This document shows, piece after piece, positions 1 to 64,000 of a stretch of 64,000 bases of DNA. A model generated the notes under the pieces. It searched no databases. It saw only the letters and a program-made list of their open reading frames with translations, and had not been told where the DNA came from. The DNA lies in contig JOEL01000055.1 in assembly GCA_000720995.1 (NCBI GenBank), positions 1 through 64,000 of the forward strand, read 5' to 3'. Position numbers and translations under genes: made by a program. The first letter of the stretch is position 1, and every line of letters begins with the position of its first letter. Source of the DNA: Streptomyces celluloflavus (GTDB lineage Bacteria; Actinomycetota; Actinomycetes; Streptomycetales; Streptomycetaceae).

Positions 1-1845
1 GTCGATGCCGACTTCGGTGGCGACGGCGCGGGCCACGGCTTCGTTGTCGCCGGTGAGCAGGACGGGGGTGAGTCCGAGGGCGCGGAGCCGTCGGACGGCT
101 TCGGCGCTGGTGGGCTTCACCGCGTCGGAGACCGCGAGCACCCCGCGCGCCCGGCCGTCCCAGGCCACCACCACGGCGGTACGGCCCGCGACTTCGGCGG
201 CCGTCAGCGCGCTCCGCAGCTCCGGCGGCAGCGCGATCCCGGCCCGCTCGGCCAGCGCCGCCCGCCCGGCCAGCACCCGGTGCCCGGCCACGACACCGCG
301 GGCGCCCAGTCCCGGCACGTTCACGAACCCTTCCACCGGGGGCGGTTGGCCCACCCGCTCCGCCGCGCCCGCCGCGACGGCGCGGGCCACCGGATGCTCC
401 GAGGCGTGCTCCAACGCACCGGCCAGCCGCAGCAGTTCGCCCTCCGTGACACCGTCGGCGGCGGTGATGTCCACCAGGCTCATCCGGCCGCTGGTGACCG
501 TGCCGGTCTTGTCCAGCAGGACGGTGTCCACCCGCCGGGTCGATTCCAGCACCTCCGGCCCCTTGAGCAGGATGCCGAGCTGGGCGCCGCGGCCCGTACC
601 GACCATCAGCGCGGTCGGTGTCGCGAGGCCCAGGGCGCAGGGGCAGGCGATGATCAGGACGGCCACCGCGGCGGTGAACGACGCCGTCGCGTCGCCGGTC
701 GCCAGCAGCCGGCCGGCCAGTGTGCCGGCCGCGATCAGCAGCACCACCGGCACGAAGACCGCGGAGACCCGGTCCGCCAGCCGCTGCACCTCGGCCTTGC
801 CGCTCTGGGCGGCCTCGACCAGCCGTGCCATCCGGGCGAGTTGGGTGTCGCCGCCGACCCGGGTGGCCTCGATCTCCAGCCGCCCGGCGGCGTTCACCGT
901 CGCCCCCGTGACCGTGTCGCCGGGGGCGACCTCGACCGGGACGGACTCACCGGTGAGCATTGACGCGTCCACCGCGGAGGACCCCGCCACCACCCGTCCG
1001 TCGGTGGCGATCTTCTCGCCGGGGCGTACGACGAACCGGTCGCCGACGCTCAGCTCCGCGATGGGGACGCGGACTTCGCGGCCGTCGCGCAGTACGGCGA
1101 CGTCCCTGGCGCCCAGTTCGAGCAGCGCCCGCAGCGCCGCGCCCGCCTTCCGCTTCGCACGCGCCTCCAGATGGCGGCCCAGCAGCAGGAAGACGGTCAC
1201 CCCGGCCGCGACCTCCAGATAGATCGCCGAGGAACCCTCGGTACGCGAGACCGTCAGATCGAAACCGTGCCGCATCCCGGGCGCGCCCGCGTCGCCGAGG
1301 AACAGCGCCCACAGGGACCAGCCGAACGCGGCGAGTGTCCCCAGGGACACGAGGGTGTCCATGGTGGCCGCGCCGTGCCGCAGACGCGTCCAGGTGGCGC
1401 GGTGGAAGGGGTAGCCGCCCCAGACGACGACCGGCGCGGCGAGGGTCAGCGACAGCCACTGCCAGGAGGTGAACTGGAGCGCGGGCACCATCGCCAGCAC
1501 GATGACGGGCACGGCCAGCGCTGCGCAGACCAGCAGCCGCTGCCGCAGGGCGCCGGTGGAGCCGTCGTCGCCGGCCGGTGGTGCGCCGGGGGCCGTGGTG
1601 GACGGCGCGGGCTCCGCGGGCGCGGGCGGACGCGCCGTGTAGCCGGTCTTCTCCACCGTGGTGATCAGGTCCGCGACCGAGACGCCGTGCCCGTAGGAGA
1701 CCTTCGCCCGCTCCGTCGCGTAGTTGACGGTGGCGGTGACGCCCTCCATGCGGTTGAGCTTCTTCTCGACGCGCGCCGCGCACGAGGCGCAGGTCATCCC
1801 GCCGATGGCGAGTTCGACCCGCGCCTGCGTGCCGGAACCGGACAT
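1..1845 (-). CDS. copA: Copper-translocating P-type ATPase, C-terminus cut by window edge
   Basis: P1B-type ATPase that exports Cu(I) across the membrane. The protein opens with a heavy-metal-associated domain with GMTCASC (Cys19 and Cys22), then transmembrane helices. Further on it has the SMLTGES actuator loop, the [12 protein letters not shown] metal-binding helix (CPC is typical of copper pumps) and the LDKTGTVT phosphorylation site. The nucleotide-binding domain is still running at base 1, so roughly the last 100-150 residues lie outside the window. The ATG at 1845 is chosen because it directly precedes the metal-binding domain and lies only 5 nt after the copZ stop, so the two genes form a copZ-copA operon behind the CsoR-like operator at 2230-2258. 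Substrate copper is inferred from CPC plus CopZ; silver is possible. Confidence 0.93.
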
Positions 1846-1850
1846 CGCGG

Positions 1851-2138
1851 TCAGGCCGCCTGGCCCACGAGCTCGTAACCCGCCTCGTCGACGGCCGCGC
1901 GCACGGCCTCGTCGTCGAGCGGGGCCTGCGACACGACGGTCACCAGGCCGGTCGCCGCCACGGCCTGCACCGAGCTGACACCGGTGATCTCGGAGATCTC
2001 GGACGATACGGCGCCCTCGCAGTGACCACACGTCATACCGCTGACCCGGTAGGTGGTGGTCACCGCGCCCACCTGGACGTCGGTGTCGCCGGAGTGGCAG
2101 GACTCTTCGGAGGTGCAGCAGGAGCTGTTCTCGGCCAT
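1851..2138 (-). CDS. copZ: Copper chaperone, heavy-metal-associated domain protein
   Basis: A 95-residue cytosolic metallochaperone expected to hand Cu(I) to CopA. The HMA fold carries MTCGHC (Cys37, Cys40). The N-terminal tail is unusually rich in cysteine for this family (two adjacent Cys at 7-8, another at 14) and may add a second thiol site. The ATG at 2138 is preferred over upstream in-frame codons because AAGGAGAG sits directly before it. It is the first gene of the copZ-copA unit, with only a few bases to copA. Confidence 0.92.
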
Positions 2139-2229
2139 GGGTCTCTCCTTGTGGTGCCGATGTGTTCCGCGTGATGCCGGTGTTGTACGAGGGGCCCCGG
2201 TGTCACCCGGTGCTTCCCGATGCCCCCAC

Positions 2230-2258
2230 ACTGTATACCCCTAGGGGGTATCAATCCA
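2230..2258 (-). promoter_or_regulatory. Promoter of copZA with CsoR-type operator
   Basis: The palindromic core ATACCCCTAGGGGGTAT (2235-2251) has the G/C-tract inverted repeat flanked by TA/AT that is typical of CsoR copper-sensor operators. On the minus strand a TTGGAT -35 (2258-2253) and TACAGT -10 (2235-2230) lie 17 nt apart, with the palindrome filling the spacer. Binding would block RNA polymerase until copper releases the repressor. The csoR gene is not in the window; family assignment is by motif only. Confidence 0.8.
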
Positions 2259-2406
2259 ACTGTGTGCCACCGCGCCGCGCGCCGCCACCCCACGACGCGA
2301 CGAGCGGTGTCCCGCCGGAGCGCGCCGGATCGTACGCGTTGCCGTGCGCCGCGCCGCGCGTCAGCCTTGGGGGTACGGCTCGGGGTGGATCCGAGGAGGC
2401 GGCCGG

Positions 2407-3075
2407 ATGGACGCGTTCGCCCTGTACGGCCTGCTGGCGCTCACCACTCTGCCGCCGCTGGTCCCCAATTCCGCGCTGCTCGTCACCGCCGGTGTGCTCG
2501 CCTCCGAGGGGCACGCCTATCTCCCGCTGATCCTGCTGGTCGTCGCGGGCAGCGCCACGCTGGGTGACCTCCTGATCTACCTCGTCGCCCGGCGGTTCGG
2601 CGGTCCCGTACGGGCCTGGATGCTGCGCAGGCCCCGGCGCCGGGCGATGCTGGAGTGGACCCTGGGCCGGATCGAGCGCTACGGCCTGCCGTTCGTGATC
2701 GGTGTCCGGTTCCTGCCCAGTGGACGGATCGCCGGCCCGTTGGCGGCCGGTGTGCTGCGCTATCCGGTCCGCAGGTACGCGCTCGGTGCCGCGTTCGCCG
2801 AGACGACGTGGGCGACGTACTCCATCGGCCTCGGCTACCTCGGCAGCGCCGCCGCGGGCGATCCGTTCTTCGCCGCGGGGGTCGGCGTGGGCGTCTCCTG
2901 CATGGTCGCCGCGGTGGGCACGGCGATCCAGTGGACGGCCCGCCGCCGGTCCGCGAGGGTACCGGGCGACGGGAGCGGCAAGGGCGGCAACGGGCCGGAG
3001 GGGCAGGAGGGGACGAAGGGACCGCGGCGACGGGCCTCCCGGGCGGCGGGCGCGCTCGGCCGGCCGTCCGGCTGA
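2407..3075 (+). CDS. DedA family integral membrane protein
   Basis: A 222-residue membrane protein of the DedA (SNARE-associated/VTT) family; members are implicated in lipid flipping and membrane homeostasis. Visible features are an N-terminal hydrophobic segment, the region GDLLIYLVARRFGG, the family-typical stretch FVIGVRFLPSGRIAGPLAAG with its basic residue in a re-entrant hydrophobic segment, and two more hydrophobic segments. The last ~45 residues are a charged Gly/Lys/Arg tail that is likely cytoplasmic and not conserved. The ATG at 2407 is preferred to the upstream codon at 2344 because GAGGAGG lies 7 nt before it. It is divergent from copZA; no functional link is evident. Confidence 0.85.
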   Translation: MDAFALYGLLALTTLPPLVPNSALLVTAGVLASEGHAYLPLILLVVAGSATLGDLLIYLVARRFGGPVRAWMLRRPRRRAMLEWTLGRIERYGLPFVIGVRFLPSGRIAGPLAAGVLRYPVRRYALGAAFAETTWATYSIGLGYLGSAAAGDPFFAAGVGVGVSCMVAAVGTAIQWTARRRSARVPGDGSGKGGNGPEGQEGTKGPRRRASRAAGALGRPSG

Positions 3076-3203
3076 TCGGGGTTGATGACGCGTGGCTGCG
3101 GCCGGCCGGGGGGCGCGACCGGGTGTTTGCGCAGATCAGCGGCGTTGTCAGTGGCCGCCCTTACTGTGTGGACAGGGCGAAACGGGGGCGGGTGCAGACG
3201 CAG

Positions 3204-3968
3204 ATGAAACCGCAGCGGACGACGCAGGCAGAGACACCGGCAGAGGCACAGACGCAGGCGAAGGCGGGGACGGGGATGAAGAGGGGGACGGGGGCGTGGG
3301 TACGGACGCCACCGCGGGTGCGGATCGAGCCGTGGGGCACGGACGGTCTCGATCTGCTGCGCAGGCTCAACGCACCGGAGATGACCGGGCATCTGGGCGG
3401 CCCGGAGACGGAGCGGCAGTTGCTCGCGCGGCACCGGAGATATCTCGGCCTGGACGGGGCGGGGCAGATGTTCCGGGTCGTACTGCTGCCGGACGGTGCG
3501 CCGGGGGATGACGAGGGGGAGCCGGGTGCTCCGGCGGGCGCCGTGGTGGGGTCGATCGGGTTCTGGGAGCTGAGCTGGCAGGGTGCGGCGGTGTACGAGA
3601 CGGGCTGGGGCGTGCTGCCCGAGTTCCAGGGCCGGGGCATCGCGGTGGCGGCCGCACGGGAGGTCATCGGGCGAGCGGGGGCCGAGGGGCTCCACCGCTC
3701 TCTGCACGCGTTTCCTTCGGTGCACCACACCGCGTCCAACGCCGTCTGCCGGAAGGCGGGATTCGAGCTCATGGGGGAGTGCGAGTTCGAGTATCCGAAG
3801 GGGCGCCCGATGCGGTCCCATGACTGGCGGCTGGATCTGACCGCCATATCCGGGGGCGTGCCGGGTGGGGCCGTGTCGGCCGGCGGGGGCGCACCGGCCG
3901 GCGGGGGCGCATCGTCCGGGGGCGCGTTCCCGGACGGGGGAGGGGGAGTCGTGGCGGCCCGCAGCTGA
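3204..3968 (+). CDS. GNAT family N-acetyltransferase
   Basis: Predicted acyl-CoA-dependent acetyltransferase. The N-terminal ~35 residues are low-complexity Gln/Thr/Lys. The GNAT core follows: a substrate loop near GHLGGPETERQLLARH, beta-4 FRVVLLPDG, and the acetyl-CoA pyrophosphate loop VLPEFQGRGIAVAAAREVI (Q/R-x-x-G-x-G/A form). A Gly/Ala/Ser-rich tail of about 40 residues ends the protein. The start is uncertain: ATG 3204 is used, but GTG 3168, GTG 3192 and ATG 3276 are also in frame, and the conserved domain begins only after 3276. The substrate cannot be read from the sequence. Confidence 0.8.
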   Translation: MKPQRTTQAETPAEAQTQAKAGTGMKRGTGAWVRTPPRVRIEPWGTDGLDLLRRLNAPEMTGHLGGPETERQLLARHRRYLGLDGAGQMFRVVLLPDGAPGDDEGEPGAPAGAVVGSIGFWELSWQGAAVYETGWGVLPEFQGRGIAVAAAREVIGRAGAEGLHRSLHAFPSVHHTASNAVCRKAGFELMGECEFEYPKGRPMRSHDWRLDLTAISGGVPGGAVSAGGGAPAGGGASSGGAFPDGGGGVVAARS

Positions 3969-4202
3969 GGAGCGGCACCGGTCCCGGGGTGGCGCCGCGC
4001 GCGTCGACACCGCCGAGGGGGCCCGGGAGACCCCCACCGGCGGCTCGGCGTACCCCGGCGCACCGAGCGGTCCGTGGCCGGTGCCGGTGGTCTCTGGTGC
4101 AGCTGCCGATGCACCCCGGCGCGCCGAGCGGTTCGACGTCGCGGCCGGGCACCCATCCGCGGCCGGGTGCCCGGCCGTGGTCGGTCAGGCGTCCGCGGCC
4201 GG
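3969..4202. other. Intergenic region between convergent genes
   Basis: About 230 bases between the acetyltransferase and the convergent dehydrogenase. It is GC-rich and locally repetitive (variants of GGCCGGGC and GGTGCCGGTGG). No start with a ribosome site and no clear simple hairpin stands out; nothing further is called. Confidence 0.4.
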
Positions 4203-5237
4203 TCAGACGTCCGTGGTCGCACCGCCGGCGGCCGCGGCGCGGATGTCCGCGACGGTGACCGGCTCGCCGGTCCGGCGGGAGTGTTCGCACGCCTCGGCGA
4301 TGTACAGCGCCTCCAGCGCCTCGCCGGGCGAGCAGGGGCTCGGCGTGCGGCCGGCGGCGACCTCGGCGAAGACGCCCAGCTCCGTGACGTACGCGTCGTG
4401 GAAGCGCTCCATGAACGTGGCGTACGGGGCCGCGGCGCGCTGCCAGGACAGTCCGGTCTCGGCCGACGGCAGCGGCGCGCGGTCGTCCAGGCCGACGATC
4501 CGGGCGCCCTCCGAGCCGCAGACCTCCAGCCGGACATCGTGGCCCGCGCCGTTGTAACGGGTCGCGGTGACGGTGGCCAGGGTGTCGTCGTCGAAGCGCA
4601 GCAGCGCCGCACAGGTGTCGACGTCATCGCCCGCGGCGAAGAAGGGCGCGCCACGGTTGGCGCCCTGGGCGTAGACCGAGACCACCTCGCGGCCGGTCAG
4701 CCAGCGGAGGATGTCGAAGTCGTGGATGCTGCAATCCCGGAACAGGCCGCCGGAGGTGGGGATGTAGGCGGCGGGCGGCGGCGTCCGGTCGCTGGTGCAG
4801 GCGCGCAGGGTGTGCAGCCAGCCCAGCTCACCGGAGCGCAGCGCCGCGCGGGCGGCGCGGTAACCGGCGTCGAAGCGCCGCTGGAAGCCGATCTGCACGG
4901 GGACGGTGCCGGCCTCGGCCCGCGTCACCACGTCGCGGGTGCCCGGTACGTCCAGGGCGACCGGCTTCTCGCAGAAGACCGGCACCCCGGCGTCCAGGGC
5001 CTGGTGGATGAGCGAGGCGTGGGCACTGGTCGCGGCGGTGATCACCACACCGTCCAGGCCGTCCGCGTACATCTCCTCGACGCTCGTGGCGGCGCGCACG
5101 CCGAGGGTGTCCGCCAGTGACGCGGCGCGCGTGGGGTCCGCGTCCGCGACGACGATGCCGGTGACGCCGGGGACGCTGCGGAGGGTCTCGGCGTGGAAGG
5201 CGCCGATGCGCCCCGTGCCGATCAGGCCGATCTTCAT
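4203..5237 (-). CDS. Gfo/Idh/MocA family oxidoreductase, likely inositol or sugar dehydrogenase
   Basis: A 344-residue NAD(P)-dependent dehydrogenase. The N-terminal Rossmann fold opens with GLIGTGRIG (glycines at 7, 9 and 12) followed by an acidic beta-2 end (ADADP). The family EKP motif (Lys91) stands at residues 90-92, and a catalytic DCSIHDFDILRW segment is present near residue 170. It is a homologue of the iolG-like gene at 9490 but clearly divergent from it. ATG 5237 follows GGAAAGGAA at good distance. It is divergent from the LacI regulator at 5510, and the palindrome at 5363-5376 lies in their shared promoter, so inducer-controlled expression is likely. The true substrate (myo-inositol, scyllo-inositol or another polyol) is inferred only from family and proximity to the iol genes. 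Confidence 0.88.
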   Translation of the reverse strand: MKIGLIGTGRIGAFHAETLRSVPGVTGIVVADADPTRAASLADTLGVRAATSVEEMYADGLDGVVITAATSAHASLIHQALDAGVPVFCEKPVALDVPGTRDVVTRAEAGTVPVQIGFQRRFDAGYRAARAALRSGELGWLHTLRACTSDRTPPPAAYIPTSGGLFRDCSIHDFDILRWLTGREVVSVYAQGANRGAPFFAAGDDVDTCAALLRFDDDTLATVTATRYNGAGHDVRLEVCGSEGARIVGLDDRAPLPSAETGLSWQRAAAPYATFMERFHDAYVTELGVFAEVAAGRTPSPCSPGEALEALYIAEACEHSRRTGEPVTVADIRAAAAGGATTDV

Positions 5238-5362
5238 GCCCGGTTCCTTTCCAGGGAGGGGGAGACAGAGGGGAGGGGAGGTGTTCTGTTGCCATGCGTG
5301 GGGATGGCGGGGGCGGTGGGACGGGACTGGACGCACGTTAAGGTGCGTGGTGGACGCGAGCT

Positions 5363-5376
5363 TTGGAACGGTCCAA
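5363..5376. promoter_or_regulatory. LacI-family operator 1
   Basis: TTGGAACGGTCCAA is a near-perfect 14-bp palindrome with a central CG, the form expected for LacI-family regulators. It lies between the divergent dehydrogenase and lacI-type gene. The same core recurs at 5511-5522. Assignment to the adjacent regulator is inference. Confidence 0.75.
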
Positions 5377-5509
5377 CACCGCCGTCCCGGCACCCTGCAC
5401 GTCCGTATGTCCGTATGTCAACCCCCGGGACGGCCCGGGTGGGCCGCCGCGGGGCCGTCACGCCGGCTCGCGTTGACGCCGGTCCCGCCGAATGGAAGGA
5501 TTTCCGCCC

Positions 5510-5523
5510 ATGGAACGGTCCAA
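5510..5523. promoter_or_regulatory. LacI-family operator 2 overlapping the regulator start codon
   Basis: ATGGAACGGTCCAA repeats operator 1 with one outer mismatch, and its first three bases are the ATG of the LacI-type gene. Operator centres are 147 bp apart, close to 14 turns of 10.5 bp, so two dimers could face the same side of the helix and loop the DNA. This placement implies autorepression. Confidence 0.7.
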
Positions 5524-6553
5524 TGAACGGCCGAGTGCGGACCGGCCCCCGACGATCCGCGGTGTCGCCGAGCGCGCGGGTGTTTCGAAGTCGCTGGTCT
5601 CACTGGTGTTGCAGGGCTCGCCGCGGGTCAGCGACGGCAAGCGGCAGGCCGTGCTGGAGGCGATCCAGGAGCTGGGGTACCGCCCGAACGCCGCGGCCCG
5701 CAGCCTGGTGGCGCGCCGTACGCACACCGTCGGCGTCCTCCTCGACGACATGCGCAACCCCTGGTTCGTGGAGGTTCTCGACGGTCTGAACTCGCTGCTG
5801 CACGCGCACGGGCTGCGGATGCTGATGGCCGACGGGCGGCTCGACCGGCGGGCCGGCCAGGACTTCGCCCGCACCTTTCTGGAGCTGCGGGTGGACGGCA
5901 TCGTCGTCGTCGGCACGCTGCCGGACAGTGCGGGCCTGGCCGCGGTCGCCGAGCGGCTGCCGACCGTGATCGCGGGCGACCACGGGCCCCGGCTGCCGCG
6001 GGTCGACATCGTCGCCAACGACGACGAGCGCGGCGCCCGGCTCGCCACCGAGCACCTCATCGGCCTCGGCCACACCCGGCTCGCCCATATCGCCGGACAG
6101 GGCCTGGTGGGCGAGGCGCGCAGACGCGGTTTCGAGGCCGCCGTACGCGCGCACGGGCCGGGACTGTCCGCCGTCGTGGAGAGCGGCGACGGGACCGAGG
6201 AGGGCGGCTACCGCGCCGCCGTCCGGCTGCTCAACCCGGTGCGCGGCGGTGAACGCCCCACCGCCCTCTTCGCGTTCAACGACATCTCGGGTGTCGGCGC
6301 GCTGTCCGCCGCGGAGGAGCTGGGCCTGGCGGTGCCCGCCGACCTGTCCCTCGTCGGCTACGACAACACCTACCTCTCGCGCATCCGGCATCTCTGGCTG
6401 AACTCGGTGAACAACGCCAGCCACGAGGTGGGTCGCCGCGCCGCGCGCTGCCTGCTGGACCGGATGGAGCGCCCGGACGGGCCCGCCGCCCGTCAACTCG
6501 TCGCCCCGGAGCTGGAGATCAGGGGATCGACCGCCCCGCCGCGGCCCGCCTAG
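5510..6553 (+). CDS. LacI family transcriptional regulator
   Basis: A 347-residue repressor. The helix-turn-helix at about residues 15-34 (TIRGVAERAGVSKSLVSLVL) and the hinge helix NAAARSLVARRTHTVGVLL are typical of the family, followed by a periplasmic-binding-protein-like effector domain (VDGIVVVGTLPDS, DLSLVGYDNTYLSRI). ATG 5510 is chosen over 5492 because GGAAGGA ends 9 nt upstream. The start codon is part of an operator-like palindrome identical in core to the one at 5363, so the gene probably represses itself and the divergent dehydrogenase. The effector is likely a sugar or polyol. Confidence 0.92.
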   Translation: MERSNERPSADRPPTIRGVAERAGVSKSLVSLVLQGSPRVSDGKRQAVLEAIQELGYRPNAAARSLVARRTHTVGVLLDDMRNPWFVEVLDGLNSLLHAHGLRMLMADGRLDRRAGQDFARTFLELRVDGIVVVGTLPDSAGLAAVAERLPTVIAGDHGPRLPRVDIVANDDERGARLATEHLIGLGHTRLAHIAGQGLVGEARRRGFEAAVRAHGPGLSAVVESGDGTEEGGYRAAVRLLNPVRGGERPTALFAFNDISGVGALSAAEELGLAVPADLSLVGYDNTYLSRIRHLWLNSVNNASHEVGRRAARCLLDRMERPDGPAARQLVAPELEIRGSTAPPRPA

Positions 6554-6586
6554 GACCGGCGGCCCGGGACGATACCGAGTCGACCC

Positions 6587-6615
6587 TTGTCAACTTCGCG
6601 ACGGGGCGATATAGA
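6587..6615 (+). promoter_or_regulatory. Sigma-70-like promoter for the DUF2267 gene
   Basis: TTGTCA (6587-6592) and TATAGA (6610-6615) are separated by exactly 17 nt, a close match to the vegetative consensus. The long leader to the start at 6759 contains an inverted repeat CGGCATCC (6636-6643) / GGATGCCG (6660-6667) that could fold in the transcript. Confidence 0.6.
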
Positions 6616-6758
6616 GGGAAATGGCCCGTTTGTAGCGGCATCCTGGGCGCGAAGTGGCGGGATGCCGGTGCCGGTGCGGACCGGCTCTTTCCGCTGGCCG
6701 CAGACAGGCGGCGGAGCGGGAGCCGGGCGCGGAACCGGAGCGTGAGGAGGGAGCGCCG

Positions 6759-7154
6759 ATGGCTCTGTCGTGGGACGCGTTCCTGGCCGCCGTGCAGGAG
6801 CGGGGTCAGTACCCTTCGCGGCGCGAGGCGGAGCGGGCGGCCCGTATCGTGCTCGGCCTCCTGGGCGCGCACCTCGTGGGCGACGAACGGGCGGAACTGG
6901 CCGCCAGGCTGCCCGCGACCTGTGTGCTGGTACTGCTCAATCCGCTCCCCGCCGCCGAACCGCTCGGCCCCGACCGCTTCGTACGGGCGACTGCCGCGTG
7001 GATCGAGGGCGCCACCGAGGAGACCGCCACCGGGGATGTCGGCGCCGTCCTCAGCGTCGTGGCCGAAGCCGCCGGTGAGGAACTCATGCGGCGCGTCCTG
7101 CTCCAGCTCCCCCCGGGCTATGACCTGCTCTTCGGCCCTCCCCGGCAGATCTGA
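6759..7154 (+). CDS. DUF2267 domain protein
   Basis: A 131-residue soluble protein matching the DUF2267 pattern: helical, with an early SRREAERAARIVLGLLGAHL segment, then LAARLP, and a closing AGEELMRRVLLQLPPGYDLLF. Such proteins are common in actinomycetes and are often described as stress-associated, but no biochemical role is established. ATG 6759 follows GAGGAGGGAG; the longer reading frame upstream is not needed. It has its own strong promoter at 6587-6615 and is followed by the 19-bp tandem array. Confidence 0.8.
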   Translation: MALSWDAFLAAVQERGQYPSRREAERAARIVLGLLGAHLVGDERAELAARLPATCVLVLLNPLPAAEPLGPDRFVRATAAWIEGATEETATGDVGAVLSVVAEAAGEELMRRVLLQLPPGYDLLFGPPRQI

Positions 7155-7193
7155 CGCACCCGGCCCCGCCAGTCGCCCGCCGACGGGCGAGGG

Positions 7194-7319
7194 CACGGGC
7201 ACCCCCGAAAGCCACGGGCACCCCCGAAAGCCACGGGCACCCCCGAAAGCCACGGGCACCCCCGAAAGCCACGGGCACCCCCGAAAGGCACGAGCACACC
7301 CGAAAGGCACGGGCACCCC
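7194..7319. repeat. Tandem array of a 19-bp unit
   Basis: Six full copies and one partial copy of CACGGGCACCCCCGAAAGC are arranged head to tail without spacers. Copies 1-4 are identical; copies 5 and 6 carry substitutions, and copy 7 breaks off after 12 bases. The array lies between the convergent DUF2267 and HTH genes. The unit is not a multiple of three and the array is not coding. Confidence 0.93.
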
Positions 7320-7343
7320 GCCGTACCCGGAGCGGGGCCCGGC

Positions 7344-7550
7344 TCACTCCCACCACCCGCGCCGCCCCCGGCTGCTGAGGCGCCGCGCCGCCCACGCCCG
7401 GACCGTGTCGGCGAACCAGTACGGTCTGCCGCCTTCGACCAGGTCCGGCTCCGGCAGCAGTCCGTGCTTGCGGTAGGCGCGCACGGTGTCGGGCTGCACC
7501 TGGAGGTGTGCGGCGATCTCCCGATACGACCAGAGTCTGCGATCGGTCAT
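7344..7550 (-). CDS. Small helix-turn-helix (MerR/excisionase-like) DNA-binding protein
   Basis: A 68-residue protein made almost entirely of one winged-helix DNA-binding domain: YREIAAHLQVQPDTVRAYRK forms the helix-turn-helix and GGRPYWFADTVRAWAARR the wing and last helix. This resembles the MerR/AlpA/excisionase superfamily, but no integrase or prophage genes are nearby, so it is probably a free-standing actinomycete regulator. The partner and target are unknown. Confidence 0.7.
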   Translation of the reverse strand: MTDRRLWSYREIAAHLQVQPDTVRAYRKHGLLPEPDLVEGGRPYWFADTVRAWAARRLSSRGRRGWWE

Positions 7551-7787
7551 CTCCGCGCACCTCCAGGAGCCGTGCGCGGGGCCGGTCCGAGGGGCCGGCG
7601 GGGTACCGCGTTCGGCTTGGCGGTCACTCGGACCGGCCCGGTCGGCGGCGCCGGGTGAGGGGTGTGGAGAGCTGTCGACCGGCTGTGACGGAAGTCCCGC
7701 GCAACGGTGCCAGCCGTGACCGGGGCGGGACAGCCGGGGCGGTGGCCGGAGCGCGGTGGCCGGGCCGGGGCCCGGCCCGGCGGGCCG

Positions 7788-9197
7788 TCAGTGCGGGGTG
7801 GCCGCCTTGCGCAGTTCGTGTTCGAGGTCCTCCAGGGCCAGGCCCTTGGTCTCCGGTGCGTACCGCTTGCAGAAGAGCAGGGACAGGACGCACATCACGC
7901 CGAAGAACCAGAAGGTGACGCTGGCGCCGACCGCGTCGAGCAGCAGCGGGAAGACCAGTGCGACGGAGAAGTTGACCAGCCACATCACGAAGACCGCGGC
8001 GCCCATGGCCAGTCCGCGCACCTTGAGCGGGAACATCTCGGCGAGCAGCAGCCAGACGCCGGTGTTGAGGGTGGCCTGCATGAACGCCATGTAGAGGACC
8101 ATCAGGCCGAGCACCAGATAGCTGACGGCCGTGGAGCGCGGCAGGTGGAAGGACGCGCCGAGCAGGGCCAGCGCGACCGTCATACCGGCCAGTCCGGAGA
8201 TCAGCATGGGGCGCCGGCCGACCCGGTCGATCAGCGACATCCCGATCGCGGTGGCGATGACGGAGACGGCGCCGACGGCGATGGTGGCGGTGATCGCGGT
8301 ATTGGTGCCCAGACCGGTGGCGGCGAGGATCTTGGGCGCGAAGTAGATGACGGCGTTGACGCCGGTGATCTGCTGGACGATCGCCAGCCCGATGCCGACC
8401 AGCAGCAGCCGCCGCACCCACGGTGTCCGCAGCTCGTCCCAGGCGCCGCGCCGGGCGTCGGCCTCCAGCCCGCGGGCGTGGTCGATGCGGGCCAGTTCCC
8501 CGGCGACGTCCTCGGCGGGCAGGGTGCGGCGCAGCACCCGGGCCGCGTCGTCGGGCCGGCCCTTGCTGATGTACCAGCGCGGGGTGTCCGGCAGGAAGAA
8601 CAGCCCGATGAAGAGCGCCACGGCGGGCAGTGCGGCCAGGCCCAGCATCCAGCGCCAGGCTTCCCAGTGCGCCAGGACGGCGTTGATGAGATACGCGAGC
8701 AGCTGACCGCTGACGATCATCAGGGAGTTGAAGGAGACCAGCCGACCGCGGATGTGCGGGGGCGCGATCTCCGACAGGTACAGCGGGGTGATGACGGAGG
8801 CGCTGCCGACCGCGAGGCCGAGGACGAAGCGGGCCACGGTCATGAACGGTACGGAGGGGGCGAGGGCCACCGCGAGCGCGCCGCCGATGAACACGGCGCC
8901 CGCCCACAGCAGGGAGTTGCGCCGCCCCAGCGCGTCGGACATCCGGCCGCCGGCCAGCGAGCCGAAGGCCGCGCCGATCAGCAGCGCGCTGGTGATGACG
9001 CCCTCGCCCAGGGAGGTGAGGCCGAAGTGGCCCTCCATGAAGGGCAGGGCGCCGGAGATCACTCCGGTGTCATAGCCGAAGAGGGCGCCGCCGAGGGCGG
9101 CGATGGCGGCGATGGAGACGATGAAGCGTCTGGCGCTGCGGGCCCGGGTGTTCCCGTGCGGGCCGGTGGGCGCCGCCTGGCTGGTCGGAGCGGCCAT
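7788..9197 (-). CDS. iolT: Sugar porter family MFS transporter, probable myo-inositol importer
   Basis: A 469-residue, 12-helix major facilitator of the sugar porter family (proton symport). Family signatures are visible: ALFGYDTGVISGALPF in helix 1, GRMSDALGRRNSLL in the loop between helices 2 and 3, PDTPRWYISKGR in the central loop and PETKGLALEDLEHEL at the C-terminus. Together with the adjacent inositol dehydrogenase and the iol genes across the promoter this suggests myo-inositol uptake. Downstream in the same direction are no further iol genes. The 292 bases between this gene and iolG contain no obvious gene. Confidence 0.87.
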   Translation of the reverse strand: MAAPTSQAAPTGPHGNTRARSARRFIVSIAAIAALGGALFGYDTGVISGALPFMEGHFGLTSLGEGVITSALLIGAAFGSLAGGRMSDALGRRNSLLWAGAVFIGGALAVALAPSVPFMTVARFVLGLAVGSASVITPLYLSEIAPPHIRGRLVSFNSLMIVSGQLLAYLINAVLAHWEAWRWMLGLAALPAVALFIGLFFLPDTPRWYISKGRPDDAARVLRRTLPAEDVAGELARIDHARGLEADARRGAWDELRTPWVRRLLLVGIGLAIVQQITGVNAVIYFAPKILAATGLGTNTAITATIAVGAVSVIATAIGMSLIDRVGRRPMLISGLAGMTVALALLGASFHLPRSTAVSYLVLGLMVLYMAFMQATLNTGVWLLLAEMFPLKVRGLAMGAAVFVMWLVNFSVALVFPLLLDAVGASVTFWFFGVMCVLSLLFCKRYAPETKGLALEDLEHELRKAATPH

Positions 9198-9489
9198 GGT
9201 CAGCTCCGGTTCGCGGTGGCGCGGCGGCCGTTGGTCTCGCGCGGGAGGCGGGCGGTGGCCTCGGCGCGGCCCTCCCGCCCGTAGCCCGACTCGGCGGCCG
9301 AAGTGGGCGGTTCGAGCGGTGCGGTGGGGTGGGACGGACAGGGATCAGGGGTGGTGCGCATGGTGCGGGGGCCTTTCGGGGTGGTGACGAGGGGCGCCTT
9401 TCGCGGTGCGGCGGATGCGGCGAGTGCGGTGGGTGCGGCAGCCACGGCGACTGTGGCGGCGTGGTGCGCGGCGCTGCGGCCGCGCGGCC

Positions 9490-10509
9490 TCAGCGGTACA
9501 GCGCGGGGCGCTCGGCCAGCTCCACGGCGACGCGCTCACCGGTGGCCTGGGCGCGTACCCCGGCCTCGCAGACCGCGGCCGCCGCATAGCCGTCCCAGCA
9601 ACTGGGGCCCTTGACCGCACCGCGCCGGGTCGCGTCCACCCAGCGCTGCACCTGCCGGTCGTACGCCTCCTCGAAGCGCTCCACGAAGCCGGGGGTGATG
9701 GCGCCGCCCCAGTGGCCCGCGGCGTTCACGAAGACCCCGCGGTCGTCGCCGATCCGGGCGGTGCCGTCCTCGCAGACCGCCTCGCAGCTGACCTGGTAGC
9801 CGAAGCGGCAGTTGACGAAGAGTTCGGTGTCCACGACGCGGCCGCCGGCCGTCTCGAAGAGGATCAGCTGCGGGTCGCCGAGGCCCTCGGGGGCGTGGCC
9901 GGTGGGGGCCGGGCGGAGCACCTGGACCGCGGTGATCTCCTCGTCCAGCAGCCAGCGGGTCACATCGATCTCGTGCACCACCGAGTCGTGGATCATCATC
10001 GCGTTGCTGAAGCCGGGCGGGGTGTCGGCGTTGCGGTGCTTGTTGTGCAGCATCAGCGGACGGCCGTAAGTGCCCTTGTCCAGCAGGGACTTGAGGGTGA
10101 GGTAGTCGGCGTCGTAGCGGCGCATGAAGCCGACCTGGACGCGCCGGTGCCCGAGCGCGGTCTCGGCCGCGACGACGCGCAGCGCGGAGGCCGGGTCCGG
10201 GGTCAGCGGCTTCTCGCAGAGCACCGGCAGATCGCGCGCGAAGGCGGCGAGCAGTGCGTCCTCGTGGGCGGGGCCCGGCGAGGCGATCAGGACGGCGTCC
10301 ACCCCGGGGTCGGCCATGGCGGCGGCCGGGTCGGTGTACGGGGTACAGCCGTCGATGCCGTCCGCGAGGCGCCGCACGCGGTCCGCGTCGATATCGGCCA
10401 CCGCCGCCACCCGGGCGCCGCTGATGACGTCGTTGATCCGGCGTACGTGGTCGGCGCCCATCCGGCCGGTGCCGATGACCGCTACGCCGAGGGTCTGGTG
10501 CTGGCTCAT
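9490..10509 (-). CDS. iolG: Inositol 2-dehydrogenase (Gfo/Idh/MocA family)
   Basis: A 339-residue NAD-dependent enzyme predicted to oxidise myo-inositol to 2-keto-myo-inositol, the first catabolic step. It has a Rossmann [14 protein letters not shown], the LCEKPLTPD motif and the active-site stretch [13 protein letters not shown] with the expected Asp and His. ATG 10509 follows AGGAGAG closely. It is the second gene of a left-facing iolE-like/iolG unit, with a 53-nt gap. The longer open frame upstream is a shadow of the iolE-like gene. Confidence 0.9.
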
Positions 10510-10562
10510 CCGTGTCTCTCCTGCTCCGTGAGTCCGTAGGTCCGTATAGGGGGCGGGGGTTG

Positions 10563-11483
10563 TCAGGCGCCGCAGGAGCGCAGGAAGCGCCGGGTGCGCT
10601 CGGCGATGGGGAACGGCTGGTCGGGCGGGCAGGGGTACATGTCCTGCTCGACGATGGCGAAGAGATCGACGTCCAGCGCCTGGGCGGCCTCCAGGACGGG
10701 CGGCAGGGCGGGCACGCCGAGCGGCGGTTCGCACATCACGCCCTGCTGGACGGCCGGTCCGAAGGGCGTGCCCTTGGCGACGACGCCGGCCAGGATGTCC
10801 GGGTCGACCTGCTTGAGGTGCAGGTAGCCGATCCGCTCGCCGTAGGTGCGCAGGAGTTTGACGCTGTCGCCGCCGCAGTAGGCGTAGTGGCCGGTGTCCA
10901 GGCAGAGGCCGACCAGGTCGGCGTCGGTGCCGTCGAGGAACCGCGCGACGTGCTCCTCGGTGTCGATATGGGTGTCGGCGTGCGGGTGGACGACGATGTC
11001 CAGGCCGAACTCGTCGCGGACCCGCTTGCCCAGCCGCTCCATACCGGTGGTCAGGTGCCGCCACTGCTCTGTGGTCAGTTCGCGCGGTTCGATCTCCTCG
11101 GCGGTCTTGTCGTCGCGCCAGAAGGAGGGGATGACGACGAGGTGGCCCGCGCCCATCGCCCTGGTGAGGGTGGCGACTTCCGAGACATGGGCCCAGGTCT
11201 TGTCCCAGACGGCCGGGCCCTGGTGCAGGGAGGTGAAGATCGTGCCGGCCGAGACCTTGAGCTGCCGGCGGGCGATCTCGTCGTGCAGGACGGCGGGGTC
11301 GGTGGGCAGGTAGCCGTACGGGCCGAGTTCGATCCACTCGTAGCCGGCCTGGGCGACCTCGTCGAGGAAGCGCTGCCAGGGGACCTGCCGCTCGTCCTCG
11401 GGGAACCAGACCCCCCAGGAGTCGGGGGCGGAACCGACGCGGATTCGGTCCAGAACGGGCGCAACGGCACGGGGTGCGGACAT
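10563..11483 (-). CDS. iolE: Sugar phosphate isomerase/epimerase family, probable myo-inosose-2 dehydratase
   Basis: A 306-residue TIM-barrel protein of the xylose-isomerase-like/AP-endonuclease-2 superfamily, predicted to dehydrate 2-keto-myo-inositol. Early [11 protein letters not shown] and [16 protein letters not shown] match inosose dehydratases. Metal ligands are suggested by [31 protein letters not shown] and the closing [12 protein letters not shown] 11483 follows AGAGGAGAG. It is the promoter-proximal gene of the left-facing unit, facing the divergent iolC operon. The symbol rests on context plus motif likeness. Confidence 0.82.
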
Positions 11484-11547
11484 GCTGCGGCTCTCCTCTC
11501 GCCGGTCGGCGGTGACCGGGAGGCGCTGGGGCGGGGTTGTGGGGCAC

Positions 11548-11576
11548 AGCCTCGCTGCCGCCCTCAAGAGTGTCAA
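11548..11576 (-). promoter_or_regulatory. Promoter of the left-facing iol unit
   Basis: On the minus strand TTGACA (11576-11571) and GAGGCT (11553-11548) are 17 nt apart. The -35 is a perfect consensus; the -10 is weak, which suits a regulated promoter. Confidence 0.5.
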
Positions 11577-11582
11577 GACTTC

Positions 11583-11675
11583 GTCCTGACATAAGGACTT
11601 AAGGACTTTGTAACCCGGAGGGCGGTCCGGCCGGGTTTCCCTCGCTTTTCCTGCTCGACGTCAGAATGTAAGGAC
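11583..11675. promoter_or_regulatory. TAAGGAC repeats between the divergent iol promoters
   Basis: TAAGGAC occurs three times on the plus strand, at 11592-11598, 11600-11606 and 11669-11675. The first also pairs with GTCCT at 11583-11587 as an inverted repeat. The cluster sits between the two divergent promoters, the third copy a few bases before the iolC -35. These are good candidates for binding sites of the inositol regulator; the protein is not identified. Confidence 0.6.
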
Positions 11676-11681
11676 AAACTA

Positions 11682-11710
11682 TTGACAGGGTCTGATCCTC
11701 TTCGTTAGAC
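11682..11710 (+). promoter_or_regulatory. Promoter of the iolC operon
   Basis: TTGACA (11682-11687) followed after 17 nt by TTAGAC (11705-11710). It drives the right-facing operon that begins at 11769 and probably runs to the terminator at 18198-18231. Confidence 0.55.
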
Positions 11711-11768
11711 CTGTGCTCAGAGCCGAACCCGCCGAACCCGCCGCGCCGGCCGAACCGAAGGGGCGCAC

Positions 11769-12761
11769 ATGACCGAGCCGTACGACCTGATCACGATGGG
11801 CCGCATCGGAGTGGACATCTACCCGCTCCAGACCGGCGTGCCGCTGGCCCGGGTGGAGACCTTCGGGAAGTTCCTCGGCGGCTCGGCCACCAACGTCGCG
11901 GTCGCCGCGGCCCGGCTCGGCCGCCGCACCGCCGTCATCAGCCGCACCGGCCGCGACCCGTTCGGCGACTACCTTCACCAGGCACTGCGCGAGTTCGGCG
12001 TGGACGACCGCTGGGTGACCCCGGTGGACGCCTACCCGACCCCGGTCACCTTCTGCGAGATCTTCCCGCCGGACGACTTCCCGCTCTACTTCTACCGCCG
12101 CCCCAAGGCCCCCGACCTGGTGATCCGCCCCGAGGAACTGGACCAGGACGCCATCCGGGCCGCCCGCGTCTTCTGGATCACCGGGACCGGACTGTGCGAG
12201 GAGCCCAGCAGGTCCGCCACCCTCGCCGCGCTGGCCGCCCGCGCCAAGTCCGGCACGACCGTCTTCGACCTCGACTGGCGGCCGATGTTCTGGGGCGGCG
12301 AGGGCGGCGCCTCCAAGGACGGCGGCGCGTCCGGCGCCGCGGCGATGGCCACCGCCCGCCCGTACTACGAGGCCGCCCTCGCCCACGCCACGGTCGCGGT
12401 CGGCAACATCGACGAGGCCGAGGTCGCCACCGGCCTGCGCGACCCCAGGGCCTGCGCCGAGGCGCTGCTGGCCATGGGCGTCGAGCTCGCCGTCATCAAA
12501 CAGGGCCCCAAGGGCGTGCTCGCCGTCCACCGCGACGGCCGCACCGCCGAGGTCCCGCCCACCCCCGTCGAGGTCGTCAACGGTCTGGGCGCCGGTGACT
12601 CGTTCGGCGGCTCGCTCTGCCACGGTCTGCTCAACGGCTGGGACCTGGAACGGATGATGCGCCACGCCAACGCGGCCGGCGCCATCGTCGCCTCCCGGCT
12701 CGCCTGCTCGTCCGCGATGCCGACCGCCGCCGAGGTCGACGCCTTCCTCGCGGAGCGGTGA
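11769..12761 (+). CDS. iolC: 5-dehydro-2-deoxygluconokinase (PfkB family)
   Basis: A 330-residue ribokinase-fold enzyme expected to phosphorylate 5-dehydro-2-deoxy-D-gluconate. The N-terminal strand ITMGRIGVDIYPLQTGVPL is highly characteristic of IolC. The substrate-side GGSATNVAVAAARLG and the PfkB signature NGLGAGDSFGG with catalytic Asp277 are intact. First gene of the right-facing iol operon. Confidence 0.93.
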   Translation: MTEPYDLITMGRIGVDIYPLQTGVPLARVETFGKFLGGSATNVAVAAARLGRRTAVISRTGRDPFGDYLHQALREFGVDDRWVTPVDAYPTPVTFCEIFPPDDFPLYFYRRPKAPDLVIRPEELDQDAIRAARVFWITGTGLCEEPSRSATLAALAARAKSGTTVFDLDWRPMFWGGEGGASKDGGASGAAAMATARPYYEAALAHATVAVGNIDEAEVATGLRDPRACAEALLAMGVELAVIKQGPKGVLAVHRDGRTAEVPPTPVEVVNGLGAGDSFGGSLCHGLLNGWDLERMMRHANAAGAIVASRLACSSAMPTAAEVDAFLAER

Positions 12762-12867
12762 CACCCATGGCCGCCCCCGCCCCCCTCGCCGTCCGGGCCT
12801 CCGCCGCCCCACCCCTCGCACCTGCCGCCCCCGGCGTACCTGTGCACTCAAGAAGGTGAGTTACGCC

Positions 12868-13755
12868 TTGACCACTCGGATCAGTGACCTCCCGACGCTG
12901 CGGGCCCGGCACCCCGAAGCCGTCGCGGAGGCCGCCGCCCGGCGCGCCCGCCGTCCGCTCCTCGGCGCCGGTGGCCGGCTGATGATCATCGCCGCCGACC
13001 ACCCGGCCCGCGGCGCGCTCGCCGTCGGCGACCGGCAGCTCGCCATGGCCAACCGCGTCGACCTGCTCGAACGCCTCGTCCTGGCGCTGTCGCGGCCCGG
13101 TGTGGACGGGGTCCTCGCCACCGCCGACATCCTGGAGGACCTGCTGCTGCTCGGCGCCCTCGAAGGCAAGGTCGTCATGGGCTCCATGAACCGCGGCGGC
13201 ATCGCCGGCGCCGCCTTCGAGATGGACGACCGGTTCACCGGCTACCGCCCCCAGGACATCGCCCGGCTCCGCTTCGACGCGGGCAAGCTCCTGCTGCGCA
13301 TCGACTACGCCGACCCCGGCTCGCTGACCACCCTGGAGACCACCGCCCGCGCCATCGACGCGATGGCCGAACGCGAACTGCCCACCTTCGTCGAACCGTT
13401 CCTCTCCCGCCGGATCGACGGCAAGGTACGCAACGATCTGAGCCCCGCGGCCGTCACCCGCTCCGTCGCCATCGCCTCCGGCCTCGGCGGCACCTCCGCG
13501 TACACCTGGCTCAAGCTGCCGGTCACCGACGACGCCGACGCGATGGCCCGGGTCTGCGAGACCTCGACCCTGCCGACCGTGCTGCTCGGCGGCGACATCG
13601 GCACCACCGTCCAGGCCCAGGAAGCCGCCTACGAGAAGTGGCGCAAGGCGCTGCGGCTGCCCACCGTGCACGGGCTGGTCGTCGGCCGCTCCCTCCTCTA
13701 CCCGGCCGACGGCGATGTGGCGGCCGCCGTGGACACCGCCGTGGGACTGCTGTGA
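12868..13755 (+). CDS. Cgl0159-type (beta/alpha)8 protein, probable inositol-pathway aldolase
   Basis: A TIM-barrel protein of about 295 residues like the Cgl0159 family found in actinobacterial iol clusters. It carries RLMIIAADHPARGALAVGD near the N-terminus, LLRIDYADPG, and AYTWLKLPVTDD, in which a lysine sits where class I aldolases place their Schiff-base residue. With no recognisable iolJ in the locus, it most plausibly cleaves the IolC product into dihydroxyacetone phosphate and malonate semialdehyde; this is inference. The start is set at TTG 12868, which has AAGAAGGTGAG at ideal spacing. GTG 12856 is in frame, but its upstream purines are too close. Confidence 0.82.
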   Translation: MTTRISDLPTLRARHPEAVAEAAARRARRPLLGAGGRLMIIAADHPARGALAVGDRQLAMANRVDLLERLVLALSRPGVDGVLATADILEDLLLLGALEGKVVMGSMNRGGIAGAAFEMDDRFTGYRPQDIARLRFDAGKLLLRIDYADPGSLTTLETTARAIDAMAERELPTFVEPFLSRRIDGKVRNDLSPAAVTRSVAIASGLGGTSAYTWLKLPVTDDADAMARVCETSTLPTVLLGGDIGTTVQAQEAAYEKWRKALRLPTVHGLVVGRSLLYPADGDVAAAVDTAVGLL

Positions 13756-13845
13756 CCACCGGCCGCCGGGCGCGTGCCGACCGGACCGCGGCGCCGGCCG
13801 GCACACCCACCGCCACCACCGCGACCCCGCAGGAGACTTGGCACC

Positions 13846-14739
13846 ATGAGCACTGAATTCCACCTGAAGGCCGGCGCGGCGGCGCGCGACGCGTACGCCC
13901 TGGACATCGACCCCGCGCGGGCCGGCTGGGGCCACTCCGCGCTGCGCGTCCTCGACCTGCCGGCCGGCGGCCACCACTCCTTCGCCACCGGCGACAGCGA
14001 ATGGATCGTGCTGCCGCTGGCCGGCGGCTGCACCGTGCGCACCGACAGCGGCGAGACCTTCGAACTCACCGGCCGCGAGAGCGTGTTCAGCGGTGTCACC
14101 GACTTCGCCTACGTACCGCGCGACGCGCGGGTGCGGATCGACAGCGGCGCCGGCGGCCGGTTCGCGCTCACCGGCGCCCGCTGCGCGCGGCGGCTGCCCG
14201 CCCGCTACGGCCCCGCCCACGAGGTCCCCGTCGAACTGCGCGGCGCCGGCCACTGCTCCCGCCAGGTCAACAACTTCGCCGCGGCCGGCGCCTTCGACTG
14301 CGACAAGCTCATCGCGGTCGAGGTGCTCACCCCCGGCGGCAACTGGTCGTCCTACCCGCCGCACAAGCACGACGAGTGCCGGCCCGGCGAGGAATCCGAA
14401 CTGGAGGAGATCTACTACTTCGAGATCGCCGCCGCGCACGGTACGGACGGCGTCGGCTACCAGCGCGTCAGCCCCTCGGGCCACGGCCGCGGTACCGACG
14501 TCCTCGCCGAGGTCCGTACCGGCGACGCCGTCCTGATCCCCGACGGCTGGCACGGCCCGTCCATCGCCGCCCCCGGCCACACCCTGTACTACCTCAACGT
14601 CATGGCCGGGCCCGGCGCCGACCGGGAGTGGCTGATCTGCGACCACCCCGACCACGGCTGGATCCGCGGCACCTGGCCCGACCAGCCCGTCGACCCCCGC
14701 CTCCCCCTCTACGAAGCGCCCGCAGGAGACGCCCGATGA
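13846..14739 (+). CDS. iolB: 5-deoxy-glucuronate isomerase
   Basis: A 297-residue bicupin that isomerises 5-deoxy-D-glucuronate to 5-dehydro-2-deoxy-D-gluconate. The metal-binding cupin motif PPHKHDE (His173 and His175) is followed by a glutamate-rich EESELEEIYYFEI and by DGWHGPSIAAPGHTLYYLN. ATG 13846 is preferred, with AGGAGA upstream. The stop overlaps the iolD start as ATGA, so translation is coupled. Confidence 0.93.
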   Translation: MSTEFHLKAGAAARDAYALDIDPARAGWGHSALRVLDLPAGGHHSFATGDSEWIVLPLAGGCTVRTDSGETFELTGRESVFSGVTDFAYVPRDARVRIDSGAGGRFALTGARCARRLPARYGPAHEVPVELRGAGHCSRQVNNFAAAGAFDCDKLIAVEVLTPGGNWSSYPPHKHDECRPGEESELEEIYYFEIAAAHGTDGVGYQRVSPSGHGRGTDVLAEVRTGDAVLIPDGWHGPSIAAPGHTLYYLNVMAGPGADREWLICDHPDHGWIRGTWPDQPVDPRLPLYEAPAGDAR

Positions 14740-16637
14740 CCGCGAAGCCCCCGCCCGGCCCGTCCCGCACCCGCCGGCTGACCGTCGCCCAGGCACTGGT
14801 GGAGTTCCTCGCCCACCAGTACACCGAGCGGGACGGCCGCCGCCACCGCCTGATCAACGCCTGCTGGGGCATCTTCGGCCACGGCAACGTCGCCGGCATC
14901 GGCCAGGCCCTGCTGGAGTCCCAGGACGCGCTGCCCTACCTCCAGGGCCGCAATGAACAGGCCATGGTGCACGCCGCCGTCGGCTACGCCCGCCAGTCCG
15001 ACCGGCTGAGCGCGCACGCCGTCACCACCTCCATCGGCCCCGGCGCCACCAACCTCGTCACCGGCGCCGCCCTGGCCACCGTCAACCGCCTCCCGGTCCT
15101 GCTGCTGCCCGGCGACGCCTTCGCCACCCGGCCCGCCGACCCCGTCCTCCAGCAGCTCGAAGTCCCCCACGCCGGCGATGTATCGGTCAACGACGCGCTG
15201 CGCCCGGTCTCCCGCTACTTCGACCGCGTGCACCGCCCCGAGGCGCTGATCCCGGCCGCCCTCCAGGCCATGCGCGTCCTCGCCGACCCCGTCGAGACCG
15301 GCGCGGTCACCCTCGCCCTGCCGCAGGACGTCCAGGCCGAGGCGTACGACTGGCCCGAGGAGTTCTTCGCCGACCGCGTCTGGCGGATCGCCCGGCCCGC
15401 CCCGGACCCCGATGCCCTCGCCGCCGCGGTCCACGCCCTGCGCACCGCCCGCCGGCCGCTGCTGATCGCGGGCGGCGGCGTCCACCACAGCGAGGCCGAG
15501 GACGCGCTGCGCGCCTTCGCCGACCGCACCGGCATCCCCGTCGCGTCCACCCAGGCCGGCAAGGGCTCGCTGCGCCACGACCACCCCGCCGACATCGGCG
15601 GCATCGGCCACACCGGCACCGCCACCGCCGCCGCGCTCGCCCGCGAGGCCGACCTGGTCCTCGGCGTCGGCACCCGCTACACCGACTTCACCACCGCCTC
15701 CGCCACCCTCTTCGCCGCGCCCGAGGTGCGCTTCGTCAACCTCAACATCGCCTCCTTCGACTCCCACAAGCTCGGCGCGCACGCCCTGGTCGCCGACGCG
15801 CGGGCCGGTCTCGAAGCCCTCACCGAGGCGCTGTCCGGCCACCGCGTGGAGGAGGCGTACGAGGCGGGCTACCGCGCGGCGAAGGACGGCTGGGAGGCCC
15901 GGGTGGACGCCGCCTACGCCGCCGGCGACGCGCACGCGCGCCCCTCCCAGACCCAGGTCCTCGGCGCCCTGGACGCGCTCGTCGACGACACCGACATCCT
16001 CGTCAACGCCGCCGGCTCCCTCCCCGCCGACCTGCACAAACTCTGGCGCGCCCGGTCCCGCAGGCAGTACCACCTCGAATACGGCTACTCCTGCATGGGC
16101 TACGAGATCCCCGCCGCGATCGGCGTCCGGCTCGCCGCCCCGGACCGCCCGGTGTGGGCGCTGGTCGGCGACGGTACGTATCTGATGAACCCCACCGAGA
16201 TCGTCACCGCGGTCCAGGAGGGCGTCAACATCAACCTCGTCCTCGTCCAGAACCACGGCTACGCCTCCATCGGCGGGCTCTCCCAGGAGACCGGCGGCGA
16301 ACGCTTCGGCACCGATTACCGCTTCCGCGCCGCGGACGGTACGTACACCGGCGCGCCGCTGCCCGTCGATCTCGCCGCCAACGCCGCCTCGCTCGGCATG
16401 GAGGTGCTGCGCGCCGCCACCGTCGGCGAGCTGCGCACCGCACTCGCCGCGGCGCGCGCCACGAACCGGCCCACATGTGTCTATGTCGAGACCGAAACGG
16501 CCGACACTGTGCCGGGCGCGCCGGGCGCCCAAGCCTGGTGGGATGTACCCGTTGCCGAGACCGCGACGCGGCCGGCGGCGGTCGCCGCCCGCGCGGTGTA
16601 CGACCGGCACGCCGCCGGCCGCCGCCGCCACCTCTGA
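14736..16637 (+). CDS. iolD: 3D-(3,5/4)-trihydroxycyclohexane-1,2-dione acylhydrolase
   Basis: A 633-residue thiamine-diphosphate enzyme that opens the cyclohexane ring in inositol catabolism. An N-terminal Pyr domain with AINACWGIFGHGNVAGIG-like sequence and the ThDP-activating glutamate in GRNEQAMVHAAVGYA is followed by the central Rossmann domain and the PP domain. The latter has GDG at residues 478-480 and ends the cofactor motif about 27 residues later at QNHG. ATG 14736 overlaps the iolB stop by 4 nt. Confidence 0.93.
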   Translation: MTAKPPPGPSRTRRLTVAQALVEFLAHQYTERDGRRHRLINACWGIFGHGNVAGIGQALLESQDALPYLQGRNEQAMVHAAVGYARQSDRLSAHAVTTSIGPGATNLVTGAALATVNRLPVLLLPGDAFATRPADPVLQQLEVPHAGDVSVNDALRPVSRYFDRVHRPEALIPAALQAMRVLADPVETGAVTLALPQDVQAEAYDWPEEFFADRVWRIARPAPDPDALAAAVHALRTARRPLLIAGGGVHHSEAEDALRAFADRTGIPVASTQAGKGSLRHDHPADIGGIGHTGTATAAALAREADLVLGVGTRYTDFTTASATLFAAPEVRFVNLNIASFDSHKLGAHALVADARAGLEALTEALSGHRVEEAYEAGYRAAKDGWEARVDAAYAAGDAHARPSQTQVLGALDALVDDTDILVNAAGSLPADLHKLWRARSRRQYHLEYGYSCMGYEIPAAIGVRLAAPDRPVWALVGDGTYLMNPTEIVTAVQEGVNINLVLVQNHGYASIGGLSQETGGERFGTDYRFRAADGTYTGAPLPVDLAANAASLGMEVLRAATVGELRTALAAARATNRPTCVYVETETADTVPGAPGAQAWWDVPVAETATRPAAVAARAVYDRHAAGRRRHL

Positions 16638-16673
16638 CCCGAGCTCGTTGTCGTCACCCAGAAAGGCCCCCGC

Positions 16674-18167
<1,494 letters not shown>

Positions 18168-18197
18168 CGGCGCGGCCACCTCGGCCGGCCCGCAGAC

Positions 18198-18231
18198 GAC
18201 CCCCTGCCGCACCACCCGTCGGCAGGGGGTC
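18198..18231 (+). terminator. Rho-independent-type hairpin after mmsA
   Basis: GACCCCCTGCCG (18198-18209) pairs perfectly over 12 bp with CGGCAGGGGGTC (18220-18231) around a 10-nt loop, 30 nt after the mmsA stop. There is no U-tract, as is usual in Streptomyces. Confidence 0.85.
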
Positions 18232-18333
18232 CGCCGTGTCCGCGCCCCGGCGCCGCCGCCCCCGCGCAGGGAGGTGGCGGGGGTCACTCCGGGGGACGGG
18301 GCGCCCGGTGCGGGGCGTACCTAGGATTCACGT

Positions 18334-21057
18334 ATGGATCTCCGACTGCGCGGGCGGCGCCGCTACGCGATCGCCGGCGCGCTGGCCCTGCTCATAGGGG
18401 GCGGCACCTGGACGGCTGCCTCCTCGGACGCCGCGCCCGCCGTACACCGCGAGGACCGGGTGCTGGCGATGCCTGGGACGGCGGACGGCGAGAAGAACGG
18501 CGAGAAGCAGAAGGAGGTGTCCCTCGACACCTCCTTCTTCACCGCGGCGGGGACGGACGGCGCCCGGCGGCCCGCGGTGCTGCTGGGCCACGGGTTCGGC
18601 GGCAGCAAGGACGACGTCCGGGCACAGGCCGAGCAACTGGCCCGCGACGGCTACGCGGTGCTGACCTGGTCGGCGCGCGGCTTCGGAAAGTCGACCGGGA
18701 AGATCGGACTGAACGACCCGAAGGGCGAGGTCGCCGACGTCAGCCGGCTGATCGACTGGCTGGCGAAGCGGTCCGAGGTGCAGCTCGACAAGCCGGGCGA
18801 TCCGCGCGTCGGCATCGCGGGCGCCTCGTACGGCGGTGCCATCGCGCTGCTGGCGGCCGGCCACGATCCGCGGGTCGACGCCATCGCCCCGCAGCTCACC
18901 TACTGGAACCTCGCCGATGCGCTGTTCCCGCACGGCGTGTTCAAGAAGCTGTGGGCCGGGATCTTCTTCACCACCGGGTCGGCGGGCGCAACCGCCGGCG
19001 CACCGGCCGCACCGGCCGGATCCCCCGCGGCGAGCGGCTGCGGACGGTTCACGGCGGAGCTGTGCGCGATGTACGAACGGGTCGCCGTCGCCGGTGAACC
19101 GGACGCCGCCGCCCGCGCCCTCCTGACGGCCCGCAGCCCGTCCGCCGTCGGCGACCGCATCAAGGTGCCCACACTGATCACGCAGGGCCAGACCGACTCG
19201 CTGTTCCCGCTCGACCAGGCCGACGCGATGCAGCGGACGATCCGCGAGAACGGCGCACCCGTCGATGTCGACTGGATCGCCGGCGGGCACGACGGCGGCG
19301 ACCGCGAGAGCGCCCGCGTCGAGGCCCGCACCAAGGCATGGTTCGACCGCTATCTGAAGGGCGAGCAGAAGACGGACACCGGGCCCGCGTTCCGGGTCAG
19401 CCGGAGCGGGGGAGTGGACTCCACCAACGGCGCCCTGCGACTGCGCGGCGCGAGCGGCGACCGCTACCCCGGCCTGGCCAACGATCCGCGGCGCATCGCG
19501 CTGGCCGGCCGCGAGCAGACCTTCGGCAACCCCGCCGGCGCCGGTCCGCCCGCCATCTCCGCGGTGCCCGGCGCCGGTGCGCTCGGCAGCCTCTCCGCCC
19601 TCGGCGCCGGGCTCTCCCTGGACTTCCCCGGCCAGTACGCCCGCTTCGACTCGGCGCCGCTGCGCACCCCCCTCCACCTCACCGGCAGCCCCACCGCCAC
19701 CGTGCGGCTGCACGCCAGCTCCCCGGACGCGGTGTTCTTCGCGAAGGTCTACGACGTCGGCCCGGACGGCAAACGGCAGGTGCTGCCCGCCCAGCTCGTC
19801 ACGCCCTACCGGGTCGAGGGCGCCGGGAAGGGCCGGACCGTCCAGCTGAAACTGCCCGCCGTCGACCACGACTTCGCGGCCGGCCACCGGCTGCGGCTGG
19901 TGCTCTCGGCGACCGACCTCGCCTACGCCTCACCGGTCGAACCCGCCACGTACACCGTCTCCCTGGAAGGCGGCGCGCTCACCGTGCCCACCGCGCCCGA
20001 GGTGCGCGGCGCGGCCGCCGTGCTGCCCGCGTGGACCTGGGGACTACCGGCCGCCGCCGCCGTGCTCGCGGCGCTGCTGCTGCTCACCGCCCGGCGCAGG
20101 ACGGCGGCGCCCGCCCCCGACCCCGCGCTCGCCGAGGTACCGCTGAGCATCACCGGACTGGGCAAGCGGTACGCGAAGTCCGCCGACCGGTACGCCGTAC
20201 GGGACCTGTCGTTCCGGGTGGAGCGGGGCCAGGTGCTGGGGCTGCTGGGGCCCAACGGCGCGGGCAAGACCACCACACTGCGGATGCTGATGGGACTGAT
20301 CCGGCCCGACGCGGGCGAGATCCGGGTCTTCGGGCACGCGATCCGGCCGGGCGCACCGGTGCTGTCGCGGGTCGGCGCGTTCGTGGAGGGCGCGGGCTTC
20401 CTGCCGCATCTGTCCGGGCGGGCCAACCTCGACCTGTACTGGCAGGCCACCGGCCGGCCCACCGCCGACGCGCACCTCGACGAGGCGCTGGAGATCGCGG
20501 GCCTCGGCGACGCCCTGCAGCGCGCCGTACGCACCTACTCCCAGGGCATGCGCCAGCGGCTCGCCCTCGCCCAGGCCATGCTCGGCCTGCCGGACCTGCT
20601 GATCCTCGACGAGCCGACCAACGGACTCGACCCGCCGCAGATCCGCGAGATGCGCGAGGTGATGATCCGCTACGCCGCCGCCGGCCGCACCGTCATCGTC
20701 TCCAGCCATCTCCTGTCCGAGGTCGAACAGAGCTGTACGCACCTGGTCGTGATGGACCGCGGGCAGCTCGTCCAGGCCGGTCCGGTCGCCGAGATCACCG
20801 GCTCCGGAGACACCCTGCTGGTGGGCGTCGCGGCACCGGCGGAGCTCTCCGACGCGCTGGTGGAGAAGGTCGGCGCGCTGCCCGGCGTCGCCTCCGCCGT
20901 CCGCGCCGAGGAGGGCCTGCTGATCCGGCTCACCGCCGCGGCCGGCACCCCCCAACTGCTCGCCGACCTCATCCGGCTGGAGATCCCGGTGCTCAGCGTC
21001 GGGCCGCACCGCCGCCTGGAGGACGCCTTCCTCACCCTGATCGGAGGTGACCGGTGA
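18334..21057 (+). CDS. Fusion protein: exported alpha/beta hydrolase (CocE/NonD type) plus ABC transporter ATPase
   Basis: A 907-residue two-module protein. Residues ~8-28 form a signal or anchor helix. Residues ~60-550 are an S15/CocE-like hydrolase: HGFGGSKDD oxyanion region, nucleophile Ser165 in GASYGGA, GQTDSLFPLDQAD acid loop, AGGHDGG histidine loop, then a C-terminal jelly-roll-like beta domain ending YTVSLEGG. A second hydrophobic helix at ~568-590 leads to a cytosolic ABC ATPase with Walker A GPNGAGKTT (639-647), signature YSQGMRQRL (Ser736) and Walker B LLILDEPTNGLD (Asp759, Glu760). The arrangement places the hydrolase outside and the ATPase inside. The frame is continuous with no sign of a join error. 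The permease start overlaps its stop (GTGA). The substrate is unknown. Confidence 0.85.
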   Translation: MDLRLRGRRRYAIAGALALLIGGGTWTAASSDAAPAVHREDRVLAMPGTADGEKNGEKQKEVSLDTSFFTAAGTDGARRPAVLLGHGFGGSKDDVRAQAEQLARDGYAVLTWSARGFGKSTGKIGLNDPKGEVADVSRLIDWLAKRSEVQLDKPGDPRVGIAGASYGGAIALLAAGHDPRVDAIAPQLTYWNLADALFPHGVFKKLWAGIFFTTGSAGATAGAPAAPAGSPAASGCGRFTAELCAMYERVAVAGEPDAAARALLTARSPSAVGDRIKVPTLITQGQTDSLFPLDQADAMQRTIRENGAPVDVDWIAGGHDGGDRESARVEARTKAWFDRYLKGEQKTDTGPAFRVSRSGGVDSTNGALRLRGASGDRYPGLANDPRRIALAGREQTFGNPAGAGPPAISAVPGAGALGSLSALGAGLSLDFPGQYARFDSAPLRTPLHLTGSPTATVRLHASSPDAVFFAKVYDVGPDGKRQVLPAQLVTPYRVEGAGKGRTVQLKLPAVDHDFAAGHRLRLVLSATDLAYASPVEPATYTVSLEGGALTVPTAPEVRGAAAVLPAWTWGLPAAAAVLAALLLLTARRRTAAPAPDPALAEVPLSITGLGKRYAKSADRYAVRDLSFRVERGQVLGLLGPNGAGKTTTLRMLMGLIRPDAGEIRVFGHAIRPGAPVLSRVGAFVEGAGFLPHLSGRANLDLYWQATGRPTADAHLDEALEIAGLGDALQRAVRTYSQGMRQRLALAQAMLGLPDLLILDEPTNGLDPPQIREMREVMIRYAAAGRTVIVSSHLLSEVEQSCTHLVVMDRGQLVQAGPVAEITGSGDTLLVGVAAPAELSDALVEKVGALPGVASAVRAEEGLLIRLTAAAGTPQLLADLIRLEIPVLSVGPHRRLEDAFLTLIGGDR

Positions 21058-21944
21058 CCGCCGTCACCCCACCCGCCCCGGCACCGTCGGAGCCGCCCGC
21101 CGCGCCCGGCTACCGCGCGCACCGCACCCTCCCGCTGCGCGTCGAGGCGCTGCGCCAGCTCAAGCGGCGCCGCACGCTGGTGATCGCGGCGATCCTGACG
21201 CTGCTGCCGTTCGTCCTGGTCGTGGCGTTCGCGATCGGCGGTGACCCGAGCAGCCGCAGCCGCGCCAACGGCCGGATCAGCCTGATCGACACCGCCACCG
21301 CCTCCGGCAGCAACTTCGCCGCCACCGTGCTGTTCGTCTCCGCGGGTTTCCTGCTGGTCGTCCCGGTGGCGCTGTTCTGCGGTGACACGGTCGCCTCGGA
21401 GGCGAGCTGGTCCTCACTGCGCTATCTGCTCGCCGCGCCCGTCCCACGGGCCCGGCTGCTGTTGAGCAAGCTCACCATCGGGCTGCTGAGCAGCGCCGCC
21501 GCGATGGTGCTGCTGCCGCTGGTCGCGCTCGCGGTGGGCACCGCCGCGTACGGCTGGGGCCCGCTCCAGCTGCCCACCGGCGGCGCGCTGCCCGCGGGCG
21601 AGGCGGTGCCCCGGCTGGCGGTGGTGGTCGGCTATCTCTTCGTCAGCCAGCTGGTCACCGCGGCGCTGGCGTTCTGGCTCTCGACGGTGACCGACGCGCC
21701 GCTGGGCGCGGTCGGCGGCGCGGTCGGCCTGACCATCGTCGGCACCGTCCTCGACCAGGTCACCGCACTCGGCGACTGGCGCGACTTCCTGCCCGCCCAC
21801 TGGCAGTTCGCCTGGGCGGACGCCCTGCAACCCCAGCTGGAATGGCCGGGGATGATCCAGGGCTCGGCGGTCTCGGTGGCGTACGCGCTGGTGCTCTTCG
21901 CCCTGGCCTTCCGCGGTTTCGCGAAGAAGGACGTGGTGTCCTGA
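21054..21944 (+). CDS. ABC-2 type transporter permease
   Basis: A 296-residue membrane protein with about six hydrophobic segments (LVIAAILTLLPFVLVVAFAI, FAATVLFVSAGFLLVVPVAL and others), the organisation of ABC-2/NatB-like permeases. The motif DTVASEASWSSLRYLLAAPV in the first cytoplasmic region is typical of their coupling helix. GTG 21054 overlaps the stop of the hydrolase-ATPase fusion and has GGAGGTGA before it, so the two are translationally coupled and should form one transporter. Confidence 0.87.
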   Translation: MTAVTPPAPAPSEPPAAPGYRAHRTLPLRVEALRQLKRRRTLVIAAILTLLPFVLVVAFAIGGDPSSRSRANGRISLIDTATASGSNFAATVLFVSAGFLLVVPVALFCGDTVASEASWSSLRYLLAAPVPRARLLLSKLTIGLLSSAAAMVLLPLVALAVGTAAYGWGPLQLPTGGALPAGEAVPRLAVVVGYLFVSQLVTAALAFWLSTVTDAPLGAVGGAVGLTIVGTVLDQVTALGDWRDFLPAHWQFAWADALQPQLEWPGMIQGSAVSVAYALVLFALAFRGFAKKDVVS

Positions 21945-22173
21945 CGGCGGCCCGGCCGGGGGCCTGACCGGGGGCCCGGCCGGCGCGGAGCTGACGGACC
22001 GGCTGCGCACCGGGCCGCCGCGGATCACCGCCGTCCGCGCGTACCTCCGCCCGGCGCGAGCCGCCCCGTCCGCCACCGCCGCGGGCCGGTGCCCGACCGC
22101 GGCCCGGCGGGGCGGCGAGGTCCGCCGGGAGCGCCGGGGCCCGGTCCGGTGACCCGGCGCGCCCCGGCCGCGC

Positions 22174-23193
22174 TCAGGCGGACGGCCCCTGCATCTGCGC
22201 GCTGACCCACTGCATCGTGCCCTCGTCGAGACCCTGTACATAGGTCTGGCCGCTGTGCGTACCGCCCGGCACGATCTGCAGCCGGGTCTTCACCGGCCCG
22301 TGCCCGTACTGCGCGATGAACTTCCGGACCTTGGGCAGCACCGTGCCCTCCTGGGAACCGTCCTGGAACGCCAGGTAGACCGGCGGTCCGCCGCGTGCGA
22401 TCAGCCGCCGGGCCAGCACCTCGGGGTTGTTCTCGCGCTCCGCCGTGGCGTGGCCCTTCCACAGCGGGGAGTCCGGCACGATGTCCGGGCCGTTGGGGAT
22501 GGCCACCTTGAACGTGTCCGGGTTCTGCAACACGTTCTTCAGCGCCGCGAAGCCGCCCGAGGAGGAGCCCATGATGGCCCAGCCGTTACGGGTCTTGAGG
22601 GTGCGGAAGTTCTGCCGGACCAGATCGGGCACGTCCTTGCTCAACCAGGTGCCGATCTTCGGCTGCCCCGGGATGTCGCTGCCGTCGTAGTACTGCTTGT
22701 CATTGGGGTTGAGCACCGGCATCACGACGATGAACGGGAGGCTGGTGCCCGCCTTGGACATCTGCGCCAGGCTCTCCTCCAGCTTGAGGTCCGAGCCGAT
22801 CCAGTAGTTGACGGGGTATCCGTAGGCGCCGGGCAGCGCCTCCATCACCGGGAAGCCCTTGTCCGCGTTCTCTTTCTTGTAGTACTCCGGCGGCGCCCAC
22901 ACCCACACCTTCCCGGTGAAGCCCGACTTCGGGCCGTGCAGGGTGGTCAGCGCGATCGGTGTGTTCTCCCCGGCCCCGCCGACCCGGCTCGTCTCCTGGA
23001 AGGTGATCGGGTGGGTGGGCAGCTGCGCCAGCGACCCCTTGCCCGGCGGCGGGGCGTGCATCGCCGCCCCCGCCTTCGGACCGCCGAAACGTACGGCGGA
23101 GGGCGGCGCGTCGCTCGACCCGCACCCGGCCGTGGCGGCGAGAACGGTCAGGGTGATCAGCGTGACCACCGGGGTGAACAGGGCTTTTCGCAC
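22174..23193 (-). CDS. Putative lipoprotein esterase (alpha/beta hydrolase, esterase D/antigen 85-like)
   Basis: A 339-residue exported hydrolase. GTG 23193, preceded by AAGGAGAAGG, gives a short basic start, a hydrophobic core TLITLTVLAATAGCGSS and a lipobox-like TAGC, so it is probably anchored by a lipid. The alpha/beta-hydrolase domain has the nucleophile elbow MGSSSGGFAA and a C-terminal catalytic-histidine candidate in PGGTHSGQTY. It resembles the esterase D/mycolyltransferase superfamily; substrate not known. Divergent from the FUSC gene. Confidence 0.8.
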   Translation of the reverse strand: MRKALFTPVVTLITLTVLAATAGCGSSDAPPSAVRFGGPKAGAAMHAPPPGKGSLAQLPTHPITFQETSRVGGAGENTPIALTTLHGPKSGFTGKVWVWAPPEYYKKENADKGFPVMEALPGAYGYPVNYWIGSDLKLEESLAQMSKAGTSLPFIVVMPVLNPNDKQYYDGSDIPGQPKIGTWLSKDVPDLVRQNFRTLKTRNGWAIMGSSSGGFAALKNVLQNPDTFKVAIPNGPDIVPDSPLWKGHATAERENNPEVLARRLIARGGPPVYLAFQDGSQEGTVLPKVRKFIAQYGHGPVKTRLQIVPGGTHSGQTYVQGLDEGTMQWVSAQMQGPSA

Positions 23194-23458
23194 GGGGCCT
23201 TCTCCTTGCCGAACGTGCCGGGACATCTCCCGGCTGGCCAGCAAGAGGGCGCCGCGGTGGCCGGGGGTTTCCCTTCCGGGGTGTCTGGTTGCTCGCACCG
23301 GCCGGACCGCCGTCGGCCAACACGCTGTGACCTGTGGGGTTTACGCGGAGCAGAAGACGGGTTTACCGTCATTTTCCCGGCAGCGCCGTAACCCGGCACC
23401 GGAAAAGCCGCGACAGGGGCGTTCCGAAGCGCCCGGCAACGGACCGTATTCTCTCGGT
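23194..23458. promoter_or_regulatory. Divergent promoter region with a GGGTTTAC direct repeat
   Basis: Between the divergent esterase and FUSC genes. GGGTTTAC occurs at 23337-23344 and 23359-23366, two helical turns apart, a spacing compatible with a dimeric or tandem regulator. No other structure is evident. Confidence 0.35.
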
Positions 23459-25618
23459 ATGACCTGGTCGCGCGCGCTGAAACAGACCGCCCGCTCCGGG
23501 CTGACGATCGAGCGGGCCAAACTCACCCCGGTGATCGCCGTCCGCGGCACGATCGGCGTCGCCATCGTCATCGGCCTGGCCCTGTGGTTCGGCAACCCCA
23601 CCCTCGCGGTCTCCTCCGCCTTCGGCGCGTTCGCCTCCGGTATCGCCACCTTCCAGCGCAGCATGCGGCCGCGCCCGGTGCTGGCGCTCGCCGTCGCCGC
23701 CGGCCTGGCCGTCTCCACCTTCCTCGGCTATCTGGCCGCCTCCCATATCGTCTGGTTCCTGCTGCTGCTCGTCGGCTGGACCTTCCTCGCCGGGATGGCC
23801 TGGGCGATCGGCCCGGTCACCGGCCTGGCCGGCACCCAGACCGTGGCGATCATGCTGGTCACCGTCACCCTGCCGACGTCCGTCCTGGGCGCCCTGACAC
23901 ACGCCGCCCTGATCGCCTTCGGCGGCCTCGTCCAGGCCACCCTGATCGTCGTCTTCCCGGTCCGCCCCTGGGGCGTGCAGCGCGACGCGCTCGCCGACGC
24001 GTTGGCCGCCGAGGCCGACTACGCCCGCCGGCTGCGGCACGACCCGGTCGCCCCGTTCGACCCGCAGCCCCTGATGGACGCCCGGCTGGCCTCCGCCGTG
24101 ACCCCGCGTCAGGCCAAGCGCCGCCCCGTCCAGCTGCACGGCCCGCGCGGTCTGGCCGAACGCGTCAGACCCGTCCTCGCCTCGCTCGCCGACCCGGTCG
24201 TCGGCGTACCCCTGAACGGGCCGGAACGGGACCGCGCCCGCGATCTGCTCGGCGCCGCCGCCACCGTCCTGGACGCCGTCGCGAGCGCCGTGCGGCACGC
24301 CCGGCCCGTCCGGCTGCCGCCCGAGGCCATGGCCACCCTCGAAGTCCCGGTCAGCGGCCCGATGCTCACGGGGGCCGCCCGCCGCTCCGCCTACCGCCTG
24401 ATCTCGCTGCTCGCCGACGCCGTCGAACTCACCGATGAGCCGGTCCGGGCCACCCGCCCCACCACCCCGGCCGAACGCGGCCATCTGCTGCGCCCCAGCG
24501 TGCCCCGGCTCGTACCGGTGGCGCTGCGCGCCCTGCGCCGCGAGGCGCGCTGGTCCTCGCACATCTTCCGGCACGCCCTGCGGGTCTGCGCGGTCGCCGC
24601 GGCCGGCTATCTGCTGGGCACCGCACTGCCCTTCGGGCACGGCTACTGGGCGCCGCTCACCTCCGTCATGGTGATGCGCCCCGACTTCGCCCAGACCTAC
24701 TCCCGCGGCGTCGCCCGCTTCAGCGGCACCCTCGTCGGGGTCGCCATCGGCGGCGCCATCATGGCGCTGGCCCACCCGGGGATGTACATCTGCGCCGCGC
24801 TCGCCGTCGTCTGCGTGCTGCTGATGTACCTGCTGATGCGCACCGGCGTCTCGGTGACCTCGGCCTGCGTGGCCGCGTATGTCGTCTTCCTGCTCGGCAT
24901 CGCGGGCGCCGGCTGGGAACAGACCGTCCTGGAACGCATCGTGCTCACCCTCGTCGGCGGGCTGCTCGCGATGCTGTCGTACGCGCTGTTCCCCGCCTGG
25001 GAGACGCCCAAGCTGCGCGACCGGCTCGCCGAGTGGCTGGCGGCGAACGGCCGCTACGCGCTGGCCGTGCTGGACGGCTACGCCCGGCCCGCCCAGCGCC
25101 GCCCGCGGCAGGTCCGCGAGGCCCTGCTGGACTCCCGCGCGGCCCGCGCCGCCTGGGAGGAGAGCGAGGCGCGGGCGGCGAAGGAACCGGTGCGCCACCG
25201 CGGCCTCTCGCGTTCCACGGCGGACGCGGCCAGCGCCGCGCTGGGCACGATGGGCCGGGTCACGATGATCTTGGAGGCCCACCTCCCCGGCAAGGACGCC
25301 GAACCGTCACCCGGCGCCGCCGCGTTCGCCACCGAACTGCGCGCCTCTCTGGAGCGTGCGGTGCAGGACGTACGGGAGCGGCGTGCACCGGACTGGGGCG
25401 CGCTGCGCGCCGTATGGGAGGACTGGGACGCCGGGAGCGGTGGCCAGGACGTCGCACTGCGCGCCGCCGATCTGCTCCTCGACGCCCTGGACGAGCTCGC
25501 GCAGGCGCTGTCGCGCGGACCGGGCGGCCGCAACCGGGCGGCACGCGGGCCGGAGCGGCGCGGGGACGGCGGGACGCGCGGGGAACGCGGGACGGCAGCG
25601 GCTGACGAGAACGGCTGA
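23459..25618 (+). CDS. FUSC family membrane protein (fusaric-acid-resistance-like)
   Basis: A 719-residue protein with two halves, each a membrane domain followed by a soluble region. Helices cover ~20-160 (LTPVIAVRGTIGVAIVIGLA, FASGIATFQRS) and ~365-510 (VAAAGYLLGTALPFGHGYW, MRPDFAQTYSRGVARFSGTL, a FUSC hallmark). The family includes efflux pumps for aromatic acids, but most actinomycete members are uncharacterised. The C-terminus is a long helical cytosolic tail ending in low-complexity Gly/Arg. ATG 23459 lacks a clear ribosome site. Confidence 0.83.
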   Translation: MTWSRALKQTARSGLTIERAKLTPVIAVRGTIGVAIVIGLALWFGNPTLAVSSAFGAFASGIATFQRSMRPRPVLALAVAAGLAVSTFLGYLAASHIVWFLLLLVGWTFLAGMAWAIGPVTGLAGTQTVAIMLVTVTLPTSVLGALTHAALIAFGGLVQATLIVVFPVRPWGVQRDALADALAAEADYARRLRHDPVAPFDPQPLMDARLASAVTPRQAKRRPVQLHGPRGLAERVRPVLASLADPVVGVPLNGPERDRARDLLGAAATVLDAVASAVRHARPVRLPPEAMATLEVPVSGPMLTGAARRSAYRLISLLADAVELTDEPVRATRPTTPAERGHLLRPSVPRLVPVALRALRREARWSSHIFRHALRVCAVAAAGYLLGTALPFGHGYWAPLTSVMVMRPDFAQTYSRGVARFSGTLVGVAIGGAIMALAHPGMYICAALAVVCVLLMYLLMRTGVSVTSACVAAYVVFLLGIAGAGWEQTVLERIVLTLVGGLLAMLSYALFPAWETPKLRDRLAEWLAANGRYALAVLDGYARPAQRRPRQVREALLDSRAARAAWEESEARAAKEPVRHRGLSRSTADAASAALGTMGRVTMILEAHLPGKDAEPSPGAAAFATELRASLERAVQDVRERRAPDWGALRAVWEDWDAGSGGQDVALRAADLLLDALDELAQALSRGPGGRNRAARGPERRGDGGTRGERGTAAADENG

Positions 25619-25919
25619 CGGGAAACGGCTGCGGAGAACGGCTGATGTGCGCCGCCTGACGTGCGCGGCAGCCGGCGGGCGCGCCCCCTTGGCGGACCGG
25701 GCGCCAAGGGCTCCGGGGCGCCGGCCGGCCGCTCCGGACGAGCGGGCGCCGCCCACCGGTACAGTCCGGGCAGGAACCATTTCGCCCCTCCAGTAGTCTT
25801 CATAATTGCCCGTAATTGACGCCTTTGGTGAACCACTGGTGCCGTCTTGGGCCCGCGATGTCCGAGGCCCCCCTCTCGGGGGACTGTCGTCCAGTCGAGA
25901 GAGAGCAAGCGAACTCCCC
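25619..25919. other. Intergenic region before the mreB-like gene
   Basis: About 300 bases. It starts with three degenerate ~14-bp repeats of GAGAACGGCTGA at the very end of the FUSC gene (25607-25650). The right half must hold the mreB-like gene's promoter; no convincing -35/-10 pair or other gene is visible. Confidence 0.4.
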
Positions 25920-26999
25920 ATGGCGTCCAGCACTTCGTCCGGTACGTACGACATAGGCATCGACCTCGGCACGGCGAACACCCTGGTGTACGCGCGTGGC
26001 AAGGGCGTGGTGCTGAACGAGCCGTCCGTCGTCGCCGTCAACGCCGCGGGCGAGGTCATCGCCGTCGGGGCGGAGGCCAAGCGGACCATCGGCCGCACCC
26101 CCTCCGGGATCACCGCGATGCGCCCCCTCAAGGAAGGCGTCATCGCCGACTTCGACGCCGCCGAGCAGATGCTGCGCGCCCTGATGAAGAAGGCGCTGCC
26201 CAGCCGCCGCTTCTCCAAGCCGCGGGTCGTCATCTGCGTGCCCTCGGGTATCACCGGTGTCGAGCGGCGCGCGGTCATCGACTCCGCCCGGGGCGCCGGG
26301 GCCCGCGAGGTGCATCTCATCGAGGAGCCGATGGCCGCGGCGATCGGCGCGGGGCTCCCGGTGGACGAGCCGGTCGGCTGCATGGTGGTGGACGTCGGCG
26401 GCGGTACGACCGAGGTCGCGGTCGTCTCCATGGGCGGCCTCGTCACCGCCCAGTCCGTACGGGTCGCGGGCGATGCGCTGGACGCCGCGATCAGCGCGTA
26501 CGTCAAGAAGAAGCACTCGCTGGCCATCGGGGAGCGCACCGCCGAGGACATCAAGATCGCCATCGGTTCGGCGGCCCCGACCCCGATCGGCGTCGACGAG
26601 GACGGTGAGCCCGACCACCGCGCCTCGTACACCATCCGAGGCCGCGACCACGTCAGCGGGCTGCCCCGGATCCAGGAGATCACCGAGGAGGAGGTCCGCG
26701 ACGCGCTGGCCGAGCCCGTCGAGGCGATCGTCCGCGCCGTCCACCGCACCCTCGACGAATGCCCGCCGGAGCTCTCCGGCGACATCATCGAGCACGGCAT
26801 CTCCCTCACCGGCGGCGGCGCCCTGCTGCGCGGTCTGGACCGGCGGCTGCGCGAGGAGATGGGCGTCCCGGTGCGGGTCGCGGACCAGCCGCTGGACTGC
26901 GTCGTCAACGGCACCGCCAAGTGCGTGGACGAGTTCGCGTCGCTGCACGGGCTGCTGACGGGCGCGAAGGACCAGCCGCGGCGGACCGTCCGGCTGTGA
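25920..26999 (+). CDS. mbl: MreB-like actin homologue, probably Mbl
   Basis: A 359-residue cytoskeletal ATPase of the MreB family. Phosphate 1 loop IGIDLGTANTLVYARGKG, phosphate 2 loop VVDVGGGTTEVAVVS and adenosine motif SLTGGGALLRGLDRRL are intact, and the interdomain PSGITGVERRAVIDSA is typical. It stands alone, without mreC/mreD, which in Streptomyces fits the second homologue Mbl, known to act in spore-wall formation rather than hyphal growth. ATG 25920 is chosen because the conserved domain begins right after. Mbl versus MreB is decided only on context. Confidence 0.87.
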   Translation: MASSTSSGTYDIGIDLGTANTLVYARGKGVVLNEPSVVAVNAAGEVIAVGAEAKRTIGRTPSGITAMRPLKEGVIADFDAAEQMLRALMKKALPSRRFSKPRVVICVPSGITGVERRAVIDSARGAGAREVHLIEEPMAAAIGAGLPVDEPVGCMVVDVGGGTTEVAVVSMGGLVTAQSVRVAGDALDAAISAYVKKKHSLAIGERTAEDIKIAIGSAAPTPIGVDEDGEPDHRASYTIRGRDHVSGLPRIQEITEEEVRDALAEPVEAIVRAVHRTLDECPPELSGDIIEHGISLTGGGALLRGLDRRLREEMGVPVRVADQPLDCVVNGTAKCVDEFASLHGLLTGAKDQPRRTVRL

Positions 27000-27233
27000 G
27001 GAACCGCGCGAGCGGACGCTGACGGCGGCGCCGCCACCCTCGGTGTGGTGGTGGCGGGTGTGCGCGTGACCGGTGGCGGTGTGCCGGGTGTCTGCCGTGT
27101 GACCGATGTGAGCGGTGTGACCGTGTCAGCGGTATGAGTGGTGCGGTCGGCGGCCCCTGACCGGTCGGCCGTGCCGCGCGCCTGCCCGGTCCGGCCGCCT
27201 GCCCGGTCCGTCCGTGCGCCTGCCCGGCCCGCG
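27000..27233. other. Intergenic region between convergent genes
   Basis: About 230 bases of simple GT-rich sequence (recurring GGTGTGACCG, GTGTGCGCG variants between 27040 and 27145) followed by GCCTGCCCGGTCCG repeats at 27180-27230. No gene is seen. Confidence 0.4.
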
Positions 27234-28010
27234 TCAGCTGCCGGCCGTGCGCGCCGAGAGGTAGCTCTCCAGCCCGTCGAGGATGCGCTCCAGGCCGAAC
27301 TCCAGTGCTTGGCCCCGTGCGGCGGCATCGGCCTCGACGGACGCGACCGCGGCGGCGAGCGCGGGGAACCGGTCGGAGCGGCCGACGAGCAGTTCGTTCA
27401 GCGCGGCGCTCATGACCTGCTCGGGCTCGCTCGCCCGTGCGCTGCCCACCCCCATGGACGCCGACACCTGGCCGATGGCCCGGAGGTGGCCGCTCACCAC
27501 CAGCACCGCGTCCAGCTGCTCGCCGCCGGTCAGGCCGGTGCCGGCGAGGGCGGCCACCGCGCGCTCGGTCCAGCCGAGTTCGTTGGGGCCCATGACGCGG
27601 GGGCCGACGGTCGCGCCCAGCAGCCAGGGGTGGCGCGCGAAGACCGCTGACAGCTGCCCGGCCCATTCGCGCAGCGCGGCCCGCCAGCCGTCGGGGGCGT
27701 GGCCGGCGGCGTCGGCCCGCACGGCCGGGGGTTCGCCCATCGCGGTGTCGATCATGAGCGCGACCAGCTCCGTCTTGCCCGGGACGTAGCGGTACAGGGA
27801 CATCTTGGTGAAGTCCAGTTCGCCCGCGACCCGTTGCATGGAGACCGCCCCGAGCCCGCCGATGTCGGCGAGGGCGATGGCCGTACGGGTGATCCGGTCC
27901 AGACTCAGCGCCGGTTTGGGACCCCGGCTGGGGCGCTCGCGACCGCCCCACAACAACTCGGCGCTGCCCGCCTGATCCCCGAACACGCTGCTCTTCCCGT
28001 CTCCAGCCAC
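27234..28010 (-). CDS. TetR/AcrR family transcriptional regulator
   Basis: A 258-residue repressor. After an unusual ~35-residue N-terminal extension comes the TetR DNA-binding domain: ITRTAIALADIGGLGAVSMQRVAGEL with the recognition helix FTKMSLYRYVPGKTELVALM. The C-terminal ligand domain resembles the TetR_C family of tetracycline-type regulators (RHPWLLGATVGPRVMGPNEL). It is divergent from the FAD monooxygenase gene and almost certainly controls it through the three 21-bp sites between them. Confidence 0.9.
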   Translation of the reverse strand: MAGDGKSSVFGDQAGSAELLWGGRERPSRGPKPALSLDRITRTAIALADIGGLGAVSMQRVAGELDFTKMSLYRYVPGKTELVALMIDTAMGEPPAVRADAAGHAPDGWRAALREWAGQLSAVFARHPWLLGATVGPRVMGPNELGWTERAVAALAGTGLTGGEQLDAVLVVSGHLRAIGQVSASMGVGSARASEPEQVMSAALNELLVGRSDRFPALAAAVASVEADAAARGQALEFGLERILDGLESYLSARTAGS

Positions 28011-28021
28011 CCCCGCATCCT

Positions 28022-28090
28022 AAAACCGTGTCCGAGGTATACGAAACTGCGTCCGGGGTATACAGAACAGTGTCCGTCGGATACGGTTTT
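28022..28090. promoter_or_regulatory. Three tandem 21-bp operators between tetR and the monooxygenase
   Basis: Units at 28028-28048, 28049-28069 and 28070-28090 are direct repeats of exactly 21 bp. Each contains an imperfect palindrome; the third, GTGTCCGTCGGATAC, is the most symmetric (7+1+7). The outermost bases also form an inverted repeat: AAAACCGTGTCCGA (28022-28035) against the complement of 28077-28090 with one mismatch. Two helical turns per unit would stack three dimers on one DNA face. Confidence 0.85.
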
Positions 28091-28162
28091 TCTTGTGAGT
28101 GCGGCGGATCGACTGGCCGGCGCGGTGGACAGGCCGCGACGGATCGACGTGGGGAGCGTGTG

Positions 28163-29617
28163 ATGGCGTACGGAGCGATGGCGGGCCGGGTGGCGGGGGA
28201 GCGGCCGGCGGTGCTGATCTCGGGGGCGAGCGTGGCCGGCCCGGCACTGGCCTACTGGCTGGGCCGCTACGGCTTCCGCCCCACCGTGGTCGAGGTGGCA
28301 CCGGCCCTGCGCGGCGGCGGATTCGCGGTCGACTTCCGCGGGGCGGCGCAGCTGGACGTGCTGGCGCGGATGGGCGTCCTGGGCGAGATCCGCCGGTCCG
28401 GCACGGGCGGCGGCCCGATGCACTTCATCGACGACCAAGGCCGCCAACTAGCGTCACTGCCCCCGGAGTTCGCGGGCGGCGACGTCGAGATCCTGCGCTC
28501 GGAGCTGTCCCGCATTCTGTACGAGCGCAGCTTGTGCGGGGGCGGGCTGTACGGGCACGGGCTGTACGAGCACGGGTCGTGCGGGCGCAGTCTGAACGAG
28601 CACGGTCCGTACGGGGCCGCGGCTGGGGCGGCCGCCCCGGGTGCCCCGCCCGTCACCGAATATCTCTTCGGTGACTCCGTCACCTCGCTCACCGAGTCCG
28701 AGGACGGGGTCCGGGTCACCTTCGAGCGGGGCGCGCCGCGCACCTTCGACCTGGTGGTCGGCGCGGACGGTCTGCACTCCACCGTGCGGCGGCTGGCCTT
28801 CGGCCCCGAGGAGCGATTCGTCAGCCACCTCGGCTACTACGTCGCCGGCTGGGACCTGCCCGCCGCGGCCCCGGGCGGCGGTGTTCCGGCCGACGGCGTG
28901 CCGGTCGACGGCATGCCGGGCGGTGGTGTCCGGGGCCTCGCCGACCGGCCGGTGGGGTACGGCGAGCCCGGCCGGCTGATGAGTGCCGGCCGTACGGCCC
29001 GGCGGACCGGCGAGGCGGGGTACGCGGGCGAGGCGTTCTGCGTCTTCGCCGCCGCGGAGCTGACGTACGACCGGCGCGCTCCCACGGCGCAGAAGAAGCT
29101 GATAGCGCAGGCGTACGCGGGCGCCGGCTGGCGGACGCCGGAGCTGATCGAGACCCTGTGGGGCGCCAGGGACCTCTACTTCGACGCCATCAGCCGGGTC
29201 GATGTGCCGCGCTGGTCGGCGGGCCGGACCGTCCTCCTCGGCGACGCCGCGTACGGCGCGACGGTCGGCGGTATGGGCACGGGCTCGGCGATCGTGGGGG
29301 CCTACGTCCTCGCCGGTGAACTGGCCGCCGCGGGCGGCGACCACCGCGCGGCCTTCGCCCGCTATGAACGGCGCCTGCGGCCCTATGTCACACGGTGTCA
29401 GGAAGGCGGCCGGGGCGTGGGCGAGTTCCTGGCGCCGGCCACCCGGGAGGCGATGGCCGCGCGCAATGCCGCGCTGAACGACCCGGTCGCCGTCGCGGCC
29501 ATGCTGGCGCAGGGTCAGGACCTCGCCGCGGACATCGTGTTGGAGGACTATCCGGCCAGGTGTGGCGGGGTGGCGCCATCGGTGACCGATGGCGGCGGAT
29601 CCATACGCGGTGCGTGA
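28163..29617 (+). CDS. FAD-dependent monooxygenase (PHBH/TetX-like)
   Basis: A 484-residue class A flavoprotein hydroxylase. FAD binding: LISGASVAGPALAYWLGRYG near residue 20 (a Ser-Val form of GxGxxG), the DG motif LVVGADGLHSTVRR, and the GD motif VLLGDAAYGATVGGMGTG. TetX-like proteins have similar spacing. Two stretches made of 15-bp minisatellites interrupt it: residues ~119-153 as pentads such as LYGHG/LYEHG, and ~239-258 as pentads such as DGVPV/DGMPG; both look like surface-loop expansions. ATG 28163 follows GGGGAG. Regulated by the divergent TetR protein; substrate unknown, possibly an aromatic drug or pigment. Confidence 0.88.
   Translation: MAYGAMAGRVAGERPAVLISGASVAGPALAYWLGRYGFRPTVVEVAPALRGGGFAVDFRGAAQLDVLARMGVLGEIRRSGTGGGPMHFIDDQGRQLASLPPEFAGGDVEILRSELSRILYERSLCGGGLYGHGLYEHGSCGRSLNEHGPYGAAAGAAAPGAPPVTEYLFGDSVTSLTESEDGVRVTFERGAPRTFDLVVGADGLHSTVRRLAFGPEERFVSHLGYYVAGWDLPAAAPGGGVPADGVPVDGMPGGGVRGLADRPVGYGEPGRLMSAGRTARRTGEAGYAGEAFCVFAAAELTYDRRAPTAQKKLIAQAYAGAGWRTPELIETLWGARDLYFDAISRVDVPRWSAGRTVLLGDAAYGATVGGMGTGSAIVGAYVLAGELAAAGGDHRAAFARYERRLRPYVTRCQEGGRGVGEFLAPATREAMAARNAALNDPVAVAAMLAQGQDLAADIVLEDYPARCGGVAPSVTDGGGSIRGA
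28517..28621 (+). repeat. In-frame 15-bp minisatellite in the monooxygenase
   Basis: Seven degenerate 15-bp units (for example CTGTACGGGCACGGG at 28547 and CTGTACGAGCACGGG at 28562) encode pentapeptides LYERS, LCGGG, LYGHG, LYEHG, SCGRS, LNEHG and PYGAA. A second array of four 15-bp units lies at 28877-28936. Both keep the reading frame. Confidence 0.8.
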
Positions 29618-29656
29618 TGACCGGCAGCCGGTGTCGCGGAATGACGTGATCCACAT

Positions 29657-29687
29657 TTGTCAAGGACTGGTGACCAGCGGTCAACAA
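29657..29687. promoter_or_regulatory. Interrupted palindrome upstream of the conservon
   Basis: The perfect 11-bp palindrome CTGGTGACCAG (29667-29677) is centred within TTGT (29657-29660) and ACAA (29684-29687), all sharing centre 29672. It lies about 150 bp before the sensor kinase start and may be an operator; the binding protein is not known. Confidence 0.4.
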
Positions 29688-29828
29688 GTGATCAAATCCG
29701 GTTATGCTACTTCCGGTTCGGCTACGGGCAGTTGCCACAGGTGACGTCTGTGGCGGCACCGTCCGTGGAGCCGTGGCCCATGAGTCGTCCTGTGATCTTT
29801 CGATGGTTTGAGGGTTTTGAGGGTGCAG

Positions 29829-31475
29829 ATGGTGCGAGAAGGATCGTCGCCCGGGGGTCCGCGTCCCGCCTCGGTTCTCGCGTGGCTCGTGCCCACCGCG
29901 GTGACCGCCGTGGCCGCGGCCGTCGCCGCGGTGACGGTGCACTCATTGGCGCGGACGTCGGTCGTGTGGATCGGTGTGGCCGCCACCGTGGCGGTGGCCC
30001 TGGTCACCGCCGAGCTGTCCCGCCGCGGCCGGGTGATCGCGGAGCTGCGTGCGCGGGCCGCGGCGCAGCAGGCCGTGCTGGTCCGCCAGGAGGCGGAGAG
30101 CGTCCGGCTGTCGGCGGAGCTGCTGCCCGAGGCGGTGGCCCGGCTCGGCCAGGGCGAGTTCCCCGAGGACGTGCTCGCGTCGCTGTCGGACCGGATCGCC
30201 CGCCAGGCCCGGGAGGCGGGGCTCACCCCCGAGTTCGCCGCCGCCCACCAGGCCGTGCTGCGGTCCGTCCTGGAAGCCGTCGTCGCGGTGGAGGACCTGC
30301 GCGAGTCCGCCCAGCGGGCGTTCGTGAACATCGCCCGCCGGGTGCAGGCGATCGTCCACCAGCAGGCCCAGGAACTCCGTGAGATGGAGGACCGCCACGG
30401 CCAGGCGCCGGACGTCTTCGGCGACCTGCTGCGACTGGACCACGGCACGGCCCTCATCGGCCGCCTCGCCGACTCCATCGCGGTGCTCGGCGGCGCCCGC
30501 CCCGGCCGCCAGTGGAGCCGGGCGGTACCGCTGTTCAGCGTGTTGCGCGGCGCGATGTCCCGGATCATCGACTACCAGCGCGTCGAACTCCACTCCATCT
30601 CGGAGGTCGCGGTCGTCGGTACGGCGGTGGAACCGCTGATCCACGCCCTCGCCGAACTGCTGGACAACGCCACCCGCTACTCCCCGCCGCAGACCCGGGT
30701 GCATGTGACCGCCGTAGAGGTGCAGTCCGGTATCGCCGTGGAGATCGAGGACGGCGGCGTGAGCATGAGCGAGGAGGCCCGCAAGCGCGCCGAGCGGATG
30801 CTGCGGCAGGCCCAGCAGGGCATCGACGTCAACGACCTGGGGGAGACCCCGCGGCTGGGCCTGGCCGTGGTCGGCCGGCTCTCGCAGCTCTGCAACTTCC
30901 AGGTGTCGCTGCGCACCTCGGCGTACGGCGGGGTCCGCGCGGTCGTGATCGTCCCGCAGGACCTGATCACCACCGCCCCGGCGACGGGCCGCGCACACGG
31001 CATCGGCACCGCGTCGGGCCCCCGGACGGTCCGCACGGAGCACGCCGCCGCGCAGATAGCCGCGCACATACCCGCACAGGGCTCGCCGCGGACCGCGGTG
31101 CCCCCGCCGGCCGCGCCCGTCGCGCAGGCCCCGGTGGCGCCCGAACCGCCGCGGGCGGCGGACCTGCGGGACGACACCCTGGGCGACCTCCCGCAGGTGG
31201 CCGAGCGGACCTCGGGCGGTCTGCCGCAGCGGCGCCGCAAGGCGCGGGCCACGGCTCCCGCGGCGCCGCAGGTTCCCGGGGCCGCCCCGGCCCCCGTCAC
31301 CGCTTCCCCCGCCCCCGCACCGGACGACGCACCGCAGGTGCAGCCCGGTATGTGGCTGGCGGCGTTCCAGAGCGGTCTGTCCGGCGAAAGCCAGACGCCC
31401 GCGTCCGCCGGCGCCTCCGGTGCGGCCGGTGCAGTCCGTGAGAAGAGTGACGAGCCGTCGGAAAAGAGTGAGTAG
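29829..31475 (+). CDS. cvnA: Conservon sensor-like histidine kinase (CvnA type)
   Basis: A 548-residue membrane-bound kinase-like protein heading a conservon. Two adjacent N-terminal helices with almost no external loop suggest it senses an internal or membrane signal. A helical region follows, then an HATPase_c domain with N-box ELLDNATRYSPPQTRVHVTA, DGGVSMSEEAR and LGLAVVGRLSQ. A classic phospho-acceptor His box is not obvious, as usual for CvnA. The last ~190 residues are Ala/Pro-rich and disordered. ATG 29829 is chosen because GAGGG precedes it by 7 nt; TTG 29808 is in frame. Confidence 0.87.
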   Translation: MVREGSSPGGPRPASVLAWLVPTAVTAVAAAVAAVTVHSLARTSVVWIGVAATVAVALVTAELSRRGRVIAELRARAAAQQAVLVRQEAESVRLSAELLPEAVARLGQGEFPEDVLASLSDRIARQAREAGLTPEFAAAHQAVLRSVLEAVVAVEDLRESAQRAFVNIARRVQAIVHQQAQELREMEDRHGQAPDVFGDLLRLDHGTALIGRLADSIAVLGGARPGRQWSRAVPLFSVLRGAMSRIIDYQRVELHSISEVAVVGTAVEPLIHALAELLDNATRYSPPQTRVHVTAVEVQSGIAVEIEDGGVSMSEEARKRAERMLRQAQQGIDVNDLGETPRLGLAVVGRLSQLCNFQVSLRTSAYGGVRAVVIVPQDLITTAPATGRAHGIGTASGPRTVRTEHAAAQIAAHIPAQGSPRTAVPPPAAPVAQAPVAPEPPRAADLRDDTLGDLPQVAERTSGGLPQRRRKARATAPAAPQVPGAAPAPVTASPAPAPDDAPQVQPGMWLAAFQSGLSGESQTPASAGASGAAGAVREKSDEPSEKSE

Positions 31476-31477
31476 CC

Positions 31478-31885
31478 ATGATTCAGCACCGGCCCAACAT
31501 GGACTGGATGCTCAAGGACCTCGCGGAGAGCGTTCCGCAGACCCGACACGTCGTCGTGCTGTCCTCGGACGGCCTGCGGATGGCCCAGTACGGCACGGAC
31601 ACCGACACCGCGGACAGACTGGCGGCGGCCTGTGCCGGACTCCAGAGTCTGGCGGGCGCCGTCTCCGCGGAATTCCCGCAGAGCGACGGCCGGATGCGGA
31701 TGGTCGTCATCGAACTGGACGGCGGCTTCTTCTACTTGATGGCGGCGGGCGCCGGGGCTTATCTGGCGGTGCTGGCCGACGAGGGAGTGGACGCGGGGCT
31801 GATAGGCCAGCGGATGCGGGATCTGGTCGCCCGCATCGGCGAGCACCTCAGCAGCCCACCGCGCCACGACGGACAGGCCGGATGA
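31478..31885 (+). CDS. cvnB: Roadblock/LC7 domain protein (CvnB type)
   Basis: A 135-residue single roadblock/LC7 domain. MDWMLKDLAESVPQTRHVVV and the strand LSSDGLRMAQYG are diagnostic of the MglB-like subfamily in conservons, where it acts as regulator (probably GAP-like) of the CvnD GTPase. It starts directly after the cvnA stop, so the two are cotranscribed. Confidence 0.92.
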   Translation: MIQHRPNMDWMLKDLAESVPQTRHVVVLSSDGLRMAQYGTDTDTADRLAAACAGLQSLAGAVSAEFPQSDGRMRMVVIELDGGFFYLMAAGAGAYLAVLADEGVDAGLIGQRMRDLVARIGEHLSSPPRHDGQAG

Positions 31886-31934
31886 ACCGGCCCGCCGAAC
31901 GGCAGGGCAGGGCCGGGCGAAGCGGGGCGCAGGC

Positions 31935-32297
31935 ATGAGCGAGGCGGACCAGGACTGGGAGGACCAGAGCCCCGAGCGGCTCTATGTGATCACCGGCGGG
32001 CGCAGTGGCACCTCCGGGAAGTCCGCCTCCCTCGACCTGGTCACGCTGATCGTGTCGAAGGCCGGCCCCAGGCTGGGGATGCAGCCCGAGCACGCCGCGA
32101 TCGTGCGGCTGTGTCACTCCCCGCTGTCCGTGGCGGAGCTGTCCGCCTATACGCGGCTGCCGGTCAGCGTGGTCACCGTGCTGCTGGGTGATCTGCTGGC
32201 CGACGGCCGGGTGGTGGCGCGTGCGCCCGTCCCACCCGCTCAACTTCCCGACCGTGCCCTGATTGAGGCGGTGATCCATGGACTTCAACAGCTCTGA
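31935..32297 (+). CDS. cvnC: DUF742 protein (CvnC type)
   Basis: A 120-residue winged-helix-like DUF742 protein, the third conservon component. It shows RLYVITGGRSG near the N-terminus, then HAAIVRLCHSPLSVAELSAY and LPVSVVTVLLGDLLADGRVV, a helix-turn-helix-like region. DNA binding has not been shown in general; it is thought to complete a membrane-associated complex with CvnA, B and D. Its 3' end overlaps cvnD by 20 nt. Confidence 0.9.
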   Translation: MSEADQDWEDQSPERLYVITGGRSGTSGKSASLDLVTLIVSKAGPRLGMQPEHAAIVRLCHSPLSVAELSAYTRLPVSVVTVLLGDLLADGRVVARAPVPPAQLPDRALIEAVIHGLQQL

Positions 32298-32901
32298 GAC
32301 GCTTCTTGAGCACCCGGCCGAGGGGCCGCGGGCCGAGGACGAACTGCCGCAGACGGCCGCCGCCGCGGTCAAGGTGGTGATCGTCGGCGGCTTCGGCGTC
32401 GGCAAGACGACCCTGGTCGGTTCGGTCAGCGAGATCCGGCCGCTGACGACCGAGGAGACGATGACCCAGGCCGGTGTCGGGGTGGACGACATCGTGGGTG
32501 TCGAACGCAAGACCTCCACGACCGTGGCGATGGACTTCGGCCGCATCAGCCTCAACGACGAACTGGTCCTCTACCTCTTCGGCACCCCCGGCCAGCAGCG
32601 GTTCTGGTTCCTGTGGAACGGCCTGTTCGACGGTGCCCTGGGCGCGGTGGTGCTGATCGACACCCGGCGGCTGGAGGTCAGCTTCGACGTCATCGGGCGC
32701 CTGGAGGAGCGCGGCGTCCCGTTCGTGGTGGCCGTCAACACCTTCCCGGACGCGCCCGTCCACGGCATCGAGGAGCTCCGCACCGCCCTCGATCTGCCGG
32801 CGGAGGTACCGATCATCGACTGCGACGCGCGGCTGCGCACCTCCAGCCGCGATGTGCTGATGGCGCTGATGCGCTATCTGCACTCCCTCGCCGCGGCCTG
32901 A
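32278..32901 (+). CDS. cvnD: Conservon GTP-binding protein (CvnD type)
   Basis: A 207-residue small Ras-like GTPase. The P-loop GGFGVGKTT (37-45), switch II DFGRISL and GTPGQQRFWFLW, and a base-recognition site AVNTF in place of the usual NKxD (as in other CvnD/MglA-like proteins) are visible. It is the G-protein output of the conservon, cycling under control of CvnB. The start lies inside cvnC, so translation is coupled. Confidence 0.92.
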   Translation: MDFNSSETLLEHPAEGPRAEDELPQTAAAAVKVVIVGGFGVGKTTLVGSVSEIRPLTTEETMTQAGVGVDDIVGVERKTSTTVAMDFGRISLNDELVLYLFGTPGQQRFWFLWNGLFDGALGAVVLIDTRRLEVSFDVIGRLEERGVPFVVAVNTFPDAPVHGIEELRTALDLPAEVPIIDCDARLRTSSRDVLMALMRYLHSLAAA

Positions 32902-32916
32902 GACCCGCCACGGAAA

Positions 32917-32972
32917 ACCGGAGAACGGGAACGCCGGGAGACCGGAGAACAGGGACACCGGAGAACGGGGAC
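32917..32972. repeat. 16-bp tandem repeat after cvnD
   Basis: ACCGGAGAACGGGAAC is followed by ACCGGAGAACAGGGAC (32941-32956) and ACCGGAGAACGGGGAC (32957-32972), with degenerate extensions to about 33010. Non-coding and between operons. Confidence 0.75.
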
Positions 32973-33074
32973 ACCGGGGCAGTGGAGGGCCGGAGAACAG
33001 GAGAGCCGAGGAGGCGGAGAGGTGGGAGAACCGACGAGCCGCCCGGCGATTCCCTCCCCCCCGGTTGTCCTGAA

Positions 33075-33113
33075 GTATCCGGAGCCGGGCGCCGGATGCC
33101 GGGCTCCCGATAC
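33075..33113. terminator. Hairpin between the conservon and the NB-ARC gene
   Basis: GTATCCGGAGCC (33075-33086) pairs with GGCTCCCGATAC (33102-33113) with one mismatch and a 15-nt loop. It could terminate the conservon transcript or be a regulatory stem in the leader of the next gene. Confidence 0.5.
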
Positions 33114-33190
33114 CTTGATCCGGCAGGCGGGGCAGCGGTGCGGTACGGCCGTACGGGACCGGCCCCGGGACAGGCAGGGGGAGTTGCGGC

Positions 33191-35377
33191 ATGGTGGATC
33201 CCATCTCGATCGGTGCGGTCACGGCGGTCCTGGGCACGGTGACGATGTCCATGGCCAACGAGGCCGGGAAGCGGGCCTGGGAATCGGCCGGCGTACTCGT
33301 CCGGCGGATCGCCGGGCGGGAGACGCCCGCGCCGGACGGCAGCGAGGCGCGGGCGGCCCTGGCCGGACTGCTGGTCGAGGGCGCCCAGCGCGATCCGGCG
33401 CACGCCCGCGCCCTCGCCGCCTGGCTGAACGGCGCCCCGCGGCCCGGCGGCGCCGACGCCGTACCGCGTCAACTCCCCGTCTCCGTAAGGTTCTTCACCG
33501 ACCGGCAGGACCCGCTCAAGCGACTCGACCGGGAGGCCGGGCGGCCGGCCGACGGGCGGCCGCGGCTCGCCCTGGTCCACGGCCCGGACGGTATCGGCAC
33601 CAGCGCGCTGGCCGTCCACTGGGGCAACGCCCACCTGGCACGCTTCCCCGACGGGCAGCTGTACGCGGACCTGCGCGGCCCGGCGCCGGACGGCGCGCTC
33701 GACCAGGCCACCGTGCTGCGCCTCTTCCTCCGGCAGCTGGGGTTCCCGGACGGGGAGATCCCGCCGGCCGTCGAGGACCGTGCCGACCTGTACCGCACCA
33801 GCGTCGCGGACCGCCGGCTGCTCGTCGTCCTCGACCACGCGCAGTCCGCCGCCCAGGTCCTGCCGCTGCTGACCTCGGCGGCCGGGGTGTTCACGATCGT
33901 GGTGGCCCGCCGCCCGCTGAGCGGCCTGGACGCCGTACCGGTCCCCGTCGGCCCGCTGCCCGAGAAGTACGCCCGCGACCTCCTCGGCCAACTCACCGGC
34001 GAGGAGACCCTCGCCGCGGCGCGGGCCGCGCTGCCGGAGGTGCTCGCCCGGTGCGCCGGCTCGCCGTTCGCCCTGCGTGCCGCCGCCGTACGGCTGGCGG
34101 AGCCGGCCCGCCCGCACCAGGAGCCGCCCGTGCGCGACGACGACCCCGTCCACACCGCCGCCGAGGACGCCTACCAGGACCTCGCCCCGGACGCCGCGCG
34201 GCTCTACCGCCTGCTGGCGCTGCGCCCCTGGCCCGCCATCGGCCCCGGCCTGGCCGCCGCCACCGCGCAGCTCACCGCTCCCCGGGCCGCGGCGCTGCTC
34301 GCCGAACTGGCCGCCCACCGGCTGCTGGAGACCACCGCCACCGGCCACTACCGCTACCGCCCCTCCGTACGGCGGCACGCCGAGACGGCCGCCGCCCGCG
34401 AGGACGGCATCGCCGGCTGCACCGCCGCGGTGACCCGGGCGGTGGCCGCCTCACTGCGGTTCGCGGTACGTGCCGACCGCGCCGTGCTCCCCCAGCGCTG
34501 GCACCTGGGCCCGCTGTACGCGACGCTGGAGCCGGGCCCGTACGCCGACCAGGGCGAGGCGCTGGCCGCCCTCACCGGTGAGCTGGGTCGGCTCCTCGAA
34601 GCCGTCCGGGCCGCCGAGGAGTTCGCAGATCCGGACTCCGTCTGCCAGCTGTGCGAGGCGCTGTGGGCGGTGCAGCTCAAGGCGGGCCGCCATGACGAGC
34701 TGCTGCCCGCCCTCCGCGCGGGGGTGCGGGCCGCGGACGCGCTGGAGGCCGCGGCGCACGCCACCGTCGGCGCCCCCGCACCCGCCCCCGCCGCCGACGG
34801 CCTCGCCGCCCGCTCCCGGATGGCCGGGCGGATGCACACCCAACTGGCGCTGGCCCTCACCGAGGTGCGGCACTACGAGGAGGCCGAGTCCGAACTCCGC
34901 GCCGCCGCCGAGGCGGAGCGCCGGGCCGGCCACCTCCGCGGCCGGGCCACCGCCGTCGAGACCCTGGGCCTGCTCCGGCTGCGGCAGTGGCGCTACCGGG
35001 AGGCGTACGACCACTTCGACGAGGCCGCCGCGCTGCTCGCCGGTATCCCCGAGGACGGTGAGGGCGCCGCCGATCTGCCGCGCGCCCGTGCGCTCCTGGA
35101 GCGCCACCGCGGGCGTGCGCTGCGCGGCCTGCTCGACTGGGACGACGCCCGGGAACGGCTGGGGCGCGCCCTGCGCTTCTTCCGGGACAGCGCCGAACCG
35201 TACAACACCGCCCGCACCCTCACCGACCTCGCCGAGACCCACCTCGACGCCGGTGACCCGGCCGCCGCGCTGCCCTTGATCGACGAGGCGGCCGCCCTGC
35301 TCCAGGAGGAAGGGGCGGCCTTCCCCCTCGGCCTCCTCCGGGCGTTGCGCGAGCGGTGCGTGGCGGAGGCGGAGTGA
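33191..35377 (+). CDS. NB-ARC/STAND-like protein with TPR repeats and a degenerate P-loop
   Basis: A 728-residue protein with AfsR-like organisation but no DNA-binding domain. Residues 1-45 form a short N-terminal module seen in many Streptomyces STAND proteins (AVTAVLGTVTMSMANEAGKRAW). An NB-ARC-like ATPase region follows, with Walker A reading GPDGIGTS (131-138): the essential lysine is replaced by threonine. The Walker B-like LLVVLDH and a winged-helix region (DLAPDAARLYRLLALRPWP) remain. The C-terminal ~280 residues are TPR helices (ALTEVRHYEEAESELRAAAE, WRYREAYDHFDEAAALL). Nucleotide hydrolysis is doubtful. It converges with the repeat-split gene 30 nt downstream. Function unknown; signalling or defence sensing is possible. 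Confidence 0.83.
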   Translation: MVDPISIGAVTAVLGTVTMSMANEAGKRAWESAGVLVRRIAGRETPAPDGSEARAALAGLLVEGAQRDPAHARALAAWLNGAPRPGGADAVPRQLPVSVRFFTDRQDPLKRLDREAGRPADGRPRLALVHGPDGIGTSALAVHWGNAHLARFPDGQLYADLRGPAPDGALDQATVLRLFLRQLGFPDGEIPPAVEDRADLYRTSVADRRLLVVLDHAQSAAQVLPLLTSAAGVFTIVVARRPLSGLDAVPVPVGPLPEKYARDLLGQLTGEETLAAARAALPEVLARCAGSPFALRAAAVRLAEPARPHQEPPVRDDDPVHTAAEDAYQDLAPDAARLYRLLALRPWPAIGPGLAAATAQLTAPRAAALLAELAAHRLLETTATGHYRYRPSVRRHAETAAAREDGIAGCTAAVTRAVAASLRFAVRADRAVLPQRWHLGPLYATLEPGPYADQGEALAALTGELGRLLEAVRAAEEFADPDSVCQLCEALWAVQLKAGRHDELLPALRAGVRAADALEAAAHATVGAPAPAPAADGLAARSRMAGRMHTQLALALTEVRHYEEAESELRAAAEAERRAGHLRGRATAVETLGLLRLRQWRYREAYDHFDEAAALLAGIPEDGEGAADLPRARALLERHRGRALRGLLDWDDARERLGRALRFFRDSAEPYNTARTLTDLAETHLDAGDPAAALPLIDEAAALLQEEGAAFPLGLLRALRERCVAEAE

Positions 35378-35406
35378 GGGGGACGGGGTGAGGGGAAGGG
35401 CGGGCG

Positions 35407-37162
35407 TCAGCCGAGCGGGGTGACCGTGAAGTGGTGGGCGGTGGAGCCCGTCCGTACGGTCAGTCCGTCCGCCACCAGTTCCGCCGGTGCCGTGCCGCCG
35501 GCCAGTGCGGCGTGCAGCGCGGAGGCGCCGGCGGCCGGATCGGCGGCCGACGGCGCGGCGGTGAGCCGCAGCAGATCGCCCGCGCGGGTGCGTACGGTGC
35601 AGTCGCCCGGCCCCGTGACGTACGCGGCGAGCGCGCAGTGCGGCCACCGGGCCAGTACCTCGGCGCACCAGTTGGCCGGTGGTCCCAGCCGCGGATCGGC
35701 CGCGTCGCCGTACCGGAAGATCACATCTGCCGACGCCGCCGCCCCGGGGTCCGCGGTGTCCTCGTGCACCGCCAGATGCGCCGCCACGTCTCCCGCCGAC
35801 CCCTCGCCCGGCGGTTCGCCGGCCGGTTCGTGGACCGGTTCCGCGAAGCGGCGCAGCGCGACCTCGCCCGCCCGCGGCAGCCGGGTCAGTACCCGCAGCG
35901 GGGCGGTGCGCAGCGGCGGATCGTACGGCGGCAGGGGCAGCGGGTCGAGCAGCGCGGGCCAGGGGGGCTCGGGAATCCCGATGAGGCGGTAGAAGACCTT
36001 CCGCAGCAGCGCCGCCGACTCGCCCGGCGCGGAGGTGGTCAGCGCCGCCGGGCCCGGCAGCGGACGGTGTCCGTCGAGCAGCGACTCGACCTGCCGCCGC
36101 AACGGCGCCCGTGGATCGAGACGCGGCGCCGTGCGGACGAACTCCGCCACCGGGGAGCGCGGGTCCAGCCCCGAGAGCGGTGCCGCGCCCAGGAGGACGG
36201 GGACGCCGAGCGCGGCCGCGTAGTAACTCACCGAACCGTGGTCCCCGATCACCGCGTCCGCGGCGAGCAGCGCCTGCCGCCACCCCTCCAGGGGGTCGAG
36301 CAGTGCCAGGCCGCCGCGCCGCGCCCGGTGCAGCCAGGCCCTGATCTGCCCGGGGCCGTGACCGTGCCAGATATTGGGGTGCAGAACGGCCGCGAGCCGG
36401 TACTCGTCGGCGGGGAGTTCGCCGGTCAGCCGGGGGAGCAGGGAGGGCAGCAGGTCCTCGGCGCCGCCGTCACCGAAGAGCGATTCCGGGTTCCAGGTGG
36501 AGTTCAGGACGAGCAGCCGCTGTCCGCGCCGTACGCCGAGGGTCCGGCGGAACCGGTCGCGGTGCGGACGGGCGGCCAGCATCCGGTCGAAGCAGGGATC
36601 CCCGCCGAGCACGGCGGTCGGCGCCGCCGACGGGCACGCGGCCCGCAGCCGTACCAACTGCTCGGGATGGGAGAGCACCATCGCGTCCGCGATGGGCGTA
36701 CCGTCCGCGAGCAGCCACTCCGGCGACATCCCGAAAACAGGGGCGCCCGATCCGGTGTCGGGTGTCCGGCTCCCGGCTCCCGGCTCCCGGCTCCCGGCTC
36801 CCGGCTCCCGGCTCCCGGCTCCCGGCTCCCGGCTCCCGGCTCCCCGCTCCCCGCTCCCCGCTCCCGGCCGAGACGGCCAGGGCGACCGGTGTCCGCAGCG
36901 CCTGCTCCCACGGCAGCACCGGCACCGCCACCTCGGCGAGCAGCTGGGCCACCCCGGCCTGGAACGGCGACGACCCCGTACAGGTCGCCAGCAGCTGCAC
37001 CCTGGTGTCGTCGCGGAAGAGCGGCAGCACATCCAGCAGCCGGGTCGCGGACGTGACGTTGTGCACCACGAACAGCACCCGCAGGCACCGCCCCCGGGTG
37101 TCCCACCGCCCGGACTCGTCCCCCACCGGGACGCGTATCCATCCGTCCGGCCGCTCGTCCAC
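35407..37162 (-). pseudogene. GT-B-like protein gene split in two frames by a 7-bp repeat tract (possibly phase-variable)
   Basis: The N-terminal part (RVLFVVHNVTSATRLLDVLP, then LLAEVAVPVLPWEQAL) reads in one frame from GTG 37162, which follows GACGAGGGGG; GTG 37201 is an alternative. The conserved C-terminal part (FGMSPEWLLADGTPIADA, LVLNSTWNPESLFGDGG, AVIGDHGSVSYYAAALGVPV) reads in another and ends at 35407. Between them are fourteen 7-bp units (36768-36865). Because 7 is not a multiple of 3 and the tract has no stop in any frame, losing one unit or gaining two joins both parts in one frame. The C-terminal motif resembles GT-B enzymes such as CDP-glycerol glycerophosphotransferases, but the function is unknown. 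Alternatives are a plain pseudogene, or a repeat count wrong in the assembly. An internal ATG at 36729 could start the C-terminal part alone. Confidence 0.7.
36768..36865. repeat. Heptanucleotide tandem repeat inside a coding region (14 units)
   Basis: On the plus strand eleven GGCTCCC units (36768-36844) are followed by three CGCTCCC units (36845-36865). Read on the coding (minus) strand all three frames give the same 7-residue repeat GAGSREP without stops. This is the design of slipped-strand contingency tracts. Confidence 0.95.
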
Positions 37163-37262
37163 CCAGCCCCCTCGTCGCCTGTCCCGCCACACTGTCACCA
37201 CGCGTACGGCCAGTCACGATAGCCGCGGGCGCGAGGGAGGGTGCCGTCCGGTGGTGGTAGCG

Positions 37263-38345
37263 CTACGCCGTCGTCGGCGCGGGGATCTCGCCGGCGCGGT
37301 CGACCGCGGCCCTGGTGAGGATCGCGGAGGTACCGACGACGGTTCCGGCCGGGCCGGCCTCGCCCGCCTCCGTGAGGACCGTGCGTTCGCCGAGGAACGC
37401 GTAGGTCGTCCGGTCGAAGATCCACTGGGTCTGGCGCCCGTGTGCCGTACGGGCGACGGCGACGCCCTCGCGGCCCGCGGCGTCGGCGGCCGTCCGGACC
37501 ACCGTGACCCCGGGGATCTTCGCGGCGGCCCGGTAGAGCGCGGCGCCGACCCGCGGTGGTGCCCAGGTCTCGGCCAGCAGATCGCCGATCGCGGTGAAGG
37601 CCCGCTGGTCCGGGTCCCCGCCGCGGCTGCGGGCCTCGTCCCGGATCAGCTTCAGCAGGGCGTCCGGGTCGGTGGGCAGCGACGCGACGTACACATGGGT
37701 GGGGCTGTCGACCGACGGGCCCGCCTTGTGCAGCCTGCCCGGCCGGGGCGTCGCCCCCGGGCCGTCGAGGGTGTGGACGGGCCCGTCGGCACCGAGCGGG
37801 GAGGCGGGCCCGCCCCCCTCGCGCAGCAGGCCGGGGCGGCTGCCGTCGGCGGACAGCCACACCTGCCGGGTGTGCACGGGAGCCTGGGTCGCGGCGCCGC
37901 CCGCGGCGTGCTGCGCGGTGTAGGCGACCTTGCTCTCGATGTACACGAACTGGTCGGCGCGGGCCGTCGGTTGCCCCCCGTGGGCGGCGGCGAGTGCGAT
38001 GCGGTCGAGGAGCCTGGTCGCGTCGGGGGCGCCGGGCGCGCCGCCGTCCGCGACCGCGGTGGGCCGGCCCCCGGGCGGGTCCGCGAGGTTCACCACGACG
38101 ATGCCGCCGGCCGCCAGGGCGCAGGTGAGCGCCGGCACCATGATCCGGACCAGCCGCCGGCGCGGGCGCGCGGCCCGGAGGGTGCGGCCGCCGGCCGGTT
38201 CGGTGCAAGCGGCCTCGCGCAGCAGCGTTTCCTTCAGCAGCAGCGCGCGGTCGGGCTCCAGACCGGGGACCGGCGGCGGGGGCAGCAGCGCGGTGCGGCC
38301 GAGGCGTTCGGCCTCCTCGGACCGGGGGTGCGGGGTGGTGTTCAT
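37263..38345 (-). CDS. CU044_5270 family protein, partner of the ECF sigma factor
   Basis: A 360-residue membrane-anchored protein. The N-terminal ~65 residues are cytoplasmic, then one helix (VRIMVPALTCALAAGGIVVV), then an exported domain with DQFVYIESKVAYT, RQVWLSADGSRPG and AALYRAAAKIPGVTVV, the pattern of the CU044_5270 family. These proteins regularly sit beside ECF sigma factors and may act like anti-sigma or sensor components. ATG 38345 follows AGGAGAA and overlaps the sigma gene stop by 4 nt. Confidence 0.83.
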   Translation of the reverse strand: MNTTPHPRSEEAERLGRTALLPPPPVPGLEPDRALLLKETLLREAACTEPAGGRTLRAARPRRRLVRIMVPALTCALAAGGIVVVNLADPPGGRPTAVADGGAPGAPDATRLLDRIALAAAHGGQPTARADQFVYIESKVAYTAQHAAGGAATQAPVHTRQVWLSADGSRPGLLREGGGPASPLGADGPVHTLDGPGATPRPGRLHKAGPSVDSPTHVYVASLPTDPDALLKLIRDEARSRGGDPDQRAFTAIGDLLAETWAPPRVGAALYRAAAKIPGVTVVRTAADAAGREGVAVARTAHGRQTQWIFDRTTYAFLGERTVLTEAGEAGPAGTVVGTSAILTRAAVDRAGEIPAPTTA

Positions 38346-39013
38346 CGGTGGTTCTCCTGGGTCGAGGACCGGGCTGCGGGGATGCGGACCGGTACGGGCT
38401 TGCCGGGGGCGGCGGCGGGTGCCCCGCGCTCCGCCGCGAAGGGCCGTCCGGCGCCGGCCCGTACGGTCCGCGCGCGGGTGGCGAGGGTTTCCGCGTCGGC
38501 GAGTTCGCGCAGCCGGGTACGGGCGCGGGACAGGCGTGAGCGGACGGTGCCGACCGGCACCCCGAGCGCCTCGGCCGCGGCCGCGTAGTCCAGGCCGGCC
38601 CACACCACCAGGGTGAAGACCTCCCGGTCGCGGCGGCGCAGCCGGGCGAGTGCGGCGTGCGCGGCGCGCAGTTGCTCGGTGTCCGCGAGCCGGGTGACGA
38701 GATCGTCGGCGAAGTCCGGCACCGAGCCGCGTTCCGGGACGCGGGCGAGCGCGCTCTCGCGGCGCCGGCGGGCGCGGGCGTTGCGGCGCATCAGATTGGT
38801 GGCGATGCCCAGCAGCCACGGGCGCAGACCGTCCCCGTCGGGGCGCAGCTTCTCCCGGCCGCGCCATGCCTCCAGGAAGGTCGCCGAGACGATGTCCTCG
38901 GCCTCCGCCCAGTCACCCGTCACCCGCAGGGCATAGCGGTACAGCACTTGGGCGTGCTCGTCGTACAGCTCTCCCAGGGCGTCGCGGTCTCCGCCGCGGA
39001 AGCGATTCCTCAT
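38342..39013 (-). CDS. ECF-type RNA polymerase sigma factor
   Basis: A 223-residue sigma-70 family factor of the extracytoplasmic-function group. Region 2 (LGELYDEHAQVLYRYALRVT, AEDIVSATFLEAWRG) and region 4 (RRDREVFTLVVWAGLDYAAA, then LGVPVGTVRSRLSRARTRLR) are clear. The C-terminal ~35 residues are an Ala/Pro-rich tail. ATG 39013 is chosen because it begins the conserved domain. Cotranscribed with the CU044_5270-type gene. Confidence 0.92.
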   Translation of the reverse strand: MRNRFRGGDRDALGELYDEHAQVLYRYALRVTGDWAEAEDIVSATFLEAWRGREKLRPDGDGLRPWLLGIATNLMRRNARARRRRESALARVPERGSVPDFADDLVTRLADTEQLRAAHAALARLRRRDREVFTLVVWAGLDYAAAAEALGVPVGTVRSRLSRARTRLRELADAETLATRARTVRAGAGRPFAAERGAPAAAPGKPVPVRIPAARSSTQENHR

Positions 39014-39145
39014 GAGCGTTTCCACACTCCGCCCTGCCCGGTCCGTTGCGCCGGTTCCGGTGACGTGCGCCACACCCGCCGGCCGGGGCCGCCCGGTGTG
39101 AGGCGGCTCACGGGAACTCCGGTGCCCGGCGGCGCAGTACAGATC

Positions 39146-40711
39146 ATGAACTCTTCTTCCGTACCCCGCCGGAGGGTCCTGCGGATTCTGGCCGTCACCG
39201 TCGCCCTGGCCGGCACCGCGGCGTCCGCGGGAGGCACCACCGCCTTCGCCGCGGAGCCGGCGACGTACGCCCTCACGATCACCCATCTCGACCGCGGCGG
39301 CCACCGGACGGGGAACTACGCCACCAACGTCACCGGAATCTCCGGTCCGGGCGGCGGCGAGGCCGTCCATCCTTACGACGCCTCCGGCACGACCACCGTG
39401 CGGCTGCCCAAGGGCCGGTACCTCCTGGACAGTTCGCTGACCACCGGTAACGGCGCGGACGGTACGGACTGGATCGTCCAGCCGCGCCTCGACCTCGACC
39501 GCGACACCACCCTCACCGTCGACGCGCGGACCACCGCCCCCGTCGACGTGCGGCCGCCCGACCGCTCCGCGGGCTTTCTGCACAGTGCGATGTTCGTCCG
39601 GGTCACGCACGACGGCGCCACCCGGGACGCCAACCTGATCTCCGCCTCGCCGAACCTGCGCGTCGCGCATCTGGGCCCGGACGCCGAACCCGGCACGGTG
39701 CGGCAGTGGTTCGACGCGTACTGGACGACCGGGACCGCCGGTTACGCGCTCGGCCACACCGCCACCGGCAACCGCGCCCTGACCGGGCTCGTCCGGCACC
39801 CCGCCGCGAAGGACCTGGCCACCGTGCGGATCCGCGGCGCGGCCCGGCCGGGCACCGCGGAGGCCGCGACCGTCGACCTGCAGCCGACCGCCGGACCGAC
39901 CGTCGGCGTCACCCGGAAACTCGCGGTCCCCGGCACCGCCACCTACTTCGTGACACCGGAACGCGGCACCTGGGACGTCACCTACACGGCCCCCGGTGCG
40001 CCCGGCGCACCGGCGAACCGCTACGCCGCCGACTCCATCGCCGTGCGCGCCGGGGCCACGACCACGCACACCTTCGACAACGCCGTCTTCGGCCCCGGTC
40101 TCGCCGGCCGCCCCGGTGTCGTACGCGACGGCGACCGTCTCACCGTCGATGTCCCGCTGCTCGCCGACGGCGAGGGCCACCTGCCGTCGGCACCGCCGTA
40201 CGCCGCGGCCTCGACCACGCTGCACCGCGACGGCGTGCTCGTCGGGACCCGGACCGGCGCTCCCGGACGGGGCGAGTTCACCGTGCCGCCGGGGCGCGCG
40301 GAGTACCGGGTCACCAGTACGGTGCGGCGCGACGGCGGACCGGGCGCCGCGACCCGGGTGACCGCGTCGTGGACCTTCACCTCGGGCACCACGGGCGGAC
40401 CGGTCCCGATGCCGGTGAGCGCCGTGCGGTTCGCGCCCGGACTCGACCCGGCCGGCACCGCGGCGGCGAACGCGCCACTGCGCGTCCCCGTCTCGGTACA
40501 GGGCGCCGCCGCGGACGGGCGCGTCCGTGCGTTGGCCGTCTCGGTGTCCGTGGACGGCGGCGCCTCGTGGACGCGGGTCCCGGTGGAGCGCGGCGCCGTC
40601 ACGGTCCGCAACCCGCGCGCGGGCACCGGCGTCTGCCTGCGCGCGGAGCTGACCGACACCGGCGGGAACACCCTCACCCAGACCGTCATCGACGCCTACC
40701 GCACGCGGTGA
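39146..40711 (+). CDS. Secreted protein resembling the C-terminal region of large subtilases, no protease domain
   Basis: A 521-residue exported protein. The signal peptide has a basic start (PRRRVLRIL) and hydrophobic core VTVALAGTAASA, cut near AFAAEP. The rest is all-beta: YALTITHLDRGGHRTGNYAT, then TTTVRLPKGRYLLDSS and LDLDRDTTLTVDARTTAPVD. From memory, similar sequence follows the catalytic domain in the ~1100-residue S8 peptidases of Streptomyces. Here the S8 catalytic triad is absent, so this is an orphan accessory domain. ATG 39146 has no good ribosome site. Confidence 0.75.
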   Translation: MNSSSVPRRRVLRILAVTVALAGTAASAGGTTAFAAEPATYALTITHLDRGGHRTGNYATNVTGISGPGGGEAVHPYDASGTTTVRLPKGRYLLDSSLTTGNGADGTDWIVQPRLDLDRDTTLTVDARTTAPVDVRPPDRSAGFLHSAMFVRVTHDGATRDANLISASPNLRVAHLGPDAEPGTVRQWFDAYWTTGTAGYALGHTATGNRALTGLVRHPAAKDLATVRIRGAARPGTAEAATVDLQPTAGPTVGVTRKLAVPGTATYFVTPERGTWDVTYTAPGAPGAPANRYAADSIAVRAGATTTHTFDNAVFGPGLAGRPGVVRDGDRLTVDVPLLADGEGHLPSAPPYAAASTTLHRDGVLVGTRTGAPGRGEFTVPPGRAEYRVTSTVRRDGGPGAATRVTASWTFTSGTTGGPVPMPVSAVRFAPGLDPAGTAAANAPLRVPVSVQGAAADGRVRALAVSVSVDGGASWTRVPVERGAVTVRNPRAGTGVCLRAELTDTGGNTLTQTVIDAYRTR

Positions 40712-40765
40712 CCCCGCCGGCCGGGCCGGTGAACGACGCCTGAGCGCACCGGTTTCCGGCGGGTG

Positions 40766-40794
40766 CCGTCGCCGCGGGAGGCGCGCGGCGACGG
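40766..40794. terminator. Bidirectional hairpin terminator
   Basis: CCGTCGCCGCG (40766-40776) and CGCGGCGACGG (40784-40794) form a perfect 11-bp stem with a 7-nt loop, placed between convergent genes. Confidence 0.75.
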
Positions 40795-40822
40795 TGGCCA
40801 GGGGCCCCGGCGGCCCCGGCGC

Positions 40823-41494
40823 TCATCTCGCCGGGCTCGCCGGTGCGGCGGCGTCCAGGTAGGCGAGGACGGCCAGTACCCGGCGGTGCACACTGCCGCC
40901 CTCGGGTGGCAGGCCGAGCTTGTCGAAGACACCGCGGATGTGTTTGCTCACCGCCCGCTCGGTGACGACCAGGCGTTCGGCGATGGCGGCGTTGGCCAGC
41001 CCCTGGGCCATCATCTCCAGCACCTCGTGCTCACGCGGCGTCAGGCTCCGCAGCGGCCGGGCGGCGGCCTTCCGGCTGACGATCTCGGTGACGACCTCGG
41101 GGTCGAGCGCGGTGCCGCCGTCGGCGATCCGCTCCAGCGCCTCCAGGAACTGCTCGACCCGCCCGACCCGGTCCTTGAGCAGATAGCCGATCCCGCGCGC
41201 GCCCTGCGCCAGCAGTTCGGCCGCATAAGCCTGTTCGACGTACTGCGAGAGCACCAGGATCGGCAGCTCGGGGAGCTCGCTCCGGGCCTGCACGGCGGCC
41301 CGGAGCCCCTCGTCGCGGAAGGTCGGCGGCAGCCGCACATCGAGTACCGCGGCGTCCGGCCGGTGGGTGCGCAGCGCGGGCAGCACCTCGGGCCCGGCCG
41401 CGCAGGTCGCCACCACCTCATGGCCGTTGATCGTCAGCAGCAGGACCATGCCCTCCCGCAGCAGCGCATTGTCCTCGGCGATCACGATCCGCAC
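40823..41494 (-). CDS. NarL/LuxR-type response regulator, module 1
   Basis: A 223-residue regulator. The receiver domain opens MRIVIAEDNALLREGMVLLL, with the phospho-acceptor Asp in AAVLDVRLPP. The C-terminal LuxR helix-turn-helix is LTPREHEVLEMMAQGLANAA followed by IAERLVVTERAVSKHIRGVF. It overlaps the histidine kinase by 13 nt and should control the divergent ABC transporter. About two-thirds of positions look shared with the regulator at 48720. Confidence 0.92.
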   Translation of the reverse strand: MRIVIAEDNALLREGMVLLLTINGHEVVATCAAGPEVLPALRTHRPDAAVLDVRLPPTFRDEGLRAAVQARSELPELPILVLSQYVEQAYAAELLAQGARGIGYLLKDRVGRVEQFLEALERIADGGTALDPEVVTEIVSRKAAARPLRSLTPREHEVLEMMAQGLANAAIAERLVVTERAVSKHIRGVFDKLGLPPEGGSVHRRVLAVLAYLDAAAPASPAR

Positions 41495-42693
41495 GGCAGC
41501 TCCACTCTCAGCTCGGTCGGCCCGCCCGGGGGGCTGGTGAGACCGGTCGTACCGTCGAGCGCGGCGACCCGGCGGCGGATGCCGAGCAGCCCGCTGCCGC
41601 CATACTCGTCGGCCCCGCCGGCCCCGTCATCGGTGACGGTGACCCGCAACAGGCCGTTGGTCCGGGTGAAGCGTACCGACGCCCGGGTGGCGCGACTGTG
41701 CTTACGGATATTGGTCAGCGCCTCGGCGACCGCGAAGTACGCGGCGGCCTCGACCGAGGCGGGCAGCCGGTGGCCGCTCTCCACGGCGCTCAGGCCCATC
41801 TCCACCGGGATGGCTGACGAGGCCGCCAACGCGCGCACCGCACCGGCCAGTCCGCGGTCGGTGAGTACCGGCGGATGCACCGTCCGCACCACCTGCCGCA
41901 GTTCGGCCAGCGCCCCCTCGACGCCCTCCTGCGCCTCGTCCAGCCGGGCCAGCGCCGCGTCCGGATCCGCCCGGACCTGCTGTCTGGCCAGGCCGATCCG
42001 CATCGACAGGGCCACCAGCTGCGCCTGGACGCCGTCGTGCAGATCCCGTTCGATGCGCCGCAGTTCCGCGCTGTGCGCCTCCACCGCGCCGGCCCGGGTG
42101 TCGGACAGTTCGGCGACCCGCTCGGCCAGCCGCGCGGACGCCGAGGGGCGCAGCAGCCGCGCGCTCCACCGGGCCTGGGTGTCGGCCAGCGTGTCGAGAT
42201 GCCGCAGCACCAGGGACGTACGCGGGGCGGCGGGCACCCCCGAGTGCTCCGCGCGGCGCCGGTCGAGCGCGCCGCCCAGGCCCATCCGGGCGCCGTCCAC
42301 CACCAGGCCGGCCCCCCACAGCGGGACCGACAGCACGGTGAAGCCGATGACCGAGCACGTCAGGACCGGCAGCCAGCGCGCATCGCGCCAGGTCCCGGGG
42401 TCGGTCAGGGCCAGCCGGATCCGGTCGGCGGGTGCCCCGTCGAGCGGCAGGTACAGCTCGGGGACAGGCGTGCCCAGCCGGGTGCCGGCGCGCGTCCGCT
42501 CGTAACCGGCCAGCCGACGCAGCACCAGCACGATCTCCGGCCAGGCCGGAGCGCCGATCACGAACAGGACGAAGACCAGCCCGATGGGCACCAGGAACGA
42601 GGCGAGAAGGCACAGCCAGGCCAGCGGGAGGCCGAAGTACAGATACTGCGCGGCGTTCCAGGAGCGCTCCAGCCGGTCGGCGAAGTCCTGCAT
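41482..42693 (-). CDS. Sensor histidine kinase (HisKA_3 type), module 1
   Basis: A 403-residue membrane kinase. Two hydrophobic helices at ~20-55 and another pair at ~120-150 form a poorly conserved sensor. The dimerisation domain carries the phospho-accepting His in AELRRIERDLHDGVQAQLVA, and the HATPase_c domain has EALTNIRKHSRATRASVRFT, then DDGAGGADEYGGSGLLGI. ATG 42693 follows GGGAGAA. It pairs with the response regulator that overlaps its end. Confidence 0.92.
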   Translation of the reverse strand: MQDFADRLERSWNAAQYLYFGLPLAWLCLLASFLVPIGLVFVLFVIGAPAWPEIVLVLRRLAGYERTRAGTRLGTPVPELYLPLDGAPADRIRLALTDPGTWRDARWLPVLTCSVIGFTVLSVPLWGAGLVVDGARMGLGGALDRRRAEHSGVPAAPRTSLVLRHLDTLADTQARWSARLLRPSASARLAERVAELSDTRAGAVEAHSAELRRIERDLHDGVQAQLVALSMRIGLARQQVRADPDAALARLDEAQEGVEGALAELRQVVRTVHPPVLTDRGLAGAVRALAASSAIPVEMGLSAVESGHRLPASVEAAAYFAVAEALTNIRKHSRATRASVRFTRTNGLLRVTVTDDGAGGADEYGGSGLLGIRRRVAALDGTTGLTSPPGGPTELRVELPCGS

Positions 42694-42961
42694 CGTGAGG
42701 TTCTCCCTGGGGCGGGCACCGCGGGCCCGGCACCTGGTGAGGATACGGAGCACGGTAGTTGCCCGGGGCGGCCGGGGCGGTACGGCGAACCCCCCACACG
42801 AGGGTGGCGCAGGCTGTACCCCAGGTGGGGTGTGCGCCCCATCGTGCCGTGTCCGTCTGATCCATACCGTTTTCACCAGGGAAAACAGCCACTCCGGCGC
42901 AGTCGGCGGGTGGCGGGATCGAGACCGGGACTCCGGTCGCCAGACGCCGGAGGGCACAGAG

Positions 42962-43858
42962 ATGGTCAGGCTTCGTACGGTGAAACGCGCGGCGGGCGGC
43001 GGCGCGGGCAGGCACGGAGCGGACGTGTCCGCGGGCGGGGCGGCCGGCTACGGCGAGGCGTCCGTCCACGGCGCCGTCGCTCCGCGGGGCGGCGCCCGGT
43101 ACGAGGACGCCTTCGCCCCGGAAGCGGCGCTGACACTCGACGGGGTGACCCGCAGCTACCGCCGCGGCGGCCGGTCCGTGAACGCTCTCGACGGGGTGAG
43201 CCTCGCCGTGCCGCGGGGCCGGTTCCTGGCGGTCATGGGCCGCTCCGGCTCCGGCAAGTCGACGTTCCTCCAGTGCTCCGCCGGGCTGGACCGGCCCACC
43301 TCGGGCACGGTGCACATCGGCGGCACGGACCTGGCGAAGCTGAGCGAGGCGGGCCTGACCCGGCTGCGCAGGGACCGCATCGGCTTCATCTTCCAGGCGC
43401 TCAACCTCGTCCCCTCGCTGTCCGTGGCGGAGAACACCGCGCTGCCGCTGCTGCTGGCCGGCGCCCGGCCCGACGACCCGTCCGTCCGCGAACGGGCGCT
43501 GCGGGTACTGGACTCGGTCGGGCTGCGGGGCCGGGCCGACGACGCGCCGAGCGAGCTGTCCGGCGGCCAGCAGCAGCGGGTGGCGATCGCCCGCGCGCTG
43601 GTCACCAACCCCGCCGTGATCTTCGGGGACGAGCCGACCGGCGCCCTCGACCCGGCCACCGCGACGGACGTCCTGACCCTGCTCCGGGACGCGGTGGACA
43701 AGGAGGGCCACACCGTGGTGATGGTGACCCACGACCCGGTGGCCGCGTCCTGGACCGACGAAGCGATCTTCATCGAGGACGGCCGCATCGTCGGCCGGCT
43801 GGACCACCCGGACCCGGACACCGTGGCCCGCACGATGGCCCGGCTCGGGGAGCGGTGA
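42962..43858 (+). CDS. ABC transporter ATP-binding protein (MacB/LolD type), module 1
   Basis: A 298-residue ATPase. A ~55-residue Gly/Ala-rich N-terminal extension precedes the domain. Walker A is GRSGSGKST (93-101), signature LSGGQQQRVAIARAL, Walker B AVIFGDEPTGALD, switch MVTHDPVAA. The sequence matches ATPases that work with FtsX-like permeases, the gene 5 nt downstream. ATG 42962 follows GGAGGGC. Confidence 0.92.
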   Translation: MVRLRTVKRAAGGGAGRHGADVSAGGAAGYGEASVHGAVAPRGGARYEDAFAPEAALTLDGVTRSYRRGGRSVNALDGVSLAVPRGRFLAVMGRSGSGKSTFLQCSAGLDRPTSGTVHIGGTDLAKLSEAGLTRLRRDRIGFIFQALNLVPSLSVAENTALPLLLAGARPDDPSVRERALRVLDSVGLRGRADDAPSELSGGQQQRVAIARALVTNPAVIFGDEPTGALDPATATDVLTLLRDAVDKEGHTVVMVTHDPVAASWTDEAIFIEDGRIVGRLDHPDPDTVARTMARLGER

Positions 43859-43863
43859 GCGCC

Positions 43864-46602
43864 ATGACCACCCCCACCCGGCCGCGCCCCGGCGGCGCCC
43901 CGCCCCGTACTGGGACAGCGGCCCGCGGCGGCACGGCCCGCTTCCTCGCCCGGCGCTCACTGCGGCTGCACCGCAAGGCATGGGCCGCGGTGTTCGCGGC
44001 CCTCGTGTTCACCTCCCTGCTGCTGGGCAGCTTCGCGCTGACGACGGTGTCCGCGGCCATCGGCCACGCCCGGGTGGAGCGGTACGCCGCCACCGCCGCG
44101 GTGGTCGCCGGAGACCAGAGCACCCGCTACACCGCCAAGCCCGCGGGCTCCCAGCCCCGGACCGAGACCGCGGCACTCACCGAACGGGTGCGGGTGCCGC
44201 GTACGGCGCTGCCCCGGCTCGCCGCCGTCCCGGGCGTCCGGGCGGCCATCGGCGACGACGTCATCCCGGTCACCCTGACCGGCCGCGGCGGCACGGCCGT
44301 GCCCGGCCCGGTCAGCGACGCGGGCGACTCCCCGGTCCTCGGGCACGGCTGGGCGGCCGCCGCGCTGGCGCCGTTCACCCTGCGCACGGGACACGCGCCC
44401 GCCACCGACCGGCAGATCGTCCTGGACGGCGACCTGGCGGCCCGCTCCGGCGTCCGGGTGGGGGACGAGGTCACCGTGCAGACCCTCGGCACACCGGCCG
44501 CGTACGAGGTGTCCGGCATCGCCGCGCCCACGGGGCGGGACGGGAAGAGCGGTCTGGGCCATCAGGGCACCGTCTTCTTCAGCGACCGGCAGGCCCGGCA
44601 GCTGGCCGGGCACCCGGACACCACCGACGCCATCGGCGTGCTGGCCGACCCGGGAGTGGACGCGGACCGGCTGTACACCGGACTGCGCCGGGCACTGGAC
44701 GGCGGAGCGCCCGTCAAGGACGCGGCGGCCGCCGACCGTTACCAGGAGGACTCGGGCGCCCTGCGGGTACTGACCGGCGACGGGCGCGGCGACCCGGAGT
44801 TCCTCGCGGTGGCGCCCAGCCGTACGAGCCTGCTGATGCTGATGGGTTCGGTCAGCGGCATCGTCCTCATGATCGCCGGCCTGGTGGTCGCCAGTACCGT
44901 GGCGCAGGCGGTGCACCAGCGCTCGCGAGAGATGGCACTGCTGCGCGCGGTCGGCGCCACCCCGCGGCAACTGCGGGCCACGGTGAGCCGGGAGATCACG
45001 GTGGTGGCGCTGGCCGCGGCCCTGGTCGGCGCGGTCGTTTCGGCACCGGTCTTCCTCACCCTGGTCTCGATGCTGCGCTCACGCGGCGCGGTCCCGACCG
45101 GACTCGAACTGCCCAGCCCCCTGTGGCTGTTCGCGGTACCGCTGATCACCGCGGCGCTGACCGTGCTGGCGGCCCGCGGGGTCGCGGCCCTCTCCTGCCG
45201 CCGGATCGCCAAGGTCCGGCCGGCCGAGGCGATGGGCGAGGCGCAGCGCGAACCGGCGCGGCCGGCGCGCGGACGCACCGTGACCGGTGTGGTGCTGCTG
45301 GCCCTGGGCCTCGCCGCGGCAGCCACGGCGGCGCTGCAATTCGGGGAACTCGCCGCGATGGCGGCCAGCAGCGCGACGCTGGCCCTGGTGATCGCGTGCG
45401 CGCTGCTCGGCCCGTGGATCGCGCGCGGCGCGACGCGGCTGCTGGGAGCACCGGCGCGGCGGCTGGGCGGTCCCGGCGGCTATCTGGCGGCCGCCGCGGC
45501 GCGCGCCAACGCCCGCCGCCTGGGCGCCGCGATCACGCCGATCGCGCTGGTGGTGGCCTTCATCGGGGTGCAGCTCTCGGCCGGTGCGACCATCGACCGG
45601 CTGGGCGCCGAGCAGGCCGGGCAGGCGATGCGTGCCCAGCTCGCGGTGACCACCGACGGCGCGGGCCTGCCGGAGGCGGCGGTCGACCGGGCCCGGCAGA
45701 CGCCCGGGGTGGCCTCGGCCACCGGTGTGCTGCACTCCACCGTCGTGCTGGCCTCCCAGGAGTTCGACGGCCAGCCGAAGCTGGACCGGCTGCCGGTGCT
45801 GGGCGTACGGCCCGCGGCGCTGCCCGCCACCCTCGACCCGGCGGTCACCTCCGGCGATCTGAAGAACCTGGGCAAGGGCACGGTCGCGGTCGGTAGCGAC
45901 CGGGCGCGCTCGCTGGACCTCGCGATCGGCTCAACCGTGACGATCCGTTACGGCGACGGTGCGGCGGTCCCGTTGAAGGTGGCCGCCATCTACCAGCGCT
46001 CCCTGGCACTGGGCGACTTCCTCTTCGCGTCCCAGGAGCTGGCACCGCATCTCGCCGCGCCGCTGAACTCCCGCATCCTGCTGGGCCTGGAGCCGGGCGC
46101 CGATCCGGGGTCCGTACGCAAGGCGCTGACCGAGCGGCTGGCGTCCGCCGCGGTGTCCACCACGGTGGTGACCGGACCGCGGAGCGAACACCTCCAGGCC
46201 GAGGACCGGGGTCTCGGACAGGTGATCACGATGCTCGCGGTGGGGGTGATCGGCGGCTTCACGGCCATCGCCGTGCTCAGCACGCTGACGCTCATCATGG
46301 TGGGCCGCCGCCAGGAGCTGGTGCTGCTCCGGCTGGTCGGCGCGAGCCGCCGTCAGATACGGCGGATGCTGCGCACCGAGGCGGCGATGGTGATCACCGT
46401 CGGGGTGGTCGTCGGCGGGCTGGCGGCGGCGATCCCGCTCACCGCGCTCAGCTTCTCACTGACCGGCTCGCTCCCCTATCTGCCGCCCGGCCAGGCGGCG
46501 TTGATCGTCGGGACGGCCGTGCTGACGGCCGCCGCCGGCTACCTCCTGCCCGCCAGATCCGTCCTGCGCAGCCGGCACCCGGCCGGTCCTGGCGGCCGCT
46601 GA
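43864..46602 (+). CDS. FtsX-like ABC permease, module 1
   Basis: A 912-residue permease with two FtsX domains: an N-terminal helix, a large external domain with PGVRAAIGDDVIPVTLTG, then helices near ~320-450 (MALLRAVGATPRQLRA), a second external domain and C-terminal helices (LVLLRLVGASRRQIRRMLRT). The repeated LLRAVGAT/LLRLVGAS motif is a hallmark of this family. Such systems with a divergent two-component pair often respond to cell-envelope-active peptides in Gram-positive bacteria; that role is inferred. Confidence 0.9.
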   Translation: MTTPTRPRPGGAPPRTGTAARGGTARFLARRSLRLHRKAWAAVFAALVFTSLLLGSFALTTVSAAIGHARVERYAATAAVVAGDQSTRYTAKPAGSQPRTETAALTERVRVPRTALPRLAAVPGVRAAIGDDVIPVTLTGRGGTAVPGPVSDAGDSPVLGHGWAAAALAPFTLRTGHAPATDRQIVLDGDLAARSGVRVGDEVTVQTLGTPAAYEVSGIAAPTGRDGKSGLGHQGTVFFSDRQARQLAGHPDTTDAIGVLADPGVDADRLYTGLRRALDGGAPVKDAAAADRYQEDSGALRVLTGDGRGDPEFLAVAPSRTSLLMLMGSVSGIVLMIAGLVVASTVAQAVHQRSREMALLRAVGATPRQLRATVSREITVVALAAALVGAVVSAPVFLTLVSMLRSRGAVPTGLELPSPLWLFAVPLITAALTVLAARGVAALSCRRIAKVRPAEAMGEAQREPARPARGRTVTGVVLLALGLAAAATAALQFGELAAMAASSATLALVIACALLGPWIARGATRLLGAPARRLGGPGGYLAAAAARANARRLGAAITPIALVVAFIGVQLSAGATIDRLGAEQAGQAMRAQLAVTTDGAGLPEAAVDRARQTPGVASATGVLHSTVVLASQEFDGQPKLDRLPVLGVRPAALPATLDPAVTSGDLKNLGKGTVAVGSDRARSLDLAIGSTVTIRYGDGAAVPLKVAAIYQRSLALGDFLFASQELAPHLAAPLNSRILLGLEPGADPGSVRKALTERLASAAVSTTVVTGPRSEHLQAEDRGLGQVITMLAVGVIGGFTAIAVLSTLTLIMVGRRQELVLLRLVGASRRQIRRMLRTEAAMVITVGVVVGGLAAAIPLTALSFSLTGSLPYLPPGQAALIVGTAVLTAAAGYLLPARSVLRSRHPAGPGGR

Positions 46603-46836
46603 TGACGCACCGGCCGAGGGCTGACGGGGCATCGACGGGGCGCTGACCGAGAACGACGGCCGGCACCGCATCGGTCGGCACCACGCCATGGCGTCGGCCG
46701 ACGGCCCGCACCACGGCACCACGACAGACCGGCGTCCGGCGTACGACGGCCGATGACTGACGACCGACGGCTGAAGACCGACAACCGACAACCGACCCCA
46801 CGATCCACCGATGACAAGAAGCAGGAGTTCCTTTCC
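46603..46836. other. Intergenic region with heptamer-like repeats
   Basis: About 230 bases. Short repeats built on CCGACAA / CCGACGG (46755-46800) precede the next gene. No gene or clear terminator is called. Confidence 0.4.
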
Positions 46837-47298
46837 ATGGCACGTTTGACGGCGACGATCTTCATCACCCTCGTGGGCGGTGCGGCGCTGGTGGCGAGTG
46901 CCTTCCAGCCCTGGTACCGAGGCCGCGATCCCCGGTCGGTGCCGGTGACCGACCTGATCACCGGGCTGCACGACGGCGGCACCGCCGCGCTCGCCACCTC
47001 CATGCTGCTGCCCCTGGCGCTCGCGGCGGCGCTGGCCCTGCTCGGCCTGGGCCTTCGCTCCCGGGCGGTGCTGGCGGTGTCCGCGCTGCTGGGCCTCGCC
47101 ACCGGGGGCCTCTTCCTGGTCCAGCAGATCCAGGCGGTCCCGTCGGATGCCTTCCACTTCACCGACCTGGGACAGGGGCTGTTCAACGTGGTGGGCGGCG
47201 CGGTGTTCCTGGTGATCGCGGCGGCGGTGCTCCCCTCCCGGGAGAGCCGTGGCGCCGTGGGGCGCGGGGCGGACCGGCCCGGCGGCTGGGAGCGCTGA
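46837..47298 (+). CDS. Small four-helix membrane protein, unknown function
   Basis: A 153-residue protein with four hydrophobic segments (ATIFITLVGGAALVASAF; LLPLALAAALALLGLGL; AVLAVSALLGLATGGLFLV; NVVGGAVFLVIAAAVL). ATG 46837 follows CAGGAG at good distance; an in-frame ATG at 46753 lies in the repetitive leader and is less likely. No family is recognised. It could belong to the ABC module upstream. Confidence 0.65.
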   Translation: MARLTATIFITLVGGAALVASAFQPWYRGRDPRSVPVTDLITGLHDGGTAALATSMLLPLALAAALALLGLGLRSRAVLAVSALLGLATGGLFLVQQIQAVPSDAFHFTDLGQGLFNVVGGAVFLVIAAAVLPSRESRGAVGRGADRPGGWER

Positions 47299-47309
47299 CC
47301 GCTCCGCAG

Positions 47310-47341
47310 ACACCCCCTGCACCGGATTCGGCAGGGGGTGT
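47310..47341 (+). terminator. Hairpin terminator
   Basis: ACACCCCCTGC (47310-47320) pairs perfectly with GCAGGGGGTGT (47331-47341) around a 10-nt loop, just after the membrane protein stop. Confidence 0.83.
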
Positions 47342-47389
47342 GCGGCCGTGCGGGGACGGTGCTCTCGGACGTGGGGGCGGGCGCCGTCC

Positions 47390-47500
47390 TCAGATCGTGA
47401 GGAGGACATTGATGACGACGCCGACGGCGACGACGGCGAGCACGATCCAGGGCCACATGGGGCGCTCTTTGGTCGGCTTCCAATCGCTGGAGTCCGGCAT
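47390..47500 (-). CDS. 36-residue single-helix membrane protein
   Basis: A tiny protein: the start MPDSSDWKPTKERPMW is polar and charged, followed by one strong helix (PWIVLAVVAVGVVINVLLTI) that ends at the C-terminus. CAGGAGC lies properly before ATG 47500. Codon use is high-GC at third positions, supporting a real gene. No family is known to me. Confidence 0.65.
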   Translation of the reverse strand: MPDSSDWKPTKERPMWPWIVLAVVAVGVVINVLLTI

Positions 47501-47663
47501 GACTGCTCCTGACGCTGGGTTCGGTGATTCGGTGCTGGGAAGGGGGGCCGGGCCCTCGGGTGACGGAAGAGACCCAAGGAGCCCGGCAGCGGGTGCCGGC
47601 GACGCGCGAGCAGCGGGCCGCGCGTCGGCCGGGACCCGTTCACGGGGTGACTTGTAGTCGTCG

Positions 47664-48095
47664 TTACTTGTAGTCGTCGCGGTTCAGGCAGGTGTGGCGC
47701 AGGTCCTTGAGCCGGTCGTTCTGCTCGGAGATGTACCCGAGGACCGTGCGGCTCGTGCCCTTGCCCTTGACCTCGGCGCTGCGCATCTTCTCCGCGGTCG
47801 ATTCGATGGCTTGACGGAGCTTCTCGTCCGGCGCTTCCTTGGCCATCTCGTCCAGCTCGTCGGCGCGCTTCCTGATGTCCCGCTTCGTCTTTTCCGCATC
47901 GTTCGGAAACGGATTGGTGAACGTCTTGCCCACGATCTTCGCGCACAGTTCCACGCGGTCGGCGGTCTTGGCGCTCACGTCGCGGCAACCGGCCAGTCCC
48001 ACGGTCAGTGCCGCCGCGGTGATCACCGCGGCGACCACGGCACCGGCCCGTTCACGGCGCCTCCTTGCTACGGGCCCTGACTCCTTCGGTGTCAC
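47664..48095 (-). CDS. Putative lipoprotein, helical, unknown function
   Basis: A 143-residue exported protein. GTG 48095 follows AGGAGG. The signal has ARRRRERAG, a hydrophobic core VVAAVITAAALTVGLAGC and lipobox LAGC, so the mature protein is lipid-anchored at this Cys. The rest is polar and helical (DAEKTKRDIRKRADELDEMA, RLKDLRHTCLNRDDYK) with two further Cys that could form a disulphide. Confidence 0.75.
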   Translation of the reverse strand: MTPKESGPVARRRRERAGAVVAAVITAAALTVGLAGCRDVSAKTADRVELCAKIVGKTFTNPFPNDAEKTKRDIRKRADELDEMAKEAPDEKLRQAIESTAEKMRSAEVKGKGTSRTVLGYISEQNDRLKDLRHTCLNRDDYK

Positions 48096-48719
48096 CTGAC
48101 GGCCTCCTGTCGTGGTCCGCCGCCCGCGGTGGCGGGCTCTGCGATGACTCCATCCTGCGCCGCCGGGCGGCCGGGCGCAGTAGGGCACACTCCCGAAGCG
48201 AGGTAGCAGAGAACTGCACCTCGACGTGGCGCGGTCCATGTCGCAGGCCGGCGATCAGGCCCCGGGCGAGGGGCCGTTCGCGGGATGGTCAGGGATGGCC
48301 GACGAGCTCACCGATGACTCCGGCGGAGAAACCCCGGGAGAGCCACGTGGTCGGCTCGCCGCCCGGCGAGCCCGGTCTTCTCCACATCGACCCGCATCTG
48401 ACGTGCGAGGGCCGACTCGCCGCAAGCGCTCAACGGTCTGGGAATTGCCGAACGGACCCTCGGACAGCGGGAGTTGAGGCAGCTACGGACGATCCGGATC
48501 TCCCCCCGGCTCCCCGCACCGGAGACGGGCACCGGCCGAGCGCCCACCACGGCGCGGGACGGCCGCCGGTCCCGTACACCACCGGCCATTGACCACCGGC
48601 CACCGGCCACCGGCACCGGCCGCCAACCGCCGGCACCGGCCACCAGCCACCGGCACAGGCCACCAGCCACCGGCACCGGCCGCCGCCACCGACGGTGACC
48701 CCCGCCGCCCCCGCCCCCG
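48096..48719. other. Gene-poor region with a 20-bp tandem repeat
   Basis: More than 600 bases between two left-facing genes. No open frame has both a ribosome site and plausible coding sequence. The left half (48200-48480) may be eroded coding DNA but no family is recognisable. The right end holds the repeat at 48601-48680. Confidence 0.5.
48601..48680. repeat. Four 20-bp tandem units
   Basis: Units beginning CACCGGCCACCGGCACCGGC, then CGCCAACCGCCGGCACCGGC, CACCAGCCACCGGCACAGGC and CACCAGCCACCGGCACCGGC, built from smaller CCACCGG motifs. Located just after the stop side of the module 2 response regulator. Confidence 0.75.
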
Positions 48720-49364
48720 TCAGGCCCGCAGATACGCCAGAACGGCCAGCACCCGGCGGTGTCCGTTGGCCGGGGCCGGCAGTTCGAGCTTGGTGAAGAT
48801 GTTGCCGATGTGCTTGTTGACCGAACTCTCGACGATGAACAGGGATTCGGCGATGACGCTGTTGCTCTGCCCCTCGGCCATCAGCGCCAGCACCTCCCGC
48901 TCCCGCTGGGTGAGCGAGCCCAGCGGATCGTCGCCCGCCTTGCGGATCATCAGCTGGGAGATCACCTCCGGGTCCATCGCCGTCCCCCCGGCCGCGACCC
49001 GCTCCAGCGCCTCCAGGAACTCCTCCGTACGCCCCACCCGGTCCTTGAGCAGATAGCCGACGCCGGAGGCGCTCTGCGCCAGCAGCTCGGCCGCGTACGC
49101 CCGCTCGACGTACTGCGACAGCACCAGTACCGGCAGGTCCGGGATTTCGCGGCGCGCCGCGACGACCGCGCGCAGGCCCTCGTCGCGGAAGGTGGGCGGC
49201 AGCCGGACGTCCACCACCGCGGCGTCGGGGCGGTGTTCGAGCAGCGCGGGCAGCAGATCGTCACCGTTGTCGACGGTGGCGCAGATCTCGTGGCCCTCGC
49301 CGGCCAGCAGCAGGACCAGCCCCTCCCGGAGCAGCGCGTTGTCTTCGGCGATCAGGATCCGCAT
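48720..49364 (-). CDS. NarL/LuxR-type response regulator, module 2
   Basis: A 214-residue paralogue of the regulator at 40823. Receiver: MRILIAEDNALLREGLVLLL, phospho-acceptor in AAVVDVRLPPTF. DNA-binding domain: LTQREREVLALMAEGQSNSV followed by IAESLFIVESSVNKHIGNIF. ATG 49364 lies within the end of its kinase gene (13-nt overlap). Confidence 0.92.
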   Translation of the reverse strand: MRILIAEDNALLREGLVLLLAGEGHEICATVDNGDDLLPALLEHRPDAAVVDVRLPPTFRDEGLRAVVAARREIPDLPVLVLSQYVERAYAAELLAQSASGVGYLLKDRVGRTEEFLEALERVAAGGTAMDPEVISQLMIRKAGDDPLGSLTQREREVLALMAEGQSNSVIAESLFIVESSVNKHIGNIFTKLELPAPANGHRRVLAVLAYLRA

Positions 49365-50650
49365 GGAATCTCCACTCTGAGTACGGTCGGGCCGCCCGGC
49401 GGGCTGGTCAGCTCGGTGCTGCCGTCGAAGGCCGCGACCCGGCGGCGTACGCCCATGATCCCGCTGCCGGCATGCTCCGACGCGCCACCGCGTCCGTTGT
49501 CCTCCACCCGGAGGGAGATGCCCCGCTCGGTGATCCGCAGCCACACCAGGGCGCTGTCCGCCCCGCTGTGCTTGGCGATGTTCGTCATCGTCTCGGAGAT
49601 GACGAAGTACGCCGCCGCCTCCACCGCCGCCGGTGCGCGCAGCGGCGCCGCGCGCTCATCGATATCGATCCTCGTGGGCACCGCGGAGAGCGCGGCCAGC
49701 GCCCGGACCGCGTCCACCAGACCGCGGTCGATCAGTACCGGCGGATAGATCCCGCGCACCAGCTGGCGCAGCGAGTCCAGTGCCTGCTGGGTCAGTTGCT
49801 GGGTCGCCTCGACCATCTCGGGGACCTGCTCGGGCCGGTTCTTGAGCGCCCGCCGGATCAGGCCCAGGCGCAGCGAGACGGCGACGATCCCGGCCTGCGC
49901 GCCGTCGTGCAGATCCCGTTCGATGCGGCGCAGTTCGGCGTCGTGCGCGTCCAGCGCCTCGGCGCGGGTGACGGACAGGTGCTTGACCCGCTGGGCGAGT
50001 GGCACCCGGGCACGGGCGGTCAGCAGCCGCCGCGACCCCAGGGCGTGCAGCCGGGCCAGCAGCGAGAGCACGGCGGCGGCCGCCACCGCGTAGCCCACCC
50101 CGACGGCCATCGCGCCGATCGCCTTCGGCCAGGAATCGACCGTGATCATGATGATGGAGCCCCGCTCGCGCGGTGCGAGCCGCCACCACACGGGCGCGGA
50201 GAGCCAGTTGACCGCGCGGCCGCACGCGATCAGCGCCGCGACACAGGTCAGCGTGCCCGGCACGCTGTGCGCGAGCAGCCAGACGAGGTCCTTGCGCACG
50301 GCCGGATCGCGCAGCGACGGCGGCGCCCCGGGCGGCGCGCCGTCCTCCGGCAGCCGGTAGTGGGTGGCCACGCCGACGCGCAACTGGCGGGAGACCTGGC
50401 GGCGGTGGAACTCGGCGAACCGGCGCAGCGCGCGCAACGCCGTGGGCAGCAGCAGGAAGCCCGTACCCACCAGGCACAGGGCGAAGACGATGGCGAGCGC
50501 GTAGAGCGCCAGCAGCCCGGCGAGGCCGGTGCCCAGGCACACCAGGACGTAACCGGCGGACGGCGGGAAGCGGCGGAAGATCTGCCGGAGCAGTTCCCTG
50601 AACGGCGGCCGGAGCAGCCGGCGCGACGCGGTGAACAGGGGCGTGGACAT
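49352..50650 (-). CDS. Sensor histidine kinase (HisKA_3 type), module 2
   Basis: A 432-residue membrane kinase with an N-terminal helix pair (~35-85), a second pair (~135-225), the His box AELRRIERDLHDGAQAGIVA and ATPase motifs ETMTNIAKHSGADSALVWLR and EDNGRGGASEHAGSGIMG. The final PPGGPTVLRVEIPCGS is nearly the same as the end of module 1's kinase, evidence of common origin. Confidence 0.92.
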   Translation of the reverse strand: MSTPLFTASRRLLRPPFRELLRQIFRRFPPSAGYVLVCLGTGLAGLLALYALAIVFALCLVGTGFLLLPTALRALRRFAEFHRRQVSRQLRVGVATHYRLPEDGAPPGAPPSLRDPAVRKDLVWLLAHSVPGTLTCVAALIACGRAVNWLSAPVWWRLAPRERGSIIMITVDSWPKAIGAMAVGVGYAVAAAAVLSLLARLHALGSRRLLTARARVPLAQRVKHLSVTRAEALDAHDAELRRIERDLHDGAQAGIVAVSLRLGLIRRALKNRPEQVPEMVEATQQLTQQALDSLRQLVRGIYPPVLIDRGLVDAVRALAALSAVPTRIDIDERAAPLRAPAAVEAAAYFVISETMTNIAKHSGADSALVWLRITERGISLRVEDNGRGGASEHAGSGIMGVRRRVAAFDGSTELTSPPGGPTVLRVEIPCGS

Positions 50651-50888
50651 CGATGACTGAACCCCCCGGAGCAGCGGCGTCAGCACCGTACCACCGGCGG
50701 CGGAGACCGGCCCGGGGACGGCCGCCCCGCGCCACCGGTCCGGGGCCTGACCGGCGCCTTCGGGCGGCCGAGGGGGCACTTAACTGCACCTTTCACCCTC
50801 CAGTCCACGCGGTGGTTCCCGAGGAGCCGGGAACCTAGCGTGCTGATCGGCAGGGCACGACGGACGACCGCGCAGCGAAGGACCGGAT

Positions 50889-51728
50889 GTGAGCAGAAGG
50901 GAACGGGCGGCACGGGCCGAGGCGGCACGGGCCATGGCCTCCCGTGCGAACGAGGCCACGCCTCCGGGACACGGCACCGGCGGCGGCCCGGCCGACGGTA
51001 ACCACCAGGTCGTACGCCTGGACGGCGTCCGCAAGACCTACGGCAGAGGCGCCGGCGCCGTACACGCCCTGCGCGATCTCTCCCTCGGCTTCCTGCGCGG
51101 TTCGTTCACCGCGGTCATGGGGCCCTCCGGCGCGGGCAAGAGCACGTTCCTGCACTGTGCGGCGGGACTGGACCGGCCGGACGCCGGCACCGTGGTGCTG
51201 GGCGGCACGGACCTGTCGGACCTCACCGAGGTCGAACTGACCATGCTGCGCCGGGAACGCGTCGGGTTCGTCTTCCAGGCGTACAACCTGATGGCGGCGC
51301 TGACGGTTGCGGACAACATCACGCTGCCCCTGATGCTCGCCGACCGGCAGCCGGACCGCGCCTGGCTGGACCGGGTGGTGTCCCAGGTGGGGCTGGGCGA
51401 CCGGCTCGCCCACCGGCCGTCCGAGCTCTCCGGCGGCCAGCAGCAGCGCGTCGCCATCGCCCGCGCGCTGGCCGCCCGGCCCGAGGTGGTCTTCGCCGAC
51501 GAGCCCACCGGCGCGCTGGACGGCCGCACCGCCCGGCAGGTGCTGCAACTGCTGCGGGACATCGTCGACTCGACGGGCCAGACCGTGGTGATGGTCACCC
51601 ACGACCCGGTCGCCGCCTCCTACGCGCACCGGGTGGTGTTCCTGGCGGACGGCCGGTACGCGGAGGAGCTGACCGGGCCGACACCGGACCGGATCGCCGA
51701 GCGGATGACCCGCCTGGGAGAGTGGTGA
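50889..51728 (+). CDS. ABC transporter ATP-binding protein (MacB/LolD type), module 2
   Basis: A 279-residue ATPase with Walker A GPSGAGKST (78-86), LSGGQQQRVAIARALAARPE, Walker B VVFADEPTGALD and MVTHDPVAASYAHRV. GTG 50889 has GAAGGA upstream; an internal ATG at 50934 is possible. Its partner permease starts 3 nt after the stop. Confidence 0.92.
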   Translation: MSRRERAARAEAARAMASRANEATPPGHGTGGGPADGNHQVVRLDGVRKTYGRGAGAVHALRDLSLGFLRGSFTAVMGPSGAGKSTFLHCAAGLDRPDAGTVVLGGTDLSDLTEVELTMLRRERVGFVFQAYNLMAALTVADNITLPLMLADRQPDRAWLDRVVSQVGLGDRLAHRPSELSGGQQQRVAIARALAARPEVVFADEPTGALDGRTARQVLQLLRDIVDSTGQTVVMVTHDPVAASYAHRVVFLADGRYAEELTGPTPDRIAERMTRLGEW

Positions 51729-51731
51729 GCC

Positions 51732-54308
51732 GTGTTCCGCCTCGTACTGAAGACGGTCAAGGAGCGCAAGAGCGGCTTCGTGGGGGCGTTCGTGGCGCTC
51801 TTCGGGGCGTCCGTCCTGATCACCGCGTTCGGCGTCATCCTCCAGTCCGGTATCGGCTCCGGGGTCCCGGTGCAGCGCTACGGCGCCGCCGCGGTGGTCG
51901 TGGCGGGCAAGCAGGAGTTCTCGGTCACCGAGGGCCGGAACACCAAGACCAGGAGCCTGCCCGGCCCGGTCGGCGTGGCACGCTCCCTGGCCGGCACCAC
52001 GGCGTCGGTGCCCGGAGTGCGGCGGGCGGTGGCCGATCTGCGCTTCCCCACCGAACTGGTCGGCAAGGACGGCGAGATCCTCAAGGGCGACGACGACCGG
52101 CGGACCCTGGGCACGACCTGGGCCGGTTCCGTACTCGGCCCGTTCGCCCGGGTCGGCGGCCGCGGCGCGGAGCGGCCCGGTGAGGTCGTGCTGGAGAAGT
52201 CCCTCGCCGACCGGGCCGGTGTCGCCACCGGCGGCACGGTGCGGCTGGCGACGACCCGGGCGGCCGCCGAATTCAAGGTCGTCGGCGTGGTCGCCTACCA
52301 GGGGCCCGGCGGCACACTGCGCAGTCCGCCGGTGTTCTTCTCCGACGCGCAGGCCCGCGAGCTCTACGGCCGCGACGACCAGGTCTCGGCGATCGGCGTG
52401 CTCGCCACGAAGGGCACCGACCCCGGGGAACTCGCCGACCGGATCGGCAAGAAGCTCGGCGGGACCCCGGTGGACATCTACACCGGCGACGGGCGCAGCG
52501 GCGTGGAGAACCCGGACGTGGCCGCCGCGCGCGGCAGGCTCAAGGAGCTCGCGGGATCGCTGGGCGGCACGGTCATCTTGATCACGATGCTGGTGGTCAG
52601 CAGCACCCTGGCGCTGGGCGTGCACCAACGGCGCCGGGAACTGGCGCTGTTGCGGGCGGTCGGCGCGACGCCCCGGCAGATCCACAAGATGATCGCCGGT
52701 GAGGCGCTGGTGATCTCGCTGCCGGCGTCGATGCTGGGCTGTCTGCCAGGGGTGCCGGCGGCGGAGGTGCTGCGCGGCGCACTCTCCCTCATCGGCGTCG
52801 TACCGGGCGACTTCGCGTTCTCCTACGGTCCCGTCCCGATGCTCGCCGCGGTGGCCATCGGTGTGCTCACCGCGCAGGTCGCGGGGTTCGCGGTGGCCCG
52901 CAAGGTGGTGTCGATCCGGCCGGTGGAGGCGCTGAGCCGGTCAGGGACCGAGGAACCGACACTGGGCCGGGCCCGGATCGCCTTCGGGGTACTGCTGCTG
53001 GTGCTCGGGCTGGCCGCCTCGCTGCTGCCGCTCTTCTTCGGCAGCATCTTCGCCGTCGCGGGCGCGGGCAGCGGCGGCCTCGTCATGGTCATCGCCATCC
53101 TGATGCTGGCGCCGCCGGTGGTGGGCCGGGCGACCCGGCTGCTGGCGCGGCCCTTCCAGCGGCGGTTCGGCACGCTGGGCCGTCTGGCCGTCGCCAACAC
53201 CCGGGCCAACGCCCGCCGGCTGGCCGCCGGCATCGGGCCGCTGATCCTGGCGATCGGCTTCGCCTCCGTCCAGCTGTTCATCCCCACCACCACCTCCGAG
53301 GCGGCCGAGGAGCAGGCCGCGGCCGGGGTGATCGCCGACTACACGCTCAGCAGCGACGCCGGCGGTGTGCCGCCGGCCGCCACCGAGGACATCCGGCGGC
53401 TGCCGGGCGTCGAGGCGGCGGCCGGGACCGTACGGATCAAGCTGTTCGCCTCCCGCAAGCTGCTGGACTCCCCGGAAATCTTCGACTACGACGCGCAGGG
53501 CGTGACGCCGCGGAAGCTGGACAGGCTCCTCGATCTCCAGGTCGACAAGGGCGATCTGGCGGGCCTGGGCCAGGGCCCGGACACGGTCGCGCTCAGCGAC
53601 GGCGCGGCGAGCACCCTGGGGGCCGGGGTGGGGGACAGGGTGCGGCTGCACCTGCCCGACGGCGCCCGGCAGGAGGCGAGGGTCGTCGCCGTCTACCGGC
53701 GCGGACTGGGCTTCGGCGATGTCACGCTGCCGCACGAAGCGGTGATCGCGCACAGCTCCGCACGGCTGGACGACTCCGTCCTGGTACGGCTCGCGCCGGG
53801 CGCGGACAAGCAGCAGGTCGCCGGTGAACTGGCGGAGACCAGCAGGAAGTACCCGGGCCTGAAGGTCATGGACGAGGGCGGGCTGCCGGTCGCCGAACAG
53901 CGGACGGCGTCGGCCGGACTGTTCGGCAGCGCCCTGCCGCTGGTACTCGTCTTCGGCTACATCGCGGTCGCGGTCGCCAACACACTGGTGATGACGACAC
54001 TGGGGCGGACCCGGGAGTTCGCCCTGCTGCGGCTGGTCGGGGCGACGCCCGAGCAGGTGATGCGGATGATGCGCACCGAGACGCTGATGGTCATCCTGAT
54101 CGCCGTGGTGGCCGGCACCGTCGTCCCGCTGCTGCCCCTGATGACGGTGAGCCTGGGGCTGACGTCCTCGCCGGTGCCGTACATCCCGCCGCTGCTGTAC
54201 CTGGCCATCGTCGCGGCGACCTCGGCGCTGGCCGCGGCGGCGGTACTGCTGCCGACCAGGATGGCGCTGCGCACCCGCCCGGTGGACGCCATCGGTATGC
54301 GCGAATAG
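51732..54308 (+). CDS. FtsX-like ABC permease, module 2
   Basis: An 858-residue permease with the two-domain FtsX layout: an N-terminal helix (GFVGAFVALFGASVLITAFG), an external domain, central helices with LALLRAVGATPRQIHKM, a second external domain and C-terminal helices with EFALLRLVGATPEQVMRMMR. GTG 51732 is coupled to the ATPase gene. Expected to be controlled by the divergent two-component pair. Confidence 0.9.
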   Translation: MFRLVLKTVKERKSGFVGAFVALFGASVLITAFGVILQSGIGSGVPVQRYGAAAVVVAGKQEFSVTEGRNTKTRSLPGPVGVARSLAGTTASVPGVRRAVADLRFPTELVGKDGEILKGDDDRRTLGTTWAGSVLGPFARVGGRGAERPGEVVLEKSLADRAGVATGGTVRLATTRAAAEFKVVGVVAYQGPGGTLRSPPVFFSDAQARELYGRDDQVSAIGVLATKGTDPGELADRIGKKLGGTPVDIYTGDGRSGVENPDVAAARGRLKELAGSLGGTVILITMLVVSSTLALGVHQRRRELALLRAVGATPRQIHKMIAGEALVISLPASMLGCLPGVPAAEVLRGALSLIGVVPGDFAFSYGPVPMLAAVAIGVLTAQVAGFAVARKVVSIRPVEALSRSGTEEPTLGRARIAFGVLLLVLGLAASLLPLFFGSIFAVAGAGSGGLVMVIAILMLAPPVVGRATRLLARPFQRRFGTLGRLAVANTRANARRLAAGIGPLILAIGFASVQLFIPTTTSEAAEEQAAAGVIADYTLSSDAGGVPPAATEDIRRLPGVEAAAGTVRIKLFASRKLLDSPEIFDYDAQGVTPRKLDRLLDLQVDKGDLAGLGQGPDTVALSDGAASTLGAGVGDRVRLHLPDGARQEARVVAVYRRGLGFGDVTLPHEAVIAHSSARLDDSVLVRLAPGADKQQVAGELAETSRKYPGLKVMDEGGLPVAEQRTASAGLFGSALPLVLVFGYIAVAVANTLVMTTLGRTREFALLRLVGATPEQVMRMMRTETLMVILIAVVAGTVVPLLPLMTVSLGLTSSPVPYIPPLLYLAIVAATSALAAAAVLLPTRMALRTRPVDAIGMRE

Positions 54309-54363
54309 CGCTGCGCCGGACGGCGGACAACGGCGCGCACCACGGCCGGTGGCGCACATCACG

Positions 54364-54396
54364 GCCGACGGGCTCCGCGGGAGCGGGACCGTCGGC
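54364..54396 (+). terminator. Hairpin after the module 2 permease
   Basis: GCCGACGG (54364-54371) pairs with CCGTCGGC (54389-54396), and an inner GCTCC/GGAGC stem lies within, giving a bulged hairpin about 55 nt after the stop. Confidence 0.55.
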
Positions 54397-54551
54397 TGTC
54401 GCGCTGCCCCGGTCCTGCCCCGGCCCGACGGGCGCCCGGCGGCCGCGCAGGGCCCGGCACCGCGCCAACCGGCGCTATTTGCCTGCCACTTGATGTCTCT
54501 GGCTGTCTGAACTCCCGGTGCCAGCCTGCTTTCGCGGAAAGCGCTGGTCTC

Positions 54552-55136
54552 GTGGAAAACATTGTTCCTGTGGAAAGAACGGGACCAAGCGAAGTCCTGG
54601 GATCTGCGGAAGGCGTGGAAGGCGTGGAAGGCGCGGAAGACGCAGCGGCCGGGGAAAACACGGCCGGAAAACCTGCGGAAGTCACGGACGGAGCGGCCGG
54701 ACTGTCGCCCGTCCGGCAAAGGCTCCGGTTCCTCAACCGTTCCAGGACACGCGGGTCGGTCGGACTCACACCGTCTCGGTACGGCTCTCGGGCGCGCTGG
54801 AAGTCCCCGCGCTCCGGGCCGCGTCGGCCGCCGTCGTGCGCCGGCACCGGCTGCCGGGCGCCGTGCACCGCGAGGCGGAGGGCTGCTGTCGGCCGGAGTT
54901 CCGCCCGCCGGAGGAGAGCCTCGCCGCACTGCGCGCCGAACCGGTCCCGCCCGTCTGAACCGGACCCGCGTCCAGGCGGCCGGTGCGGGAATTGTCACCA
55001 ACCGACGAATATCCGCTGCGGGTAAGGCTGTTGATCGTCGGCGCGCGGACTACGTACCGGTCATCGTCGTGCACGAGATCGCCACCAACGACCGGTCGCT
55101 GACGCTGCTGACCGACGACGGATGTGCGCCAGGCGC
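54552..55136 (+). pseudogene. Decayed NRPS condensation-domain fragment
   Basis: Pieces in different frames, in the correct order for an NRPS condensation domain. An acidic linker-like stretch comes first, then the C1-like LSPVRQRLRFLNR (from 54702). After a shift comes THTVSVRLSGALEVPALRAA and VVRRHR, then a stop at 54958. Next is TDEYPLRVRLLIVGA, and after another shift YVPVIVVHEIATNDRSLTLL, in which HEIATND stands where the catalytic HHxxxDG should be. At least three frame breaks and no adenylation domain mean it is a relic. Reading based on family motifs from memory. Confidence 0.65.
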
Positions 55137-55141
55137 CGTTC

Positions 55142-56274
55142 GGCCCGGCGGAGGAAGGTGGCGCGCTCGACACCGGCCCGGACGGAGAGTGGGGCGGGCG
55201 CTTCGGGTCAGGCAGCCGGATCGGCCGGCCAGGGCGGCGGCGCGCGCTGCGTGGGCGGCCACGTCGGGAAGGCGACGGGCGGGAAGGCGTCGCACACCGA
55301 GGTCGGCAGCCGCACCGCGCCGGTTTCCTGGCCGTACCGGACGGTCTCCCGGAAGAGCGTCGGCGTCGCGTCCGGGCCGCCGCGCAACACCTCCCGCGCG
55401 GGCAGCGGCTCCCGGTGCCGGGCGGCCTCGTAGCGGAGAGGGGCCAGGAAGCCGAACGCGCACCCGGCGCCTGGCAGTTCGTGGTCCGCGGTCCGCGGTG
55501 GACAGTTCCCGCGCGGCCCGCAGCAGCGGTCACACCTGCGCGGAGCGGGTGCAGCCGAACCGGTCGCGGCCTTCGTCGGCTCCGGTGCCGGGACCTTCGG
55601 CGTGGGCCAGGTCGCACGGCTCGGCGGCGGTGCCCGGCGCGGGACGCAGCGTGGCCGCGCCGTCGACCTCGATGTGCCGGGCGAAGAGCCGGACCCCGGT
55701 GAGCCGGCCGTGCCCGACGACCGCCGGGCGGCGGTCCGCCCACGCCCGGCGAGATTCTCCGGCAGGAACGCCGGGCGTCGGCCCGCCGCCCCGGTCAGCG
55801 GCACATACAGTGCCGGCGGGTCGTGCGCAGGCAGCGGAGGCGCGGTGACCTGCACGGAAAGGGCCGGGACGGGGGAGTCGGCGGAGCCAGGGGGGAGCGG
55901 TGGTGCGCGTGTGGTCCGCCACCTATCCGGCGGCGTTTACCGGTGCGTTGCCCGGCATCCGAACTCCTCGGGTTCGCGGGCATTCCCCGTCAGCGGGACG
56001 GCGGCCGGTGAAAAGCCGCGGAAAAGCTGGCGAAAAGGGAGAGGAAAGAGAAGGGGCAAGGGAAGATGAGGGGGCCGGCGGCAGATCCGGTGGATGACCG
56101 GTGAAGCGGCACGGCAAGTGGACACGGCAAGTGAACACGGTGAGTGAAACAGCCGCGCAGTGAGCGGAGCCAGACCCGTGGCGCACGGAGCGGGCCGGAC
56201 GCGCGCCCTACCTGACGGCACACATCTGACAGCACACACGTAACGGAATTGAACCCGAACTCATTCTGGGGGCT
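55142..56274. other. Degenerate region, possibly further decayed genes
   Basis: No intact gene is convincing. On the minus strand several coding-like pieces lie in different frames in order: ALYVPLTGAAGRRPAFLPEN (~55800), VRLFARHIEVDGAATLRPAP (~55680), and LPAREVLRGGPDATPTLFRE (~55390). This suggests an eroded gene of unknown family. A purine-rich stretch at 56020-56070 precedes the DAHP synthase. Confidence 0.45.
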
Positions 56275-56277
56275 GTG

Positions 56278-57675
56278 ATGAAGGAACCCGCACAAGAGGG
56301 CCACATCGGTTCGACGCGGATCGCCCCGCCGCGCCCCGCGCCCCTGCCGGGCCCGGCCGGTGCGGTGGACGCCCCGCTCGCCACCGCCCAGCAGCCGCAG
56401 TGGCCCGACCCGGCCGAACGCGACGCCGTGGTGGCCGAGTTGAGAGCCGCGCCCCAGCTGGTCTTCGCCGAGGAGTGCGACCGGCTGCGGGAGCGGCTGG
56501 CGGCGGTGGCGCGCGGTGAGGCGTTCCTGCTCCAGGGCGGCGACTGTGCGGAGACCTTCGGACAGACCTCCGCCGACGCGATCAGCGGCAAGCTGCGCAC
56601 CCTGCTCCAGATGGCGGTGGTGCTCACGTACGCCGCGTCGATGCCGGTCGTCAAGGTCGGCCGGATGGCGGGCCAGTACGCCAAGCCCCGCTCCAGGCCG
56701 ACCGAGACCCGCGACGGTGTCACGCTGCCGGTCTACCGGGGCGACGCGGTCAACGGTCTGGAGTTCACCGCGGCCGCGCGCCGACCCGACCCGCGCCGGA
56801 TGCGCCGGATGTACGACGCGTCGACCACTACCCTCAACCTCGTCCGCGCCCTGACCCAGGGCGGCTTCGCCGATCTGCGCCAAGTGCACGCCTGGAACCG
56901 GGGGTTCGTCGCCGACTCGCCCGCCGCCGGGCGCTACGAGGAACTGGCCGACGGGATCGATCGCACCCTGCTGTTCATGCACGCCTGCGGGGTGGAGCCC
57001 AACGGTGTGCAGACCGCCGAGTTCTTCGTCAGCCACGAAGGGCTGCTGCTGGACTACGAGCGGGCGCTGACCCGTACGGACGAGCGGTCCGGGCTGCCGT
57101 ACGCGACCAGCGGCCACCTCGTCTGGGTCGGGGAGCGCACCCGCCGGCCGGACGGCGCGCATATCGACTTCCTCAGCCGGATCCGCAACCCCGTCGCCGT
57201 CAAGATCGGCCCGGACACCCGGCCGGACGACATCCTCGGCTACCTCGACCGGCTCGACCCGCACCGCGAGCCCGGCCGGCTCACGTTCGTGGCGCGGATG
57301 GGCGCCGAGCGGGTACGCGACCGGCTGCCGGCCCTGGTGACGAAGGCGGTCGAGGCCGGCGCGCGGGCCGCCTGGGTCTGCGACCCGATGCACGGCAACA
57401 CCTACCAGACGCCCAGCGGCCACAAGACCCGCCGCTTCGACGTCATCCTCGACGAGGTCCAGGGTTTCTTCGAGGTCCACCAGCAATTGGGCACGCACGC
57501 CGGCGGCATCCATGTGGAGTTCACCGGCAACGACGTGACCGAATGCGTCGGCGGCGGCAGCGCCGTGGGCGTCGAGGACCTGCCCCGCCGGTACGAGACC
57601 GCCTGCGACCCCCGGCTCAACCACAGTCAGTCCCTCGACCTCGCGTTCCGGGTCGCCGAGATGCTCGGCGGCTGA
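56278..57675 (+). CDS. Class II (AroA-II) 3-deoxy-7-phosphoheptulonate synthase
   Basis: A 465-residue plant-type DAHP synthase, first step of the shikimate pathway (phosphoenolpyruvate plus erythrose 4-phosphate). The metal-binding Cys90 in LLQGGDCAETF, KVGRMAGQYAKPRSRPTETR, WVCDPMHGNTYQTPSGHKTR and HVEFTGNDVTECVGGG are conserved. Its N-terminal ~35 residues are Pro-rich and it departs in many places from the usual housekeeping Streptomyces sequence as I recall it. With the NRPS relic next door it may be an extra copy feeding aromatic specialised metabolism. ATG 56278 or the adjacent GTG 56275 can start it. Confidence 0.92.
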   Translation: MKEPAQEGHIGSTRIAPPRPAPLPGPAGAVDAPLATAQQPQWPDPAERDAVVAELRAAPQLVFAEECDRLRERLAAVARGEAFLLQGGDCAETFGQTSADAISGKLRTLLQMAVVLTYAASMPVVKVGRMAGQYAKPRSRPTETRDGVTLPVYRGDAVNGLEFTAAARRPDPRRMRRMYDASTTTLNLVRALTQGGFADLRQVHAWNRGFVADSPAAGRYEELADGIDRTLLFMHACGVEPNGVQTAEFFVSHEGLLLDYERALTRTDERSGLPYATSGHLVWVGERTRRPDGAHIDFLSRIRNPVAVKIGPDTRPDDILGYLDRLDPHREPGRLTFVARMGAERVRDRLPALVTKAVEAGARAAWVCDPMHGNTYQTPSGHKTRRFDVILDEVQGFFEVHQQLGTHAGGIHVEFTGNDVTECVGGGSAVGVEDLPRRYETACDPRLNHSQSLDLAFRVAEMLGG

Positions 57676-57774
57676 CGGCACCGGACCGCTCGCGGAATGC
57701 GGAATGTGGATACGGACCGCTCCGCGAAAGCCCGACCGGCTGTGGAGACCGCGGCTGGACTCGACGGCGCGCGC

Positions 57775-57822
57775 GAACACTTCGGGCGCCCCCTCATCCC
57801 GAGGCGGGCGCCCGAAGTGTTC
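57775..57822. terminator. Strong bidirectional terminator
   Basis: A perfect 17-bp stem: GAACACTTCGGGCGCCC (57775-57791) against GGGCGCCCGAAGTGTTC (57806-57822), with a 14-nt loop, between the convergent DAHP synthase and acyltransferase genes. Confidence 0.9.
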
Positions 57823-57854
57823 TCCCCCTTCTCTCCTGCCCCGTCCCGCTCCCC

Positions 57855-59084
57855 TCAGAGCAGGTAGAGGGCGAAGGCGGAGAAGCCGACGGCCAGCCCC
57901 CCTGCGAGTATTCGGGTGGTGCGGGTCACTCCCGTCCAGGGCAACTCGAACCTCCGGGTCACCTGGGCGATCAGGATGAGAATCGCGGCGAAGAGCGGCA
58001 GCCACGGCAACCGGGTCAGCATCCAGGCGGCGAAGTCCGGCGACGTGGTCAGACCGTGCACCGCACCCAGGTACGACGCCGGGAGGGCGGCCGCGACCAT
58101 CGCGGTCTGGTGCCAGCAGAGGATCGTCATCGCCGAGGCGTTGACGGCCGTGACCGGCGCCCACAGCACGGGCCGTTCGAGCAGCGCGGCGATCCGGTCC
58201 CGCAGCAGGATCGCGGCGCCGGACTGCGCGGCGGCCAGGGCGATGACCAGCAGCGACGGCGGATGCGAGTTGGTCCGGTCCTGACCGGGGACACCGACCA
58301 TGCTCGCCGGATAGTGGAAGACCAGCAGCAGGACCGCGAACAGCGCCGCACCGCCGAGGAGAAGCAGCCAGGCACCGCGCCGGCCGAGCCGCTTCTCGCC
58401 CCAGGAGACACCGAGCTGGTACGCGAACATCCAGCCGGGGAAGAGGCTGATCAGTCCGACCCAGTACGGAATCGAGTCTGCGAACGGGCCGTAGCGCAGG
58501 AAGTCGACGATCGCGATCGTCGCCACCAGCGGCGCCGCGGCCCAGGCCCCGAGCCGCCGGTTGGCGGCCATGCAGTACGGCGTCAGCACCGTCACGACGG
58601 CGTACACGCACACGAACCACAGCGGCTGGACGACCAGCGTCGCCGCCGTGTGGATCGTCGTCTCGGGCACCCCGGCCACGTACAGCAGCGGGGCCAGCAG
58701 GGCCCAGACGGCGGTGACCCCGACGGCGGGCCGCAGCAGGCGGGCCAGCCGGCCGCGTACCCAGCGGCCCGTCGGCTCGCCCCGCTCGGCGGCGCGCCGG
58801 AAGGACTGCACGGAGGCATAGCCGCCGACCAGGAAGAAGATGCCCAGCATCTGGAGCACCCAGGTGATGGGCGCGAGGGGAGCGAACGTCGACAGCGGGC
58901 TGGCGTTGTGCAGCGAGGTGTCGGGATCGCGGACGAAGCCGCCGATGAGCCAGTGGCCGGTCGGCACGGCGAGCAGCGCCAGCGCCCGCAGCCCGTCAAT
59001 GGCGCGGTCCCGCTGAACCGGGGTACGGCTCCCGATCGTGCTGAGCTGAAGGGTTCGCGGACGAGTCCGCTCGTCCAGGCTCAT
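57855..59084 (-). CDS. Acyltransferase 3 family membrane protein
   Basis: A 409-residue integral membrane protein with about ten helices. RAIDGLRALALLAVPTGHW contains the R/H signature of acyltransferase 3 (OafA-like) enzymes that acylate extracellular sugars or lipids, and GIFFLVGGYASVQSFRRAAE follows the usual order. A second His in MTILCWHQTAMVAAALP lies late in the protein. ATG 59084 has only a weak GGAA site; an in-frame ATG at 59147 is possible. The acceptor is unknown. Confidence 0.82.
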   Translation of the reverse strand: MSLDERTRPRTLQLSTIGSRTPVQRDRAIDGLRALALLAVPTGHWLIGGFVRDPDTSLHNASPLSTFAPLAPITWVLQMLGIFFLVGGYASVQSFRRAAERGEPTGRWVRGRLARLLRPAVGVTAVWALLAPLLYVAGVPETTIHTAATLVVQPLWFVCVYAVVTVLTPYCMAANRRLGAWAAAPLVATIAIVDFLRYGPFADSIPYWVGLISLFPGWMFAYQLGVSWGEKRLGRRGAWLLLLGGAALFAVLLLVFHYPASMVGVPGQDRTNSHPPSLLVIALAAAQSGAAILLRDRIAALLERPVLWAPVTAVNASAMTILCWHQTAMVAAALPASYLGAVHGLTTSPDFAAWMLTRLPWLPLFAAILILIAQVTRRFELPWTGVTRTTRILAGGLAVGFSAFALYLL

Positions 59085-59484
59085 GCTTTCGCATTCCGTG
59101 TCAGACGCGGCATGGCTGCGTTCCTCTTCTCCCTCAGGGCCGGGCATTTGACCGTTCGTGTGAACGCTTCAATGCTCGTCCGAGAGCCGAAAAGAAGCAG
59201 TGAGGCCAGCGCCCCAACCGAGGTGGTGCGGACTGCACTTCACCCCCGGGGGCCGCCTGCCCCCGGACCCCCCAGCCAGCCCTACCCCCGGCCTCCCGTT
59301 CACCCCCGCCGCGATGTCCGCCGGGCCCCGTCCCGAGGCGCGCCGAACCAGGGCACTGCGGAGCGTGAGGTCGAAGGACGGGACGGGAGTGCCCCCCTTT
59401 CCCGCGTCAACTCGCCTGTTCGACCGACCCAGTTGCCGCCTTCCCCCCCCGCCGGTCATGGGCGGCGGCGGGGGGAAATCGGTG
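59085..59484. other. Intergenic region upstream of the acyltransferase
   Basis: About 400 bases holding C-rich tracts (59240-59310) and the hairpin at 59441-59477. The acyltransferase promoter must be in the left part, but no clear -35/-10 pair is seen. Confidence 0.4.
59441..59477 (-). terminator. Hairpin terminator after the SGNH hydrolase gene
   Basis: TTCCCCCCCCGCCG (59441-59454) can pair with CGGCGGGGGGAA (59466-59477) with two bulged cytosines, a few bases past the stop codon on the minus strand. Confidence 0.6.
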
Positions 59485-60669
59485 TCAGGCGCTGTTGTCC
59501 GTGAAAGGTCCGGTAGCGGTGAAGGCCAGCTCAGCGAAGCGGGTGCCGATGCGGCGGTGCGTGGCGGCGTCCGGGTGGAGCTCGTCGGGCAGGGGCAGCT
59601 CGGCGGAGTCGGCCGCACCGTAGAGGGCGCGGCCGTCGAGGAGGTGCAGGTTCGGGTCCTCGGCCGCCCGCTGCGCCACGATCCGGGCCAGCTCGTCCCG
59701 GATGACGTTCAGCGTCAGCTTCCCGCTCGCGCGCTCCGCCGGATCGCCCGCGGCCCGGAACCGCAGCTGCCCGGTGCCGAGGGTGGCGAAGTCCGGGGCG
59801 GTGGGGCCGGGGGTGTCCTCGTGGATGGGGCAGAAAATGGGCGAGACGACCAGCAGCGGTGTGGTGGGGTGGCCGTCGCGGATCGTGTCGAGGAAGCCGT
59901 GGACGGCGGGGGTGAAGGCGCGCAGGCGCATCAGATCGGCGTTGACCAGATTGATGCCCATCTTGACGCTGATCAGGTCGGCGGGGGTGTCGCGCAGGGC
60001 ACGCGCGGTGAACGGGTCGAGCAGGGCGCTGCCGCCCAGACCCAGGTTGATCAGTTCCACACCGCCGAGGGAAGCGGCGAGCGCGGGCCAGATGGCGGTG
60101 GGGCTGGCGGCGTCGGAGCCGTGGCTGATCGAACTCCCGTGGTGCAGCCAGACTCTGCGGCCCCGGTCCGGCGCGGGCTCGACGGGGGCGTCGGTGCGCA
60201 GGGCGACGAGTTCGGTGGTCTCGTTGTACGGCAGCCAGATCTCGACGTCCTTGTCGCCGTCGGGCAGCTCGGTGAAGCGGAGGGTGCCGGGCGGGCCGGG
60301 CCGGCTCTCGGCGGTCCAGGTGGCCATGTCGATGGCCAGGGTGTTGCCACCGGTCACAGTGGCCTGGCCGGTCAGGCGGCCGTCGACGAGCAGGTCGTAT
60401 ATACCCTCCGGACGGGGCGGCGCGCCCACGTAGACCTGCTTGGTGGGCACCGTGTCCAGCTCGATGGCGGTGGCCCGGGTCCGGAAGACCAGCCGGACAC
60501 CGGAGGGCTGGGACTCCGACCTGGCGAGCTGCTCGTCGGAGCACTGGGCACGGGCGCGGGCGGGCAGCCGGTGCGGCAGGACGCCATGTGCGGTGTGTTC
60601 CAGTTCGAGGGCGCCGCGCAGGATGTCCGTGGTGATGGGCGTGGTGATCCAGTTGTGCTCGGTGTTCAT
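59485..60669 (-). CDS. SGNH/GDSL hydrolase family protein
   Basis: A 394-residue protein. An N-terminal beta-rich domain (~1-180: GVRLVFRTRATAIELDTVPT, WLPYNETTELVALRTDAPV) precedes a GDSL-type hydrolase domain with the nucleophile in LHHGSSISHGSDA and later PDELHPDAATHRRIGTRFAE, which provides the catalytic Asp/His. No signal peptide is seen, so it is probably cytoplasmic; carbohydrate esterase activity is a reasonable guess. ATG 60669 is the start of the conserved sequence. It is on the same strand as, and downstream of, the TetR gene. Confidence 0.85.
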   Translation of the reverse strand: MNTEHNWITTPITTDILRGALELEHTAHGVLPHRLPARARAQCSDEQLARSESQPSGVRLVFRTRATAIELDTVPTKQVYVGAPPRPEGIYDLLVDGRLTGQATVTGGNTLAIDMATWTAESRPGPPGTLRFTELPDGDKDVEIWLPYNETTELVALRTDAPVEPAPDRGRRVWLHHGSSISHGSDAASPTAIWPALAASLGGVELINLGLGGSALLDPFTARALRDTPADLISVKMGINLVNADLMRLRAFTPAVHGFLDTIRDGHPTTPLLVVSPIFCPIHEDTPGPTAPDFATLGTGQLRFRAAGDPAERASGKLTLNVIRDELARIVAQRAAEDPNLHLLDGRALYGAADSAELPLPDELHPDAATHRRIGTRFAELAFTATGPFTDNSA

Positions 60670-60736
60670 TGTTCTCACCTGTCGATCAAGATGCTCGAAG
60701 TGCGCTGGAGTGCGGGCGCGTTGGTGCGCGATGCGC

Positions 60737-60789
60737 CGATGTGGTGGTGCTCCGGTGTGGTGGTGCGTCGATGTGGTGGTGCTCCGGTG
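60737..60789. repeat. Short GTGGTG repeat before the SGNH hydrolase
   Basis: The 21-bp sequence CGATGTGGTGGTGCTCCGGT(G) occurs twice, at 60737-60757 and 60769-60789, in the spacer between the two left-facing genes. Confidence 0.6.
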
Positions 60790-60814
60790 CGCGAGGCGCT
60801 GCCGCACCGATGTG

Positions 60815-61432
60815 TCATGGCCGTGTGTCGGCGGCCTGCGGATGCCGCGTCGGCGGGGTTCCGGGCGCGGGCCAGTTCCGCAGCAGGGCGTCGAGCGCGT
60901 CCAGGACCCGCGACCAGGTTTCCTGGGTGTCGGGGGCGCTGTGGCTGAACCCGCCGCCCATCTCCAGGCTGATGTAGCCGTGGAAGACGCTGCCCAGCAG
61001 CCGGACGGCGTGCGTCTGGTCCGGTTCCGGCAGGTCGTAGCCACGCAGGATCGCCCGCGCCATCTGCGCATGCCTGACCCCGGCGCTCGCCGCCGCCGTC
61101 CGCGGGTCGAGCCGGAGCTGGATGGCGGCATAGCGGCCGGGGTGCTCCCGGGCGTAGTCGCGATAGACATCCGCGAAGGCGGCCAGGGCGTCCTTCCCGG
61201 CGCGCCCGGCCACGGCAGCGGCGATCCGGTCGGCGAGCTCCTCCAGTGCGAGCAGGGTGATCCTGGTCTTGAGGTCCTGGGAGTTCTTGAGGTGCGAGTA
61301 CAGACTCGCGACCTTGACATCGAACCGCCTGGCCAGCGCCGAGGCGGTCACCTGACCGAAGCCGACTTCATCGGCCAGTTCCGCCCCCGCCCGAACCAGG
61401 CGTTCCGTGGTCAGTCCTACGCGCGCGGCCAT
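60815..61432 (-). CDS. TetR family regulator with WHG-type C-terminal domain
   Basis: A 205-residue repressor. DNA-binding domain: RLVRAGAELADEVGFGQVTA, then LARRFDVKVASLYSHLKNSQ. The C-terminal domain contains LLGSVFHGYISLEMGGGFSH, characteristic of the WHG (TetR_C_33-like) group. It is upstream of the SGNH hydrolase on the same strand and probably autoregulated through the inverted repeat at 61469-61487. Confidence 0.9.
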   Translation of the reverse strand: MAARVGLTTERLVRAGAELADEVGFGQVTASALARRFDVKVASLYSHLKNSQDLKTRITLLALEELADRIAAAVAGRAGKDALAAFADVYRDYAREHPGRYAAIQLRLDPRTAAASAGVRHAQMARAILRGYDLPEPDQTHAVRLLGSVFHGYISLEMGGGFSHSAPDTQETWSRVLDALDALLRNWPAPGTPPTRHPQAADTRP

Positions 61433-61468
61433 AGCCGTCCCTTCATCTGCCTGAACGCAGTATGCGTA

Positions 61469-61487
61469 TGCCTAAACCTCTTAGGCA
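61469..61487 (-). promoter_or_regulatory. TetR-type operator in its own promoter
   Basis: TGCCTAA (61469-61475) and TTAGGCA (61481-61487) form a perfect 7+5+7 inverted repeat. It overlaps a possible promoter on the minus strand (TTGCCT, 18 nt, CATACT). Confidence 0.75.
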
Positions 61488-61627
61488 AATCGCTTTACTG
61501 TTCAGGGAGTCGGCGGCGGCCGCGTTGTCGCCGAGTTGGGCGGTCGGGGGTTGGACGGTCGTGAGTGGGGCGGCCATCTGGAGGTCCCGTGGATCTTGAG
61601 CTCGCGGTGGGAGGTTTCGCCTCGGAT
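61488..61627. other. Short intergenic region
   Basis: Between the TetR promoter and the ArsR gene end (140 bases). No gene or strong hairpin seen. Confidence 0.3.
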
Positions 61628-61987
61628 TCAGTCGTGTCCGGGGAGGCCGGAGAGGTCGTGATCCGCGTGCTGGAGGGCCTCGGCCACGAGGCGGCGGAGG
61701 TGCCCGTCCCGCAGGGCGTACACGACGCGGCGCCCGTCCTTGCGTGAGGTGACGAGTCCGGCCAGGCGGAGTTTGGCGAGGTGCTGGCTGACGGCCGGAC
61801 GCGCCGCGCAGACGGCGCCGGTCAGGGTGCTCACATCGGCCTCGCCCCGGCCGAGCGTGTGGAGCAGGGCGAGGCGGGTGCGGTCCGCGAGCAGGCCCAG
61901 GACCTCGGCGGCGCGGGCGAACTGCTCGGCGCCGGGGTCTTGCGGGTGCGAACCGTGTGCAGATGCCAGGTGCATGCGTGCGCTCAT
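61628..61987 (-). CDS. ArsR/SmtB family metal sensor with an alpha-5 zinc-type site
   Basis: A 119-residue winged-helix repressor. Helix-turn-helix: VCAARPAVSQHLAKLRLAGL. The last helix holds Asp94, His96, His107 and His110, fitting the D-x-H-x10-H-x-x-[H/E] alpha-5 ligand set of zinc sensors such as SmtB and CzrA. The alpha-3 cysteine motif of cadmium/lead sensors (CxC) is absent. It is divergent from a CDF efflux gene with a His-rich tail, so zinc or another divalent metal (Co, Ni) is the likely signal. ATG 61987 is chosen; the promoter suggests a leaderless mRNA. Confidence 0.9.
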   Translation of the reverse strand: MSARMHLASAHGSHPQDPGAEQFARAAEVLGLLADRTRLALLHTLGRGEADVSTLTGAVCAARPAVSQHLAKLRLAGLVTSRKDGRRVVYALRDGHLRRLVAEALQHADHDLSGLPGHD

Positions 61988-61993
61988 ACGCAC
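61978..61993. promoter_or_regulatory. ArsR-type operator covering the regulator start codon
   Basis: GTGCG (61978-61982) and CGCAC (61989-61993) form an inverted repeat across the ATG of the arsR gene. CATTAT on the minus strand, 7 nt before the ATG, could be a -10 that places transcription start at or near the ATG. Confidence 0.55.
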
Positions 61994-62111
61994 ATAATGG
62001 AGTAGGCACTTCCCCACGTCCACCTCCCACCGTGCGGCTCCTCCTTCCCCCGAGCGCCCTCCCTCCCCTCCTGCCTCCGTTGCTCTGCCCCACGTCGAAA
62101 GGCGGACTCCC

Positions 62112-63386
62112 GTGAGCGATCACCACGGACACGCCCACTCACCACGACAGCACCACGGGCACGACCAGGAACCTGGCCATGACCGCCGCGATCAGGCTTA
62201 CGGCCATCGCGATCAGGGCCAGAACCGCCGTGACCAGCCCCACGGCCACCACGATCACAGCCACCACGATCACGGCCACTCGCACGACGGCGGCCAGCAG
62301 CCCGCGGCATACCGCTCCGCAGCCCGCCCCTGGACACGTTGGCGCCACCGGAGCGTGCACCTCATGGGCGCGCACCTCATGAGATGGCCGCTCATGGGCT
62401 CGCACCTCCTGCGACCGCACTCCCACGAGTCCGCCGACAAGATCGACCGGGCGGTGGAGTCCTCCGCCCGGGGCATGCGCGCGCTGTGGACCTCGCTGGC
62501 CGTCCTGGGCGCGACGGCGCTGGCGCAGGGCGCGGTCGTGGCCCTGTCCGGGTCGGTGGCCCTGCTGGGCGACACCGTCCACAACGCCGCCGACGCCCTG
62601 ACCGCTCTGCCGCTCGGCGTCGCCTTCGTCCTCGGGCGCAAGGCGGCGAACCGCCGGTACACCTACGGCTACGGCCGGGCCGAGGACCTGGCCGGCATCG
62701 TCATCGTGCTGACGATCACCGCCTCGGCCGGGTACGCCGCCTGGACCGCGATCGGCCGACTGCTCCACCCCGAAGAGGTCAGCCATCTGCCGACGGTGGC
62801 CGCCGCCGCCGTGATCGGATTCCTCGGCAACGAGTGGGTGGCGCGGTACCGCGTCCGCGTCGGCCGCGAGATCGGTTCGGCCGCCCTGGTCGCGGACGGA
62901 CTCCATGCCCGGACGGACGGCTTCACCTCCCTCGCCGTACTGATCGGCGCGGGCGGGGCCGCCATGGGCTGGCGGTCGGCCGACCCGATCGTGGGCCTGG
63001 CCATCACCGCGGCGATCCTGCTGGTACTGCGCGACGTCGCACGCGAGGTGTTCCGCCGCGTGATGGACGCCGTCGATCCCGCACTGGTCGACACCGCGGA
63101 ACAGGCACTCCTGGCGGTCCCCGGCGTCCGCGCCGTGGGCGAACTGCGGCTGCGCTGGATCGGGCACAGGCTGCGCGCGGAGACGGCCATCGTCGTCAGC
63201 GACGACCTGAACCTCCGAGCGGCCCACGACGTGGCGGTCCGCGCCGAGCACGCACTGCTGCACGCCGTACCGAAACTCACCGCCGCCCTGGTCCACGCCG
63301 ACCCCGCCCCGACACCGGGCACACCGGACCCCCACGCGGAACTGGCCCACCACACCGAGCGAAACGAACGGCCCGCACCCGCCTGA
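62112..63386 (+). CDS. Cation diffusion facilitator (zinc-type efflux) with His-rich N-terminus
   Basis: A 424-residue CDF transporter. The first ~60 residues are very rich in His and Asp (runs such as HGHHDHSHHDHGHSHDGG), a cytosolic metal buffer. Six helices follow, with paired metal-site motifs H157-N-A-A-D161 in helix 2 and H265-x3-D269 in helix 5. The HxxxD in helix 2 is the zinc-selective form. The C-terminal domain is ferredoxin-like (VPGVRAVGELRLRWIGHRLR). GTG 62112 has AAGGCGG before it. Divergent from the ArsR sensor. Confidence 0.92.
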   Translation: MSDHHGHAHSPRQHHGHDQEPGHDRRDQAYGHRDQGQNRRDQPHGHHDHSHHDHGHSHDGGQQPAAYRSAARPWTRWRHRSVHLMGAHLMRWPLMGSHLLRPHSHESADKIDRAVESSARGMRALWTSLAVLGATALAQGAVVALSGSVALLGDTVHNAADALTALPLGVAFVLGRKAANRRYTYGYGRAEDLAGIVIVLTITASAGYAAWTAIGRLLHPEEVSHLPTVAAAAVIGFLGNEWVARYRVRVGREIGSAALVADGLHARTDGFTSLAVLIGAGGAAMGWRSADPIVGLAITAAILLVLRDVAREVFRRVMDAVDPALVDTAEQALLAVPGVRAVGELRLRWIGHRLRAETAIVVSDDLNLRAAHDVAVRAEHALLHAVPKLTAALVHADPAPTPGTPDPHAELAHHTERNERPAPA

Positions 63387-63687
63387 CCGGAGCCGTTGTC
63401 CGGGGGCCCGGATCTCCGCCACGAGCCTCGGGCGTCATCAACGGGTGCCGCGACCCCACCTACGAGCCCGTCGACGCTCAAGTACAGCCAGAGGTAAGGC
63501 GGTACATCCCCGTCGATCCCTGTCACGCAGCCGGTGATCGTCGCGCTCCCGACGGCGGCCGGACTCGGCCGACGCCGGCACACGCGCGGTGACTTCCCCC
63601 GGGGCCCCGGTCCGTACGGACTTGCTTCGCAGGTCATACAACCGGCGGCCCTGTCGAGAGGCGCGGCCGCCGGTTGCCGCTTCGGTG
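63387..63687. other. Intergenic region between convergent genes
   Basis: About 300 bases with no plausible gene. It contains the terminator at 63639-63674; nothing else is called. Confidence 0.5.
63639..63674. terminator. Hairpin terminator
   Basis: CAACCGGCGGCC (63639-63650) and GGCCGCCGGTTG (63663-63674) form a perfect 12-bp stem with a 12-nt loop, 14 nt past the eccC-like stop on the minus strand. Confidence 0.85.
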
Positions 63688-64000
63688 GGCTACAGGTCGG
63701 GTTGCCAGCCGAGCTGGACCAGCGAAGTGCCGCGCTTGCGGGTGATGTAGTGGGCGCGGCCCGGTGGCATGGGGCGGGGGCGGACGTTGGCGAGGATGTC
63801 GCCTTCGTTGGGGTCACCGGAGAGGATGAGGGCCTGGGTGCCGAGTTCGGTGAAGCGTTGGAGAACGGGTTCGTAGAGGGCGCGGGAGATACCGGCCGTG
63901 GTGCGGGTGAGGATGAAGTGGATGCCGGTGTCGCGGGCGTAGGGGAGCTTGTCGGTCAGGACTGCCAGCGGGTTGTTGGTGCTGGTGGCGACGAGGTCGT
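63688..64000 (-). CDS. eccC: Type VII secretion protein EccC, C-terminal fragment cut by window edge
   Basis: Only the last ~103 residues are present. They fit the final ATPase domain of EccC/FtsK-SpoIIIE type proteins: PYARDTGIHFILTRTTAGIS, ELGTQALILSGDPNEGDILA and the ending PGRAHYITRKRGTSLVQLGW. The stop is TAG at 63690-63688. EccC drives export through the ESX/T7SS pore. The rest of the system should lie to the right. Confidence 0.85.

Follow-up and report, generated by a model that had tools for sequence, protein, structure and literature searches.

The window, i.e., the whole stretch of 64,000 nucleotides of Streptomyces celluloflavus DNA analysed here, contains a split gene on the minus strand that runs from about position 37201 to position 35407, with a tandem array of heptamers lying between its two halves (Table 1). 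The open reading frame of the N-terminal part opens at a GTG codon at position 37201, the putative start. A reading made from the sequence alone had placed 14 units at positions 36768-36865 and had described them as splitting the gene into an upstream part in frame 1 mod 3 and a downstream part in frame 0 mod 3. Analysis with TRF and of the open reading frames, from 37201 and to 35407, respectively, confirmed both statements. On the gene's strand the tract comprises approximately 11.3 perfect copies of GGGAGCC and three GGGAGCG copies located on the gene's 5′ side. As proposed earlier, it is open in all three frames, and each frame encodes an identical heptapeptide, except across the three variant units, where the proposed sameness breaks down. 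Five perfect units occur in the 8.68-Mb S. celluloflavus genome only at this tract, and a perfect three-unit stretch is found at one further place, which argues against a chance origin of the array.

Table 1. Positions of the split gene, its repeat tract and the facing gene in the window
Feature	Position	Strand	Remarks
Heptamer tract of GGGAGCC units (read on the gene's strand), presumed switch	36766..36868	minus	TRF: period 7, about 14.7 copies, 97% matches
N-terminal coding part in frame 1 mod 3, comprising the first half of the GT-B fold	36869..37201	minus	lacks model positions 97-118 at the tract end
C-terminal coding part, frame 0 mod 3	35407..36765	minus	intact, 452 codons plus stop
ATPase/TPR protein resembling part of AfsR, facing neighbour	33191..35377	plus	on the opposite strand in 78 of the 80 named loci

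The AfsR-like neighbour is located beyond the end of the split gene, tail to tail with it, in 78 of the 80 loci L039-L118. On three plasmids (L197, L198 and L201) an ATP-binding protein is annotated at the neighbour position, and in the pair of S. anthocyanicus strains considered below only short open frames are annotated there. The sigma-factor and CU044-type genes present in the window were found within the 3-kb flanks of none of the 80 loci, indicating that they are not part of the locus.

A homologue of the split gene is present in 71 of 150 Streptomyces genomes, including the window's own, and in 40 of the 150 at 60% identity or more. A scan of 84,980 species genomes yielded 126 relatives; the 80 best of these became the named loci L039-L118. 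A search of 100 relatives brought in members from one further family of the order. The loci were aligned to a 118-position model of the N-terminal part, which ends with LSHGVGYTKRL, and to a second model covering the start of the C-terminal part. Both halves are present in 127 of the 128 loci L009-L136. Homologues without the N-terminal part, which the sequence-only reading had named as evidence against a switch, did not emerge, as 121 of 122 non-paralogous loci have both parts and in the remaining one, L116, the N-terminal part is cut by the contig end. Removal of L116, 12 exact duplicates and six paralogues left 109 distinct loci, the window (L009) included, in which the two gene halves flank the same codon. 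For the frame statistics a cleaned set of 102 loci was employed, from which L012 (insertion in the tract), L030 and L113 (runs of N), L076 (extrapolated start of the C-terminal part), L031 (second frameshift) as well as L009 and L027 (partial, shortened N-terminal part) had been removed. In L012, approximately 1 kb of foreign DNA, which by eye resembles an insertion sequence, lies between the halves beside a 13-unit array.

Ten of the 102 cleaned loci contain no real array. Among the 92 with at least three units the period is 7 bp in 82, 8 bp in four, and 10, 5 and 6 bp in two each, so that in 90 of the 92 the tract within the gene is built of a unit that is not a multiple of three, and the two loci with the 6-bp period also contain heptamers. 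These 92 loci comprise 24 different unit sequences; L113, outside the cleaned set, has a 4-bp unit with 18.8 copies in the longest run. Relative to the N-terminal part, the C-terminal part lies in frame 0, 1 or 2 in 58, 25 and 19 of the 102 loci, respectively, that is, 58 are in frame and 44 out of frame, and in-frame alleles make up more than one third of the total. With nine or more units the distribution is 15, 10 and 8, and equal thirds are not rejected (chi-square p 0.31), and nine of the 10 loci with fewer than three units are in frame. The excess of in-frame alleles may indicate that the on state is favoured, or that short tracts are stuck in frame.

When the on/off state of 109 loci was mapped onto a tree of the C-terminal part, 37 changes were required compared with 36.0 (sd 2.9) for shuffled labels, i.e., there is no phylogenetic signal. 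In contrast, the unit sequence (97 loci) required 38 changes compared with 61.9 (sd 1.8) for shuffled labels, a strong phylogenetic signal. Thus, inheritance of the unit sequence follows the tree, whereas that of the state does not. In line with an earlier suggestion to compare repeat counts, we observed that copy number varies from one relative to another, and also between two strains of a single species. Among 23 pairs of relatives sharing at least 90% identity, the tract length differs in 21 and the frame in 13. Moreover, L085 and L090 share 93% of their C-terminal part, yet carry the units ACGCCGG and AAGCCGG, respectively, throughout their tracts, which suggests contraction of the array followed by regrowth.

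Of seven matching plasmid records, six were retrieved. The S. anthocyanicus strains NBC_01372 (NZ_CP109572.1, L199) and NBC 01668 (NZ_CP109229.1, L200), both represented by complete plasmid records, harbour tracts of 69 bp and 125 bp, respectively, which are exactly eight units or 56 bases apart. The C-terminal part is in frame 0 in NBC_01372 and in frame 2 in NBC 01668, leaving the gene whole in the former and split in the latter, and the records are annotated correspondingly with a gene of 1,770 bases and of 1,311 bases. The flanks of the tract show one difference in 749 bases upstream and none in 1,685 bases downstream (1 in 2,434), and the records diverge farther out. This one pair of near-identical alleles differing in both copy number and frame is the strongest single piece of evidence for a switch. 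In two S. coelicoflavus plasmids, which are 94-95% alike around the tract, length and frame differ as well.

All 49 out-of-frame alleles among the 109 distinct loci retain a C-terminal part of normal length. The median dN/dS of this part is 0.27 for pairs of in-frame alleles (20 pairs), 0.25 for mixed pairs (25 pairs) and 0.23 for pairs of out-of-frame alleles (six pairs only), whereby the pairs share members and are not independent. From these sequence comparisons, out-of-frame alleles appear to be under the same purifying selection as in-frame alleles, although this selection could date from in-frame ancestors.

The family extends beyond Streptomyces. When 246 genomes of the class were searched with a profile, 17 proved to contain it at E ≤1e-20, and in two other families of the class (f19 and f20) seven members carry heptamers at the same codon, namely GAAACCG, CGGGAAA, AAACAGG, ACAGGAA (twice), GGAAAGC and CAGGAGT, and the other members carry none. 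Four of these seven are in frame and three are split, two of the latter with only three to four units. In a related family of the same order, 9.4 units of 7 bp in L130 and 5-bp units in L126 and L129 leave the gene out of frame, and L127 contains no array at the gene. The longest of all tracts also belongs to this related family: L128, from a single-contig genome, has 39 AGCCGGG units and is in frame. A repeat common to the whole fold was considered and rejected, as six paralogues (L131-L136, about 40-46% identity) are arrayless and in frame; likewise, two paralogues in the window's own genome (L162 and L163) have no array at the switch codon. The paralogues do not provide a clean control, because AGCCGGG arrays occupy this codon in L160, which is in frame, and in L161, which is split, and L159 carries one just upstream of the conserved part, at a contig end.

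The AlphaFold model of the protein (pLDDT 87.9) matches the GT-B fold in Foldseek and VIA-align comparisons. The fold lies near those of TagF/TarL and of UDP-GlcNAc 2-epimerases, and the epimerases match as well as TagF. The TagF/TarL wall-teichoic-acid transferases (PDB 3l7k and 8va1) are among the closest known systems. At the sequence level, 16 of 36 members match PF04464 (Glyphos_transf) at E ≤1, with a best value of 3.4e-5, and among eight members scanned singly four match at E ≤0.1, one of them (L118) above the curated cut-off, and the two halves from the window gave no match to this profile. The switch gene likewise had no match in NCBIfam, the sequence profile retrieved no PDB entry at E ≤10, and neither the gene nor its neighbour matched a PADLOC defence model. 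The HG motif H110-G111 is invariant in 36 of 36 members, and its correspondence with H444/H300 was judged from ranges only. The enzyme is probably a TagF/TarL-like transferase acting on a surface glycopolymer. Its substrate and surface role are uncertain, because the epimerases fit the fold equally well. The earlier proposal of a surface-glycosylation type of function agrees with the predicted GT-B fold as far as the kind of enzyme is concerned.

The allele in the window differs from most of the family. It lacks approximately 22 conserved residues (model positions 97-118) directly before the tract, including the HG motif; compared with its nearest relatives, L039 (S. chattanoogensis, C-terminal part 80% identical to that in the window) and L042, the segment SFGGQL...LSHGVGY adjoining the tract is absent. 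The N-terminal part reaches model position 116 or beyond in 107 of the 109 distinct loci, the exceptions being the window and L027. Together with L076, these two belong to one clade of six, and all three have deletions directly beside the tract, on the 5′ side in two and on the 3′ side in one. In L027, from a single-contig genome, a longer stretch is gone on the same side as in the window, and in L076 the array passes straight into a later part of the C-terminal half. The genome containing the window is a 193-contig draft with repetitive sequence at this spot; either the tract is also a site of deletions, or the window is misassembled here. As assembled, with the possibility of misassembly, no copy number yields an intact gene. 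Hence, the earlier arithmetic that 13 or 16 units would fuse the two parts is right, but loss of one unit would align the frames and probably not restore a working enzyme, since SFGGQL...LSHGVGY with the HG motif is gone, unless the draft is wrong. Judged from its sequence, the window allele is probably a disabled member of the switch family, off by frame and by the deletion beside the tract. That it is a true locked-off remnant rather than a working switch is likely, given the loss of the conserved segment and the similar deletions in its clade-mates L027 and L076, while the intact C-terminal part and a possible misassembly at a repetitive spot of a 193-contig draft speak for caution.

For the family, we consider it highly probable that this is a conserved phase-variation (contingency) locus controlling a GT-B transferase, with the tract as its variable element. 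This reading combines the anatomy of the gene, the conserved place of the tract, near-identical alleles in opposite frames, purifying selection and the predicted fold. The phase-variation switch postulated by the sequence-only reading therefore holds at the level of the family, where the conserved tract and the strain pair speak for it, but is not supported for the copy in the window, from which a conserved segment is absent. Mechanistically, units would be gained or lost, most likely by slipped-strand mispairing and presumably in a reversible manner, and the larger C-terminal part would be shifted in or out of frame with the N-terminal part. In frame, the enzyme would be produced whole, with a flexible loop whose length varies; out of frame, the product would be the N-terminal part with a wrong-frame tail. 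As the enzyme is probably TagF/TarL-like and acts on a surface glycopolymer, a population would mix cells with and without one surface modification, which might plausibly serve as a phage receptor.

The main alternative is a simple broken gene: copies out of frame would be pseudogenes, and the repeats, grown by mutation bias, would be no more than inert filler of a loop that tolerates them. The deletions beside the tract in the window copy, L027 and L076, the insertion in the tract of L012, the out-of-frame state of L110 with under two units left, and the occurrence of AGCCGGG arrays elsewhere all speak for decay. Nevertheless, inert coding filler should often come in threes, whereas only two of 92 periods are multiples of three; the C-terminal part is of normal length in 49 of 49 out-of-frame alleles, dN/dS is similar across the on and off classes, and the state is reshuffled across the tree. 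We therefore regard general decay of the gene as improbable. Even less probable is that programmed ribosomal or transcriptional frameshifting joins the halves, such that each copy number gives some whole enzyme. Conservation of both halves in all states speaks for this, but instead of a common slippery site with one fixed shift we found 24 units of several lengths and three frame states, and depending on the relative, joining the halves would take no shift or a shift of one or two. Similarly, an error of sequencing or assembly that conceals a count always in frame is hardly credible. Repeats are difficult for short reads, and the tracts of L030 and L113 contain runs of N; however, most tracts are shorter than 130 bp, the tracts in the two complete S. 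anthocyanicus plasmid records are 56 bases apart, and in genomes of at most three contigs six of 18 loci are out of frame, which indicates that draft error alone does not cause the out-of-frame alleles.

Phase variation of this locus in the family would add to a kind of regulation already known. Repeat-driven switching has been studied mainly in pathogens, but published phase variation of a G tract in S. coelicolor pglX affects the phage growth limitation system, with switching measured (PMC4365076). The two cases are alike in that a change of repeat length within a Streptomyces gene turns it on or off; pglX concerns a single-base tract, a phage-defence methyltransferase and one system, whereas here mostly heptamers, a GT-B transferase and many species are involved. 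The earlier statement that no heptamer switch is established in Streptomyces may hold for heptamers, whereas for repeat switches in general this published account stands against it. No heptamer switch in Streptomyces was found in the literature searched, most subscription papers lying outside its reach. In Haemophilus influenzae, tandem seven-base units have been proposed or shown to vary the expression of surface genes such as hmw1A and hmw2A (PMC2651432). Those tracts are mostly promoter tracts of a pathogen with a constant unit, whereas here the tract lies within the gene and the unit turns over. A survey of 1106 prokaryote genomes (PMC3711429) describes conserved frame-transition clusters, in which phase-variation clusters were classed via known phase-variable genes, a method of finding conserved phase-variable genes across genera that resembles ours. 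The main text of a 2025 review contains no mention of Streptomyces, and the review points to a gap in knowledge on soil bacteria (PMC11868660). As far as the literature was searched, the following are new: the gene and the host group, a position and unit length that are deeply conserved with changing letters, and two strains in opposite states.

With moderate confidence, we propose in addition that this is an ancient contingency locus, in which selection in several families of Actinomycetes, free-living soil bacteria, has maintained a mutable tract of non-triplet units, mostly of 7 bp, at a single codon of a surface-polymer transferase. The letters would have turned over repeatedly, and the conserved trait would be hypermutability itself rather than any sequence. 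If so, antibiotic-producing soil bacteria would possess a long-standing switch for bet-hedging at the surface, and the family would constitute a series in which mutability is conserved and sequence is not. The locus is common in Streptomyces, and the two S. anthocyanicus strains, with opposite states of an otherwise near-identical gene, represent a natural experiment.

A dispersed repeat element was also considered and rejected. Specificity of the repeat for this locus holds for ACACCGG, of which five perfect units occur in eight of 150 Streptomyces genomes, in seven of the eight only at the switch gene. It fails for AGCCGGG, of which five perfect units occur in 31 of the 150 genomes; at least 21 such places lie outside the switch gene (L137 and L139-L158), and none of these 21 matches the family model. 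Growth of heptamers is therefore not peculiar to the switch gene. At L144, L147 and L153 the AGCCGGG array starts just after a stop codon, and approximately 38 AGCCGGG units are located at G094:C1:6436694-6436959 (L194-L196) in a Streptomyces genome without a detected homologue of the switch gene. The window itself contains two further arrays, a 19-bp tandem array at 7194-7319 with 6.6 copies and 95% matches, and an imperfect array at 48579-48691 whose units resemble CCACCGG, with periods of 7 and 20 bp.
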